Assembly (NCBI GenBank): GCA_903861125.1
Contig: CAIOTF010000014.1
Coordinates: 1-54,496 of the forward strand
DNA from: an uncultured Ignavibacteriota bacterium
GTDB taxonomy: Bacteria; Bacteroidota; Ignavibacteria; UBA10030; UBA8401
Direction of reading: 5' to 3'
DNA: 54,496 bases
Shown: positions 1-54,496 of the stretch, one piece after another
Layout of the letters: each line of letters begins with the position of its first letter
How positions within the stretch are numbered: the first letter of the stretch is position 1
Translations under genes and position numbers: made by a program
Notes under the pieces: model-generated
The model's database searches: none
Told to the model about the DNA's origin: nothing
What the model saw: only the letters and a program-made list of their open reading frames with translations

Positions 1-1
1 C

Positions 2-1792
2 AATTTCACGAAAATGAAAACAACGGCATCTGGTGCAACAACTGCAACCGTTGATACGAGTTATTTGACAGCGCAGAATTATATATTCAGAGTCAGAGCA
101 ATCAGCAAGAACAATGTGAGTTCCTATTCCGATACGGTGAAACGGACATTAACATTTCCCACGCCGAGCAATATAACATTGACAGCGCAAGCTGATACAG
201 CAGTTGTTGTGAATTGGCAATATGCGGGAACGTTCCAAACCGGATTTGATATTGAACGCCAAATTGGAAGTGGATCATTCACAAAAGTTGGATCAACAAT
301 TGCATCAATGCTATCGTATAAAGATACGGTCGCACTTATTGTTGGTCAACAACATACCTACCGAGTTAGAGCGTTGAGCAAATATAATGCATCCAATTAT
401 GCAACTAGCACTGCATTAACAACAACATTCACCGCCCCGACAAATTTAGCTATCAGTTCAATCACAGAAAATGCAGTAAATCTTTCATGGGTTAATTCGA
501 ATAATTATACAAAACAGATTATGATAGAAAAAAGTAACAATGGGATAAATTATTTCATAGTTGACAGTCTATATTCAATACCTTTGACAAGCAAATCTAT
601 ATTAGGAATTTATTCTTCAGATACTATTTATTATTTCAGAGTGCGAGCAAAGAGTAGCATAAATATTAGCGTTTATTCCAATATAACATCCCAACAACTT
701 TCGGTTAATGCACCTACAAATTTAATTATTAATTCAATGACGACAACACAAGCAAGTTTAAGTTGGACTGATAATTCATCCTACGAAACGGGATTTGAAA
801 TTGAACAATCATCAAATGGTAGTAGTTTCTCGATAATAAAAACATTCAATGCAAATACTACGACGGCTACAATTATTGGATCATTCGATTTCTCAACAAC
901 ATATTCATTTCGAGTGCGGGCGAAATCTCAATATAACATGTCACAATATTCAGATATATCTATCATCAATATGGCGGCAAGGTCAGGTATGGTAATTGTT
1001 CTTGGGGGAACTTATTTAATGGGAAATAAGCAGGGTGTTGGTGTTGATGATGAATATCCACAACACGGAGTAACGCTTTCAGATTTTTATATTGGTTCCA
1101 CAGAGATTACCTGGGGAATGTGGGACACTGTTTATCAGTGGGGAAAGACCAACGGTTACACAGATTTACCACAAGGAGATAAGGGATACAATAACAGCGG
1201 AGATGCACAACAGCCTGTAACTGTGGTGAACTGGTATGATTTAATTAAGTGGTGTAATGCTCGGTCACAAAAAGAAGGGTTAACGCCAGTTTACTATGAC
1301 ACCCGTGGTTTGTCAAATATTTACAAAACAGGGATAAATGTTTTAGACAATTACCAAGTAAACTGGATTGCTAATGGTTATCGATTACCAACAGAAGCCG
1401 AATGGGAATATGCCGCTAAGGGAGGCATTAAACAACTTGTTCCACCTTTTACTTATAGTGGAGGAGATACTGAGGATAGCGTGGCTTGGTGTGGTACAAA
1501 TTCAGGTGGCAACACACACCCCGTAGGGACAAAAGCACCAAATCAACTTGGCATTTATGATATGACGGGAAATATATATGAATGGTGTTGGGATTGGTGG
1601 GGTAAATATGATGCCAGCTTGCAATTAAACCCACATGGTCCTGAAAATGTACCGGTGGGAAATGCATTTAGAGTTAGTAGAGGAGGTTGGATTAAATCTT
1701 CTTCTACTAGTTCGCGTGTTGCAATACGAAGAGTCGATATTCCTGAAAGCGGTTGGGCGGGACTTGGATTTCGTTGTGTTAGAACAAAATAA
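2..1792 (+). CDS. FN3-repeat protein with C-terminal formylglycine-generating-enzyme-like (SUMF1) domain, 5' partial
   Basis: The reading frame is open to the left edge, so the true start lies outside the window; the first in-frame ATG is at 14. Counting from that ATG, residues 1-47 are the end of one fibronectin type III repeat. Three more follow at about 48-138, 139-232 and 233-325, each with the YxFRVRA(K/I)S signature. Residues 325-592 form a sulfatase-modifying-factor/FGE fold, recognisable from GGTYLMGN, RLPTEAEWEYAAKGG, MTGNIYEWCWDWW and the terminal GLGFRCV. Such FN3-FGE proteins are usually secreted or surface-bound in Bacteroidota-like genomes. Few FGE-fold domains oxidise sulfatase cysteines, and many serve binding or other roles, so enzymatic activity is not implied. 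No T9SS tail follows the FGE domain, and no sulfatase gene is nearby. Confidence 0.85.
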   Translation, partial: NFTKMKTTASGATTATVDTSYLTAQNYIFRVRAISKNNVSSYSDTVKRTLTFPTPSNITLTAQADTAVVVNWQYAGTFQTGFDIERQIGSGSFTKVGSTIASMLSYKDTVALIVGQQHTYRVRALSKYNASNYATSTALTTTFTAPTNLAISSITENAVNLSWVNSNNYTKQIMIEKSNNGINYFIVDSLYSIPLTSKSILGIYSSDTIYYFRVRAKSSINISVYSNITSQQLSVNAPTNLIINSMTTTQASLSWTDNSSYETGFEIEQSSNGSSFSIIKTFNANTTTATIIGSFDFSTTYSFRVRAKSQYNMSQYSDISIINMAARSGMVIVLGGTYLMGNKQGVGVDDEYPQHGVTLSDFYIGSTEITWGMWDTVYQWGKTNGYTDLPQGDKGYNNSGDAQQPVTVVNWYDLIKWCNARSQKEGLTPVYYDTRGLSNIYKTGINVLDNYQVNWIANGYRLPTEAEWEYAAKGGIKQLVPPFTYSGGDTEDSVAWCGTNSGGNTHPVGTKAPNQLGIYDMTGNIYEWCWDWWGKYDASLQLNPHGPENVPVGNAFRVSRGGWIKSSSTSSRVAIRRVDIPESGWAGLGFRCVRTK

Positions 1793-1825
1793 AATTTAAA
1801 AATTTCAACATATCAAAGGTAATAT

Positions 1826-2260
1826 ATGCCACGTATATTCACAATCAATGAACTCGATTCTATGTTTCAAATGGTGGGATTCACAAGACAATCTTTACAA
1901 GCAGTACTTTTAGAAATGGGCCCGCCGGTTCATCTTGATAGTCCAGAATCTATTCATAAATGGAATCAAAAAGTCACTACGGAAGGAATATCGACAACAG
2001 GGTATTGCCACCGTGTGACGGAAGCCGTCTACCGCATGGGTGTTGTTCCAGCAGGTTACAAAGTTCATCGAAAGGAAGACAATGAAGGATCGCATTGGTT
2101 CTTTAAAAATGACAATGGAGAAATAATAGATTTAACGGCAGATCAATTTGATAATGGTTATGATTATGATAATTCCGAACCAAATCATTTTTTTCGCAAA
2201 ACCACTATAGCACGCAAGATTGCTCAAGGTCTCGGTTATGGAAATTATATGAATTGGTGA
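1826..2260 (+). CDS. Hypothetical protein with possible Cys-His-Asp catalytic triad (YunG-like)
   Basis: This 144-residue protein starts 33 bases after the preceding gene, with a weak AAAGG about 8 bases before the ATG. The spacing of Cys61 (GYCHRVTEA), His90 (GSHWFF) and Asp102 (IIDLTADQF) resembles the Cys-His-Asp order of papain-like or NlpC/P60-like folds. It also resembles small phage and plasmid proteins of the YunG type, where a cysteine in a helix start is followed by a GxHWF strand and a DLTxDQF strand. That resemblance is by eye only. There is no signal peptide or membrane segment, so it should be cytoplasmic. It sits in an AT-rich accessory stretch, which fits a mobile or defensive role, but no function can be assigned. 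Confidence 0.6.
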   Translation: MPRIFTINELDSMFQMVGFTRQSLQAVLLEMGPPVHLDSPESIHKWNQKVTTEGISTTGYCHRVTEAVYRMGVVPAGYKVHRKEDNEGSHWFFKNDNGEIIDLTADQFDNGYDYDNSEPNHFFRKTTIARKIAQGLGYGNYMNW

Positions 2261-2292
2261 ACTGATATAAATTGCGAATTAAATTAGGAAAA

Positions 2293-3003
2293 ATGGATAC
2301 GACTAATCTGGAGAATATTTATGCCTCTATTCAAGGATGCCATGTTTGTAAATTAATGGATAAAGAAAAAGCATTGCGTCGTATTGATGCAATCGATCTA
2401 CGAACTGATGTAATGATGATATCCCAATCTCTTGCCGAAGGGCAACTTCGAAAAACTGGTATAAACTTTTTTGGTTTAGATGGCAAGGCAGGTAAATCCG
2501 GATTAATATTGGAACGGCTCTTAAATAAATTCAACAGAACAATTTATCCATCACATAAAATTCAGATTTCTCAAAACATCGAGATCCCTGCTTGCCAAGA
2601 TGGAATGATTCCAATATATAATACTGAAATAGTGCAATGTTTTCCTGGTAAGGCAACAAAAGCTAAAGGAGATAGAGAACCGAAGGTAGAGGAAGTAATT
2701 GCCTGTCATTCTCGCGGGTTCTTGATGGCTGAACTTGAAATTATTAAGCCAAAACTAGTAATACTGCATGGTGAAGTTAGCCGAAAAAATTTCTATAAAT
2801 ACTATTTAGATATTGAATGTCCTTTGAATATGACCAGTCATATTTTCGAGATTATCCGATCCCAAAATTTACCATCAATTCGCATTGGAACATTAGAAAC
2901 ACAAATCCTTCCAATGATGCATGCCGCTTCGCGTGGAAAACCAATTTGGGATTTTATCAATAACGAAACGGTAATTTCTCTCGTAAAGAATTCTCTTACA
3001 TAA
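2293..3003 (+). CDS. Uracil-DNA glycosylase superfamily-like Fe-S protein
   Basis: The 236-residue protein has the cysteine layout of family 4/5 uracil-DNA glycosylases: Cys16 and Cys19 (GCHVCKL), Cys116 (VQCFPGK) and Cys138 (IACHSRG), which would hold a 4Fe-4S cluster. The segment REPKVEEV before Cys138 and the strand KPKLVILHGEVSRK after it match the conserved REPxxxE and PklIlxLG motifs. MMHAASRGKPIWDF fits the position of the C-terminal HPS motif. The usual first motif (GExPG near the N-terminus) is not intact, SQSLAEGQ being in its place, so repair activity is uncertain. An in-frame TTG at 2272 is an alternative start; I prefer the ATG at 2293. The gene lies 32 bases after its neighbour and may share its transcript. 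Confidence 0.65.
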   Translation: MDTTNLENIYASIQGCHVCKLMDKEKALRRIDAIDLRTDVMMISQSLAEGQLRKTGINFFGLDGKAGKSGLILERLLNKFNRTIYPSHKIQISQNIEIPACQDGMIPIYNTEIVQCFPGKATKAKGDREPKVEEVIACHSRGFLMAELEIIKPKLVILHGEVSRKNFYKYYLDIECPLNMTSHIFEIIRSQNLPSIRIGTLETQILPMMHAASRGKPIWDFINNETVISLVKNSLT

Positions 3004-3014
3004 GTTGTAAGAGA
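2992..3014 (+). other. Hairpin at the end of the glycosylase-like gene
   Basis: TCTCTTACA and TGTAAGAGA form a perfect 9-bp stem around a 5-base loop that contains the stop codon. No T-run follows, so it is not a classical terminator. It may stabilise the 3' end of the transcript. The 222 bases to the next gene hold nothing else I recognise. Confidence 0.4.
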
Positions 3015-3225
3015 CTGAATGGTTTACACGCGCACAAATTGTTCCAACTGTTTTTTGTTTCGTATGCGGGAAAATGTAGAAGCGGGTATACTATTATTGA
3101 CTAATTTTGTGTAAGGTAATTTAACTAATCTAAAACCAACGATTTGCTATTTCCTTTTTTGAAACACTAAGATCAACTTAATATCTGGCAAAAATGAGAT
3201 TGATGTTTTATTTTCTGTTTTAATT

Positions 3226-3873
3226 ATGGAATCCGATATAATTACGCCACAAGAAGTACGTGACAAACATATTTCCTTATATGATTTACCGAAAGAGCTT
3301 CTCAATGATATTGAAGTTGTTTTGGCATCCATTGAAGAATATCAGGAATGGGGGAATGATGTAGAACAAGAAAAGGTGTTAAAATATATATTTTCATATT
3401 CCGGCCTTAAAAATGACAAAAATTTTATTCTTGACCTTATTGATAGATTTCATTGGATAACGATCGCATATATACCGGAATCTTTACAGGATGACGAAGA
3501 AATTGTTCAAAGGAGTACAGCATTCGAACCATTGGCACTTCAATACGCTTCACCTCGTTTAAAAGATTCAAAAGAAATTGTTTTACCTCTAGTTCAGAAA
3601 GAACCAAGCAAGATATTTGAATTTATATCTAAAAGGCTCCAAACTGATATGGAAATTTTATTCTTTGTGGAAAGAGAGCAACGGGGAATTAATTATACTT
3701 CACCAATTACTGGTGAAATAATAAAAATAATGTTTGAAATTAATTCCGGTAAAGAAGTAGGCAGTGTATTATCAAAATTAAGAGAAGAAATAATTGAAGG
3801 AAGAATTCAATCCGATTATGATTCCGCTGTTAAATATCTAAATATCTTAAAAAAGAATCGAGAACTACTCTAA
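3226..3873 (+). CDS. DUF4116-like repeat protein
   Basis: The 215-residue protein contains the phrase LALQYASPRLKDSKEIVLPLVQKE at about residues 104-127, which resembles the DUF4116 repeat known from proteins of large intracellular-lifestyle or giant-virus-like genomes (pattern LxYASxxLKxDxEIVLxAVKQ). A weaker copy precedes it around residues 83-96 (ESLQDDEEIVQR) and another follows around 133-148 (SKRLQTDMEILFFVE). It is predicted to be a helical solenoid and therefore probably a protein-binding scaffold. There is no signal peptide. No SD sequence precedes the ATG. It stands alone between a 222-base gap and a YD-repeat-like gene 44 bases downstream. Confidence 0.6.
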   Translation: MESDIITPQEVRDKHISLYDLPKELLNDIEVVLASIEEYQEWGNDVEQEKVLKYIFSYSGLKNDKNFILDLIDRFHWITIAYIPESLQDDEEIVQRSTAFEPLALQYASPRLKDSKEIVLPLVQKEPSKIFEFISKRLQTDMEILFFVEREQRGINYTSPITGEIIKIMFEINSGKEVGSVLSKLREEIIEGRIQSDYDSAVKYLNILKKNRELL

Positions 3874-3917
3874 TTGAAATTGGATTGACCATTCATTTTT
3901 ATACAAAACAAAATATT

Positions 3918-4604
3918 ATGGGAATACCCAAAAACGATTGGACGAAATATAAATTAATAGGTTGTGTTAGATCTGTCAGGGAAAAAAATGATTATACGAC
4001 AATAGCTCGGCGGATTGACCATCTTCTAATGTTTAATGAGCATGGTAATCAGATCAGCAAACATCTGTATAACAATGAAGGTAATATTGATTTCATTTGC
4101 GAATATAAATACGATGAAAATGGGAATAGGGTATTTAAATATATAAGAGATAGGGATGGTAATATTACCGAAACTATCAAGTATTTATATGATGAAAACA
4201 ATCAAGAAATTGAAAGACATCAACCAGGTCAAATATGGGAAAAAATTGTATCAAAATATGATGCTAAAGGAAATATGTGTGAAAGAATATATTACGATAT
4301 TTCTCAAGAAGTAGTTTTGCGATTTACGGATATCTATGATTTAAATAAAGTTGTCAATACAGTATATAATGGTGATGGGACAGTAAACTCAAAATCAACT
4401 CAAGTTATTACATATGATGAAAAAGGGAATGAGCTTACCAAAGAGGAATATGATGAAAACAATGAAAAATATCAGACTATATGGAATATCTATGATTTCG
4501 ATACTACAGGTAACTGGATCAAAAAAACTGAATTAAGCGAATATGTAAAAGGAATATCTAAGTCGAGAATACATATCACGGTTCGTGAAATACGATATTT
4601 CTGA
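3918..4604 (+). CDS. YD-repeat-like (RHS-type) short repeat protein
   Basis: About six copies of a YDxxGNxxxxxxYD pattern can be seen, for example YDENGNRVFKYIRD, YDENNQEIERH, YDAKGNMCERIYYD and YDEKGNELTKEEYD. These resemble YD repeats of RHS proteins, here only about 190 residues long, with no RHS core motif, signal peptide or toxin tail. Comparable small free-standing YD proteins exist in Bacteroidota. The ATG at 3918 (MGIPKNDW) is a plausible start; an in-frame TTG at 3885 would add 11 residues. Neither has an SD sequence. It could be a remnant of a longer RHS gene or a solitary carbohydrate-binding-like repeat protein. Confidence 0.55.
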   Translation: MGIPKNDWTKYKLIGCVRSVREKNDYTTIARRIDHLLMFNEHGNQISKHLYNNEGNIDFICEYKYDENGNRVFKYIRDRDGNITETIKYLYDENNQEIERHQPGQIWEKIVSKYDAKGNMCERIYYDISQEVVLRFTDIYDLNKVVNTVYNGDGTVNSKSTQVITYDEKGNELTKEEYDENNEKYQTIWNIYDFDTTGNWIKKTELSEYVKGISKSRIHITVREIRYF

Positions 4605-4650
4605 ATAATCTATAAATAATGAATTAGAACATTGTTTTGTAAAAAGCAGA

Positions 4651-6135
4651 ATGCCAAAATCATCACCATTCATCTCCAAATCCAAATACCTCACCGGCCT
4701 CCAATGCCACAAACTCCTGTGGTATAACTACAATGCAAAAGACGAAATCCCTGAAGTCAACGCAGGTCAACAAGCAATCTTCGATCAAGGCCATATCGTC
4801 GGTGAATTCGCAAAGCAACTCTTTCCCGGCGGTATCGAAGTTGCAAAAGGTATCATAGCGTTTGATAAAGTAATCGAACAATCGCAAAAACTAATTTCGG
4901 AACGTAAACCTCTCTTTGAAGCTGCATTCAAATACGAGTACGCCTATGCCCGTGTTGATATTCTCAATCCAGTCGGCAAAACAAAATGGGATATCATCGA
5001 GGTAAAAAGTTCAACTCAGGTAAAGGATATAAATCTTCACGATCTTGCACTGCAATGGTATACATATTCGGGAGCCGGGTTATCGCTCAACAAATGTTAT
5101 CTAATGCATATCAACAACCAATATGTGCGAAAAGGGGAGATCGATCCGAAAAAATTATTCATTCAAGAGGATGTGACTGCTCAAGTGTTAGAATATTTAT
5201 CTCAAGTAGAAGATAAACTTGAGGAAATGGTTAGTGTTATAGCAAAGAGAAGTTATCCCAGAATACCAATTGGACCGCATTGCAGTGATCCTTATGATTG
5301 TCCACTTACTGATATGTGCTGGGATTTCCTGCCGAAGCATAATCCATTTACATTATACCGATTCAAATCAGAAACGGCATTTTCACTCGTCAAAAAAGGT
5401 GTTACTGATGTCCTTTCATTTGGAGATGAAATTAGCCTTAATGAAAAGCAGCAGATACAGATCAACAGTATCCGTTCTAAAAAACCGCATATTGATAAAA
5501 ATGGAATTAAGTCATTCCTCAATGAATTGATCTATCCTTTATATTATCTCGATTTTGAAACGATCGGACCTGCACTCCCGTTGTTCGATGACTCCCGGCC
5601 ATACGAGCAGATTCCATTTCAATTCTCACTGCATATTCAGCAAACTCCGGATGCAAAACCAGAGCATATCAGCTTTCTTGCCGAGGGGATGGATGATCCT
5701 AGACCCGAGTTATTGCGATTACTGAAGAAGAATTTGGGAACGAAGGGATCTATTGTAACCTACAACGCATCGTTTGAAAAGGATAAGTTGAATAAAGCGA
5801 CCGAAGTATTCACAGAGTATAAAAAGTGGAATAAGGGTATCCAGGAGCGAATTGTGGACCTTCTCGACCCATTTAGAGCGTTCTACTATTATCATCCTTC
5901 TCAGATGGGGAGCGCGTCGATTAAAGCGGTCCTGCCGGCAATTACGGGCAAAGGATACGAAGGGATGGAGATCGCCGATGGCGGAACCGCCAGTAACGAA
6001 TATCTTCGAGTGACATTTGGTGAGAATGTGACTGAGGCCGAGCGGAAAAATGTGAGGAAGCAGCTTGAGGATTATTGTGAATTAGATACGATTGCCATGG
6101 CGAGGATAGTGTGGAAGTTGGGGAAGATGGCGTAG
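4651..6135 (+). CDS. DUF2779 protein: Cas4-like Fe-S PD-(D/E)XK nuclease fused to DEDD-type exonuclease-like domain
   Basis: The 494-residue protein has two visible nuclease-like halves. The N-terminal half has the PD-(D/E)XK signature, with an Asp in ARVDIL near residue 98 and ExK in IEVKSS at 117-119. It also has a Cas4-like cysteine set: Cys19 (GLQCHK) with Cys211, Cys217 and Cys223 in HCSDPYDCPLTDMCW, expected to bind a 4Fe-4S cluster. The C-terminal half has YYLDFET at about 298-304 and CELDTIAM near 476, the first and last acidic motifs of RNase-H-like DEDD exonucleases. This is the known DUF2779 architecture. No cas genes or CRISPR array accompany it, so I do not link it to CRISPR adaptation. 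Its base composition is closer to the core genes than its AT-rich neighbours. Confidence 0.8.
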   Translation: MPKSSPFISKSKYLTGLQCHKLLWYNYNAKDEIPEVNAGQQAIFDQGHIVGEFAKQLFPGGIEVAKGIIAFDKVIEQSQKLISERKPLFEAAFKYEYAYARVDILNPVGKTKWDIIEVKSSTQVKDINLHDLALQWYTYSGAGLSLNKCYLMHINNQYVRKGEIDPKKLFIQEDVTAQVLEYLSQVEDKLEEMVSVIAKRSYPRIPIGPHCSDPYDCPLTDMCWDFLPKHNPFTLYRFKSETAFSLVKKGVTDVLSFGDEISLNEKQQIQINSIRSKKPHIDKNGIKSFLNELIYPLYYLDFETIGPALPLFDDSRPYEQIPFQFSLHIQQTPDAKPEHISFLAEGMDDPRPELLRLLKKNLGTKGSIVTYNASFEKDKLNKATEVFTEYKKWNKGIQERIVDLLDPFRAFYYYHPSQMGSASIKAVLPAITGKGYEGMEIADGGTASNEYLRVTFGENVTEAERKNVRKQLEDYCELDTIAMARIVWKLGKMA

Positions 6136-6299
6136 GAATCAATCCCGTTTCGTTCGTCTGAAGCCGATCCGATGCAGTTTGTTATTTTGAAATGATGAAA
6201 TAAGAACGTATATAAGTGAAAGAAAACTAAAATATGAAGTATGTTTTCGAAATAATAGTTCAAAAATCATTGTTAACAAATATCCATAGGAGAAACATC

Positions 6300-6386
6300 A
6301 TGTCACCAGCTGTTATTATTCGTGTCGCTATTGAAATAGGTAAAAAAATTATGGAAGTAATAAACAGAAATTGGGGAAATAAATAG
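6300..6386 (+). CDS. 28-residue cationic amphipathic peptide
   Basis: A strong ribosome site (TAGGAGAAAC, 7 bases of spacing) precedes an ATG and a 28-codon frame ending at TAG. The peptide runs from MSPAVIIRVAIEIGKK to NRNWGNK: hydrophobic residues alternate with Arg/Lys, giving an amphipathic helix with net positive charge and a Trp near the C-terminus. There is no leader or cleavage motif. Size and composition resemble leaderless bacteriocins or type I toxin peptides, but I recognise no family. The clear SD sequence is the main evidence that it is translated. A second SD-led small gene lies 214 bases downstream. Confidence 0.45.
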   Translation: MSPAVIIRVAIEIGKKIMEVINRNWGNK

Positions 6387-6600
6387 TATGCTAAATATGA
6401 ATCAAAAAGCGTTTGGTAATTCGATATAAAACTACAAGCCAAATAAGTCCTTATATCACAAATCCAGGGGCTATGAATGCATAAATTAATATGCTGCAAA
6501 GAAATTTTACATTAGAAAATATATCTCGTCGGGTTCTCATATTGGCAGTGGTAACTTGACTAAAAATAAATATTCTGCCAATTACATTATAGGAGTAATT

Positions 6601-6855
6601 ATGAGTAATAATAAAGAAAAAAATGCGATAAAAGCAGGAGCTGCAGGGGCAGTAGTTGGTGGAGCAGGTGCTATTGGTGCAGTCGCTGCTGCTGGCGCAG
6701 TTGCTGGATTAGGTGGCGCCGGTATAACAAGTGGATTAGCTGCAATTGGCGTAATTCTTGGAGGAGGAATGGTCGCGGGATTAGCAACTGTTGCAGCGGC
6801 ACCAGTAGCGTTAGGTGTTGCAGCATACTATGGCTACAAAAAATTCAAAAAATAG
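6601..6855 (+). CDS. 84-residue glycine-zipper membrane protein
   Basis: An SD sequence (TAGGAG, 5 bases of spacing) precedes the ATG. After a short charged start (MSNNKEKNAIKAG), residues 13-76 consist almost entirely of Gly, Ala, Val, Ile and Leu with GxxxG spacing (GAAGAVVGGAGAIG, GLGGAGITSGLAAIG, ILGGGMVAG). A basic tail YGYKKFKK ends the protein. This predicts two or three tightly packed membrane helices. Similar glycine-zipper proteins act as holins, pore formers or bacteriocin-like toxins. The GITSGLAAIG-GGGMVAG phrase also recalls the IFI6/ISG12 fold, a loose resemblance only. It is followed by its own terminator at 6893, so it may form a unit with the peptide gene at 6300. Confidence 0.65.
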   Translation: MSNNKEKNAIKAGAAGAVVGGAGAIGAVAAAGAVAGLGGAGITSGLAAIGVILGGGMVAGLATVAAAPVALGVAAYYGYKKFKK

Positions 6856-6892
6856 CTTTTGTATAAGAGATTGGGAAAACCTGTGAATATAC

Positions 6893-6933
6893 ACCTCTGG
6901 AACGTTCATTCGTGAAAGAGGTTTATTGTTTTA
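6893..6933 (+). terminator. Terminator-like hairpin after the glycine-zipper gene
   Basis: ACCTCT (6893-6898) pairs with AGAGGT (6917-6922). The interior can fold further as TTCA-TTCG-TGAA, a UUCG tetraloop stem. TTATTGTTTT follows. The 100 bases from here to the next gene are AT-rich and show nothing else. Confidence 0.5.
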
Positions 6934-7030
6934 AATATTATCCGTAATTAGACACAAAAAGGAATGCACAACTTATCCCTTGTATTATTAATATTTGCAA
7001 AACAGTTTTACTTAATGATTAATATATATT

Positions 7031-8998
7031 ATGAAGAAACCAAAAATAAAAAATCTAATCGAGCGTCCCAAGAAAAGTGTTTTTGCCGTTCCCACCATTT
7101 ATAAAACTAAAATCAAAAATGCTGAAATAGAAATTGATTAAGAAAACTACGCCTCTGCGATTCAAACATTGAATAAACTGATCGAACAGTATCCAAATGA
7201 ACACGAAGCTCATTTTTTACGTTGTCATTGCAAAGTGAATATAGGAGATTTGGAAGATGCATTAAAAGATTCAGACCATTTAATTCAGTTAGGGAATAGT
7301 GATAAAAATATTTTATGGTATAATGCATTTTTGAAGGTGTCGTTTGGGAAATTAATGGATGCGGAAATCATATTAAAAAATATTTTGAATAAAGAGAGTA
7401 AAGATGTTGGTACCCTATTTTTGTTGGGATTTATTAAGTTAAGGCAATATGATCTTGGGAAGGCGATATTTTATTTTGATGAAGCTATCAAAATAAGCCC
7501 AGAAAAATATGAATCTTTAGCATTTCGCGGATTATCATATGCACACCAAGGTAAAGAATTACAAGCACTTTCAGATTTTGAGAATATACCTCTATATGAT
7601 AAAGAGCTACAATCACACGTCTCAACAGGTAAAGGAATTCTTTGTCTCCGAAAGGGTAATCTTTTCAATGCATTGAATAATTTTGACAAAGCAATCGAAA
7701 TATTTCCCAATAACCCGACCGGATATTATTTTCGTGGTATTGTAAAAATAGAATTAAAAGATCCTACGGCCGAAGATGATTTTCTGAAGGCTAACAAATC
7801 CGGTGGAGATGCCGCAGGTCTCCAAGAATCTGCAATTTATATGTATTTGAAAATCGTAATGGTAAGGGACATTTCAAAGGCTATGGTTATTGCAGCATAT
7901 GGTATTCAAAAGTTACCTGAAAGTGCTTTGTTATGGGAGTCCTTGAGTTCAATCCAATTCTATTGTGGTGAATATAAAAAGTCTTTGGAGTCAGCCAACC
8001 GTTCAATATTAATAATTAAAGAAAATGAAAATGCTTGGTATTATCGATTGATGTCAAAATTCTTACTGGGTGATAGAGAAGGTTGTGAGGAGGATTTTGT
8101 CGTTGCATTTAAGATGCTGGGGGATTCTCCTCTTATATATTATGTGGCAGGATTATGTGAATATTTAAATATATCACTCGAGAGTTATATTGAAAAGGCA
8201 TTGTCTAGTAATCCTAACGATCCTAGGACACTTTTTGTGAAGGGTGGTATACTGTATCAGAAGGGGGAAAAAGAAAAAGGAATGGATTGTTTTAGACTTG
8301 CACATGAGAATGGATATCCACTCACTGAATATGAATGTAAACAGTTTAGTGAATTATTTGCAAAAGAGTTGAGTTCGATTGATGAAAAGGAAAAACAAAG
8401 TAGTAATAAAGTTGGGTTGAAAGAAGTTGTCTCAGCTGAACAACCCAACATATTTCAACGAGATGGAGATATATGGCTATTGAAATATAATGGGGGAGAG
8501 ATAATAACATTAAAGGATAGTGTTGGGCTACGATATATCAAAATGTTGTTGGTGAAACCTCATCATCCTTTTCAATCAACTTTTATGGTGATGATTATTA
8601 ACAAAAACGTCGGTATGGAAATATCGAATGAAACTAATCTTGATAATTATAAATATGAAAGAAGGAAAAAATTAGATTCGAAAACTATGAAGATTTATAA
8701 AGATGATCTTGTAGATTCAGAAGCTGAGTTACAAGAAATGTCTTTAAATGATGAAAAATATGGAGAAATGGAAGAGCACACACAATGGTTAAAGAAACAA
8801 CTTTATAACGGGCAATTTAATGAAATTGATACGGATGATCTAAAGACATCAACTGCAGTTCGAAATGCAATTAACAGAGTGCGAAAACAAATAAAAGAGA
8901 AAGATGTTGATTTTGGTGAGCATCTTATTAATAATATAGATACGGGTTTGAGGGTTATTTACCGCCCGCCAACTGAAATATTATGGTCAGTAGGATAA
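7031..8998 (+). pseudogene. TPR protein with regulator-type C-terminal domain, interrupted by an in-frame TAA
   Basis: ATG at 7031 opens a 36-residue frame (MKKPKIKNLIERPKKS...) that meets TAA at 7139. The same frame continues directly with ENYASAIQTLNKLIEQYP, which is the first helix pair of a TPR repeat, and then stays open to 8998. Apart from a TTG at 7169 inside that repeat, there is no early start codon; the first in-frame ATG is about 60 residues later. The simplest reading is one gene broken by a nonsense change. About ten TPR units follow, to near 8350. The last 180 residues (DGDIWLLKYNGGEIITLKDS, then GLRYIKMLL, then AVRNAINRVRKQI and FGEHLINNIDTGLRVIYRPP) match a C-terminal winged-helix-like domain seen in cyclase/LuxR-type ATPase regulators. 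A sequencing error at the stop cannot be excluded. Confidence 0.65.
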
Positions 8999-9084
8999 CC
9001 ACATTATTATGCATTATGGTCAGGTAAATTATATGTAAACATCCTCAAATTGTCATCAAAATAGGATATATCCTATAAAATATG

Positions 9085-9129
9085 AAAGCCGAAACCGTCA
9101 CCTAACAAGTGGCTGTTTCGGCTTTTTCT
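9085..9129 (+). terminator. Rho-independent terminator
   Basis: AAAGCCGAAAC (9085-9095) and GTTTCGGCTTT (9115-9125) form a perfect 11-bp stem followed by TTTCTGTTTT. It closes the TPR gene and insulates the operator-like element 20 bases downstream. Confidence 0.8.
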
Positions 9130-9146
9130 GTTTTAAAGCCTGTTTT

Positions 9147-9184
9147 GTATGAAAACATACACGAGTTGTATGACATAATAAGTA
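9147..9184 (+). repeat. Operator/promoter-like 37-bp element, copy 1
   Basis: The element begins with the palindrome GTATG-AAAA-CATAC and continues with ACGAGTTGTATGACATAAT and AAGTA. A copy with one mismatch lies at 9754-9791. A further GTATG begins 21 bases after the first, two helical turns on. It sits 62 bases before the SD-led start at 9246, so it probably combines a regulator-binding site with a promoter. Confidence 0.6.
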
Positions 9185-9245
9185 GATGCAAGTCAACCAT
9201 ATCATAATTAACCCATATCACAAACAACATATAAAAGGAGTCACA

Positions 9246-9746
9246 ATGAAAAACGAAATCCTTAACGCTCTAAAAACGGTTCAAACCTTAGTTTCAAATC
9301 CTGGGTATGAAACACCGTTGTATGTTCGGTTGCGGACTACGACCGGCCGATTAATGGTCGGTATTAATTCAATAACTATCGATGATACAACCATTCGCCT
9401 CATCGATGACCAAAAAGGTGAGATAATCATCGAAGTTGCGGATGTAACTGCCGTAGAAGCATTCAAAGATTCTGTCGGTCGATCTATCTTTCTGAAGGAT
9501 TTTGAAAGTGAATCTACATTGGCTAGTGATTATATCAACGAGAACGAACTGCTTACTCAGATAGCGAATCGTGAGGCAGGGGAATGGCAAGAATTGATGC
9601 TGGATGCAGCCGGAATTGACAAAGAAATATCAACAGATATTATTTCTTCTTCAGATAAATCCAAGGCAAGAAATATTCGGAACGAAATGATTGCAAATCA
9701 GATCGAATATTTTTTCGAATCTTGGCAGGCTTTGAGAGCAGCATGA
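9246..9746 (+). CDS. Unrecognised island protein with Sm-like beta-rich N-terminal half
   Basis: AAAGGAG with 5 bases of spacing selects the ATG at 9246 (MKNEILNALKTV); an in-frame ATG at 9186 lacks an SD site. The 166-residue product has a short helix and then alternating strands (LYVRLRTTTGRLMVG, SITIDDTTIRLIDD, EIIIEVADVTAVEAF) that resemble an LSm/SH3-like small barrel in hydrophobic pattern. The C-terminal part (about residues 85-166) is helical and acidic. No signal peptide or membrane segment is visible. I recognise no family. It is the first gene after the 37-bp element, and its last bases lie just upstream of the second copy of that element. Confidence 0.6.
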   Translation: MKNEILNALKTVQTLVSNPGYETPLYVRLRTTTGRLMVGINSITIDDTTIRLIDDQKGEIIIEVADVTAVEAFKDSVGRSIFLKDFESESTLASDYINENELLTQIANREAGEWQELMLDAAGIDKEISTDIISSSDKSKARNIRNEMIANQIEYFFESWQALRAA

Positions 9747-9753
9747 TCAACAT

Positions 9754-9791
9754 GTATGTAAACATACACGAGTTGTATGACATAATAAGTA
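9754..9791 (+). repeat. Operator/promoter-like 37-bp element, copy 2
   Basis: GTATG-TAAA-CATAC followed by the same tail as copy 1, with one difference in 37 bases. It begins 8 bases after the stop codon of the 9246 gene. Such conservation in non-coding DNA next to freely evolving genes suggests a functional site or a recent duplication. ATG at 9791 overlaps its last base. Confidence 0.6.
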
Positions 9792-10000
9792 TGGAGACAG
9801 TAAACACAACACAGTTAAAAATAAACGATTCAGCACCCCACGAGTGTATTTCAAACTCTCCGGTTTTCTGGGAAACCGCAGACAATGTCTTGAAAGGACA
9901 TAATATTATGAAAACAGTAACTGTTAACACAGATTCAACAGTAAACCAGAAAAACTGGGCACTGGAAGCAACTCAACACATTCAACCAAAAGGAGATTTT

Positions 10001-10285
10001 ATGATTTATTCAACGATCGTTTTTACCGGTGGTAAATTCGGAAGGTTAACGAATTCAATTGTCAATCAACTGGAGCGCCACTTTGAGGTATGGGCATCAG
10101 AAGATCCAGATTCCACTTTTGAATTCAAATGGATCAAGGATTCTTTAATCTTTAGAACAAATAGTAGTGAATTGTTTAGTAAGTGGTTGATGATCGAGAA
10201 TGAATACATGAATTATATGTTAAGTGAAGATCAGATGATATTTGCTGTTCAATATGAAGATTATGATTACGCAAACGTTGCATAA
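10001..10285 (+). CDS. Unrecognised 94-residue island protein
   Basis: The best-supported start is ATG 10001, with AAAGGAG 6 bases before it. In-frame ATGs at 9908 (AAAGGA about 12 bases upstream) and 9791 would add 31 or 70 residues. The core reads MIYSTIVFTGGKFGRLTN, then a helix NQLERHFEVWAS, a strand pair FEFKWIKDSLIFRTN and a C-terminal helix and strand (MIFAVQYEDYDY), an alpha/beta pattern like a small ferredoxin-like fold. It is acidic and soluble. No family is recognised. The second copy of the 37-bp element lies 210 bases upstream, giving a long 5' leader if that is the promoter. The 254 bases between genes hold only that element and the alternative starts. Confidence 0.5.
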   Translation: MIYSTIVFTGGKFGRLTNSIVNQLERHFEVWASEDPDSTFEFKWIKDSLIFRTNSSELFSKWLMIENEYMNYMLSEDQMIFAVQYEDYDYANVA

Positions 10286-10295
10286 GGAGAACATA

Positions 10296-10340
10296 ATGAA
10301 AAACAATCTTGAACGTGCACCGCCTGTAAATACTAATTAA
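10296..10340 (+). CDS. 14-residue SD-led mini-ORF
   Basis: AAGGAG with 6 bases of spacing precedes ATG and a 14-codon frame (MKNNLERAPPVNTN) ending in TAA. The first codons repeat the MKN start of the 9246 gene. It may be a leader peptide for the TPR gene 40 bases downstream or the stub of a decayed gene. Confidence 0.3.
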   Translation: MKNNLERAPPVNTN

Positions 10341-10380
10341 CGCTCGATACACATTAACTACTAACTCAAGGAATCCAACT

Positions 10381-11028
10381 ATGTCAGACTTGAATGTAAA
10401 CTCAAAAATGTTTGTCGATGACCCGATGGTTCATTCGACCCAGCTGTTCAATGAAGGTCTTGCTTTAGCTGAAAAGGATGAATACGAAAATGCTCTTTCA
10501 GTTTTCGGTCAATACCGAAAGTTTCATCCGGAAGATCCGAAAGTATATTATCACCTTGCAGATTGTCATTACTCATTGCAAAAATATGATCATGCTTTGG
10601 AACTCGTTGACAGAGCAATTGCAATGGACGAAGAATATGGCGAAGCCTTTAGATTAAAAGGATTTATTCTAATCGAGAATAGAGAGTATAACATAGCAAT
10701 TCCTTTTCTCGAATATAGCAATGCAGTGTTGCCAGACGATGAACTTACATTGTCTGGATTGTTACGAGCTTATTTTCTTTCACGACTATTTAAGTCGGCA
10801 CTAGTATGCGTAAACAAACTTCTTGATAAAAAACCAAAACAAAAAGAATTGCGTGTATATGAAGCAGGAATATATGAGATGCTTGGTCAGATTGATAAAG
10901 CCATTTCGATAGCCGAAGAATTAGTAAAAGTTGATCCAGTTGATGAAAGACATGCAGAACAATTGGATTTGTATAAATGTATGAAGGAAGAACAGGATTT
11001 GAACCGCTACCCTGGAATGAACAACTAA
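10381..11028 (+). CDS. Small TPR-repeat protein of the island
   Basis: The 215-residue protein has a 20-residue acidic start and then about five tetratricopeptide units: EGLALAEKDEYENALSVF, KVYYHLADCHYSLQKYDHAL, GEAFRLKGFILIENREYNIA, a weaker one near residue 120, and RVYEAGIYEMLGQIDKAISI. The repeats end near residue 195 with a short polar tail. TPR arrays bind protein partners, so it is probably an adaptor or chaperone for another island protein. There is no signal peptide. AAGGAA lies 7 bases before the ATG. It has no enzymatic domain and is distinct from the larger interrupted TPR gene at 7031, which carries a regulator-type C-terminus. Confidence 0.75.
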   Translation: MSDLNVNSKMFVDDPMVHSTQLFNEGLALAEKDEYENALSVFGQYRKFHPEDPKVYYHLADCHYSLQKYDHALELVDRAIAMDEEYGEAFRLKGFILIENREYNIAIPFLEYSNAVLPDDELTLSGLLRAYFLSRLFKSALVCVNKLLDKKPKQKELRVYEAGIYEMLGQIDKAISIAEELVKVDPVDERHAEQLDLYKCMKEEQDLNRYPGMNN

Positions 11029-11055
11029 TGACACAAATAACAAACGGAGGTCACA

Positions 11056-11123
11056 ATGATCAAATGATACAAAAACATGCAACACCGATTCAACGTGGAC
11101 CAGAAAATCTGGTTCACAAATAG
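11056..11123 (+). other. Three-codon minigene (M-I-K-stop) overlapping a 19-codon ORF behind a consensus SD
   Basis: CGGAGG followed by TCACA precedes ATG-ATC-AAA-TGA at 11056-11067. A second ATG at 11064 overlaps that stop and opens a 19-residue frame (MIQKHATPIQRGPENLVHK) ending at 11123. The leader GGAGGTCACAATGA nearly matches the leader of the 9246 gene (GGAGTCACAATGA). It may be a decayed gene start or a translated leader for the gene at 11146. Confidence 0.35.
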
Positions 11124-11145
11124 TTCTCTAATAAGGAGATACACT

Positions 11146-11766
11146 ATGGACCCATTAACAAGCAATAAGCGAATCTCGAAAGCCGAGATTCTATCGCAGC
11201 GCCGAACATTTAACGGCGCAACAAAGCGTTACGATTCAGCAGAAAAGAAGCTGAAGACGATTGACAAGGAGTTGGAAAGAAAGTCGATTACATCGACTCG
11301 TCGGAAGACCTTGGCAACCCAGCGCATCCATTGGTTAGGAGAAAGGGATGCTGCGAACGTTGAAAAGGAACTGTCGAAGCAAAAGCTTAACTCCCACTTG
11401 GATCACAACAAGGGGATCGATTCAGCTGAACGAATCGAGAAGAGCAAAGCAGGCAATGTTAAATTGCGAGTTGGCAAGTTAACATTCACGCTGCAGAAGC
11501 ACCTCAAATCTTCTGAGTTACCAGTAGATTCAAAAGAGCGAATTGTGTCGGCAATTCAGAAAGACGATACACAGCAATTCCGAGATGTTCTTGCAGTAGT
11601 AGTAAAGAACAATTCGAAGATCAAGGTCAGATTTGAAGGTGTGCCTGACGAGGTCAGCGGCCCACTGTTGGCAAGCATGATGAAGTGGTTCAAGTCCCGT
11701 TATGATATTGTAACGGATGAATCATCATCAAAATCTACGCCAGTTGTTGCTCCAGAAGTAGCTTAA
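11146..11766 (+). CDS. Unrecognised basic coiled-coil island protein
   Basis: AAGGAG with 7 bases of spacing sets the ATG at 11146 (MDPLTSNKRISKAE). The 206-residue protein begins with a strongly basic helical region (residues about 8-80, rich in Lys, Arg and Glu, heptad-like: RYDSAEKKLKTIDKELERK). After that comes a more globular part with strands VKLRVGKLTFTLQK and KIKVRFEGV, ending in a Ser/Pro-rich tail. Such basic coiled-coil proteins often bind nucleic acid or pack with phage-type complexes, but this is inference only. The GC content is higher than in the surrounding island genes. A GC-rich hairpin begins 13 bases after the stop codon. Confidence 0.6.
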   Translation: MDPLTSNKRISKAEILSQRRTFNGATKRYDSAEKKLKTIDKELERKSITSTRRKTLATQRIHWLGERDAANVEKELSKQKLNSHLDHNKGIDSAERIEKSKAGNVKLRVGKLTFTLQKHLKSSELPVDSKERIVSAIQKDDTQQFRDVLAVVVKNNSKIKVRFEGVPDEVSGPLLASMMKWFKSRYDIVTDESSSKSTPVVAPEVA

Positions 11767-11778
11767 AGAAAAGATATA

Positions 11779-11802
11779 CCGGGCCGGCGAATGCTGGCCC
11801 GG
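11779..11802 (+). other. GC-rich intergenic hairpin with GAAT loop
   Basis: CCGGGCCGGC and GCTGGCCCGG pair over 10 bases with one G-T wobble around GAAT, followed by AAGTTTTAT. It lies between two island genes in the same position as the hairpins at 12483 and 13004. It may be a terminator, attenuator or RNA-processing/stability site. Confidence 0.55.
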
Positions 11803-11834
11803 AAGTTTTATAAAACATAAGAAAGAGCTTACTT

Positions 11835-12470
11835 ATGAAAAAACAGAACGGAAATTCGTTTGGGTCGAGATACAAGGAATTCTCCAAGGAATATAAAAAA
11901 CTTGGAAACAAATATGACAACGGGAAGTTGAAGAGCAATGAATGCTCGAAAGAAATTGGAAACCTGTTGAAGTATAATCAAGAGATGATCGCAGGTGATT
12001 GTGCAGCAAAAGATACACTGGAGATTATGCAACAACCATTATCCCCATTAGCCTATCAAGCATCTGAAATGTTGGCTTTTAGAGGAAGATACAAAGTGGA
12101 AGTAGCAGAGTTCAGTGCAAAAACATTGAACTATATACTCGAAAATGAAGGGATGAAAGGAAACGAAGATATTATCAATCGGTTGGTATCCCGCATCAGT
12201 GAAGGAGGTGAAAAAGGATTAATAGCATACAATGATATTGAAAAACTGCTTTCAGAGAAAAGAATCTCAAGATATCTGAAGTTGAATATTAGAACTTACT
12301 TTTGTGTAATGGGTGATTTCAAAACCGAAGCTCTAGCCCATTTCGTAAAGCTAATTCAATGCAAGGATCCTGAATATCGATTGGATGCTCAACATCAGTA
12401 TCAAGTAGATATTTTCAAAGAAAAGTTAAAAAGAGCATTAAAAGATAATGCCAATAGAAACAAGAAATAG
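11835..12470 (+). CDS. Unrecognised helical island protein
   Basis: The 211-residue protein starts MKKQNGNSFGSRYKEF, with AAAGAG 9 bases upstream of the ATG. It is Lys/Glu-rich and predicted almost wholly helical. Phrases such as PLAYQASEMLAFRGRYKVEVAEFSA and EGMKGNEDIINRLVSRISEG suggest HEAT-like helical packing around a short hydrophobic core, without membrane segments or signal peptide. No catalytic motif is visible and no family is recognised. It lies between two GC-rich hairpins (11779 and 12483), so its mRNA may be processed away from its neighbours. Confidence 0.6.
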   Translation: MKKQNGNSFGSRYKEFSKEYKKLGNKYDNGKLKSNECSKEIGNLLKYNQEMIAGDCAAKDTLEIMQQPLSPLAYQASEMLAFRGRYKVEVAEFSAKTLNYILENEGMKGNEDIINRLVSRISEGGEKGLIAYNDIEKLLSEKRISRYLKLNIRTYFCVMGDFKTEALAHFVKLIQCKDPEYRLDAQHQYQVDIFKEKLKRALKDNANRNKK

Positions 12471-12482
12471 ATGCAAATATAT

Positions 12483-12500
12483 GCCGGCGGAAACGCCGGC
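12483..12500 (+). other. Perfect GC-rich hairpin with GAAA tetraloop, copy 1
   Basis: GCCGGCG-GAAA-CGCCGGC forms a 7-bp stem with a GNRA tetraloop. The upstream flank TAGATGCAAATAT begins at the stop codon of the preceding gene, and the SD sequence GGAAAGG of the next gene follows directly. The same hairpin with nearly the same upstream flank recurs at 13004. Its abutment on the SD suggests a 5' stabiliser or regulator of translation. Confidence 0.65.
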
Positions 12501-12514
12501 GGAAAGGTATAAAT

Positions 12515-12937
12515 ATGATACTATTTAAAGATATACAAAATACGGATGAACAGATTCAATACTTTAGCGAGAAAAAGATAATATGCCAACGGTTCAATAG
12601 TCCAAGAGGTATTGCATATGAATTGTCTGTTGAGTGGAAACAAACGCCTTTAACTGCTACGTTTTACTCCGATAAAGAATGCAAAACATTTTTTCTTGAA
12701 ATGATATCACAACAAGCTGTTGATCCAAAGTCATATTGGAATGTTCTCAAAACACTGAAAGGGTTGAAGGTTCCCCGTATTCTTACTTGGGAATTAATGG
12801 ATTCAGGATATTATTCACTGAGAACATTGACTGACGATCGTGATGTCTTGGAGGATATCAATTACACACTGAAAAAAATGGCTAAACTCTTTTTAACTTT
12901 TGTGCCAGAAATTGAATTAATCGCACGCGGTAATTAA
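12515..12937 (+). CDS. Unrecognised 140-residue island protein
   Basis: GGAAAGG with 7 bases of spacing precedes the ATG (MILFKDIQNTDEQIQ). The protein is of mixed alpha/beta pattern: strands ICQRFNSPRGIAYELSVEW and PLTATFYSD, a helix around ECKTFFLEMISQ, then LKTLKGLKVPRILTWELMD and a C-terminal helix (INYTLKKMAKLFLTF). There is no membrane segment, signal peptide or known motif. It is the last gene before the integrase and is bracketed by the two identical GAAA hairpins at 12483 and 13004. Confidence 0.55.
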   Translation: MILFKDIQNTDEQIQYFSEKKIICQRFNSPRGIAYELSVEWKQTPLTATFYSDKECKTFFLEMISQQAVDPKSYWNVLKTLKGLKVPRILTWELMDSGYYSLRTLTDDRDVLEDINYTLKKMAKLFLTFVPEIELIARGN

Positions 12938-13003
12938 ACGTATTTTAGGTCTCTTTACTAAAAAGGACAAAATCCGTTGTGTTTAGCAATTAGATACAAA
13001 TAT

Positions 13004-13025
13004 GCCGGCGGAAACGCCGGCTTTT
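13004..13025 (+). terminator. GC-rich hairpin with GAAA tetraloop and T-run, copy 2
   Basis: The same GCCGGCG-GAAA-CGCCGGC hairpin as at 12483 is here followed by TTTT, so it can act as a rho-independent terminator. It ends only 17 bases before the integrase ATG. It probably shields the integrase from upstream transcription or acts as an attenuator. Confidence 0.65.
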
Positions 13026-13037
13026 AATTAAATCACT

Positions 13038-14192
13038 ATGACACTCACCCAACTTCCTAAATATTTGCTGCACGATCATCGGCTGCTAGCACTATACTGT
13101 TTCCTTCAAATGGGAAGGAATAGTCAACCGTCGAAGATTCGTTTAAACGGAGTTGTCGTTGAAGTTAAAGAGAATGAATCCGTTGTTTCAAATGAAGACA
13201 TCATCGCTGCAACGGGTATTCAATCAGAAATAATACCAGACCTGATGACAAGTTTGGATGAAGTAGAATTGTTGAAGATAGCGGAAATCAGTTCTGGCTA
13301 TTATAAAGTTAGATCACAACAAAATGAAAGTATTCCTGTCTCAGAGACATTCGAGGAGTTTTCCAAGAAATACATTGAATATGTCTCATCCAATATGGCA
13401 CCGAAAACATTGGACAATGCGAAGAGAGTCATTAAAGCTTTTTGCATATATGCAGGCAGTAAGTCGATAGCAGGTTTTACCGCTGAAGATATTGAAGAAT
13501 TCAAACGGAAACGAAAAGATGAAGTCGGTCTGACAACTATTAATATGGATATCCGAACAATAAGAGCAGCGTTCAACGTAGCTATCTCATGGAAACGAAT
13601 CAAAGAGAATCCCTGCGATTCTGTTAAACAGCTGAAGATAAATGATGAGAAAACTAAGTTCTTTGCACGCGAACAGTGCGATCTTCTATTAGCGAATATC
13701 AAAGATGCGTGGTTCAGACGCATCGTTTTGTTCGCAATTGTTACCGGACTTCGCAGAGGAGAAATACCGAATCTAAAATGGACCGATTATGATCAAGAAA
13801 AACAAACAATTTCAATCCAGTCAAGCAGTGAATATCGAGTAAAGGGCGGTAAAGCTAGAACAATCGTGTTGCATGAGGATGCAATAAAGATTTTACAGTT
13901 GATACCGAGAAAGGGTGAACTAATATTTGTTAGGGACCAAGGAGAACCAGTCGATGCGAGTCATATTTCAAAGAAGCTTAAGAAATTGATCCGAAAACTT
14001 GGGCTACCGGAAGATCTTCATTTCCATTCTCTTCGTCATACGTTCGGAACATACGCTGCCGATGCCGGTGTGCCAGTCAATACTATTAAAGAAATAATGG
14101 GACACTCATCGATCTTGACGACACAGAATTATATTGGTGTGAATCGTGAAGTAATGAAGAACGAGTTGAAAAAAATCTCAATGCCATGTTGA
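13038..14192 (+). CDS. Tyrosine recombinase (integrase) with extra N-terminal winged-helix-like domain
   Basis: The 384-residue protein has the full tyrosine recombinase catalytic set: Arg in TGLRRGE (about residue 237), Lys in KGGKAR (about 268), HxxR in HSLRHTF (about 330), His in GHSS (about 355) and the nucleophile Tyr in TTQNYIGV (about 365). The SAM-like core-binding domain covers about 95-185. Ahead of it, residues 1-90 form an additional domain: YLLHDHRLLALYCFLQMG, then VSNEDIIAATGIQSE, then a strand turn ISSGYYKVRS. It resembles the winged-helix start of phage replisome organisers. The gene lies at the right end of the element, 130 bases from the tRNA-Lys fragment it presumably recombines. 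It has no SD sequence, and a terminator-like hairpin lies just upstream. Confidence 0.9.
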   Translation: MTLTQLPKYLLHDHRLLALYCFLQMGRNSQPSKIRLNGVVVEVKENESVVSNEDIIAATGIQSEIIPDLMTSLDEVELLKIAEISSGYYKVRSQQNESIPVSETFEEFSKKYIEYVSSNMAPKTLDNAKRVIKAFCIYAGSKSIAGFTAEDIEEFKRKRKDEVGLTTINMDIRTIRAAFNVAISWKRIKENPCDSVKQLKINDEKTKFFAREQCDLLLANIKDAWFRRIVLFAIVTGLRRGEIPNLKWTDYDQEKQTISIQSSSEYRVKGGKARTIVLHEDAIKILQLIPRKGELIFVRDQGEPVDASHISKKLKKLIRKLGLPEDLHFHSLRHTFGTYAADAGVPVNTIKEIMGHSSILTTQNYIGVNREVMKNELKKISMPC

Positions 14193-14216
14193 CAAAACAG
14201 GAAAAAAAACTATATT
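14189..14216 (+). promoter_or_regulatory. Sigma70-like promoter at the end of the integrase gene, pointing outwards
   Basis: TTGACA (14189-14194) is followed by a 16-base spacer and TATATT (14211-14216). It overlaps the integrase stop codon and points at the tRNA junction. In a circularised element it would read across the attachment site into the unseen left end. Confidence 0.4.
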
Positions 14217-14244
14217 GCATATACAAATTTAACACACTGGTGCT

Positions 14245-14272
14245 GTTGAAAATTTGTTGAAAAACGTTCAAC
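14245..14272 (+). other. Possible integrase arm-type sites
   Basis: GTTGAAAA occurs at 14245 and again at 14256, exactly 11 bases apart, followed by an inverted partial copy GTTCAAC at 14266. Short repeats spaced by one helical turn between an integrase gene and its tRNA target are typical of arm-type binding sites. Confidence 0.4.
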
Positions 14273-14321
14273 CGATGATCAACGAAAGTGGCGAAATTAG
14301 ATTGTATTGACCAGTCGGCCT

Positions 14322-14367
14322 TTCTTTTAAGCAGAGGGTCGATGGTTCGAGACCATCCGCGATCACA
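14322..14367 (+). other. 3' half of tRNA-Lys (UUU): attachment-site remnant
   Basis: CTTTTAA (14324-14330) is a Lys anticodon loop with anticodon TTT. GCAGA follows as the 3' anticodon strand, then the variable loop and the T arm GATGG-TTCGAGA-CCATC (14341-14357), then the acceptor strand CGCGATC and the discriminator A. The sequence upstream has no D arm and no matching 5' acceptor, so only the 3' half is present. This is what remains at one end when an element integrates within a tRNA gene and carries a replacement 3' half to the other end. Confidence 0.75.
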
Positions 14368-14369
14368 AT

Positions 14370-14396
14370 AAAGCCCAGTATTTACTGGGCTTTTGT
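14370..14396 (+). terminator. Terminator of the split tRNA gene
   Basis: AAAGCCCAGT (14370-14379) and ACTGGGCTTT (14384-14393) form a 10-bp stem with a 4-base loop, then TTTTG. It directly follows the tRNA remnant and is presumably the original tRNA terminator. Confidence 0.75.
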
Positions 14397-14446
14397 ATTT
14401 TAAAGGATACGGCAGTGAATGGCTGCTAACAGAATTGCTAACACGC

Positions 14447-14881
14447 TTAGATCCGATGATGATCTGCCCGCCAGGTTTTGATTGCCTTCTTAATATCTTC
14501 CCGCGAAAGTTTTTCATCAACAGCACGTTTTGCCAGAGGTAAAAATTCCTCGTCCGTTGCAAACCGCAATGCAATGATCTGTCCCATTGTCAAGTTCGGA
14601 TCAAACTGTTTACCCGTCAATGCAAAATGACGCAGATTTTCTTCCGCACGAATTGCACGATCCTGCACCCTCACGGCAAATGCCCGGCTGTACCAGAATT
14701 GGATCAATCCGCAGAACGTAAGAACGGTGATCAATGATGCGCTGTAAATGGATTGATTGCTGCAGCAGGATTCATAGATATTGACCAGCGATCCGATGAA
14801 TGTTATGGTGAGTAAGAATAAGAGCAGTCCGTGATACTGAGGAACATATCGACGATGGTTTGAATAATTTTGATTTTCCAT
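14447..14881 (-). CDS. DUF6526 family membrane protein
   Basis: The 144-residue protein starts MENQNYSNHRRYVPQYHG, has two predicted membrane helices (about residues 18-37 and 45-65) and a cytoplasmic C-terminal part. The conserved phrases RAEENLRHFALTGK, LTMGQIIALRFATDEEF and KKAIKTWRADHHRI are the family hallmark. Proteins of this type are widespread single genes in Bacteroidota and related phyla; no function is established. It is the first core-type gene beyond the integration junction, oriented towards it, with 50 bases between its stop and the tRNA terminator. No partner gene is adjacent. Confidence 0.85.
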   Translation of the reverse strand: MENQNYSNHRRYVPQYHGLLLFLLTITFIGSLVNIYESCCSNQSIYSASLITVLTFCGLIQFWYSRAFAVRVQDRAIRAEENLRHFALTGKQFDPNLTMGQIIALRFATDEEFLPLAKRAVDEKLSREDIKKAIKTWRADHHRI

Positions 14882-15056
14882 TGCATGTTTCCTTTATGTT
14901 TGGGATTAATGTGAACTTAATGGTAGAGAGATCCTGCGCTATATGCAAGTCCGGTTTTGAATATTGATTCTGTGTCGTACATTTTTTACTAATTGCTTTT
15001 CCTGATAATTCTCGGTACATAAAGCTAAATTATTACCTAAAAAACCGTATTTCATT

Positions 15057-16973
15057 ATGAATAGCTCAATACAACGGACCATCCCGAATCTGCTCGAAAA
15101 GAGCTGCGAAAAATTTTCCGCGAATATTCTCCTTTGGGAAAAAAAATCAACTGCCTATGAAGGACTCACCTACGCTCAAGCGAGGCAAAAAGTATATGCC
15201 TGTGCTGCGGGTTTAATGAGCATTGGCATACAAAAAGGGGACCGTATAGCGCTGGTCTCCGAAGGAAGAAATGACTGGGTCATTGCAGAAGTGGGCATGC
15301 TGTATGCCGGCGCAGTGAATGTTCCTCTTTCAGTAAAACTGGATGAGCTGGCAGACCTGAAGTTCCGCCTGCTGCATTCCGGCGCGCGGATGGTAATCGT
15401 CTCCGGCGGTCATGTTCACAAGATCCGCTCCATAGAAAACGATCTTCCCGAACTGGAAAAGGTGATCGTGCTCGACGGCGAACCGGTGAATGACGAAGAA
15501 TTATCTTTCACGTATTTGTTGAATTTGGGAACTGAATACCTCAAGTTACATCAGGATAAATTTTCGGAACGGTGGCATTCCATCGCAGAACATGATCCGG
15601 CAAATATCTGCTATACATCCGGTACAACAGCCGATCCGAAAGGGATCATCCTGACGCATAGAAATTATACTTCCAATGTTGAACAGGCTTCAGGACTTCT
15701 CCATATTCCGCAGACGTATTGTTCTCTACTGATCTTACCATGGGACCATTGTTTTGCCCATACCGCAGGAATTTATACGCTGATGCTGAACGGCGCAAGC
15801 ATGGCCTCGGTTCAGGTGGGGAAAACACCGTTTGAAACATTAAAGAACGTACCGGTGAATATCCGGGAATCAAAACCGACATTTCTGTTAAGCGTTCCGG
15901 CCCTCGCAAAAAATTTCAAGAAAAATATTGAAAAGGGGATCAAAGAAAAAGGGGCAAAGATAGAATCGTTGTTCAATAAAGGATTGAACCTTGGGTACAA
16001 GATCAACGGAATCGGATGGGACAAAGGTGCCAATGGTACTGCATGGGAAAAATTACAATACAAATTGATCGACTTTCTTTTATTTAAAAAGATCCGTGAA
16101 AGCTTTGGCGGAAAGCTGGAATTTTTCATCGGCGGCGGCGCTTTGCTGGATATAGAACTGCAGCGCTTTTTCTATGCAATCGGTATTCCTATGTATCAAG
16201 GATATGGTTTGACCGAAGCGTCACCGATCATTTCCGCTAATGTTCCCGCCAAACATAAACTGGGATCATCGGGAAGTATCGTGCCGAATCTTGAAGTAAA
16301 GATTTGTGATGACAAAGGGAATGCTCTTCCTCTTGGTGAGCATGGCGAGATCGTTATACGCGGTGAGAATGTAATGGCGGGATACTGGAAGAATGAAAAA
16401 GCAACGAACCAGACTTTTCGCGAAGGATGGCTCTATACCGGTGATCTTGGGTATCTTGATGCGGATAATTTTTTATATGTATTAGGTCGCGAAAAAAGCC
16501 TCTTGATCAGTCACGACGGAGAGAAATTCAGTCCGGAAGGAATTGAGGAAGCATTGGTAGGAAATTCGGTATACATCGATCAGGTGATGCTCTACAACAA
16601 TCAATCCATGTATACTATTGCTTTGATTGTTCCAAACAAAGAAAAGATACTGGGCCATCTTCAGCAAAAAGGACTATCAACACATACGGAACAAGGCCAA
16701 TGTGAAGCACTTACACTGCTTGAATCGGAGATCAGGGAATACCGACCGGGAGGAAAATATGCCGGGGAATTTCCTGAACGATGGCTTCCATCGGCAGTTG
16801 GAGTGTTAGGAGAAGGATTCACGGAACAAAATCATTTCCTTAACAGCACATTAAAAATGGTACGAGGGAAGATCACCGAATTTTATAAAGAAAGAATCGA
16901 TTACTTATACACCGTTGAAGGAAAAGAAATCATCAACCATCAGAATAAAAATATCATAAAACGGATGGAATGA
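15057..16973 (+). CDS. Long-chain fatty-acid-CoA ligase family (AMP-forming)
   Basis: The 638-residue protein is an adenylate-forming enzyme that would activate fatty acids to acyl-AMP and then acyl-CoA at the inner face of the membrane. The AMP-binding P-loop is YTSGTTADPKGIILTHRNY near residue 186. Further motifs are YQGYGLTEASP near 381 and the hinge region GWLYTGDLGYLDADNFLYVLGR near 458-480. The length and the internal lid insert (about 285-340) fit the FAA1/FadD-like long-chain group found in Bacteroidota. No SD sequence precedes the ATG. A strong terminator follows at 17008, so the gene is probably monocistronic. Confidence 0.9.
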   Translation: MNSSIQRTIPNLLEKSCEKFSANILLWEKKSTAYEGLTYAQARQKVYACAAGLMSIGIQKGDRIALVSEGRNDWVIAEVGMLYAGAVNVPLSVKLDELADLKFRLLHSGARMVIVSGGHVHKIRSIENDLPELEKVIVLDGEPVNDEELSFTYLLNLGTEYLKLHQDKFSERWHSIAEHDPANICYTSGTTADPKGIILTHRNYTSNVEQASGLLHIPQTYCSLLILPWDHCFAHTAGIYTLMLNGASMASVQVGKTPFETLKNVPVNIRESKPTFLLSVPALAKNFKKNIEKGIKEKGAKIESLFNKGLNLGYKINGIGWDKGANGTAWEKLQYKLIDFLLFKKIRESFGGKLEFFIGGGALLDIELQRFFYAIGIPMYQGYGLTEASPIISANVPAKHKLGSSGSIVPNLEVKICDDKGNALPLGEHGEIVIRGENVMAGYWKNEKATNQTFREGWLYTGDLGYLDADNFLYVLGREKSLLISHDGEKFSPEGIEEALVGNSVYIDQVMLYNNQSMYTIALIVPNKEKILGHLQQKGLSTHTEQGQCEALTLLESEIREYRPGGKYAGEFPERWLPSAVGVLGEGFTEQNHFLNSTLKMVRGKITEFYKERIDYLYTVEGKEIINHQNKNIIKRME

Positions 16974-17007
16974 GCGGTATAGTTTCTTAATATTTATTGG
17001 AATCACT

Positions 17008-17038
17008 AAAAATCCCCGTGACTATGCGGGGATTTTTT
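17008..17038 (+). terminator. Rho-independent terminator
   Basis: AAAAATCCCCG (17008-17018) pairs with CGGGGATTTTT (17027-17037) around an 8-base loop. The structure is symmetric enough to work in both directions. Confidence 0.85.
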
Positions 17039-17102
17039 CGATTAGTAATTTTAATTGATTGATTTCCTGTTGTTATGAATATAATGTAAAATATAAGTTA
17101 CC

Positions 17103-18872
17103 ATGAAAACGCTTCTCTTAACTTTGATAATTTCCATATCTCTTTTGGCTCAGCAGAATCCATTTTCGGATCAGTCCGCCGGTTTAAATCTATCGCCGTT
17201 GTATTATGGTAATTTCGGTGTTTCAGTCGTTGATTATGACAAAGACGGATGGGACGATATATTTTTCTCGAACATTGCTCATACAGTCAACAACGATACA
17301 ACGTATTGTGTACTGTTGAGAAATAACAGGAATGGTACATTCACCAATGTTACCAAATCAGCGAATCTGCAATTGTTTGGAAGTTATTCATGCGGAGTGT
17401 GGGGCGATATCAATAACGACGGTTATGCGGATCTGTTTTTAGCTGAAGCATATGGGATTGGGCGCTGTCATCTTTTGTTGAACAATAAAGACGGAACATT
17501 CCGGGATATGCCGTCTGATTGCGGTATTAATTTTTCCGCAGTGGTTGCAACAGCAGCCTTCGGAGATTATAATAACGACGGGAAATTAGATCTTTTTCTT
17601 GCAACAGAATATCCGTCGTATGATCTTCTTTACCTTAATACATCCCATAACGATACAATATCGTTTCACGATGTATCAACCGCTGCCGGTATAGAAGGTT
17701 ATTCTAGTACGATACCGATGCAGGTAACATTCATAGATATTGACCACGACGGGGACCAGGATATTTACGCTGTGCACGATGGTTTTTTGCCAAGCAGTAT
17801 GTACAGAAATAATGGTGACGGAACATTTACCGACATCTCTTTTCAAAACGGACTGTACGATGTTGGAGTCGGAAATTCGATGGGAGTATACTGGAAAGAT
17901 TATGATTTTGACGGATGGGAGGAAGTGTACGTTACCCGTATCGGTAAAGGTGGTTTATATAAACGTCAGGTTAACGGAAAATATATTAATATCGCTGATA
18001 CGCTGGGTGCGGAATTGAATGGCATGACATGGGGGGTCGTTTGGGAGGATTTTGACAATGATATGGACGACGATATGTTTATGGTCAATACATTCGGGTT
18101 CAACGGTGTGAGAAGTCTTTACTACGAAAACAACGGCGGCGTCTTTCTCGAAAAATCTTCGGAATATAATCTTAATTTTCCTTTTGCCTTCAACGGTCTG
18201 GCATATGGCGATTTTAATAACGATGGGTATCTTGACCTTGTTGCAGCTGCCTCTGACGGAAACAATAAACTTTTAATGAATACAAAAAATAAATCGGGGA
18301 ATTGGATTACGCTGACACTTACCGGAACAACCGTGAACACAATGGCAGTTGGTGTTAAAGCAAGAGCGGTTACGGGCGGTAAAAATCAAATGAGGACGGT
18401 TACTGCCGGAAACAGTTTTGCCTCACAAATGAGTTCATTGCTGCATTTTGGATTTGGTCAAATCACTCACATCGATACGCTGGAAATTACCTGGTCGGCA
18501 AAGCATATTCAGATATTCACGGATGTTCCGTTGAACACTCATTACAGGCTTACTGAGGGGAATTCGCTCCTGTCCGGAATTGAATCGCAGCAGGATCATA
18601 CTATACCTTTCCGTTATTCACTTGAACAAAATTACCCCAATCCATTCAACCCAACAACAACTATTGGATATCATATTACAAATTCCGAGAATGTCCGACT
18701 GACAGTATTTGATATACTCGGTAGGGTAGTGCGGGTACCTGTTAACGAAGTGAAAGAGCCTGGAAATTATTCTTTGGAATTTAATGCATCCAAACTAACG
18801 AGCGGTATTTATTATTACAGGCTGCAAACAGGAAAATATTCCGAGACAAAAAGGATGATTCTGATTCGATAA
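17103..18872 (+). CDS. Secreted FG-GAP/VCBS repeat protein (CRTAC1-like) with T9SS sorting domain
   Basis: A signal peptide (MKTLLLTLIISISLLAQQ) leads a seven-bladed propeller-type array of FG-GAP repeats with calcium-binding DxDxDGxxD motifs, for example DYDKDGWDD, DINNDGYAD, DYNNDGKLD, DIDHDGDQD and DFNNDGYLD. An ASPIC/UnbV-like segment follows at about residues 395-480 (NWITLTLTGT...VNTMAVGVKARA). The C-terminal 85 residues are a type A sorting domain: LEQNYPNPFNPTTTIGY, then DILGRVV, SGIYYYRLQTGKYSETKRM. The protein is therefore exported by Sec, passed through T9SS and anchored or released at the cell surface. Its substrate or partner is unknown; members of this family often bind carbohydrate or matrix. 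Confidence 0.88.
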   Translation: MKTLLLTLIISISLLAQQNPFSDQSAGLNLSPLYYGNFGVSVVDYDKDGWDDIFFSNIAHTVNNDTTYCVLLRNNRNGTFTNVTKSANLQLFGSYSCGVWGDINNDGYADLFLAEAYGIGRCHLLLNNKDGTFRDMPSDCGINFSAVVATAAFGDYNNDGKLDLFLATEYPSYDLLYLNTSHNDTISFHDVSTAAGIEGYSSTIPMQVTFIDIDHDGDQDIYAVHDGFLPSSMYRNNGDGTFTDISFQNGLYDVGVGNSMGVYWKDYDFDGWEEVYVTRIGKGGLYKRQVNGKYINIADTLGAELNGMTWGVVWEDFDNDMDDDMFMVNTFGFNGVRSLYYENNGGVFLEKSSEYNLNFPFAFNGLAYGDFNNDGYLDLVAAASDGNNKLLMNTKNKSGNWITLTLTGTTVNTMAVGVKARAVTGGKNQMRTVTAGNSFASQMSSLLHFGFGQITHIDTLEITWSAKHIQIFTDVPLNTHYRLTEGNSLLSGIESQQDHTIPFRYSLEQNYPNPFNPTTTIGYHITNSENVRLTVFDILGRVVRVPVNEVKEPGNYSLEFNASKLTSGIYYYRLQTGKYSETKRMILIR

Positions 18873-19034
18873 AGTAACTTTGGTTACAGCGTATTCTGCT
18901 TATTATCCACTGCATAGGATATGAAATGGTCCGGTATTGAGAAAAAAAGGTCAATTATGACTGAAAAACAGGTGATTGTCCTTAAAGCCAAGAATTAGAC
19001 CGAATAAGGTATAGGTTACTGTTGTTATTAATGG

Positions 19035-19040
19035 TATAAT
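19035..19040 (+). promoter_or_regulatory. Possible -10 element of the RRM gene
   Basis: TATAAT lies about 50 bases before the GTG start of the RRM gene, in an otherwise featureless 218-base gap. No good -35 box is visible at the expected distance. Confidence 0.3.
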
Positions 19041-19090
19041 AGAACAGCAAAAAGATGTTCAAAATATTTCAATATCATTAGGAGTTCAGA

Positions 19091-19399
19091 GTGAAACTTT
19101 ACGTAGGCAATTTGGATCGGGAAGTAACGAAAGAAAATTTGCAGGAAGCATTTCAGCCATTTGGAGAACTTGGTGAAGTAACTGTGATCAGAGACCGTTC
19201 GAACAATGTTTCGAAGGGATTTGGTTTTGTAGAATTTATGAAAAAACCGGAAGCAGAAGCAGCTATTGCAGCTTTGCACGGAAAAGAATTTATGGGCCGC
19301 ACGATGGACGTTAATGAAGCACGGCCCAAAACAGAAAATTCGTCACGCGGCGGTTTTGGCGGCGGACGCGGCGGTGGTGGCGGAAATCGCCGGTACTAG
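19091..19399 (+). CDS. RRM-type RNA-binding protein with glycine-rich tail
   Basis: The start is GTG, chosen because AGGAG lies 7 bases upstream. The 102-residue protein is one RNA recognition motif with RNP2 LYVGNL (residues 2-7) and RNP1 KGFGFVEF (about 41-48). A short Arg/Gly tail follows (GGFGGGRGGGGGNRRY). Such single-RRM proteins of cyanobacteria and Bacteroidota are usually cold-induced and bind single-stranded RNA, probably as chaperones. It is a monocistronic gene with its own terminator at 19426. Confidence 0.92.
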   Translation: MKLYVGNLDREVTKENLQEAFQPFGELGEVTVIRDRSNNVSKGFGFVEFMKKPEAEAAIAALHGKEFMGRTMDVNEARPKTENSSRGGFGGGRGGGGGNRRY

Positions 19400-19425
19400 C
19401 CCTTCTGTTTAGAAATATTATTATG

Positions 19426-19454
19426 AAATCCTGCCATTGGCAGGATTTTTTTTT
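19426..19454 (+). terminator. Rho-independent terminator
   Basis: AAATCCTGCC (19426-19435) pairs with GGCAGGATTT (19439-19448) around ATT, with a run of nine T overlapping the end of the stem. Confidence 0.9.
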
Positions 19455-19564
19455 ATACAGGTAAATGTAAAGAGGGTGTCGATTGAATTTTGTTAACCCG
19501 AATGATATATTGTCAAAAGCAGCATCATTCAATGTATTTTTTACCGTTTCGGTGAGATGATTTT

Positions 19565-21796
19565 ATGAACAATAGATTTTTTCTTCTCTGGTTGGCACTC
19601 GCAACGTTGGGATGCTCAAATTCAGCAGAAGCTAAGAATTCAGTCGCCCGAGCGTGGAATGAGACGATCTTAAGTGCTATACGTAAAGATTTTGCCAGGC
19701 CGCCGGTTCAGGCACGAAACCTTTTTCATTTTTCCGTTGCACTGTATGATGCGTGGGCCGTCTATGACAAAACAGCACAACCGTTCTTCCTGGGAAGAAC
19801 AGTAGGCGGATTTACTGTTCCATTCAACGGCATTTCTGCTCAGGTGAACGTTCAAGCGGCAAGAGAGGAAGCGATCAGTTATGCTGCATATAGGCTTCTT
19901 AAATATCGGTATAAATATTCTCCGGCGGCCAAAGAGGCACTTGCACGATTCGATTCTCTGTTCATTGCGTTAGGGTATGATACATTAAAGACATCGACAA
20001 ATTATTCAACGGGTTCGCCCGCCTCTCTGGGAAATTATCTTGCACAGAAATTGATAGAATTTGGAATTCAAGACGGCTCGAATGAACTATTTGATTTCGG
20101 GAATGCATTCTACAAACCGGGTAACCTGCCGATCGATCCGGTAAAATTCGGCGATTCTAGTCTAACCGATCCAAACCGCTGGCAGCCCATAACGGTAGGA
20201 ACATTTATTGATCAAAACGGAAATATTATTCCTGTGAAGACACCTCCATTTCTCTGTCCGGAATGGGGGAATGTCACTCCCTTCGCCATGACGCTCAACG
20301 ACCGTAAAATATTGCGTAGGAGTTCCAACGATTACATAGTGTATCACGATCCGGGTCCTCCGGCATATCTTGATACTCTGCATCCGGACATTGAGTCAAG
20401 TGTTCTGTACAAATGGGGATTTGCAATGGTCTCCATTTGGCAGTCTCATCTTTCTCCTGCCGACAGCGTAAAATGGGATATATCTCCTGCATCGCTTGGC
20501 AACATTCAACAACTGCCTCGGACCAATGACGAGCTGAAGAATTTTTATAATCTTACGGCAGGGGGTGATATCGGGAAAGGACGAACGCTGAATCCAAAAA
20601 CCGGACTTGCGTATCAGCCGAATATTGTACTGCGCGGCGATTTCACAAGAGTACTTGCCGAATTCTGGGCTGACGGACCTTCATCCGAAACACCGCCGGG
20701 ACATTGGTTTACAATTTTGAATTATGTTGGGGACCATCCAGCGTTTCAAAAACGTTTCGGCGGACAGGGACCGATCGTTGACGATCTTGAATGGGATGTA
20801 AAAACATATTTCGTCATGGCCGGAGCCGTTCACGATGCAGCGATATCAGCATGGGGAATTAAAGGATGGTATGATTATGTCCGTCCGATTTCCGCAATCC
20901 GTTATATGACGGACAAGGGACAATGTTCCGACTCGACACTTTCGAATTATTCAAAAGCAGGAATACGGCTCATCCCGGGATTGATAGAAGTTGTAAAACA
21001 GGGAGATTCACTTGCAGGTGTGGGGAATAAAAATGTCGGTAAAATTAAATTATATACATGGCGCGGGCATTATTATATCAAAGATCCCAAAATCAATACT
21101 GCAGGTGTCGGCTGGATATTGGCAGGCGATTGGTGGCCTTATCAGCGTCCGTCATTTGTTACACCTCCGTTTGCCGGATACATTTCCGGTCACTCAACAT
21201 ATTCCCGTTCGGCAGCCGAGGTGATGACCCTTTTAACCGGTGATGAATATTTCCCCGGCGGTTTGGGAGAATTTCATGCGCAAAAAAATGAATATCTTGT
21301 TTTTGAAGACGGACCGAGTAACGATATATCGCTGCAGTGGGCAACATACCGTGATGCTTCTGATCAGTGCAGTTTATCGCGGATATGGGGCGGAATCCAT
21401 CCTCCTATCGACGATATTCCCGGAAGAGTGATCGGACAGAAGATCGGACCGGCAGCATTCAATCTTGCAAAAAAATATTTTTTAGGAGAAGCAACGCAGG
21501 CGGAAGACGATCTTTCCAAACGGAATGCTGCAATGGATTGGAAACTCGAGCAAAATTATCCGAACCCGTTCAATCCTTCTACCACAATTCCATTCAGTAT
21601 CAAGCAAAACACATTCGTATCATTGAAGGTGTTCGACATTGTAGGTCGGGAAGTCGCAACAATTCTTAACGGCGATATGAAAGCAGGAAACTATACAAGA
21701 CAATGGAACGCGTCGGGACTCTCAGCCGGAATATATTTCTACCGTTTGTCGGCAGGGAAATTTATTGAAACGAAGAAACTAATTCTTCTTAAATAG
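19565..21796 (+). CDS. Vanadium-haloperoxidase/PAP2-like secreted protein with T9SS sorting domain
   Basis: The N-terminus (MNNRFFLLWLALATLGCSNS) is a signal peptide with a near-lipobox at Cys17. The following phrase VARAWNETILSAIR and then RNLFHFSVALYDAWAVYD are typical of vanadium-dependent haloperoxidase-like proteins. The PAP2 motifs are RPISAIRY near residue 440, SGHSTYSRSAAEV at about 541 and SRIWGGIHPPIDD at about 604, whose His and Arg would bind vanadate or phosphate. Residues 660-743 form a T9SS type A domain (LEQNYPNPFNPSTTI to FIETKKLILLK). It may be a surface phosphatase or haloperoxidase; sequence alone does not decide. It is followed by a terminator at 21831. Confidence 0.85.
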   Translation: MNNRFFLLWLALATLGCSNSAEAKNSVARAWNETILSAIRKDFARPPVQARNLFHFSVALYDAWAVYDKTAQPFFLGRTVGGFTVPFNGISAQVNVQAAREEAISYAAYRLLKYRYKYSPAAKEALARFDSLFIALGYDTLKTSTNYSTGSPASLGNYLAQKLIEFGIQDGSNELFDFGNAFYKPGNLPIDPVKFGDSSLTDPNRWQPITVGTFIDQNGNIIPVKTPPFLCPEWGNVTPFAMTLNDRKILRRSSNDYIVYHDPGPPAYLDTLHPDIESSVLYKWGFAMVSIWQSHLSPADSVKWDISPASLGNIQQLPRTNDELKNFYNLTAGGDIGKGRTLNPKTGLAYQPNIVLRGDFTRVLAEFWADGPSSETPPGHWFTILNYVGDHPAFQKRFGGQGPIVDDLEWDVKTYFVMAGAVHDAAISAWGIKGWYDYVRPISAIRYMTDKGQCSDSTLSNYSKAGIRLIPGLIEVVKQGDSLAGVGNKNVGKIKLYTWRGHYYIKDPKINTAGVGWILAGDWWPYQRPSFVTPPFAGYISGHSTYSRSAAEVMTLLTGDEYFPGGLGEFHAQKNEYLVFEDGPSNDISLQWATYRDASDQCSLSRIWGGIHPPIDDIPGRVIGQKIGPAAFNLAKKYFLGEATQAEDDLSKRNAAMDWKLEQNYPNPFNPSTTIPFSIKQNTFVSLKVFDIVGREVATILNGDMKAGNYTRQWNASGLSAGIYFYRLSAGKFIETKKLILLK

Positions 21797-21830
21797 GATG
21801 CGGCAAAACTGCGGAACTATGTATACCTTC

Positions 21831-21864
21831 AACAATATCCTGATTGAAGACCGGATATTGTTTT
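21831..21864 (+). terminator. Rho-independent terminator
   Basis: AACAATATCC (21831-21840) and GGATATTGTT (21853-21862) form a 10-bp stem with a 12-base loop and TTTT at the end. It separates the PAP2-like gene from hrpB. Confidence 0.7.
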
Positions 21865-21923
21865 AAGTCTATGAGTTCCACTGCCCGGTTTTTGTAATGC
21901 ATAAAAAATTCCTATCTTGGTCT

Positions 21924-24413
21924 ATGAATTCGCTTCCCATCGACATCATCCTTCCGCAAATCCGTTCCGCCGCGCAAACAAATCAATCAATTGTTCTTTC
22001 TGCCGAACCGGGTGCGGGTAAAACTACGCGTGTTCCGATCTCATTACTCAACGAACAATGGCTTAACGGTAAAAAGATTATCATGCTTGAACCGAGAAGG
22101 CTTGCTGCAATCCGATCCGCCGAATATATGGCTGAGCAGCTCGGAGAAAGACCGGGCGAAACGGTTGGGTACCGTATTCGGGGCGAAAGCAAGATCGGCA
22201 AAAATACCAGACTGGAAGTAGTGACGGAAGGGATTCTGACAAGAATGCTGCAGGAAGATGCTTCGCTGACGGACGTTGGGATGGTAATTTTTGACGAATT
22301 CCATGAACGGAGTATCCATGCTGATCTTGGACTTGCTTTAACGCTTGATGTGCAGGAAAACCTGCGGCAGGATCTGAAGATTCTTGTGATGTCGGCGACG
22401 ATAGACGGGACTGCTGTTTCTGCATTGATGAATGACTGCCCGGTCATTAAAAGCGAAGGAAGAAGTTTTCCTGTAACCGTACACTATTTGTCCCAAAAAC
22501 ATGAAGGACCCATTGAGCCAATAGTGGCAAATACTATTGTTCGATCGTTACGCGAAGATGAAGGTGACATTCTTGTTTTTTTGCCGGGACAAAGAGAGAT
22601 AAAAAAAGTTGAATCAATACTTCAAAAAAAAGATCTTCCATCAACAACCGTTCTCCATTCTTTATACGGCGATGCTTCCCCTGATCATCAACGGGCAGCG
22701 CTGACACGCGCACGCCCCGGTTATCGAAAGATTATTTTATCCACGAATATCGCAGAGACAAGTCTTACCATTGAAGGAGTACGTGTCGTCATCGACTCCG
22801 GTTTATCCAGAAGTGCTATCTTCGATGCACGCAGAGGAATGTCCGGTCTAGTAACAATCCCAGTCTCACAGGCATCGGCCGATCAGCGTAAAGGGCGAGC
22901 CGGCCGGCAGCAACCGGGTGTGTGTTATCGTTTGTGGCCGGAGTTTCAGCTTGTGAATCTTGCAAAATATTCGCAACCTGAAATAGTTGCGGCGGACCTT
23001 GCACCTTTGGCGATGGAACTTGCACGGTGGGGAGACGGAGAGGGACGCAGTCTAAAATTTCTTGACAGTCCGCCGGTTTCGCATCTTGCACAGGCACGTG
23101 AATTGCTCAAGTATCTCGGAGCGTTAGACAGAAACGGAAATCTCACTGATCATGGCAAAACAATCTCTGCAATACCTGTCCATCCTCGCTATGCACATAT
23201 GCTGGTGAAAGCAAAGGAGCGGCACATCGGTGAACTTGCCTGTGATCTTACCGCGCTACTTGATGAACGGGATATTTTTCGCGGAAAGAGCGGTTTCGAC
23301 ATAGATCTGTATTCACGTTTTACCGCAATGAGTGATGTAAAATTCTCTGACGGATATTCAATACAGAGAATGCGGGAACAATCCCTGCGTCTGATGCACA
23401 TGCTTGAGGTGAAAAAGCAAGCCGGAAAAAAGAACACTGATCCGCTCGGACTTCTTCTTGCACTTGCGTATCCGGAAAGAGTTGCAAAAAAGAAATCGGG
23501 AGAGCGTTACCAACTTGCCGGAAATATGGCGGCATCGCTTCCGAAAGGAAGTATGCTTTCAAAGGAAGAATATCTTGCGGTTGGAGAAGTAGACGGAGCG
23601 GGGAGCGACATTAAAATATTTTGTGCGGAACCGATCTCTAAAAGTGATATCCTTGATATTTTTGCAGATCAAATTGAGACAAAAAAAGAGATTGTATGGG
23701 ATGAAAAGGAAGAGACGATTGTTGCACGGAATGTTACAACATTCGGTTCCATTGAAATTGCAGAGAAGTCTTTTCAACCGGAACCTGCGAATGCAAAGTT
23801 GATAGTATTGAATGCGATACGCCGGTCAGGCTGTTCCACGCTGCCGTGGGATGCCCTCTCGCAATCCATAAGGACACGCAGTGAATGGATCAGAAAAAAC
23901 AGTATTGCGGAAAATTGGATCGATCTTTCCGATGAACATCTGAACGTGACGTTGGAAGAATGGCTTGAGCCGTTTATCGGTGGCATTCATCGCCGGTCTC
24001 AATGGATGAAATTGGACATGAACCAGATCGTGCGTTCGATGTTCAATTATGCACAATTGCAGGAAATTGATCGTCTTGCACCTTCACATCTTATTGTGCC
24101 AACCGGTTCATCAATCCCCATAGACTATACCGTTGGTCAGCCTGTGCTTGCTGTCCGTCTGCAGGAAATGTTCGGAGAAACAGAAACGCCTACAGTCGGA
24201 GGAGGAAGAGTAAAGGTCCTTCTGCATTTACTGTCGCCGGCACGAAGACCGATTGCTGTCACGCAGGATCTTCCGAGTTTTTGGAAAAATGCGTATAAGG
24301 ATGTCCGTAGGGATATGCGGGGACAATATCCAAAACATTACTGGCCGGAAAATCCGCAGGAAGCCGAACCAACCAGAAGAACAAAACGCGCCATGGAAGG
24401 AAGAGCAAAATGA
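21924..24413 (+). CDS. hrpB: ATP-dependent helicase HrpB
   Basis: This is a DEAH-type superfamily 2 helicase of the HrpB family. I place the start at ATG 21924 because family members begin with LPIDxxLP (here MNSLPIDIILPQI); an in-frame ATG at 21897 would add nine residues. Walker A is AEPGAGKTTRVP (about residue 27), the DEAH box reads DEFHERS (about 122), motif III is SATID and motif VI is QRKGRAGRQQPGVCYRLW. The C-terminal HrpB domain ends with the family phrase DLPSFWKNAYKDVRRDMRGQYPKHYWPENP. The length of 829 residues is normal. Its biological role is poorly known in bacteria. The last four bases (ATGA) overlap the SUI1-like gene, so the two are translationally coupled. Confidence 0.95.
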   Translation: MNSLPIDIILPQIRSAAQTNQSIVLSAEPGAGKTTRVPISLLNEQWLNGKKIIMLEPRRLAAIRSAEYMAEQLGERPGETVGYRIRGESKIGKNTRLEVVTEGILTRMLQEDASLTDVGMVIFDEFHERSIHADLGLALTLDVQENLRQDLKILVMSATIDGTAVSALMNDCPVIKSEGRSFPVTVHYLSQKHEGPIEPIVANTIVRSLREDEGDILVFLPGQREIKKVESILQKKDLPSTTVLHSLYGDASPDHQRAALTRARPGYRKIILSTNIAETSLTIEGVRVVIDSGLSRSAIFDARRGMSGLVTIPVSQASADQRKGRAGRQQPGVCYRLWPEFQLVNLAKYSQPEIVAADLAPLAMELARWGDGEGRSLKFLDSPPVSHLAQARELLKYLGALDRNGNLTDHGKTISAIPVHPRYAHMLVKAKERHIGELACDLTALLDERDIFRGKSGFDIDLYSRFTAMSDVKFSDGYSIQRMREQSLRLMHMLEVKKQAGKKNTDPLGLLLALAYPERVAKKKSGERYQLAGNMAASLPKGSMLSKEEYLAVGEVDGAGSDIKIFCAEPISKSDILDIFADQIETKKEIVWDEKEETIVARNVTTFGSIEIAEKSFQPEPANAKLIVLNAIRRSGCSTLPWDALSQSIRTRSEWIRKNSIAENWIDLSDEHLNVTLEEWLEPFIGGIHRRSQWMKLDMNQIVRSMFNYAQLQEIDRLAPSHLIVPTGSSIPIDYTVGQPVLAVRLQEMFGETETPTVGGGRVKVLLHLLSPARRPIAVTQDLPSFWKNAYKDVRRDMRGQYPKHYWPENPQEAEPTRRTKRAMEGRAK

Positions 24414-24742
24414 AACTACAATCATTAGCGGATCTTGAACAGCTGCTCACAGAATCAGAACGAAAAAAGATACACGAAGAGAAACCGGTGCAGAAAAAGG
24501 TGCATTCCGGAAAAGGAAATTCCGTTCGCGTCTCTTTGGAAACTGCCGGAAGAAAAGGAAAAAGCGTTACCGTTGTTGCAGGTTTGCATCATAATCCGGA
24601 TACGATGGATGAGATTGCCCGCATATTAAAACAGTTTTGCGGAGCAGGAGGGACGGTGAAGAACGGTACAATTGAAATTCAGGGGGATCAACGCTCAAAT
24701 GTATCTAAAAAACTACGGGAGATGGATTATACCGTAAAGTGA
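24410..24742 (+). CDS. SUI1/eIF1-like translation factor (YciH family)
   Basis: The 110-residue protein has an N-terminal charged extension and a C-terminal SUI1 fold: KGNSVRVSLETAGRKGKSVTVV, then GLHHNPDTMDEIARILKQFCGAGGTVKNGTIEIQGD and the closing YTV. Bacterial YciH proteins resemble eIF1 and can influence start-codon fidelity in vitro. The gene starts inside the hrpB stop (ATGA overlap). It ends 31 bases from the convergent GH9 gene, with no clear terminator between them. Confidence 0.92.
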   Translation: MKLQSLADLEQLLTESERKKIHEEKPVQKKVHSGKGNSVRVSLETAGRKGKSVTVVAGLHHNPDTMDEIARILKQFCGAGGTVKNGTIEIQGDQRSNVSKKLREMDYTVK

Positions 24743-24773
24743 AATTGAACACAGTCACTGTTCCGTTAGAAAC

Positions 24774-27233
24774 TCAATGTAATCTCTCAAAAGAATATCC
24801 CCGCCGTTTAAGTTCAGTAATCAATCCATCCAATCTCAGGTAAAACTTGTCAGTTCGTTTCTCGCTGGTTCCAATATGAGATAACAACAAGAAACCATTC
24901 AATCCCGTTGAAGAGACTTTTTCATACCGAAGAATTCGCGTAACAATGGAATCCGACGGAAGATAATTCGGCATATCGGGAGTCGTGTAGTCCGCATTTG
25001 ATGAAGTTCCGGCAGTAAAGTTTACAAGCTGCAGACCAAATTCGCTTGTCCAATCCGAAATACATTGGTTATACCATTCGTACGGCGGTAGAAAGAATTG
25101 TGCGGCAGATGGTGTAATGCCGTAATTTTTCAATTCTCTGTAATTATTTTTCAGATCGTTCACAAATGCGGTTTTATCCACAAGCAGTGAATCGCGGTTT
25201 TCCCATGGTGCATAAAGCAAATGCTTATCGGAATGTGCACCAAGATAATGTCCTTCTTTTTTCAACTGTTTAATGATCGATGAAAAATTCTTATTCCGAT
25301 AGAAGTCTCCGGTAAAAAAGAATGATCCTTTTATCTTTTGGTTGCGAAGCGTTTTCAGGATCGTTGTACCGCCATCAGCAAATTCGTGACCGGTAAAAAC
25401 CAGAAAGATTTGTTTCTTGGTCGTATCGCATCGTATAATGCCGCCATACTTCATAATGGAAGCCGTATCGTCCGCAGGATCTCTTTTTTCCAATGAAGAA
25501 AGATAAATCGTCAAACCCGCTGTTCCATCCATTGTTGGTTCGTTGTTCGTATAATCACCCCAGTCGTCGTGATAAACAGCCATACCGGATTGAAACGGGG
25601 CATACGGATCGGCTTTCGTTAAACGGATATATTTTTTGTGCTGTTCAAAAATTGTTCCGCGTACCGGACCGTCTACAAGTCCGCCGTTGACGGGATAATT
25701 ATATACATGCGTAAATGCCGAATGCGGATCGGTCGGTGTATCTCCAAAAGCCGGAAGGCCAACAATCATTGATGTTCCCCAAGGATTACAGCCGAACAAC
25801 CAATCGCGGAGCGATGATTCCATGGCATGATACGTTTCATCCTTTGTTATTGTGCGATAGAGATACAACTGCGTCAGAAAAGAACTGACGAGATTATTGG
25901 AACACCAGATAAAAGGAATTCCGAAATAGAACGCATTGGTTTTTCCTTTTTGGTATACCTTCTCAATACCTTCGCGGATATGGCCAATAAATTGTTCCGA
26001 ATTATTCTTGGAATCATGCGCGACAAGATAATGTCCGATATTAACGAAAGGATACCATTGATAGTGCCGGGCTATATCAGCGCCAAGCCACGGTGTTGTA
26101 GATTCCAAGTTTCCGTAATTCACGGCATCATGGATGTATTGTTCGTTTCCCGATTGTCTGTATAACTGAATTGCTGCCAATTCCATATCGTCAACCCAAT
26201 TATCTTCTTCATAAAAATAAGGTGCGCGGCAGGGAGCTGTTTGCGAAACCCCGGGATATTTTTTGGCGAAACCGTATGCTGCAACAGCTTTGTTTTGAAG
26301 TTCGGACGCAAACGAAGGATAATAATGTTTTAACAGTTCTGCACCAAGTGAAAAGGATGATGCGAATTTTGCTACGGTAGATGCGACCCCTGTTGTTCTG
26401 TTCTTATGCTGGTACAGTCCCTGAATCTGTCCATTAATAAAATAGACCGGGCGTTCTTTTCCTTTTCCGTAATTAACGGTGTCTTCCGTTGGCAACCGAA
26501 ATCCACGGTGGTCTCTGTCATCAGCGATCTGATTAAAGAACATCTCATTCTTCGGATTCATTTTAACCAGCCAATCGAGTCCCCATTTGGCTTCGTCAAG
26601 AATGTCGGGAATTCCGTTTTTCCCTTTCAGACCGTTTGCTTCATATTCATCTCTAAAAGATTCCGGATTTTGCCGGTACGCAAACAACATCTGAAACACT
26701 GCGGTCGCAGAAGTGGTCGCATATTGAAGGTAATCGGAAGCGTCATGCCATCCGCCGGAGACATTGATATGAGTTGAATCCAGTGATGGATGATATATGA
26801 TAAAACCATCTTCCGTGTGACATGAATCCTTCAAATACGGATTGTATCCGCTTCGCTGCTGACGCATATAGTACAGGAGAAAATCGGATGTGCCGTTGTA
26901 TACTGTATTGGAAATCCTAAAGACTGGCGATTGGATATTTCCGGCCGACAGATAATATAAACCTGCTCGGTCGAATGAAGAAAAGTCTAACCGGAATGTT
27001 GATTGAAACGGACCGTATGCTCCATACACCGACACATGAACTGATGTGAATACAACCTGGTCAGTGAACGCATCGTGCATATTAAATGATGCGGGAGTCG
27101 GCACACTGTCCGTACAGATCAAGACGGCCGCTTTCGTTGTTTTTGGTACATAACCCAATTGATTGACACGGATCCATTGTTGGGCTGTAAGAATGATAGG
27201 GAGTAGGGACAGAAGAAAAAATATTTTTTTCAT
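24774..27233 (-). CDS. Secreted GH9 cellulase fused to polysaccharide-deacetylase-like domain
   Basis: After a signal peptide (MKKIFFLLSLLPIILTAQ) comes an Ig-like CelD_N domain (about 20-105). A glycoside hydrolase family 9 catalytic domain follows (about 110-580), with the Asp pair in GGWHDASDY (160-168), DPHSAFTH, and the acid Glu in DYTNNEPTMDG (about 565). Residues 597-819 form a NodB/CE4-like domain with GAHSDKH (665-671), FLPPYEW (about 714) and LLLSH (about 783). The first NodB motif, normally TFDDG, reads TGHEFADGG, so metal binding or chemistry may differ. The enzyme would cut beta-1,4-glucans outside the cytoplasm and perhaps remove acyl groups. No T9SS tail is present. Confidence 0.88.
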   Translation of the reverse strand: MKKIFFLLSLLPIILTAQQWIRVNQLGYVPKTTKAAVLICTDSVPTPASFNMHDAFTDQVVFTSVHVSVYGAYGPFQSTFRLDFSSFDRAGLYYLSAGNIQSPVFRISNTVYNGTSDFLLYYMRQQRSGYNPYLKDSCHTEDGFIIYHPSLDSTHINVSGGWHDASDYLQYATTSATAVFQMLFAYRQNPESFRDEYEANGLKGKNGIPDILDEAKWGLDWLVKMNPKNEMFFNQIADDRDHRGFRLPTEDTVNYGKGKERPVYFINGQIQGLYQHKNRTTGVASTVAKFASSFSLGAELLKHYYPSFASELQNKAVAAYGFAKKYPGVSQTAPCRAPYFYEEDNWVDDMELAAIQLYRQSGNEQYIHDAVNYGNLESTTPWLGADIARHYQWYPFVNIGHYLVAHDSKNNSEQFIGHIREGIEKVYQKGKTNAFYFGIPFIWCSNNLVSSFLTQLYLYRTITKDETYHAMESSLRDWLFGCNPWGTSMIVGLPAFGDTPTDPHSAFTHVYNYPVNGGLVDGPVRGTIFEQHKKYIRLTKADPYAPFQSGMAVYHDDWGDYTNNEPTMDGTAGLTIYLSSLEKRDPADDTASIMKYGGIIRCDTTKKQIFLVFTGHEFADGGTTILKTLRNQKIKGSFFFTGDFYRNKNFSSIIKQLKKEGHYLGAHSDKHLLYAPWENRDSLLVDKTAFVNDLKNNYRELKNYGITPSAAQFFLPPYEWYNQCISDWTSEFGLQLVNFTAGTSSNADYTTPDMPNYLPSDSIVTRILRYEKVSSTGLNGFLLLSHIGTSEKRTDKFYLRLDGLITELKRRGYSFERLH

Positions 27234-27408
27234 TTGCTTGACCTGAAAATATTCTAAACCAATTTTAATTTTTAGAAGCAGAAAAAAATGAGGGATGGGC
27301 TCAAGCCCCGATATAAAATATTGAATGGTGTTTCTGAAAATCGGAGCAGATGAACAGCTGCAGAATCGGAATCTGAAAGGAAAGCCTCTTCAGGCTATTA
27401 TCCCCGGT

Positions 27409-28392
27409 CTAAAATAATTTAACAAACCAGTAGCTTAACGCTCCGATCGCTGCTGCGGCAGGAATCGTTACGATCCATGCAATAATAATATTGCCGGCAA
27501 GTCCCCAACGAACAGCCGAAAATCGTTTTGTCGCGCCGACACCCATGATAGCGCCGCTGATTACATGCGTTGTGCTGACCGCAATTCCGGAAAATGCCGT
27601 TACCAGAAGTGTTATTGCACCGGCGCTCTCCGCTGCAAATCCGCCGGAAGGTTTTAGTTTGGTAATTTTTTGTCCCATTGTTTTAACAATGCGCCATCCG
27701 CCGAACAATGTTCCCATGGCGATTGCTGCGTGCGAGGATAAGATGACCCAGGTGGGAACTTCGAACGTTGCCAAATAACCGGATGTTACGAGCAATGTGG
27801 TAATGATGCCCATCGTTTTTTGCGCGTCATTCGTTCCATGACCTAAACTGTACGCTGCTGCAGAAAGCAACTGAAGTTTTCTGAAGTAACTGTTAATTTT
27901 CGATGAAGACCGTTTATGGAAGATCCACATCATGGCGGTCATAATAATAAATGCCATCACCATTCCCATGATGGGTGCAACTGCAATAAAAATAAGCGTA
28001 TTTGTCCAACCGCTGTATATGATGGATCCGAATCCGGCTTTTGCGACCGCAGCGCCGGCATATCCGCCGACCAGCGCGTGCGATGAACTGGACGGAATAC
28101 CATAATACCATGTGATAAGATTCCAAACGATGGCTCCCAGCAATCCACCAAGAATCACGAACTGGTCTATCAACTCCACGTGGATCAAACCTTTGCCGAC
28201 CGTTTTGGCAATATGCACGTCGAAAAGGAATGCTGCAACAAGATTGAAAAATGCCGCCCACACCACCGCTTGCCTGGGTTTCAAAACTCTGGTGGAAACA
28301 ACTGTTGCGATCGAATTAGCGGAGTCATGAAAACCGTTGATGAAATCGAACACAAGAGCGACAATGATGATAAAAATTACCAGCGTTAACAT
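27409..28392 (-). CDS. Inorganic phosphate transporter, Pit family
   Basis: The 327-residue membrane protein has about ten hydrophobic segments and the two inverted PHO4 signature regions: FDFINGFHDSANSIATVVSTRVLKP near the start, and AAYSLGHGTNDAQKTMGIIT near the middle. It should import phosphate by proton or sodium symport. It is shorter than E. coli PitA (499) but normal for the compact Pit type paired with DUF47 proteins. The gene follows the DUF47 gene by 12 bases on the same strand, forming a two-gene operon. Confidence 0.93.
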   Translation of the reverse strand: MLTLVIFIIIVALVFDFINGFHDSANSIATVVSTRVLKPRQAVVWAAFFNLVAAFLFDVHIAKTVGKGLIHVELIDQFVILGGLLGAIVWNLITWYYGIPSSSSHALVGGYAGAAVAKAGFGSIIYSGWTNTLIFIAVAPIMGMVMAFIIMTAMMWIFHKRSSSKINSYFRKLQLLSAAAYSLGHGTNDAQKTMGIITTLLVTSGYLATFEVPTWVILSSHAAIAMGTLFGGWRIVKTMGQKITKLKPSGGFAAESAGAITLLVTAFSGIAVSTTHVISGAIMGVGATKRFSAVRWGLAGNIIIAWIVTIPAAAAIGALSYWFVKLF

Positions 28393-28404
28393 AGTCGTTC
28401 TTTC

Positions 28405-29049
28405 TTATGCGTTTTTGATAAAGAGTGTCTCAAGAACGTTTGCAACATCTTCGCATTTATCCGTCGTTGTTTCGAGATTCACCAATACTTCTTTTATCTT
28501 AATCAGTTCAATAGCATCAGTTTCCTTTTCAAACAATTCGGCAATTGCATGATCGAAGATCGAATCGGCATCATTTTCGTATTGATTGATTTTCTGCAGT
28601 ATCTTCTGAAGTTCGTCGGCGCGCCGCATGTCGGCAACGAGTATTACGCCGCGCTGCACTTCCAGTGCTGATTGATAGATAATTTCGGTAAGCCGCTGAA
28701 TGTCCGGGGAATTTTTTTTGATCTTATACATATGAAATCTTTTTGCCGTACCGTCGATATAATCCAGAACATCGTCGAGCGTGGAGGCAAGAAGATGAAC
28801 ATCCTCACGGTCGAATGGTGTAACGAAAGTCTTGTTCAGTTCGGTATAGATCTCATGTGTAATGGAATCCGCCTTGTTTTCCAGTTCCTGGATCTTCAAG
28901 ACCGTTGCTTCGCGTTCATTTTTTCCCTGCGAAGGGAGGGTTCGTAACGTTTCGGCTGCTTCCACTATTAATTTGGCGAGTTTGTCAAAAAGGACAAAGA
29001 AATGCTCGTCGTGAGGGAGTAACGCTTGGATTATTCTGTCGAGTCTCAT
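28405..29049 (-). CDS. DUF47 family (PhoU-like) Pit accessory protein
   Basis: The 214-residue protein is all helical and has the DUF47 features: LPHDEHFFVLFDKLAKLIVEAAE at the N-terminus, LENKADSITHEIYTELNKTFVTPFDREDVHLLA in the middle, and NYENDADSIFDHAIAELF further on. DUF47 proteins are PhoU-like and cap or regulate Pit transporters; the adjacent Pit gene is the expected partner. The first 24 bases of an alternative longer frame for the divergent epimerase overlap this gene, but the epimerase start at 29230 avoids that. Confidence 0.93.
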   Translation of the reverse strand: MRLDRIIQALLPHDEHFFVLFDKLAKLIVEAAETLRTLPSQGKNEREATVLKIQELENKADSITHEIYTELNKTFVTPFDREDVHLLASTLDDVLDYIDGTAKRFHMYKIKKNSPDIQRLTEIIYQSALEVQRGVILVADMRRADELQKILQKINQYENDADSIFDHAIAELFEKETDAIELIKIKEVLVNLETTTDKCEDVANVLETLFIKNA

Positions 29050-29229
29050 AGGTTGCCATTGTTTTGTGAAAGAGATGATAAACCGCGCTCAAACATACTC
29101 AAGAAACCGTTTAAAAGAAAGAAAAAGAAATATGGAAAATCGGACAGCATAATTGTTGCAGTGCTTAATTGGTTTTTTTTTAATATACTGTCAAACGACA
29201 CATATTTTTGCAAATTTTTGGAGCCGACT

Positions 29230-30354
29230 ATGGATCATACACGCCGATCATTTTTCAAAACCTCCGCTTTAGCCGTAAGTGCGGCATCACTATTCTCATC
29301 AATTCCGTTATTTCAGGTCAAATCTCAATCGGGAAAAAAGATGAAAATGACCTATCGTCCCTATACATTGGAATTAAAGCATGTGTTTACGGTCGCATCA
29401 CTCAGCAGGACAACTACTCCGGTAATTTTGGTCGAAATTGAATACGATGGAATTGTGGGATATGGCGAAGCGTCGATGCCTCCGTACCTCGGCGAAAGCC
29501 AGGAAAGTGTCATTGCATTTTTAAAGAGGGTTGATCTAACAAAATATGACAATCCTTTCGATCTGGAAACGATTCTTTCTGATATCGATGCGCTTGCATT
29601 TCACAACACTGCCGCCAAGGCTGCCGTTGATATTGCCTTGCACGATCTTGTCGGTAAGATTGTCGGCCAGCCGTGGTACAATATCTGGGGATATGATAAG
29701 AACAAAGCGCCGAACACAACATTCACGATTGGCATAGACAAAGCAGATGTTGTTAAGGAGAAAACAAAAGAGGCTGCCGGATTCAAGATTCTGAAAGTAA
29801 AAATGGGGAAGGACAACGACAAAGAAATGATCGAGTCGGTCCGTGCTGTCACTAATGTCCCTCTCACCGCAGATCCGAACCAGGGATGGAAAGACAAATT
29901 CTATGCATTGGATATGATTCACTGGCTGAAAGAAAAAGGAGTGGTCTACATTGAGCAGCCGATGGCAAAAGAACGATACGACGATCACGCATGGTTGACC
30001 GAGCGGAGTCCTCTGCCGATCCTTGCGGACGAAAGTTGTCAGCGCTTAAGTGATATCTCAAAGGTGAAAGGTGCATACAGCGGCATTGTTATAAAACTTA
30101 TGAAGTGTACGGGAATGCGGGAAGCGAATAAAATGATCACGCTGGCTCGTTCATTCGATATGAAGATCATGTTTGGTTGTATGACCGAAACATCGTGTGC
30201 TGTTTCTGCTGCATCGCATCTGTCGCCGATGGTAGATTGGGCCGATCTTGACGGTATGCTTCTTATTAAGAACGATCCATACCGGGGTACAACAGTTGTA
30301 GACGGAAAACTGACGCTGAATAATCTGCCGGGAATCGGCATCACAGCAAAATGA
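29230..30354 (+). CDS. Tat-exported dipeptide epimerase (enolase superfamily)
   Basis: The ATG at 29230 opens with a twin-arginine signal (TRRSFFKTSALAVSAASLF), which decides the start against a longer in-frame ATG at 29026. The mature part is an enolase-superfamily barrel of the L-Ala-D/L-Glu epimerase type. Its motifs are KVKMG (about 189-193, catalytic KxK), TADPNQGW (metal Asp near 215), YIEQPM (metal Glu near 242), ADESCQ (metal Asp near 266) and IKLMKC (catalytic Lys near 288). It would epimerise dipeptides from peptidoglycan or diet in the periplasm. Its stop overlaps the start of the glycosidase gene (ATGA), so the two are coupled. Confidence 0.9.
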   Translation: MDHTRRSFFKTSALAVSAASLFSSIPLFQVKSQSGKKMKMTYRPYTLELKHVFTVASLSRTTTPVILVEIEYDGIVGYGEASMPPYLGESQESVIAFLKRVDLTKYDNPFDLETILSDIDALAFHNTAAKAAVDIALHDLVGKIVGQPWYNIWGYDKNKAPNTTFTIGIDKADVVKEKTKEAAGFKILKVKMGKDNDKEMIESVRAVTNVPLTADPNQGWKDKFYALDMIHWLKEKGVVYIEQPMAKERYDDHAWLTERSPLPILADESCQRLSDISKVKGAYSGIVIKLMKCTGMREANKMITLARSFDMKIMFGCMTETSCAVSAASHLSPMVDWADLDGMLLIKNDPYRGTTVVDGKLTLNNLPGIGITAK

Positions 30355-32690
30355 AAAAAAATGTAATTGCTTTCGCGTTTTTTTTGCTGGCAACTTTTCC
30401 GTGTGCGGCACTATCTGCAGATACAACCTCTTATCGCGGTGTCCAGACTCACTTTGGTCAGTACAACCGTACCGACATGGACTCGGTCAGCATGGAGGCA
30501 CAACTGGATTTGATTCTCGCCGCCGGATTTCAGGCAATACGCGACGAATGTTACTGGTCCGACGTTGAAAAAGAACGAGGGGTGTATTCTTTCCCCAAAC
30601 AGATCGACGATTATATCCGTGCTGCGCAGCGAAGAGGGATCAGCGTATTGTTGATCTTGAATTACAATAATCCGTTATACGCGCCTCACGCCGGTTCGCA
30701 AATGATCACGGATTCAAATCGTACTGCGTACGGAAAATATTGTGCCGAAGTTGTTAAGCGGTATTCGCCACTCGGAGTAAAGCAGTATGAACTGTGGAAC
30801 GAACCGAACCTTCCGATGTTCTGGGATCCGTCGCCGAATGCGTCAGCGTATGTGAAAATGATCAAGGCGGTATATCCTCAGCTTAAAAAAATAGATTCTT
30901 CAATAACTCTCATCGGCTGTGCAACTTCACCACTGGAGGGACAGCCGTTACCGAATATTCCCTGGACCAATTTTATTTCCGGCGTTGTCAGCGACAGCGG
31001 ACTGTTTTATATGGATGCAGTATCGTTCCATCAATATAGGGTCGATAAAGCGCCGGAAATTTGGCTGAATAACGATATTCAAACGGCGCAACTGCTGACT
31101 GCAAATTCCAAACCGATATGGCTGACCGAGGTAGGATATCATACATCAAGTCTTTGGCCGTATACAACAGCATCGATGCAGGCAGATTATCTTACCAGAA
31201 TGTATTTGCTGGGATATGCCAATCCGAATCTGAAACGAATCTCATGCTACGATTTCAAAAACGACGGAACGCTGGGGAACAATGCCGAACATAATTTCGG
31301 CATCGTGAATTATGACCGGAGTCCCAAACCTGCGTATACTGCGCTCAAGACGATGTTCGGTGTCATCCAAAAAAAATCATTCAAAGGATTGTCTGTTGTA
31401 CAGGATAATTATACGGCAGCGTTCGGTGAAACCGGATCGAAAGTATTTGCCGTTTGGAATCCAACGGCTGCAACGCAGCGCTTATTTTCCGTCGGCAGCC
31501 AATCCTGTTACTTGATAGACCGCGACGGCACAAGGAAACTGATTGTTACAAAGGACAGCAACATAACAGTACTATATTCTACGTCGCCAAAATATATCGT
31601 TCAGGTATCATCCGTATCAAAATTGAAATCATTCCGCATAGAACCGAAAACACTCTCACTTGATACTTCGCAATCTGTTGCATTCATCTTGCGTGGGGAG
31701 GATACACTTTCAAATCCAGCTGAGATTTCTTCGGCGATGGGCACTTGGAAGGTGCTCGGCAATGCCGGGACTATCGATGCGACAGGAAAATTCCGAGCTG
31801 CGAAGGCCGGAACTGCTACGATCATTGCGGAGTTCAGTGGTTTGACAGATACTGCAAAGGTTACTGTTTTTATTCCATCAGGGAGTATCGGTATGAATGA
31901 TTTTGCCGATCCGTCGCAATGGTCGTATTCCGTCTCTAATCTGGATTCTGTGGAAACAAAGTATTCAATATCGATTGAACAGGCCAGCACGGGAACAACC
32001 TCCGGAAAATTACAATACAGTTTCAAGCACAAAAGCGGATTAGGAGTTTCATCGTACCGTGTTTTTCTGCAAACGGATCAGGCTGTTCCGGGTAATCCTG
32101 ATTCAATGATGATTGATGTCTATAGTAACGGTGAGCCTCACCGGATCGAATTCCGGTTCAGGGATGCCTATGGTGAATATTTTTCTAAAACAGCAGCAGA
32201 CCAGCCGACCAACTGGCTGAATGTTTGGAAAACGGTCAAGATCTGGATGAAAGGTTTCGGCTCAGCGATTGATTATCCCATCAGTCTTGATCGGATTACG
32301 GTCTATACGGTCCCTTCGCAGTTGGTCGTGGATAGTACGTACAAAGGGACGATCTATTTGGATAATCTTCGTGCAAAATTTATTCCTGCCACATTCGTCG
32401 CTGCTCATTCAGAAAACGATATTCAATATAACCTTTTCCAAAATTATCCCAATCCGTTCAATCCATACACGAAGATCCCGTATTCGATCCCGTCGCAGAG
32501 TTTTGTATCGTTGAAAATTTTTGATCTGCTCGGGAATGAAATACGGACGCTGGTAAGCGAGAATCAATCTGCCGGTTCCTATGTTGTCGATTTTTCCGGC
32601 GGCGGCAACACGCTGGCAAGTGGACTTTATTTCTACCGGTTGACTGCAAACAATCATGTTTCGGTTCGAAAAATGGTATACATGAAATGA
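30351..32690 (+). CDS. Secreted TIM-barrel glycoside hydrolase with T9SS sorting domain
   Basis: A signal peptide (MKKNVIAFAFFLLATFPCAALS) precedes a clan-A type barrel (about 25-330). The acid/base Glu lies in ELWNEPNL (about 147-154) and the nucleophile Glu in WLTEVGYH (about 257-264), similar to GH39/GH5-like enzymes. A small beta domain and a bacterial Ig-like group 2 segment follow (about 430-505, with FRAAKAGTATIIAEFSG). A carbohydrate-binding-like beta-sandwich covers about 520-680, and a type A T9SS domain the last 85 residues (LFQNYPNPFNPYTKI). The exact family and substrate cannot be fixed by eye. It is translationally coupled to the exported epimerase upstream. Confidence 0.87.
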   Translation: MKKNVIAFAFFLLATFPCAALSADTTSYRGVQTHFGQYNRTDMDSVSMEAQLDLILAAGFQAIRDECYWSDVEKERGVYSFPKQIDDYIRAAQRRGISVLLILNYNNPLYAPHAGSQMITDSNRTAYGKYCAEVVKRYSPLGVKQYELWNEPNLPMFWDPSPNASAYVKMIKAVYPQLKKIDSSITLIGCATSPLEGQPLPNIPWTNFISGVVSDSGLFYMDAVSFHQYRVDKAPEIWLNNDIQTAQLLTANSKPIWLTEVGYHTSSLWPYTTASMQADYLTRMYLLGYANPNLKRISCYDFKNDGTLGNNAEHNFGIVNYDRSPKPAYTALKTMFGVIQKKSFKGLSVVQDNYTAAFGETGSKVFAVWNPTAATQRLFSVGSQSCYLIDRDGTRKLIVTKDSNITVLYSTSPKYIVQVSSVSKLKSFRIEPKTLSLDTSQSVAFILRGEDTLSNPAEISSAMGTWKVLGNAGTIDATGKFRAAKAGTATIIAEFSGLTDTAKVTVFIPSGSIGMNDFADPSQWSYSVSNLDSVETKYSISIEQASTGTTSGKLQYSFKHKSGLGVSSYRVFLQTDQAVPGNPDSMMIDVYSNGEPHRIEFRFRDAYGEYFSKTAADQPTNWLNVWKTVKIWMKGFGSAIDYPISLDRITVYTVPSQLVVDSTYKGTIYLDNLRAKFIPATFVAAHSENDIQYNLFQNYPNPFNPYTKIPYSIPSQSFVSLKIFDLLGNEIRTLVSENQSAGSYVVDFSGGGNTLASGLYFYRLTANNHVSVRKMVYMK

Positions 32691-32739
32691 AGCACTGCTT
32701 TCTGTGGCAGAATCAATAGATCTTTTGAGAGGCAGGAAT

Positions 32740-33576
32740 TCACCGTTTTAGTTTTTTTTGCAGTTCCCATAACATCACAGCGCTCGCACTGGCAACATTC
32801 AGCGAATCAACTCCATCTTTCATCGGAATCGTAACATATTCATCGCACAGTTCCAGAACATCCTGTGATATTCCCGGTCCTTCCGCTCCAAGCACGATAC
32901 AACATGCATTGGTAAACGAAGCCTTTCTGATATCGACACTTTTTTCATGAGGATGAGCCGCGTACAATCGTATGCCGTTTTGCTGTAATTTTTGTATCTC
33001 TTCCGCGGGGTTATGGATATATACGATCGGTAACTGAAAAATATTTCCCATGGAATTCCGGACAGACCGGCGCAAATACGGATCGCAGGAATTCGGAAGC
33101 ACCAATAATGCCTCAACGCCAAAGCAGACGCAGTTCCGGACTATCACACCCATATTTTCAGCATTGGTGATTCCGTCCACCAGAACAAAAATTTTGTTTG
33201 CATTCTCAACGGATTGACCGGTGCCAAGTGTCCGAACAACATCATCGGAAGTATTTTGCTTCGGTACCGATGCAAGCGCCATAATGGATTGATGCAGCAC
33301 GTGTCCGACAATTGTTTCCAGCAATTTTTTTGTGCCGATAAACACTTCAATGGTATTCGTATTTTCTTCGATCACTATCCGATGTTCTTCAAACCAATCC
33401 TGAGAAAGTAGGATGGATTGAACGGCGAGCGGACTGGCGAGTAAACGAAGCACTACTTTTTCTCCTTCCGCGACGAAGATTCCTTGCTCCAAATGTTCGA
33501 ACGGTCTGCGCAGCGTCTTATACGGTTCAAGTTCCGGAAGTTCAAGTGTGGCGATATGGTGAATTGATGATATCAT
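32740..33576 (-). CDS. TrmH/SpoU family RNA methyltransferase
   Basis: The 278-residue protein starts MISSIHHIATLELPELEPY; a longer frame up to 33783 would run into gltX and carries no homology, so the start is set at 33576. An N-terminal substrate-binding part (RRPFEHLEQGIFVAEGEKVV) is followed by the SpoU knot: LVDGITNAENMGVIVRNCVCFG (motif 1), IVLGAEGPGIS (motif 2) and IPMKDGVDSLNVASASAVMLWE (motif 3). It would 2'-O-methylate a tRNA or rRNA ribose; the target is not clear. It is divergent from gltX with 98 bases between the starts. Confidence 0.92.
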   Translation of the reverse strand: MISSIHHIATLELPELEPYKTLRRPFEHLEQGIFVAEGEKVVLRLLASPLAVQSILLSQDWFEEHRIVIEENTNTIEVFIGTKKLLETIVGHVLHQSIMALASVPKQNTSDDVVRTLGTGQSVENANKIFVLVDGITNAENMGVIVRNCVCFGVEALLVLPNSCDPYLRRSVRNSMGNIFQLPIVYIHNPAEEIQKLQQNGIRLYAAHPHEKSVDIRKASFTNACCIVLGAEGPGISQDVLELCDEYVTIPMKDGVDSLNVASASAVMLWELQKKLKR

Positions 33577-33674
33577 GTCTTTGGAAGTATAGCAAAAGTT
33601 TGGTATTTTTATGAATAAAATTGTTCTCTGCACGTAACGCACTGCGCTGATTCGGCGTAGAAAGGTTTCCTGTA

Positions 33675-35099
33675 ATGTCCGTTCGTACTCGTTTTGCTCC
33701 TTCACCAACCGGATATCTTCATGTCGGCGGTCTCCGCACCGCTCTTTATGCATATCTTTTTGCAAAACAAAACAATGGAACATTGATTCTCCGCATTGAA
33801 GATACAGATCAATCCCGCAAAGTGGAAGGTGCTACCGAAAAATTAATTGAAGCACTGCAATGGGCCGGAATTGATTACGATGAAGGTCCGGGAAAAGATG
33901 GAAACCACGGCCCGTATATTCAATCAGAACGTCTGGCGATCTACCGTACCCATTCTGATTTGCTGCTTAAGAACGGGAAGGCCTACCATTGTTTCTGTTC
34001 CGCTGAACGACTTGAACAACTACGGTCATCCGGTGCGACAATGTATGACCGTCAATGCCGTGCCATTCCGTATGATGAAGCTCAACAAAGAGCAGCAGCC
34101 GGCGAGCCGCATGTAGTGCGTCTGAAAATTCCGGATGACGGCGAATTGAAATTTCACGATGAGGTTCGCGGCGATGTAACATTTGCTTTCAATACGCTCG
34201 ATGATCAGGTTCTGCTAAAGACCGATGGATTTCCAACGTATCATCTTGCCGTTGTTGTCGACGATCATGCAATGGAGGTCAGCCATGTTATTCGTGGCGA
34301 AGAATGGCTTCCGAGCACGCCTAAGCACATTATCTTATATCAATATTTTGGATGGACTGTTCCCAAGTTTGCACATCTTCCATTGCTGCTGAATCCCGAT
34401 AAATCAAAATTAAGCAAACGTCAGGGTGATGTAGCGGTTGAGGATTACCGTGCGAAGGGCTATCTCAAAGAAGCTTTGATAAATTTTGTTGCCTTTCTTG
34501 GCTGGAATCCCGGAGATGAGCGGGAGATTTTTTCCATGCAGGATTTGACTAATGAATTTTCGATTAATCGAGTCGGCAAAGCTGGTGCAGTATTCAATAT
34601 CGAAAAATTGAACTGGATGAATCAGCAGCATATGAAAATAAAGTCCGACAACGATCTGCTCCCTCTGGTGAAACCGCTGATCATAGAAAAAGGGTGGGGA
34701 TCATTTTCGGACGAATATATCACTCAGGTTATCGGTTTGATGAAGGAGCGTGTGGTTGTTCTCAGCGATTTTGCCGGTATGTGTCCGTATTTCTTTGAAG
34801 AACCTTCATCATATGATGAAGCGGCAAAGGCAAAAAATTGGAAACCGGAATCATCCGCACATCTTTTGAAGCTTTCGGAAACATTGAAAACGCAGGAAAT
34901 ATTCAATGCTGCAACGGTTGAAGCTGCGCTGCGGTCAACGGCTGAAGAATGTAAGATCGGAGCCGGGAAACTGATCCATCCGATGCGGCTTGCGATTTCC
35001 GGAGTTTCGAACGGTCCTTCGCTATTCCATATGGCCGAAGTGCTGGGGAAAGAGACGGTCATACGAAGAATCGGAACAGCACTGGAAAAAATACAGTAA
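33675..35099 (+). CDS. gltX: Glutamate-tRNA ligase
   Basis: The 474-residue class I synthetase begins VRTRFAPSPTGYLHVGGLRTALY, the HIGH-type region reading HVGG, and has the KMSKS-type loop KSKLSKRQG near residue 245. The discriminating features CFCSAERLEQLR and VDDHAMEVSHVIRGEEW are present. The C-terminal anticodon-binding cage is complete. It loads glutamate on tRNA-Glu. Whether it also charges tRNA-Gln cannot be decided here. The gene is separated from folB by 70 bases with no clear terminator. Confidence 0.97.
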   Translation: MSVRTRFAPSPTGYLHVGGLRTALYAYLFAKQNNGTLILRIEDTDQSRKVEGATEKLIEALQWAGIDYDEGPGKDGNHGPYIQSERLAIYRTHSDLLLKNGKAYHCFCSAERLEQLRSSGATMYDRQCRAIPYDEAQQRAAAGEPHVVRLKIPDDGELKFHDEVRGDVTFAFNTLDDQVLLKTDGFPTYHLAVVVDDHAMEVSHVIRGEEWLPSTPKHIILYQYFGWTVPKFAHLPLLLNPDKSKLSKRQGDVAVEDYRAKGYLKEALINFVAFLGWNPGDEREIFSMQDLTNEFSINRVGKAGAVFNIEKLNWMNQQHMKIKSDNDLLPLVKPLIIEKGWGSFSDEYITQVIGLMKERVVVLSDFAGMCPYFFEEPSSYDEAAKAKNWKPESSAHLLKLSETLKTQEIFNAATVEAALRSTAEECKIGAGKLIHPMRLAISGVSNGPSLFHMAEVLGKETVIRRIGTALEKIQ

Positions 35100-35169
35100 C
35101 ATCATAATTCATAGACTTTACAAAATCAAAAATTGATTCTCGCATCACGCTTCAATATATTCATACACA

Positions 35170-35538
35170 ATGAAAACGTTCGATATCATCAAACTTCACA
35201 ATGCTGTTTTCTACGCGTACCATGGTGCGCTTACGGACGAACAGACGCTTGGCGGGAAATTCGAAGTTGACGTTGAACTGCATTGTGATCTTTCGGCGGC
35301 GAAAGAGACCGATGATCTGGACAAAACAGTGAATTACGAAAAAGTTTATTCGCTGATGAAAAAGATCGTAACGGAAAAAAAATATTATTTGATCGAAGCT
35401 CTCGCGCATGCATTGGGAACAGGGATCATCTCCAATTTTCATCAGGTCCAAAAAACGATCGTTCGCGTTCGCAAACTGGGCGCGCCGATCCATGGCGTTG
35501 TTGATTCTGTTGAAGTGCAAATTGAAACGATACGGTAA
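35170..35538 (+). CDS. folB: Dihydroneopterin aldolase
   Basis: The 122-residue protein has FDIIKLHNAVFYAYHGALTDEQ (catalytic Tyr and Glu region), NYEKVYSLMKKIV and LIEALAHALG, ending in VRVRKLGAPIHGVVDSVEVQIE, the last part carrying the conserved Lys. It cleaves dihydroneopterin to hydroxymethyl-dihydropterin in folate synthesis. folK follows after 3 bases, so the next two pathway steps are co-expressed. Confidence 0.95.
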   Translation: MKTFDIIKLHNAVFYAYHGALTDEQTLGGKFEVDVELHCDLSAAKETDDLDKTVNYEKVYSLMKKIVTEKKYYLIEALAHALGTGIISNFHQVQKTIVRVRKLGAPIHGVVDSVEVQIETIR

Positions 35539-35541
35539 CCA

Positions 35542-36087
35542 ATGAAGCATACAATCTACCTTGGTCTTGGTTCCAATGTCGGCAGAAGGGTGGAATTTCT
35601 TGCCGCTGCAATCCGTGGCATCGCAGATTTTGAAGGTACTGTCGTTGATGAAGTGTCGAAGGTCTATGCAACAGAACCGGTGGGGAATGTTCCGCAAAAA
35701 GAATTTCTGAATCTTGCTGTTTCGGTCCGGACAGATCTTACGGTAGAACAATTCCACCAAAAAATGAAATGGCTGGAGAAAGAGATCGGCCGCACAGAAT
35801 CTGAACGATGGGGACCGAGGGAGATCGATATTGATTTGCTATTGTTTGACCAGACGATCATAAACACTGATGCACTCAAGGTGCCGCACGGCGAAATGGT
35901 GAATAGAAATTTTGTTTTGCAGCCTCTTGCGGAGATCGCTCCGATGGCAGTTCATCCGGTGTTCCATAAATCGATCGAGGAACTACACAACGAAACGACT
36001 GACAAACACGCTGTGGAATTTTCCGAAAAACACACATCACAACTTTTTTCACTGATCAATGATTCAATTACAAACCCGACCGTCTGA
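35542..36087 (+). CDS. folK: HPPK, hydroxymethyl-dihydropterin pyrophosphokinase
   Basis: The 181-residue protein shows the HPPK hallmarks YLGLGSNVGRR, VYATEPVGNVPQKEFLNLAV and RWGPREIDIDLLLFD, whose Asp pair binds magnesium, followed by VPHGEMVNRNFVLQPLAEIAP. It transfers pyrophosphate from ATP to the folB product. The C-terminal 20 residues extend beyond the core and overlap the start of the kinase gene at 36059 by 29 bases. Confidence 0.95.
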   Translation: MKHTIYLGLGSNVGRRVEFLAAAIRGIADFEGTVVDEVSKVYATEPVGNVPQKEFLNLAVSVRTDLTVEQFHQKMKWLEKEIGRTESERWGPREIDIDLLLFDQTIINTDALKVPHGEMVNRNFVLQPLAEIAPMAVHPVFHKSIEELHNETTDKHAVEFSEKHTSQLFSLINDSITNPTV

Positions 36088-36730
36088 TATACGCTACATT
36101 GCAATCGAAGGAGTCATCGGCGCAGGCAAAACAACGCTGGCGAAAATGATTACCGAACGTTTGCAGGCAAAACTTGTCCTTGAAAAATTCGAGGAGAATC
36201 CGTTCCTTGCCAAATTCTATGAAGATCCGGATCATTATGCCTTCCAAACGCAAATATTCTTTCTGCTGAGCCGCTATAAACAGCAGCAGGAACTTTTTCA
36301 GGGCGACCTGTTCTACAATCATCTGGTATCCGATTACATTTTCGATAAGGACAAAATCTTCGCCTATCTAACGCTGCAGGACGACGAACTGAAATTGTAC
36401 GAAACCCTTGTGACGACGATCGAGAAGAATGTTCCAACGCCGGATCTTGTAGTGTATCTCCAATCAAGTACCGACCGATTGATGGCAAACATCAAAAAGC
36501 GGGGGAGAAGTTTTGAAGAGAATATGTCGGAAGAATACATTAAGGACCTGAATGAAGCGTACAATTATTTCTTCTTCCGGTACAAATCCGCACCATTGCT
36601 TATCATTAATGCAACCGAGATCGATTTTGTGAATGAACCTGGTGATTTTGAGGATCTTCTTGAACAAATTCTGAGAACCGACAAAGCACCAGTTGAATAT
36701 TATAATCCTAAAACGCGGGCAAAATCGTGA
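36059..36730 (+). CDS. Deoxynucleoside kinase (dGK/dCK family)
   Basis: The 223-residue kinase has the P-loop IEGVIGAGKTTLAKM near residues 18-30, the specificity region QTQIFFLLSRYKQQ near 63 and the LID-type stretch DRLMANIKKRGRSFEENMS near 140. Such enzymes phosphorylate purine or pyrimidine deoxynucleosides for salvage. No other ATG lies between 36059 and the P-loop, so the 29-base overlap with folK appears real. Bacteroidota often place this gene directly after folK. Confidence 0.92.
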   Translation: MIQLQTRPSDIRYIAIEGVIGAGKTTLAKMITERLQAKLVLEKFEENPFLAKFYEDPDHYAFQTQIFFLLSRYKQQQELFQGDLFYNHLVSDYIFDKDKIFAYLTLQDDELKLYETLVTTIEKNVPTPDLVVYLQSSTDRLMANIKKRGRSFEENMSEEYIKDLNEAYNYFFFRYKSAPLLIINATEIDFVNEPGDFEDLLEQILRTDKAPVEYYNPKTRAKS

Positions 36731-36927
36731 TGGCTCGTTTCATCATATGGATGATCATCGTATTTATCGGAGCGAAGATTCTGGGGCAGGTGATCCGATC
36801 CATACGTCTTTTACTTACACCGAATAAAGATGTTCTGAACAGGAATGTCAGTTCGACCTGCAGTAAACAAAAACCGATCGAAGACATTCCGTACGAAGAG
36901 ATCAAGGAAAACGATGAACACCGTTGA
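36730..36927 (+). CDS. Small membrane protein, DUF4834-like
   Basis: The 65-residue protein has one N-terminal membrane helix (ARFIIWMIIVFIGAKILGQVI) and a polar tail ending in IEDIPYEEIKEND, an arrangement typical of DUF4834 proteins of Bacteroidota. Its ATG overlaps the stop of the kinase gene (TGATG), and its end overlaps the next gene by 14 bases, so it is part of the same operon. No function is known. A GTG at 36727 is an alternative start. Confidence 0.7.
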   Translation: MARFIIWMIIVFIGAKILGQVIRSIRLLLTPNKDVLNRNVSSTCSKQKPIEDIPYEEIKENDEHR

Positions 36928-38026
36928 ACAATTCCTTAAAAGAATTCTTCTTCAAATTGTCGGACTTTTCCGTTCTGACCGAAAAATATCGCCGCGCGAA
37001 CTTCCTGTAAATCACCTGAAAAGAATCCTGATTGTCCGACAGCATGATCAGTTAGGCGATCTATTGATCTCTACACCGGCAATCCGTGCTGTTCGGAAAC
37101 GGTTTCCGAATGCATACATTGCTGTTGTTGTGCGCGAATACACGGCTCCGATGATGTGGGATAATCCGAATGTTAACGAGATTATAGTCTTTTACGAAAA
37201 ATTAAAAAAATGGAATTTCCAAACAATAACGAAGTTCTTTACTCAATTGCGGCGCGACGGAGGGTATGACTGTGCTGTCGTTTTAAATACTGTTTCACGG
37301 TCGCTGTCATCCGATCTTATTGCAGTGATAAGCAAAGCAAAATACATTATCGGACCGAACCACCTGAAACTTGATCAGGACTTTCCGGAAAAGATCTATA
37401 ATGTTCTCACACCACGTTCGCATAAGATACAATTGGAAATAGAACATAATCTTGATATCGTGAAAGCATTCGGGGTTCCACCTGATGGATTCGAGTATGA
37501 TCTTGCCATCGACGATAATGACAGAGTGGAGGCGGAAAAGGTTCATTACGGATTACGTATTGGCGCCGGGACAGTTGTGGGTGTGCATTTCGGTACGCTT
37601 GATCAGACACGAAGATTTCCATTGGCGAAACTTGCTAAAGTTGTCGATTGGATAAAATCGACGAACGAAAATGAGGTTGTGCTCATTGTCGGACCGAATG
37701 AACTAAAGATACGGGATGAGTTTCTGCGGATGTTGAAAGTAAAGATCATCATTGCACCACTTATGCCATTAAGAGTTACTGCCGCATTCATCAAAAAAAT
37801 GAATCTCTTTCTGTGCAATGACACGGGAACACTGCATATTGCTGCTGCCATGCAAGTTCCAACGGTTTCTTTTCACAGTCTTAATGATCCCGCGGTGTGG
37901 AAACCGCCGCACGAAAGGCATCTTGCCGTACGTGCCGTAGATAAAAAAATCACTTCGATAACTGTTGATCAGGCGATTGAAGCGGTGAAAACACAGCTTG
38001 AAAGAATAAAGTCTCCGTACAAATAG
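36914..38026 (+). CDS. Glycosyltransferase family 9 (heptosyltransferase-like)
   Basis: The start is ATG 36914 (MNTVEQFLKRILLQIV); a longer in-frame start at 36845 would lie fully inside the previous gene. The 370-residue protein has the GT9 N-terminal phrase RILIVRQHDQLGDLLISTPAIRAVRKRFP, the central strand VVGVHFGTLDQTRRFPLAKLAKVVDWI and the sugar-nucleotide site FLCNDTGTLHIAAAMQVPTVSFH. It should add heptose or a similar sugar to a lipid-linked glycan such as LPS core at the inner membrane. It is in the folB-nadA run. Confidence 0.9.
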   Translation: MNTVEQFLKRILLQIVGLFRSDRKISPRELPVNHLKRILIVRQHDQLGDLLISTPAIRAVRKRFPNAYIAVVVREYTAPMMWDNPNVNEIIVFYEKLKKWNFQTITKFFTQLRRDGGYDCAVVLNTVSRSLSSDLIAVISKAKYIIGPNHLKLDQDFPEKIYNVLTPRSHKIQLEIEHNLDIVKAFGVPPDGFEYDLAIDDNDRVEAEKVHYGLRIGAGTVVGVHFGTLDQTRRFPLAKLAKVVDWIKSTNENEVVLIVGPNELKIRDEFLRMLKVKIIIAPLMPLRVTAAFIKKMNLFLCNDTGTLHIAAAMQVPTVSFHSLNDPAVWKPPHERHLAVRAVDKKITSITVDQAIEAVKTQLERIKSPYK

Positions 38027-38035
38027 TGTATCATT

Positions 38036-38962
38036 ATGACGCCTCAAGAATTTGAAAACGAAATACGTAAACTCAAAAAAGAGCTCAACGCGGTTATCCT
38101 TGCTCACTATTATCAGGAGTCACCGATTCAGGATCTGGCGGATTTTGTCGGTGACAGTCTTGAACTTTCTCGCAGGGCCGCTGCTACTACTGCTGATGTC
38201 ATAGTTTTCTGTGGTGTGCATTTTATGGCGGAGACGGCAAAGATCCTCAATCCGCATAAACCTGTGCTGCTGCCCGACCTTCTCGCCGGGTGTTCGCTTT
38301 CGGATGGTTGTCCGCCTGCGGCATTCAGGAAATTCCGTGAAGCGCATCCGGATCATGTTGCCATTACTTATATCAACTGCAGCGCCGAAGTGAAAGCGCT
38401 CAGCGACATCATCTGTACCTCAAGCAATGCCGAAAAGATCGTCAGTCAAATTCCGTTGGATCAGCTGATTCTATTCTCACCTGATAAAAACCTCGGCGCG
38501 TATATCAATAAAAAAACAGGACGGAACATGCTGCTTTGGAATGCGAGCTGCATTGTTCACGAGACGTTCAGCGAGCGAAAACTGATCGGACTTCAACTGG
38601 AGCATCCGGATGCCGAACTGATCGCACATCCCGAATGCGAAGACCATATATTGGCAAAGTCAGCATTCATCGGTTCAACAAGTATGCTGCTGAAATATGT
38701 ACAGGAATCTTCCCGAAAAAAATTCATCGTCGGGACCGAGTACGGCATCGTTCATCAAATGGAAAAACATACGACAGGAAAGACATTCCTTCCGCTGCCG
38801 CCCGAAGCGAATTGCTCATGCAATGAATGTCCTCACATGAAACGAAATACGTTGGAAAAATTATTTCTCTGCATGAAGAATATGCATCCGCAGATTGAAA
38901 TGAACAGTGATCTGTTGAACAAGGCGCGAAAGCCGATCGACAAAATGCTTGCAATGAGTTAA
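38036..38962 (+). CDS. nadA: Quinolinate synthase A
   Basis: The 308-residue protein combines iminoaspartate and dihydroxyacetone phosphate to quinolinate for NAD synthesis. It has [23 protein letters not shown] near the start and the three cluster cysteines in [27 protein letters not shown] (with IICTSSN nearby) and [17 protein letters not shown]. These hold the oxygen-sensitive 4Fe-4S cluster. Length is normal. It follows the GT9 gene by 9 bases and ends the operon at the terminator near 38990. No nadB or nadC is nearby. Confidence 0.96.
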
Positions 38963-38989
38963 AAACTCAGTACTTTCGGTTGTCGAAAT

Positions 38990-39017
38990 AAGCGCAGGTC
39001 TTCATCTGTGCTTTTTT
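38990..39017 (+). terminator. Rho-independent terminator after nadA
   Basis: AAGCGCAG (38990-38997) pairs with CTGTGCTT (39006-39013) with one G-U wobble, followed by TTTTATTTT. It ends the folB-nadA operon. Confidence 0.75.
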
Positions 39018-39076
39018 ATTTTTTGTAGAACGAGCAAGGTTTTTGTATATTTTCAAATTGAATTAAAAGCAGTCGC

Positions 39077-39157
39077 GCTGAGCGCAGTCTCTCGAAGGAA
39101 TGCCTTCGGCAGAAGCGTGACAAATATTGTTCCGTTTGCCCTCGACTCCGCTCGGGC
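39077..39157 (+). repeat. REP-like intergenic palindromic element
   Basis: Two related arms in inverted orientation, GCTGAGCGCAGT... (39077-39098) and GCCCTCGACTCCGCTCGGGC (39138-39157), share GAGCGSAGTC. In between, CGAAGG-AATG-CCTTCG (39093-39108) forms a perfect 6-bp hairpin. This GC-rich style is typical of dispersed extragenic palindromes in Bacteroidota and Chlorobi relatives. It lies between nadA and asnS and does not code. Confidence 0.5.
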
Positions 39158-39181
39158 CGACAATAATCTGATGGAAAAACT

Positions 39182-40480
39182 ATGGCGACAAAATTTTATA
39201 TCGAAGATCTGTCAAAACACGTCGGCGAACAGGTAACTCTTCAAGGTTGGCTGTATAATCTCCGTTCAAGCGGAAAGATAAAATTCCTTCTTCTTCGCGA
39301 TGGCACAGGAATTTGCCAGGGTGTAGTTGTCAAGTCCGTCGTTGGGGATGAATTATTCAACCGAGCCGGTGAATTGACGCAGGAATCGTCCTTTAGAATG
39401 TCAGGTACGATTCGTGCAGAGCAGCGTGCTCCGGGCGGCTTTGAAATGGATGTAACGAACATAGAAATCATATCCATTGCTAAAGAATATCCGATTACGC
39501 CGAAAGACCACGGTGTGGAATTTCTTGCGGACCGACGTCATTTATGGCTTCGTTCCTCGCGTCAGCATGCCATAATGCGCATACGTCATGAGATTATCCG
39601 TTCGATCAGGGAATTTTTCGACGGAAGGGGATTCACGCTTCTTGATGCGCCGATCTTCACTCCTGCGGCGTGCGAAGGCACATCAACTTTGTTTGAGACG
39701 GAATATTTCGATCTTGGCAAAGCATACTTAACGCAGTCAGGTCAGTTATACGGCGAAGCTGGTGCGATGGCTCTGGGAAAAGTGTACGTTTTTGGACCGA
39801 CATTCCGTGCTGAGAAATCCAAAACGCGCCGTCATCTTACCGAATTCTGGATGGTTGAACCTGAAGTTGCGTTCAACGATCTGAACGACGACATGGACCT
39901 CGCCGAAGAATTTTTGGAACATATTGTCGCCAGCGTACTGAAAAACCGTATGCCGGAACTGGTCGCGCTTGAACGGAATATTAAATTCCTTGAAGTGGTA
40001 AAACGTCCGCTTCCGAGGATCACGTACGATCAGGCTGTTGAGATTCTGCATAAAAAAGGGATTGCGTTCGAATGGGGGAACGATCTCGGTGCGCCGGATG
40101 AAACTGTGATATCGGAACAATTTGACCGTCCGGTAATGGTGCACCGTTATCCCTCTGCAATCAAAGCGTTCTACATGAAGCGCGATCCGGAGAACGAAAA
40201 ACTTGCTCTTGCCGTTGACGTACTTGCGCCGGAAGGGTACGGAGAAATTATCGGTGGAAGCCAGCGTGAAGATGATTATGATGTCCTCCTTGCTCGCTTA
40301 AAGGAACATAACCTTCCGCAGGAGGCATTTGATTGGTACCTTGATCTTCGCCGTTTCGGTTCTGTTCCGCATGCTGGTTTCGGTCTTGGCATTGAACGGA
40401 CTGTTGCGTGGATCTGCGGACTGGAACACGTTCGGGAAACAATTCCATTCCCGCGAATGATCTATCGTTTAACTCCGTAA
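39182..40480 (+). CDS. asnS: Asparagine-tRNA ligase
   Basis: The 432-residue class II synthetase has an N-terminal OB-fold for the anticodon ([26 protein letters not shown]). Class motifs follow: motif 2 [21 protein letters not shown] (about 204-224) and motif 3 [16 protein letters not shown] near 400-415. AsnS rather than AspS is indicated by [24 protein letters not shown] and by the short form without the GAD insert. The presence of AsnS means direct asparaginylation is available. The gene is apparently monocistronic. Confidence 0.95.
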
Positions 40481-40592
40481 AATATTTTACGTACTATTTG
40501 AATCGTGATGCGGTGCAGCATACTATCCGGTATTGCAATCGGTTTAGGAATATTTTTAACAACTCTGTTCCGAACATACTCATCCTTTTTAT

Positions 40593-41096
40593 ATGGAAAC
40601 TCCACAACAATATTCCGCAAGAATTTTAGGCAATATTGAAGGACAAGACGCACTGAAGGTGCTTAAGGCTTCTCCAAAAAAAATTAAAAAGATCATCAAG
40701 GGTGTGAAGAAGAAAACACTCTATAAAAGACCGGAATCGGATGCTTGGTCTGCGGCAGAGATCATAGCTCACCTTGCTGAAACGGAACTCGTACTTGGTT
40801 GGCGATACCGTACGACGGCAGAGAAGAACGGTGCGATAATTCAGCCGTTCGATCAGGATGCATGGGCAAAAAATTCGCAATATCGTGAATGCGATGTTAA
40901 CGAAATGCTTGAGTTGTTTTCCGTTCTTCGCGCTGCCAATATGAGATTTATAGCCGGATTACCAACCGCGGCTCTTGAGAATACAGGAATTCATCAGGAA
41001 CGGGGAATGGAATCGATCCGCCACATGATAAACCTGGAAGCCGGACACGATTTAAATCATATTAAACAAATTAAAAGAATATTAAAAAATAGTTGA
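40593..41096 (+). CDS. DinB-like four-helix protein
   Basis: The 167-residue protein matches the DinB/YfiT-like fold. The helix pattern around WSAAEIIAHLAETELVLGWRYRT supplies the first metal histidine, and the C-terminal EAGHDLNHIKQIKRIL supplies HxxxH-like metal ligands. Such proteins often bind a divalent metal and act as thiol- or bacillithiol-dependent transferases, or have no known function. It stands alone. The 88 bases after it hold a 16-bp palindrome at 41103. Confidence 0.82.
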   Translation: METPQQYSARILGNIEGQDALKVLKASPKKIKKIIKGVKKKTLYKRPESDAWSAAEIIAHLAETELVLGWRYRTTAEKNGAIIQPFDQDAWAKNSQYRECDVNEMLELFSVLRAANMRFIAGLPTAALENTGIHQERGMESIRHMINLEAGHDLNHIKQIKRILKNS

Positions 41097-41102
41097 TCGA
41101 TA

Positions 41103-41118
41103 GAGATTATGTAATCTC
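41103..41118 (+). promoter_or_regulatory. 16-bp palindrome upstream of the ABC transporter operon
   Basis: GAGATTA-TG-TAATCTC is a perfect inverted repeat 66 bases before the transporter ATG. It may be a repressor operator. No T-run follows, so it is not a terminator. Confidence 0.35.
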
Positions 41119-41184
41119 CATTATACAATTACCATTTCACAATATTTATCAATTATTCAGCTGCTCAATCACTCAATCACGATT

Positions 41185-42333
41185 ATGCTAAAAGCAGAAC
41201 ATCTTCGAAAACAATTTTCAACCGTACTCGCAGTCGACGATGTTTCACTTGAAGTGAAACGCGGTACGATCTTCGGACTGATCGGTCCGAACGGTGCAGG
41301 GAAAAGCACTACGATCAGAATGCTGCTGAACATCACCAAACCCGATTCCGGAACGATCACCTACGACGGAGAGCCGTTCAGTGATACAATGCGAAATAAG
41401 ATCGGTTATCTTCCCGAAGAACGCGGACTGTACAGAAAGAATGGACTTCTTGATACGATCGTCTATTTTTCCTCGCTGCGAGGAATTCCCGCCGAAGAAG
41501 CAAAGAGAAAAGGGATGGAGTGGCTTGAAAGATTCAACCTTCACACATACGCGAAACGAAAAGTAGAAGAACTCTCCAAAGGGAATCAGCAGAAAGCTCA
41601 ATTCATCACCACCATACTTCACAATCCCGACCTCGTCATTCTGGACGAACCTTTCTCCGGTCTTGATCCGGTGAACCAGATCGTGATGAAAGATATTTTC
41701 ACCGAATTGAAGCAGCAGGGAAAAGCAATTATTTTTTCTACTCACCAAATGGAAACAGCAGAAAAATTGTGCGACGAACTCTGCTTGATCAATCGGGGAA
41801 AGATCGTTTTGGAAGGGACAGTAAAACAGGCCAAACAGCGTTTCGGAATCAATTCCCTTCAACTGGAATATGACGGGGATGGGAAATTCCTGTCAGATCT
41901 ACCATTCGTTAAAAATGCTACTGTTTATGAAAATTATGCCGAACTCTCACTGAACGGCAATGTATCATCGAACGAAATTCTTACGGCAGTATTGCCGAAA
42001 CTTGAGCTGAGGAAGTTTGAGTTTGTTGAACCTTCCTTGAACTCAATCTTCCTTGAAGTTGTAGGACTATCAGTGGAAGAGGTAGAAAAAGAAAAATCGG
42101 ATATTCAGCAGATCCATCCGGTCTCTGTTCCGTCCATAAAAAACCCGCTGGTAAAAAAACAGCAGACGTCGTTAGTGTTCGGACTAATAGCCGCTTTCGT
42201 TGGTGCAATTTTATTTTTCACGGGGAAGGATTCAGGTATGCTTGCCGGAGTAGGCGTCGTAGTGTCGGTCATTTCATATATCCGTCTGCAGAAACTGAGA
42301 CAGCAGATGAAACAGGAGGCAGCCCATGAATAA
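41185..42333 (+). CDS. ABC transporter ATP-binding protein, Nat-type, with C-terminal membrane segment
   Basis: The first 300 residues are a standard ABC ATPase: Walker A GLIGPNGAGKSTT (about 34-46), signature LSKGNQQKAQF (about 130-140), Walker B LVILDEPFSGLDP and the H-loop STHQMETAEKL, then a DUF4162-like domain. The C-terminal 55 residues add two membrane helices (SLVFGLIAAFVGAILFF and AGVGVVVSVISYI) and a charged tail, which is unusual for this family. The partner permease starts 8 bases before the stop. The pair should export a small molecule or ion; in relatives NatAB exports sodium, but specificity is not shown here. Confidence 0.9.
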   Translation: MLKAEHLRKQFSTVLAVDDVSLEVKRGTIFGLIGPNGAGKSTTIRMLLNITKPDSGTITYDGEPFSDTMRNKIGYLPEERGLYRKNGLLDTIVYFSSLRGIPAEEAKRKGMEWLERFNLHTYAKRKVEELSKGNQQKAQFITTILHNPDLVILDEPFSGLDPVNQIVMKDIFTELKQQGKAIIFSTHQMETAEKLCDELCLINRGKIVLEGTVKQAKQRFGINSLQLEYDGDGKFLSDLPFVKNATVYENYAELSLNGNVSSNEILTAVLPKLELRKFEFVEPSLNSIFLEVVGLSVEEVEKEKSDIQQIHPVSVPSIKNPLVKKQQTSLVFGLIAAFVGAILFFTGKDSGMLAGVGVVVSVISYIRLQKLRQQMKQEAAHE

Positions 42334-43576
42334 AATTATGGCTGTGGCACGGTGGGAATTCATCGAAAAAGTTAAAACGAAAGCATTTATCATCGGACTG
42401 TTCATGACACCGTTGATTATGGGTATTTTTACTGTCGTTCCAGCACTGCTTGCTGACAAAGGTGATGAAAAGACAAAAACATTCGGTGTGATCGACGAAA
42501 CGCATTCTTTTACAACCGTGATCAATGCGCAGATGCTTGGAAAATTTAAGCTCGACAATGGAAAGCCGAACTATTCGATCAAAGAAATCAATGATGAAAA
42601 TACCGAAACGGAGCATCTCAAAATATTAGGAACGGCCCAATTGGCTTCGGGTGAGATAGAAGGATATTTTATCATTCCAAAAGATGTTCTTGAAAAAGGG
42701 AAGATAGAATATCGTGCCGAAAATGTTGGGAACGCTCGTGACCAAAATCGCTTCTCCAAAGTGCTGGAGGATATTATCATCGAGCAGCGGTTGAGATCGT
42801 ACGGATACGATGCTCCGAAGATTAGAAAATTAATGACGGAAATTGATATCAAAACATTCAAAGTATCAAAGCATGGCGAAGAAAAAGAATCCGGATTTAT
42901 GGAGACATTCATGACCGGCTATGTTTTTATTATGATGCTGATGTTCCTTGTCCTTTCAACCGGACAAATGCTTATACGCAGTGTTATTGAAGAAAAAGCA
43001 AACCGTATCGTGGAAGTGTTGGTCTCTTCCTGTTCATCGCAGGAACTGATGTCGGGGAAGATTATCGGATTGTCCCTGCTCGGGCTCACTACTGTTGCAT
43101 TCTGGGGATTGATCATGGCGGCTGTGAACTTTGCAACGCCTGTTACATTTGTGACAATCGATAATCTAATATTATTGTTCGCATATTTCATTCTCGGATA
43201 TTTCATGTATGTCGGTATTTTCATTATTGCAGGGTCCACCGTTTCAACGGAGCAGGAAGCACAGCAGATGACCGGATACATTACGATCTTTCTTGTTCTG
43301 CCGATCGCTTTTGCCGTTCCACTGATGTTCAATCCGGATTCAATGCTTGTAAAGATATTATCACAAATTCCGTTGCTGATACCGACAATGATGGCGTTGC
43401 GGCTTTCCGTGCGTGCTCCTGAATGGTGGGAGATCGCACTTTCACTGACAACACTTGTCGTAACGATTTATGGACTGATGTGGGTGGCAGGGAAGGTATT
43501 CCGTATTGGAATTTTAATCACAGGAAAAAAACCGAGCTTAAAAGAGATATACGGTTGGTTAAAGAACGATCAATAG
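42326..43576 (+). CDS. ABC-2 type transporter permease (NatB-like)
   Basis: The 416-residue protein has one N-terminal helix (AFIIGLFMTPLIMGIFTVVPALL), a long extracytoplasmic domain (about 40-190) and then five or six helices (YVFIMMLMFLVLSTGQML, LLGLTTVAFWGLIMAAVNF, LILLFAYFILGYFMYVGIFII, ITIFLVLPIAFAVPLMF and a C-terminal one). The phrase SVIEEKANRIVEVLVSSCSSQELMSGKIIG is the hallmark of NatB/YhaP exporters. It overlaps the ATPase gene by 8 bases. It works as a homodimer or with the upstream ATPase. Confidence 0.92.
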   Translation: MNKIMAVARWEFIEKVKTKAFIIGLFMTPLIMGIFTVVPALLADKGDEKTKTFGVIDETHSFTTVINAQMLGKFKLDNGKPNYSIKEINDENTETEHLKILGTAQLASGEIEGYFIIPKDVLEKGKIEYRAENVGNARDQNRFSKVLEDIIIEQRLRSYGYDAPKIRKLMTEIDIKTFKVSKHGEEKESGFMETFMTGYVFIMMLMFLVLSTGQMLIRSVIEEKANRIVEVLVSSCSSQELMSGKIIGLSLLGLTTVAFWGLIMAAVNFATPVTFVTIDNLILLFAYFILGYFMYVGIFIIAGSTVSTEQEAQQMTGYITIFLVLPIAFAVPLMFNPDSMLVKILSQIPLLIPTMMALRLSVRAPEWWEIALSLTTLVVTIYGLMWVAGKVFRIGILITGKKPSLKEIYGWLKNDQ

Positions 43577-43615
43577 TGCTGATGTTTGACTCACAATTTA
43601 TTTTAAGGGATGGAA

Positions 43616-44116
43616 ATGAAACGATCAATTCTTATTGCAGTAGCTGGTGTACTTTTTTTCATGCTCACTCCTGTTCAGGCACAAGTAGCTGCCTCAAATG
43701 TAAAAGGGGATGCATTCGGTAAAGGAATCCATGGCTTAGGATTCTCCGGCGGCACGGCTTCCGGGGCCGGGATCAGTTATCGGTACCATACCGAAGGGAA
43801 AAGTTCTCTGCAGGCGATTCTGGGTGTCTTTAAACCGAAAAATACGGATACGTTCTATTCGTTCGGCGCCGAATTTCAACATGATCTTACGCGAAGTAAT
43901 TCTGCACGTTTCTTTTTCGGTTCGGCAAGCAGTTACGTTTACAATGGTTCAGGCGGAAATAAATATGCCGCACCGTTCCGGTTTGGCGTAGGTCTTGGCG
44001 GGGAATTTTTACTTCAGGATGCCGTGCATCTGTCATTTCAGGGATTGTTCACATATTTTTCCGACGGTACAATCCTGCCGCTGCCGCAGATAGCGATCCA
44101 TTATTATTTCTATTGA
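43616..44116 (+). CDS. Small secreted outer-membrane-barrel-like protein
   Basis: ATGs at 43610 and 43616 are both possible; AAGGGA lies 5 or 11 bases upstream. A signal peptide (MKRSILIAVAGVLFFMLTPVQAQ) is followed by Gly/aromatic beta strands (GLGFSGGTASGAGISYRYHT, SLQAILGVFKPK, YSFGAEFQHDLT, ARFFFGSASSYVY, FRFGVGLGGEFLL, HLSFQGLFTYFSD) and a terminal aromatic IAIHYYFY, the usual outer-membrane insertion signal. I estimate about eight strands. It is 39 bases after the permease and may belong to that operon. No specific family is recognised. Confidence 0.75.
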   Translation: MKRSILIAVAGVLFFMLTPVQAQVAASNVKGDAFGKGIHGLGFSGGTASGAGISYRYHTEGKSSLQAILGVFKPKNTDTFYSFGAEFQHDLTRSNSARFFFGSASSYVYNGSGGNKYAAPFRFGVGLGGEFLLQDAVHLSFQGLFTYFSDGTILPLPQIAIHYYFY

Positions 44117-44131
44117 TCCGTATACTGTAAT

Positions 44132-44171
44132 AAAAAACCCGTCCTGCGTGTGCAGAGACGGGTTTTTTATT
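44132..44171. terminator. Bidirectional terminator between convergent genes
   Basis: AAAAAACCCGTC (44132-44143) and GACGGGTTTTTT (44157-44168) form a 12-bp stem with A- and T-runs on either side, so it can stop both converging transcripts. Confidence 0.9.
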
Positions 44172-44188
44172 TTAAATATGTGCAAAAC

Positions 44189-45877
44189 TTATTTTACAAA
44201 CATCATCTTCTTTGTTTCGCTATAGGATCCTGATTTCAATGTATAGAAATATGTCCCCGAGGCAAGCCCGTCGGCATTGAAGGTAACTTCATGCGTGCCG
44301 GAGGTTACGATACCGTTCACCAGTGAACCGACTTGCTGACCAAGTGCGTTCGTAATGAAGAGTTCGACCTGTCCTTCTTTCTTTACAGAGAAACGGATCG
44401 TGCTTGTCGGGTTAAACGGATTCGGGAAATTCTGTCCCAGCGAGAATCCGGAAGGAGTGAGTTCTGAAACTTGTTTAACACTCAATACAACAACTTTGCT
44501 TTCTAAAATAATGAGGGATGCATCTTTCGGAAAGCCTGCTCGTGTATTTGTGTTAACAATTATCAGTTCTCTTTTTCCGTCACCATCAAGATCATTGCCA
44601 AAGGTAACGTTTGGTAATTCATAGGTAGAATCATATGGTGCGGAAAACAATGTATCAAGTTTATATCCCATAGAGTCTGTAAATGATTGTCCCTTTATGT
44701 GTCGAAGACGGTAAACCATTCTGGAGGCCCAGTCGCCTATAAAGAAGTCTACTTCGCCATCACCATCAATATCGCCTATTGTTGCACCCTGAAAATTGGC
44801 ATCTAAATCAGAAGTTATCTGTATGGTGCTTGCAGTGGTTAAGGTCGATACGTCGGTAGTGTTTGGAAGATAAAAAACTGCACTTGGCGGGCTGGCTTGA
44901 CCTGCTACGAACATTTCCAACTTTCCATCCTTATTTGCATCATAAAATGAAACACTATGTTGTTCGCCATAATCAAATGCTGCCGCTTGATTTACATCCG
45001 CTTGGAGTACGTACGTATCTTTTCCTGTTGCTTCATATACGGCATAACTTAATAAGTCCCAGGTAAAACCCCAAATCTCTTTCTTGCCATCACCATCAAA
45101 ATCTACAACGTGATTATTATGATAGTAACCACCGTTGAATGTTCCGATAGAATCAATAAATTCCCGTTCAAATGAACTGAAACTTGGACTGATATCACCA
45201 ACTAAATGATAGATCATCAAAGGCCTTGTGCTTGCCGTTCCTGAACCGCCGCCGTATGCACGGCGTGCACTTAATATCAATTCGACGTCTCCGTCTTTGT
45301 CAACATCGTCAGCCACAATGCTTGTAACTGCGTAATAAAATTTATCCGGAAATCCAAGGTTTGATGTTAAAGTAGGTTCAGCAGGAAAATTCCCTAAAGC
45401 ATTATCATACTCGTAAATAAAGATACGGTTTGGATTCGGATCGCCTACGGAGCGTGCATCAGAAGGTAATCCGAATATTATTTCCTGTAGACCGTCTTTG
45501 TCCAAATCTCCAACAGTCAGACATGGCCAAGAACCTTTAACAGTGTTCTGATACGGAATCTGAGCTGACCAAACGAGATCATATTTATTGTTACCGTTTG
45601 CTTCAAAACGGAGTATTCGCGGCATCGATGTGTCGCTTGCTTGTGTCGTTGAAGGATCGACAATCACCAAAAATTCTTTTTTTCCATCTTTGTCAAGATC
45701 GTAGTTAGCATATACTCTCCATGCTGCAACACTATCTGGCCAAACCGCATAATCACTCGGTTTAATAGTAGCAGAGATAGTGAAATTCGTCGAATCATAC
45801 TTCACCTGTGCATTTCCTAACGGAGAAAACGCAAGGATAATCACCATTACAGCAAACATAGTAAAAATTCTTTTCAT
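44189..45877 (-). CDS. Secreted FG-GAP repeat protein with T9SS sorting domain
   Basis: A signal peptide (MKRIFTMFAVMVIILAFSPLGNAQ) precedes a beta-propeller-like array with at least six calcium-binding repeats: DLDKDGKKEF, DLDKDGLQEI, DVDKDGDVEL, DFDGDGKKEI, DANKDGKLEM, DIDGDGEVDF and DLDGDGKREL. The C-terminal 80 residues are a type A sorting domain: LGQNFPNPFNPTSTIRF, then NALGQQVGSLV, ASGTYFYTLKSG. It is exported through T9SS to the surface. It is divergent from the TonB receptor operon, with 265 bases between, which hold an inverted repeat and a promoter. It shares no operon partner. Confidence 0.88.
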   Translation of the reverse strand: MKRIFTMFAVMVIILAFSPLGNAQVKYDSTNFTISATIKPSDYAVWPDSVAAWRVYANYDLDKDGKKEFLVIVDPSTTQASDTSMPRILRFEANGNNKYDLVWSAQIPYQNTVKGSWPCLTVGDLDKDGLQEIIFGLPSDARSVGDPNPNRIFIYEYDNALGNFPAEPTLTSNLGFPDKFYYAVTSIVADDVDKDGDVELILSARRAYGGGSGTASTRPLMIYHLVGDISPSFSSFEREFIDSIGTFNGGYYHNNHVVDFDGDGKKEIWGFTWDLLSYAVYEATGKDTYVLQADVNQAAAFDYGEQHSVSFYDANKDGKLEMFVAGQASPPSAVFYLPNTTDVSTLTTASTIQITSDLDANFQGATIGDIDGDGEVDFFIGDWASRMVYRLRHIKGQSFTDSMGYKLDTLFSAPYDSTYELPNVTFGNDLDGDGKRELIIVNTNTRAGFPKDASLIILESKVVVLSVKQVSELTPSGFSLGQNFPNPFNPTSTIRFSVKKEGQVELFITNALGQQVGSLVNGIVTSGTHEVTFNADGLASGTYFYTLKSGSYSETKKMMFVK

Positions 45878-45990
45878 CGATGAACCTCCAATTTATTGAT
45901 AGTAGAATTGTTTAGAACCGACACTGGTTTTAAGTACACAAAAAACAGAGATAGAATCAAGTGAAAAACTCGAAAAATCATTAAAATCAA

Positions 45991-46012
45991 TTTATGCGTT
46001 GAATTGCATAAA
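45991..46012. promoter_or_regulatory. Inverted repeat in the divergent promoter region
   Basis: TTTATGC (45991-45997) and GCATAAA (46006-46012) are a perfect 7-bp inverted repeat with 8 bases between, followed by another ATATGCA. It lies about 35 bases upstream of the receptor promoter and may be an activator or repressor site for either divergent gene. Confidence 0.35.
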
Positions 46013-46045
46013 TATGCAAAAAGATGAGTAGTTTTATCTTTCATC

Positions 46046-46074
46046 TTGACATTCGCACCTTCTCTCTTTATTTT
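46046..46074 (+). promoter_or_regulatory. Sigma70-like promoter of the TonB receptor operon
   Basis: TTGACA (46046-46051), a 17-base spacer and TATTTT (46069-46074) precede the receptor ATG by 68 bases. Spacing is ideal for a housekeeping promoter. Bacteroidota often use a different consensus, so this remains a candidate. Confidence 0.5.
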
Positions 46075-46142
46075 CTCAAAGCAAAACCAATGGTCAAATA
46101 AACTAAATTGTCTTTGGAGCACAGCATTATGCAAGGTAGAGT

Positions 46143-48809
46143 ATGAATGTTGTTACATCCCGCGTTCTGTTTCTTCTTCTCGTCTGTCAACTAATTTCTT
46201 CTTTGCTTTTCGCCGGTTCAACCGGCAAGATCTCCGGAAGGATCACCGATGAAAAAACGGGAGAACCTGTTGTCGGTGCCACTATCCTTATCGTAACGAC
46301 ATCTGCAGGAGCCGCTTGCGATATTGACGGTAATTTTGTGATTATCAATCTCACCCCCGGATCATATTCTGTAGCAATTTCTGCAATAGGGTATCGGAAA
46401 AAAATTGTCCGCAATGTTCAGGTCAATGTAGATTTTACAACGCGGGTCGATGAGAAACTTTCCTCCGAGATGGTTGACCTTGATGCTGTAATAGTGGTTG
46501 CAGAAAAGCCGCTCGTGCGCCGTGATCTCACGTCGTCCCAAACCAGTGTTGATGCAAGTCAGATACGAACCTTGCCGGTAGAAAGCGTTGCCGGAATTCT
46601 TTCTACGCAAGCAGGCGTAGTTATGGGATCCGATGGTGCACTTCATTTTCGCGGCGGAAGAACCGAAGAAGTTTCGTATACAATCAACGGAGTTTCTGTA
46701 AATAATCCGTTCACAAATTCCAACAGTTTAACTATTGCAACGAATGCAATCCAGGAACTTTCAGTTGTGCAGGGAACATTCAATGCAGAATATGGAAACG
46801 CACTGAGCGGTGTTGTTGAAACAGGATTGAAAGAAGGGGGCGAAAAGTACTCCGGTCAGATTTCAGTCTATTCCGGTGACCGGTACAGTTCTCACTCGAA
46901 CATTTTCATGAATATAGGAAAGTTCGATATCCTCAGCCATTATGTTGTTGAAGGCACATTAGGTGGTCCTATTCCATTAACGGACGGAGTCGGGTCATTC
47001 TTTTCGTCAGCGCGTTTTAATGACGAAAACGGCTGGCTGTTCGGGAAGCGGGAGCATTTGCCATCCGATAGACCGGATTTCACATCGGATCGTTGGAAAA
47101 TTCCGATGAACGGCGATGGTCAAATTGTTCCGATGAATTCGAGTACCTCGTGGACAGTAACGAACAGATTTGCTATGAAACTGGGGGGCACGGGCAAGCT
47201 CGGATACGATGTTGTATTTAATGAGGCCCGTTATCAAAATTATAGCCATGTTTTCAAGTATAATCCGGAGGGAAGATATAATAATTTTGAGAACGACGTT
47301 CTCCATTCGGCTGAATTTTCCGATGTGTATGGCGGTGAAACAACGCTTAGAGTGAAAGCCGCATATAGCAGAAATATCTATCAGCAGTACCGGTTCAGAG
47401 ATCTCGGATTCTTGAGCTACGAACCGACCGAAAATCTGAACCGTCCGATCAGTACAACATTTTACTTTGGCGGATCAGGTAATGACCGTTTCGACCAGAA
47501 AGCTGAAACATATTCAGCGAAAATAGATCTTTCATCAGTTCTATCTGTGCGTAACGAAATGAAAATGGGAGCAGAGGCGCGCTTCCCACAGATGTTCCAG
47601 CACAGTTTCACAGTGCTTCGCGATACGGCAAATTTTAAGGTTCCGACAATTCCGTCGCCGGCCGACTATAAGAATGATTCGTATGCGCGTTTTCCTTACC
47701 AATATTCCGGATATGTGCAGGATAAACTGGAATTTGAAAGTATAGTCCTGAATCTGGGATTGAGATTTGATTATTTCCGAGCGAACGCAAAATATATCAA
47801 GGATATTTTTTATCCTGAAGGGGAGAAGATCACCGCTTCCTCAAAGTCCATGATCAGTCCGCGCCTTGGCGTTTCATACCCAATCACCGATCGAGGCATC
47901 ATCCATTTTTCATACGGTCATTTCTACCAGATGCCTCAGTTGCGGCGATTATTTGCAAATCCTGATTTTAAATTCAATGTGAATACCAGTGCCACCACAT
48001 TCGGCAATGCTAACCTTAATCCGGAACAAACGATCACGTACGAAGTAGGGTTGCAGCAGCAGGTAACCGACAACATTGCATTTAACGTAACGGGTTTCTT
48101 TAAGGATGTCAGGGATCTGTTTGCCGTTCAAACAATTCGCATATCAGGCTCTAATACATTCAGCATGTACGTGAATAAGGATTATGCGAATATTAAAGGC
48201 TTCACCTTTGCATTGATCAAACGCAAATCGTCGTCCGATATGTTTTCTGCCTCCATCGATTATACGTTGCAGATCGCCGAAGGGAATGATGTAAGTGCTG
48301 ATGCATTCTTTCTTGACCAGCAGTCGGGACGCGAGAGTGAAAAAGTGGTTGTGCCGCTGGACTGGGATCAGGAACAGACACTCAACGGAACTTTTACCCT
48401 TAGCGATCAGAACAACTGGAACATCGGCGTCATAGCAAAATTAGGGACAGGCCTACCCTATACACCGTATGTCAGCGACAACCAGGTTACGTTGGAACGG
48501 AATATCGGCCGCAAGCCGATGCAGATTTCGGTTGATCTTTTTGCCGATAAGATATTTAATTTTGACGGATATGAATTCGGAATTTTTGTTAAGATCTATA
48601 ATCTTTTTGACCGGTTAAATGAAGTAAATGTTTTTGACGACACCGGAAGATCTACATACACGTTGGCCGGAAAACGAGGAGAGGGTGCAGTGGTAGACCG
48701 TAATGTTGGTTTGATTAACGGTGTGCATTCGATGGCTGATTATTACAATGATCCCACATCATATTCGCCGCCGCGGGAAATACGTTTCGGCGTTTCATTG
48801 AATTTCTAA
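46143..48809 (+). CDS. TonB-dependent receptor with CarboxypepD_reg domain
   Basis: The 888-residue outer-membrane protein has a signal peptide (to about residue 24) and a carboxypeptidase-like regulatory domain (STGKISGRITDEKTGEPVVGA, about 26-105). The plug follows, with LPVESVAGILSTQAGVV, HFRGGRTEEVSYTINGVSVNN and TFNAEYGNALSGVVE. The 22-strand-type barrel runs from about 240 to the aromatic C-terminus FGVSLNF. It should import a large ligand, such as an oligosaccharide, using TonB energy; the substrate is not evident. It starts a tight operon with the genes at 48834 and 52472. An AAGGTAGAG stretch ends just before the ATG. Confidence 0.93.
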   Translation: MNVVTSRVLFLLLVCQLISSLLFAGSTGKISGRITDEKTGEPVVGATILIVTTSAGAACDIDGNFVIINLTPGSYSVAISAIGYRKKIVRNVQVNVDFTTRVDEKLSSEMVDLDAVIVVAEKPLVRRDLTSSQTSVDASQIRTLPVESVAGILSTQAGVVMGSDGALHFRGGRTEEVSYTINGVSVNNPFTNSNSLTIATNAIQELSVVQGTFNAEYGNALSGVVETGLKEGGEKYSGQISVYSGDRYSSHSNIFMNIGKFDILSHYVVEGTLGGPIPLTDGVGSFFSSARFNDENGWLFGKREHLPSDRPDFTSDRWKIPMNGDGQIVPMNSSTSWTVTNRFAMKLGGTGKLGYDVVFNEARYQNYSHVFKYNPEGRYNNFENDVLHSAEFSDVYGGETTLRVKAAYSRNIYQQYRFRDLGFLSYEPTENLNRPISTTFYFGGSGNDRFDQKAETYSAKIDLSSVLSVRNEMKMGAEARFPQMFQHSFTVLRDTANFKVPTIPSPADYKNDSYARFPYQYSGYVQDKLEFESIVLNLGLRFDYFRANAKYIKDIFYPEGEKITASSKSMISPRLGVSYPITDRGIIHFSYGHFYQMPQLRRLFANPDFKFNVNTSATTFGNANLNPEQTITYEVGLQQQVTDNIAFNVTGFFKDVRDLFAVQTIRISGSNTFSMYVNKDYANIKGFTFALIKRKSSSDMFSASIDYTLQIAEGNDVSADAFFLDQQSGRESEKVVVPLDWDQEQTLNGTFTLSDQNNWNIGVIAKLGTGLPYTPYVSDNQVTLERNIGRKPMQISVDLFADKIFNFDGYEFGIFVKIYNLFDRLNEVNVFDDTGRSTYTLAGKRGEGAVVDRNVGLINGVHSMADYYNDPTSYSPPREIRFGVSLNF

Positions 48810-48833
48810 ATCTGAACGTGTCAAAATTCTAAC

Positions 48834-51800
48834 ATGAAAAAATTTCTTTCTACTCTTATCATTTACGGTTGCATCTCCGGCTGCTGTTTGTTTGCGCAGC
48901 AAAAAGATCAGCGATTTCTTGAGACCGAACAACTATCACGAGCATTGCGTGTAGAGCAGCAGAAACGCGTTACGCCGGTCGTGCCGTCGCGGTTCGATCA
49001 GTTGAAGAACGATGTCAGTGTGCGTCTCGGCAAAACTGCGGATATTTTTACCGATGCGAAATATTTTTTGATGAACGGAAATCAGATCGTCGGAAATATC
49101 TATGATTACGGCGGAATCGCTCCAGGTGACGGTCTTCTTCGCAACGTAAACAATATGGTCTGGCGGAAACTTGGGGATATCTATCAGTTTGCACCGTTTG
49201 TAGCGGCGAAGGTTGTTGATGCAAAAGGGGACACTGTAAAAATATCTTCCGATGCCATCAACGACAGTCAGGCAAAAGATTACAATCCGTTCGATTCGCA
49301 AAAGATTTTCGGATGGCGGCCTCTCCCTGAATATGTGCAGCCGAGTTCTCCCGTGATGGCCTCAAATCCTGCGTCAGACCTGTCGCCGCGTGACGGAAAA
49401 CCGGACAGCTGGCCTCTTTCGTGGTACAGTCAAACCAAAGGCCAGTATGTATGGCCCGGATATTTAAGACAGGATGTACCGAACGCAGATCTTGAAGTAT
49501 TGTGGGGAATGGATGACAGGAATAACAATGAGTTCTCCTACATCCCGATACCGTCCGATTCATCCGTTCGCGGTCTTGGTGTAATACTGGAGGCACGTGC
49601 TCTGCAATGGAGCAATTCACTGGCTCAAAATTGTATTTTCTTTATTTACACCGCAGAGAACTATTCAGAAAAGGATCTGGATCAAACCTATTTTGGAATG
49701 TACGGAGATGTTGATGTCGGCGGCGCAAGCACACCGGAGAATACCGACGATCTGGGATTCTTTATTTCACCGTTCGATACAATAACAAAAGGAACAGGGA
49801 TTCCTGTTCCGCTGTTCTCGCGAAGCCTTGTCTATCTGTGGGATTATGACGGAAAGGGGTACCTCAACATCCCGACACACTACAACGGCTGTAAATTTCT
49901 TGAAAGTCCGGGAAATTCTAATGACGGTAAAGACAACGACGCTGACGGAATTCCCAATGCACTTGGGACAGGCAATTTTGATGAAAGCCAAACGGATGGA
50001 GTTGATAACGACCACGATTGGAATCCGTTGTATGATGATGTCGGGATCGACGGCGTTCCGAACACACAGGATGTTGGTGAAGGGGACGGAATTCCAACAG
50101 CAGGGAAAAGGAAAACAGACGGAACATTGGATCCGCTCTATCCCGGAGAACCGCATTTTGAATTGACCGATCTTGATGAATCGGACCAGGTTGGTCTCAC
50201 GGCATTTAAAAGTTGGCAATGGACTACGGTAAAATTCAGGGACGATAATGTTGTTTGGGGATTACTAGAATCCGGGTTCAATGACACGATTCCGAATCTT
50301 ACCGATATCAATTTTCTGTATGGTACAGGAAAGATAGCGTTGAAGAAAAAAAATACCGATGGATCCATTAAACGGTTTTCCATTGCGCTATTGATGGGGA
50401 CGGATTTGAACGATTTGCTGATCACGGCACGTACCGTACAGGTGATCTATAATCAAAACTATCAATTTATCCGTCCGCCGGATAAACCGATCGTAATGGC
50501 AGTTCCTGGTGATAAAAAAGTAACATTGTATTGGGACAATAATTCGGAACAAAGTGTTGATCCAATTCTGGGAAAAGATTTTGAAGGATACGCAGTATAT
50601 CGTAGCACAAATCCGCAGTTCAGCGATATCAACACAATCACTGATGGATTCGGATCACCGATTCTGTATGAACCTCTTAAAACACCGGGTGGAAAGTCCG
50701 CAAAGTTCGATATTGCCGTACGGCCCGAACCTTTCTTTGAATCTGATACCTCCAAACTGAAGAACGGAAGATATGATCTCGGTGAAAGATTCATTGATGT
50801 GAATCTGAATGGATTACGTGATTCAACTGATATTGAGGATTTTTTCAAGGGATTTTCAATCATACCATATGACCAGCGGGGCATCGCATATTATCTTGGT
50901 GATAACAGCGGCTTGATGCATTCATTTATTGATTCGAATAATGTTGTCAATGGACAGTCATATTATTATGCTGTTGTTTCGTACGATCATGGCGACATTA
51001 CCACATATCCTCCTACAGAATGCACAAAGCGTATCTCCATCGATCCGATCACCTCTCAGCTAATCTTCGATGTGAATACGGTCAGTGTAGTTCCCGGCCC
51101 GCGTGCAAGCGGATTCCTTTCACCGAAATTTGCATCGTCCAATAAGATCGACCATATCAAAGGATTAGGAACGGGAAATCTGTCGTTGGAAATGGTGGAT
51201 GAATTAAGCGTGAAGGATAACGTAACGTATGACATCAGTTTCAAAGATACCCTTGTTCAGGGGAGTGCAAAAACCGCAAAACTGAATTATCAGATTCTTC
51301 GTGTTACACCGGTGTCAAGTGAAGTCTTCCTTTTTGATACGAACAATGTGAAGATCGGTGCACTCAACATTCTGCGGGACAGTTACCTGAAGGTAAGCAA
51401 CACTGGCACCGGACAGCAGTATACCGAAGGAATTGATTATGCCATCGACACTGCACGCGGATTTATCCGGAAAAAAGCCGGTGGAGCTATGGCGAACTTA
51501 ACAGGACCATTTACGATTACATACCGGTTTTATTCGCAGCCGCCAAGTACCTATTTTGCTAATGAAGAAGCGAATGGTGTTTTTGACGGATTGAAATTGT
51601 ACGTGAAGAATGAAATTTTAGAGCTTGATACCCTGCGTAGCAAATTTGTTATCGACAATAAAACATTTAATTTCCGGCTCGCATCTCCGTCGGTCGGATT
51701 AAAACGTATAGCACCTCTCGACATTCAATTGCAGTTCACCAGCAACGATACTGATGCCACAGGAAAATACATCAATCCCGGCGATACATTGTATGCTGCA

Positions 51801-52469
51801 TCTCCTTTTCAGAAAAAAATAGTAGCGCCGTTCAGAATTAGGAATATTACAAAAGATTCTGCATTGGCGTTGATAAAGATTGATGCGATCTGCAGTGAAC
51901 TCGGGAATGTTTCGTTGCGCAATAACAACCGCTGGGATTGGGGGGAAGCGATTGTTGTGCTGACACCAGTTCCGTATAGAGTTGCCGGTAATAATACAAT
52001 GTATGATATTTTGTTTACGCCCCGTACCGAAGCAAAAAAAATCTCGGGCGATGTATTGAATGTGCTGACGTCGAAACCATTTTCCTCAGCTGATAAATTT
52101 ACATTCACAACAACAGGAGCTCAATACAGTCCGCAATTGGCTGCAACCCAAATGGATCAGATCAAAGTCGTGCCGAATCCGTATGTAGCAGTGAATGACG
52201 TTGAACCAACGGACAGGTTGCCGGGAACGACGCGAGGAAGCCGGAGGATTTATTTTGAACATCTACCGAAGGAATGTTTGATCAGGATATTCACCCTTTC
52301 TGGTGAATTGGTAAAAGAGCTGTCACATTCATCCGGAATTGATAATGGAAGAGAATATTGGGATCTGTTGAACCGCGACAATCTAGGAGTTGCCTATGGC
52401 GTCTACATAGCACACGTTGAAGCAAAAGGCATCGGCGATAGAATTTTAAAGTTTGCCGTCATAAAATAG
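48834..52469 (+). CDS. Large secreted protein with calcium-binding repeats
   Basis: The 1211-residue protein has a signal peptide (MKKFLSTLIIYGCISGCCLFAQ). Acidic repeats of thrombospondin-3 type lie at about 360-445 (DGKDNDADGIPN, DGVDNDHDWNP, DGVPNTQD). An FN3-like segment lies near 545-600 (GDKKVTLYWDNNSE), followed by long beta-rich regions. The C-terminus is KVVPNPYVAVND followed by LIRIFTLSGELVKEL and GVYIAHVEA, a divergent relative of the NYPNPF sorting domain that some Ignavibacteria-like T9SS cargo carry. It lies 24 bases after the receptor and 2 bases before the PorV-like gene, so it probably works with them on the surface. No enzymatic motif is visible. Confidence 0.8.
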   Translation: MKKFLSTLIIYGCISGCCLFAQQKDQRFLETEQLSRALRVEQQKRVTPVVPSRFDQLKNDVSVRLGKTADIFTDAKYFLMNGNQIVGNIYDYGGIAPGDGLLRNVNNMVWRKLGDIYQFAPFVAAKVVDAKGDTVKISSDAINDSQAKDYNPFDSQKIFGWRPLPEYVQPSSPVMASNPASDLSPRDGKPDSWPLSWYSQTKGQYVWPGYLRQDVPNADLEVLWGMDDRNNNEFSYIPIPSDSSVRGLGVILEARALQWSNSLAQNCIFFIYTAENYSEKDLDQTYFGMYGDVDVGGASTPENTDDLGFFISPFDTITKGTGIPVPLFSRSLVYLWDYDGKGYLNIPTHYNGCKFLESPGNSNDGKDNDADGIPNALGTGNFDESQTDGVDNDHDWNPLYDDVGIDGVPNTQDVGEGDGIPTAGKRKTDGTLDPLYPGEPHFELTDLDESDQVGLTAFKSWQWTTVKFRDDNVVWGLLESGFNDTIPNLTDINFLYGTGKIALKKKNTDGSIKRFSIALLMGTDLNDLLITARTVQVIYNQNYQFIRPPDKPIVMAVPGDKKVTLYWDNNSEQSVDPILGKDFEGYAVYRSTNPQFSDINTITDGFGSPILYEPLKTPGGKSAKFDIAVRPEPFFESDTSKLKNGRYDLGERFIDVNLNGLRDSTDIEDFFKGFSIIPYDQRGIAYYLGDNSGLMHSFIDSNNVVNGQSYYYAVVSYDHGDITTYPPTECTKRISIDPITSQLIFDVNTVSVVPGPRASGFLSPKFASSNKIDHIKGLGTGNLSLEMVDELSVKDNVTYDISFKDTLVQGSAKTAKLNYQILRVTPVSSEVFLFDTNNVKIGALNILRDSYLKVSNTGTGQQYTEGIDYAIDTARGFIRKKAGGAMANLTGPFTITYRFYSQPPSTYFANEEANGVFDGLKLYVKNEILELDTLRSKFVIDNKTFNFRLASPSVGLKRIAPLDIQLQFTSNDTDATGKYINPGDTLYAASPFQKKIVAPFRIRNITKDSALALIKIDAICSELGNVSLRNNNRWDWGEAIVVLTPVPYRVAGNNTMYDILFTPRTEAKKISGDVLNVLTSKPFSSADKFTFTTTGAQYSPQLAATQMDQIKVVPNPYVAVNDVEPTDRLPGTTRGSRRIYFEHLPKECLIRIFTLSGELVKELSHSSGIDNGREYWDLLNRDNLGVAYGVYIAHVEAKGIGDRILKFAVIK

Positions 52470-52471
52470 AC

Positions 52472-53494
52472 ATGAAAATGAAAAAAAATATCGTTTTAAT
52501 TATCATATCCCTGCTCTGTGCCGGGTTATCGTACTCGCAAAATGTTTCAATTACCAAGACGGGGACGACCGCGGCATCATTCCTTAAGATAGGTGTTGGG
52601 GCTCGCACGATCGGAATGGGTGGTGCGTTTACAGCTGTTGCAAATGATCTTTCAGCCATCTATTGGAATCCGGCCGGCCTGGGCCGTTTGCCAACATCGC
52701 AAGTCTCTTTCAATCATATCGACTGGATCGCCGGTGTGAAATACGACAATGCTGCAGCGGCAATTGCTGTCGGTGAAATAGGAACGATTGGATTAAGCTT
52801 TACTACGATGAACGTCGGTGACATGGAAGTAACAACAACGGACATGCCCGAAGGGACGGGCGAAATGTTCTCGGCCGGCGGGACGTTGATCGGATTGTCT
52901 TACGCAAAAAACCTTACCGATAAATTCAGCATCGGATTCAATGTAAAATATGTACGTGAAGATATCTGGAATATGCGTGCACAGACTATTGCTCTTGATA
53001 TCGGCACATTATATACTGCTGATATTCTAAATGGAGTAAATATTGGCGCTGACATGTCGAATTTTGGAACAAAAATGAGAATGGTCGGCAGAGATAACCG
53101 CGTGCTGATTAAGACCGGGGCTGGAGGGCAAAATATTGTCAACGCAGAGTACGAATTGGGGAGTTACGATCTGCCGCTGATCTTCCGTGTGGGACTTGCA
53201 ACGGACATCCTTCGGAGCGAGAACAACCGAATGACTGTTGCTGTTGATGCTATCCATCCTAATGACAATACCGAATATGTAAACAGTGGTCTTGAATATA
53301 CATGGGCGAACATTGTTTCGCTCCGTGCAGGATGGAAATCAGCCTATGAACGCGGCAGTGAACAAGGATTGACCTTTGGCGGAGGCATTGAGTATTCGCT
53401 TGCCTCGCAAATGGATTTCGTTTTGGATTATGCATATATGGATTTCGGTAGGCTGAAACCGGTCCATTATTTTTCTTTTGGCTTGAAGTTCTAA
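52472..53494 (+). CDS. PorV/PorQ family outer-membrane protein
   Basis: The 340-residue protein has a signal peptide (KNIVLIIISLLCAGLSYSQ) and the FadL-like barrel start typical of PorV/PorQ proteins: AASFLKIGVGARTIGMGGAFTA, then VANDLSAIYWNPAGLG. It ends in an aromatic strand HYFSFGLKF. PorV binds T9SS cargo domains and passes them from the translocon to the sortase; PorQ-like paralogues may have other duties. Its 2-base spacing after the 1211-residue protein suggests a dedicated partner rather than the housekeeping PorV. No porU, porT or sov gene lies in the window. Confidence 0.88.
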   Translation: MKMKKNIVLIIISLLCAGLSYSQNVSITKTGTTAASFLKIGVGARTIGMGGAFTAVANDLSAIYWNPAGLGRLPTSQVSFNHIDWIAGVKYDNAAAAIAVGEIGTIGLSFTTMNVGDMEVTTTDMPEGTGEMFSAGGTLIGLSYAKNLTDKFSIGFNVKYVREDIWNMRAQTIALDIGTLYTADILNGVNIGADMSNFGTKMRMVGRDNRVLIKTGAGGQNIVNAEYELGSYDLPLIFRVGLATDILRSENNRMTVAVDAIHPNDNTEYVNSGLEYTWANIVSLRAGWKSAYERGSEQGLTFGGGIEYSLASQMDFVLDYAYMDFGRLKPVHYFSFGLKF

Positions 53495-53594
53495 AAATAT
53501 ATACTTCACCTTCAATTCTTGATTCACCAGATCGCTTTGACTATATTCAAACGCATATAATTATTGTGAACTCATTAGTAACGGATATCATTTT

Positions 53595-54496
53595 ATGAGC
53601 AAACGCTACCCGCTGTTCCGCATTGCCGCTATTCTCGTCCTCTCAACCTCATTAATCATCGCCGGCACAACAGGAAAGATCGCAGGAAAGGTCACCGATG
53701 CAAAAACAAAGGAAGGAATACCTTCTGCTGCTGTTTCTATTGCCGGTACAACCCTTGGAGCTTCGACGGATTTTGAAGGGAACTATGTGATCATCAATGT
53801 TCCTCCGGGAACGTATTCTGTATCGGTCAGCTATGTCGGGTATCAACCGACACGTGTGAATAATATCGGCGTGAATGTTGACTACACTTCAACGGTGAAC
53901 ATTCAGTTGAATGAATCGTCTGTTGAACTGAATGAATTCATTGTTGAAGGGGAACGCACCCCGCTTATCCGTCCGGATCAGACAAATCCGGTTGTAGCAG
54001 TGACGGCGGAAAATATACAGGCGCTTCCGGTAACGAGCATCAGCGAGATTATCGGTCTGCAGTCGGGCGTCACAGTTGATGATGCCGGAGATATTCATGT
54101 TCGCGGCGGTCGCTCAAACGAAATTTCGTTCACGTTGAACGGAATTTCAGTTAATAATCCATACGACAATTTAAGTTCGATCGGTGTTGCCACCAATGCC
54201 GTGCAGGAAGTGACTGTATCGACAGGAACATTCAGCGCCGAATATGGGAATGCATTGAGCGGTGTTGTGAACTATGTTACCAAAGAGGGGGGCGCAAAAA
54301 ATAACGGAAGCGTCCGTGTGCTTACCGGCGATTATTATAGTAATGACAAAGAGATTTTCCCGCACATTCAGCATTATCAGCCGCTGAATAATGCGCGAGC
54401 TGAAGCGACATTCGGCGGTCCGACATTTGTCGATGATCTCTCATTTTATGCTTCGGGTGTTTTTGATAGAAATCACGGATACTTATACGGAAATAG
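53595..54496 (+). CDS. Second TonB-dependent receptor, 3' partial
   Basis: The frame opens at ATG 53595 (MSKRYPLFRIAAILVLSTS) and stays open to the window edge, 300 codons. After the signal peptide comes a CarboxypepD_reg domain (GKIAGKVTDAKTKEGIPSAA, about 26-105). The plug has LPVTSISEIIGLQSGV, IHVRGGRSNEISFTLNGISV and TFSAEYGNALSGVVNYVTKEGG. These match the receptor at 46143 nearly motif for motif, so the two are paralogues. It follows the PorV-like gene by 100 bases. A possible Bacteroidota-type promoter (TTTG, 18 bases, TAATTATTG) lies near 53542-53572. The barrel is mostly outside the window. Confidence 0.9.
   Translation, partial: MSKRYPLFRIAAILVLSTSLIIAGTTGKIAGKVTDAKTKEGIPSAAVSIAGTTLGASTDFEGNYVIINVPPGTYSVSVSYVGYQPTRVNNIGVNVDYTSTVNIQLNESSVELNEFIVEGERTPLIRPDQTNPVVAVTAENIQALPVTSISEIIGLQSGVTVDDAGDIHVRGGRSNEISFTLNGISVNNPYDNLSSIGVATNAVQEVTVSTGTFSAEYGNALSGVVNYVTKEGGAKNNGSVRVLTGDYYSNDKEIFPHIQHYQPLNNARAEATFGGPTFVDDLSFYASGVFDRNHGYLYGN

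Follow-up and report, generated by a model that had tools for sequence, protein, structure and literature searches.

Two near-identical 39-nt segments in the window, which is the whole 54,496-nt stretch of DNA that was analysed, are probably (at roughly 60%) duplicates of one putative operator-promoter under the control of a regulator encoded by the mobile element that carries them. The arrangement is of an ordinary, known kind; this instance of it is new, and the family of elements to which it belongs is little known.

The 39-nt repeat and its surroundings

The two copies form a direct repeat on the + strand (9146-9184 and 9753-9791), are 607 nt apart, and have a single mismatch, A9152 versus T9759, which falls at the centre of the first dyad. 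The original prediction of two near-identical copies that differ at one base was borne out, but the block is 39 nt long and not 37. Similarly, the predicted palindrome and the third GTATG at 21 were found, with the unit corrected to TGTATG-N4-CATACA-N5-TGTATG, in which half-sites of alternating orientation start at +0, +10 and +21, a spacing of 10 and 11 bp, or about one helical turn. In copy 1 the half-sites are TGTATG at 9146, CATACA at 9156 and TGTATG at 9167; in copy 2 they start at 9753, 9763 and 9774. An extended -10-like box, TGACATAAT, overlaps the third half-site in both copies (9171-9179 and 9778-9786, + strand), and the block stops 5 nt past the -10-like hexamer, close to the expected transcription start.

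Direct repeats were scanned without gaps (at least 28 nt, at least 88% identity, with a low-complexity filter), and the 39-nt pair was the only one in the window. Such ungapped repeats are not very rare: at least one turned up in 3 of 16 20-kb pieces of the host and, among 20 loci of related genomes that carry an integrase, in 9; among these nine loci, close examination was confined to one, L094. A gapped scan of the window also scored a pair of terminator-like hairpins (12465-12500 and 12988-13021; 36 columns, 88.9%), and the duplicated hairpin GCCGGCGGAAACGCCGGC lies at 12483-12500 and 13004-13021, ahead of the genes at 12515 and 13038. The pattern GTATGN4CATACN7GTATG, with up to three mismatches, gave 8 matches in the window compared to a shuffled mean of 1.16 (largest 5), and 6 of the 8 were on or across the two copies. 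With up to two mismatches, the same pattern gave 11 matches in the organism's own genome (5 at the copies), compared to 7 for the reversed control. A weaker look-alike had been noted near 9033; as a third copy, the segment there (9030) agreed at 23 of 39 positions, and because 30 simulated 14.4-kb sequences reach 22-25 by chance, the look-alike was not established and was dropped.

Both copies point along the genes that they precede, all of which are on the + strand. Upstream lies gene 7169 (7169-8998), which encodes a tetratricopeptide repeat (TPR) protein, followed by a hairpin with a T-run that reads as a terminator (9085-9127; a consensus scan lists its 9111-9123 portion), and copy 1 stands between this terminator and gene A (9246-9746). 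Copy 2 begins seven nt past the stop codon of gene A, upstream of gene B (10001-10285). A near-identical site is found in the same orientation upstream of two genes, as would be expected of a co-regulated pair. The distance from copy to start codon is 61 nt for gene A versus 209 nt for gene B. The SD-led starts that had been placed at 9246 and 10001 are present, each behind AAAGGAG, and relatives back their positions: invariant columns begin with the Met at 10001 in an alignment of five gene B proteins, and in two related loci, L105 and L106, the frame offers no earlier start than the matching Met. The 209 nt between copy 2 and gene B (9792-10000, + strand) are probably a leader. Since 9791-10000 is stop-free in the frame of gene B, which was expected in 3.6% of simulations, it is possible that gene B carries an N-terminal extension across 9792-10000.

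Gene A has no confident domain and a poor fold model (pLDDT 41.7); by eye and from that model, residues 26-75 might form a small beta barrel followed by helices. The model of gene B is partly usable (pLDDT 58.3) and had no PDB match at E<=0.001. Gene A had no match in phages, plasmids or IMG/VR, nor in 197 other genomes of the phylum, a set without G314, the genome that holds a homologue; gene B had no match in IMG/VR. Elsewhere in the window, 4651-6135 encodes a DUF2779 protein (Pfam E 1.3e-40), for which a weak Cas4-like match was also seen (E 4.6e-05).

Past gene B lie another TPR gene (10381-11028, + strand), three further genes of no recognised function and a tyrosine integrase gene (13038-14192, + strand). 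Downstream of the integrase gene, 43 bases (14324-14366, + strand) repeat the terminal 43 bases of contig C47 exactly; these form the 3′ portion of the tRNA-Lys (TTT) gene at C47:1-73. This repeat therefore marks the right end of an integrated element (attR). An integrase gene beside a repeated tRNA 3′ end is the arrangement of tRNA-integrated elements, and by these marks the 39-nt copies evidently sit inside a tRNA-Lys-integrated mobile element of a little-known family. Its left end is outside the window, whose first base is also that of the contig. A search of genome contigs with the integrase returned six distant matches (23-35% identity). At its N terminus the integrase is extended by about 100 residues, which weakly match a DnaD-like helicase loader (E 0.045), and most of its relatives align only from about residue 100.

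Related elements and their leaders

Among 390 other genomes of the class, three have homologues of gene B, at four places in all: two in L094 (G314), one in L105 (G471) and one in L106 (G021). All three loci have a recombinase and a tRNA gene nearby. L094 repeats the order of the window, with a domain of the gene 7169 type, a terminator, gene A, gene B and a TPR gene ahead of an integrase. The C-terminal 200 residues of the gene 7169 product have a counterpart in the L094 protein whose gene directly precedes gene A (23% identity), the gene A homologue of L094 (11124-11603) is 24% identical, and a similar terminator occupies the same place ahead of it.

Absence of the motif upstream of homologous genes had been named as a refutation of the original prediction, and L094 went against part of that prediction. 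Homologues of the genes at 9246 and 10001 are both present there, adjacent and in order, without the motif: the best match to the 39-mer was 20/39 upstream of gene A and 15/39 between genes A and B, while the best elsewhere in the compared L094 region was 24/39, inside a gene. The best matches in L105 and L106 were 21/39 and 20/39. No copy with up to three mismatches was found in the 390 other genomes of the class, and no further copy was found in IMG/VR, GTDB contigs or plasmids. A blastn search of phages at E<=10 returned 18 records, the best with an E value of 0.6, which were taken as chance. An Rfam scan of window 8900-14500 gave a single match, far under its gathering score. Since L094 has genes A and B without the 39-mer, the motif does not travel with the genes and is, across the collections searched, specific to this element. 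Conservation of the motif is expected only if its regulator is conserved too, so that its absence from L094 lowers the claim and still allows a local pair.

L094 has a repeated non-coding pair of its own (13664-13731 and 13968-14035; 68 nt, one mismatch), each copy of which precedes a small gene with an SD (13760 and 14062). The 68-nt segment is also present, in one copy each, in L105 and L106, where it directly precedes a gene start. Together these make up a family of leaders of about 70 nt (L094:13662-13736 and 13966-14040, L105:11569-11643, L106:9929-10002) with a predicted two-helix fold. RNAalifold on the four sequences gave 17 pairs, 3 of them with changes on both sides. The controls, with four sequences only, were mixed: 16 of 500 shuffles reached the pairing percentage and covariation score, 66 of 500 reached the number of double-change pairs, and 368 of 500 reached the number of further types. 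Single sequences folded better than shuffled ones in two of the three tested (z -2.05, -1.90 and 0.09). A covariance model of the four leaders, run on 98 genomes of the order, recovered these four in three of the genomes together with four weak matches (E 0.06-0.39), and had no match in the window. One segment of the window, 9825-9912, could be loosely aligned to the family and is not counted as a member because the model fails to match the window. The exact leader pattern was absent from IMG/VR, and Rfam on L094, L105 and L106 reported three tRNAs and one weak match on a tRNA, with the leader unmatched. Compared to the 39-nt pair, the L094 pair differs in sequence, occupies other intergenic gaps and has the look of an RNA leader, and is an analogy only. 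Since the segment is of a different kind, its support extends only to a general point, namely the copying of control segments inside such elements.

Other non-coding stretches are shared among these loci. A hairpin-like leader, CCAGAAAATCTGGTTCA, is common to window 11100-11119 and L094:11989-12008 (19/20 identical), before SD-led genes, and L105 and L106 share two conserved non-coding stretches before genes, one at about 11060-11110 of L105 and 9460-9506 of L106 (86% over 49 nt) and another at about 12045-12090 and 10400-10440.

The operator-promoter reading and its alternatives

The proposal of an operator and promoter gained from the anatomy of the copies, namely their post-terminator or intergenic position, their placement on the gene strand, the phased half-sites and the extended -10-like box, and lost from the lack of motif conservation in L094 and the absence of the motif from the 390 other genomes of the class. 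The + strand of the 54.5-kb window has five occurrences of TGN[CT]ATAAT, two of them in the 39-nt copies. The arrangement of domain, terminator and gene A repeated in L094 speaks for the proposal, as does the analogous non-coding pair ahead of SD-led small genes there. Promoter statistics were taken from 121 upstream regions in 360 kb of host sequence, in which TTGnnn-N15-18-TAnnnT is enriched upstream of genes (58 forward and 28 reverse, compared to 29.8 ± 5.5 shuffled) and the extended -10 TGnTAnnnT is not (17 forward, 25 reverse, 21.8 shuffled). Against the proposal, neither copy has the host-enriched TTG...TAnnnT arrangement; a consensus scan lists copy 2 only, as TAAACA-16-CATAAT with TG, and copy 1 is unlisted. 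The lack of the host-enriched arrangement would fit a promoter that is weak or regulated, or a site of another kind.

If the copies are operator-promoters, RNA polymerase would use TGACATAAT as an extended -10, and transcription would start near 9185-9187 and 9792-9794. The phased half-sites, which span the -35/-10 region, would be bound by an element-encoded dimer or oligomer, and since a half-site protein would cover -35 to -10, a repressor is preferred; by its position, the bound protein would more likely repress than activate. Genes A and B would thereby be switched on and off together. Against the reading, no regulator gene was recognised, and Pfam named no helix-turn-helix domain in the element proteins scanned. 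The candidate regulators are the product of gene 7169, as a conserved neighbour, or any protein from the part of the element left of the contig. The C-terminal domain of the gene 7169 product, a putative winged helix that no scan confirmed, is distantly related to sequences in actinobacterial records, of which one bears the annotation AAA family ATPase.

The pair could also be the relic of a recent chance duplication that copied a promoter segment before gene B, with no shared regulator. No other copy of the 39-mer was found anywhere tested, which speaks for a relic, and the near-identical 68-nt pair of L094 shows that segment copying happens in these elements. We nevertheless consider a relic unlikely: the shared block is only 39 nt with sharp ends around a promoter-sized stretch, and the sole mismatch sits at the dyad centre.

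Direct repeats that bracket one gene, a CATAC-N7-GTATG within the block that has the form of a core site, and an integrase gene 3.2 kb downstream would fit sites for the element integrase or another recombinase, flanking gene A as a 607-bp cassette. Yet the integrase has its own site at the tRNA-Lys end, which by eye has no core in common with the 39-nt block, gene A of L094 adjoins gene B without either site, there is no third site after gene B, and the assembled sequence showed no empty or rearranged form, so that such a role is improbable. Still less probable is a replication, partition or transfer site (iterons) of the excised element. Short, phased and repeated half-sites beside genes of no recognised function would suit iterons; there are, however, no more than two copies, spaced at 607 bp, both are positioned at, and oriented with, the start of a gene, and no initiator or partition gene was recognised among the proteins scanned. 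No positive evidence was found for either a recombination or a replication site. It is very improbable that the copies act after transcription as an RNA leader with a GUAUG-loop-CAUAC hairpin, since the folding energies around them are not unusual (z -0.27 and -0.44), a result that points to a DNA element rather than an RNA one, and the distances to the start codons differ, even though the single mismatch would lie in the loop and other leaders of the element family look structured.

If the operator-promoter reading is right, the pair marks a control point of an uncharacterised mobile element and provides a handle for finding its regulator. Several elements share small gene families and a recurring leader unmatched in Rfam, and this is perhaps more generally useful than the pair itself.

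Likeness to known systems

The SAS and ESAS of Cluster K mycobacteriophages are non-coding sequences that recur just upstream of gene starts; inverted repeats are present in half of these sequences, whose function the paper on them leaves undetermined (PMC3203893). The 39-mer is like them, as there described, in being repeated immediately upstream of the starts of unrelated mobile-element genes. In contrast, SAS and ESAS occur in many copies per genome and are kept with gene families across phages, while the 39-mer has two copies in one element, is not kept with genes and has a different motif; by eye, it has no resemblance to the 13-nt SAS consensus given in that paper. The operators of temperate-phage repressors and the stoperators of mycobacteriophages (PMC9283540) offer a likeness in mechanism, in that one element-encoded regulator acts at several sites on its own element, as is proposed here; stoperator recognition is asymmetric according to the title of that paper, whereas the half-sites of the 39-mer alternate. 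Unlike for phage repressor operators, no repressor gene was recognised here. Ribbon-helix-helix operators have short half-sites about one turn apart, as in the 39-mer. Operators of this type such as that of relBE are bound by repressor dimers (PMC2812701); unlike in relBE-type systems, no ribbon-helix-helix gene was found among the element proteins scanned.

A broader view, which we put forward tentatively and rate as doubtful, is that members of a little-described family of elements integrated at tRNA genes assemble small regulons from copies of their own non-coding control segments, placed before unrelated small genes, each element with its own fast-changing regulator and sites. In this element, the segment would be a 39-bp operator-promoter with three half-sites, and in L094 a 68-nt structured RNA leader outside Rfam. 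Elements of this kind would resemble phage immunity systems, in which each phage has its own regulator and matching sites.
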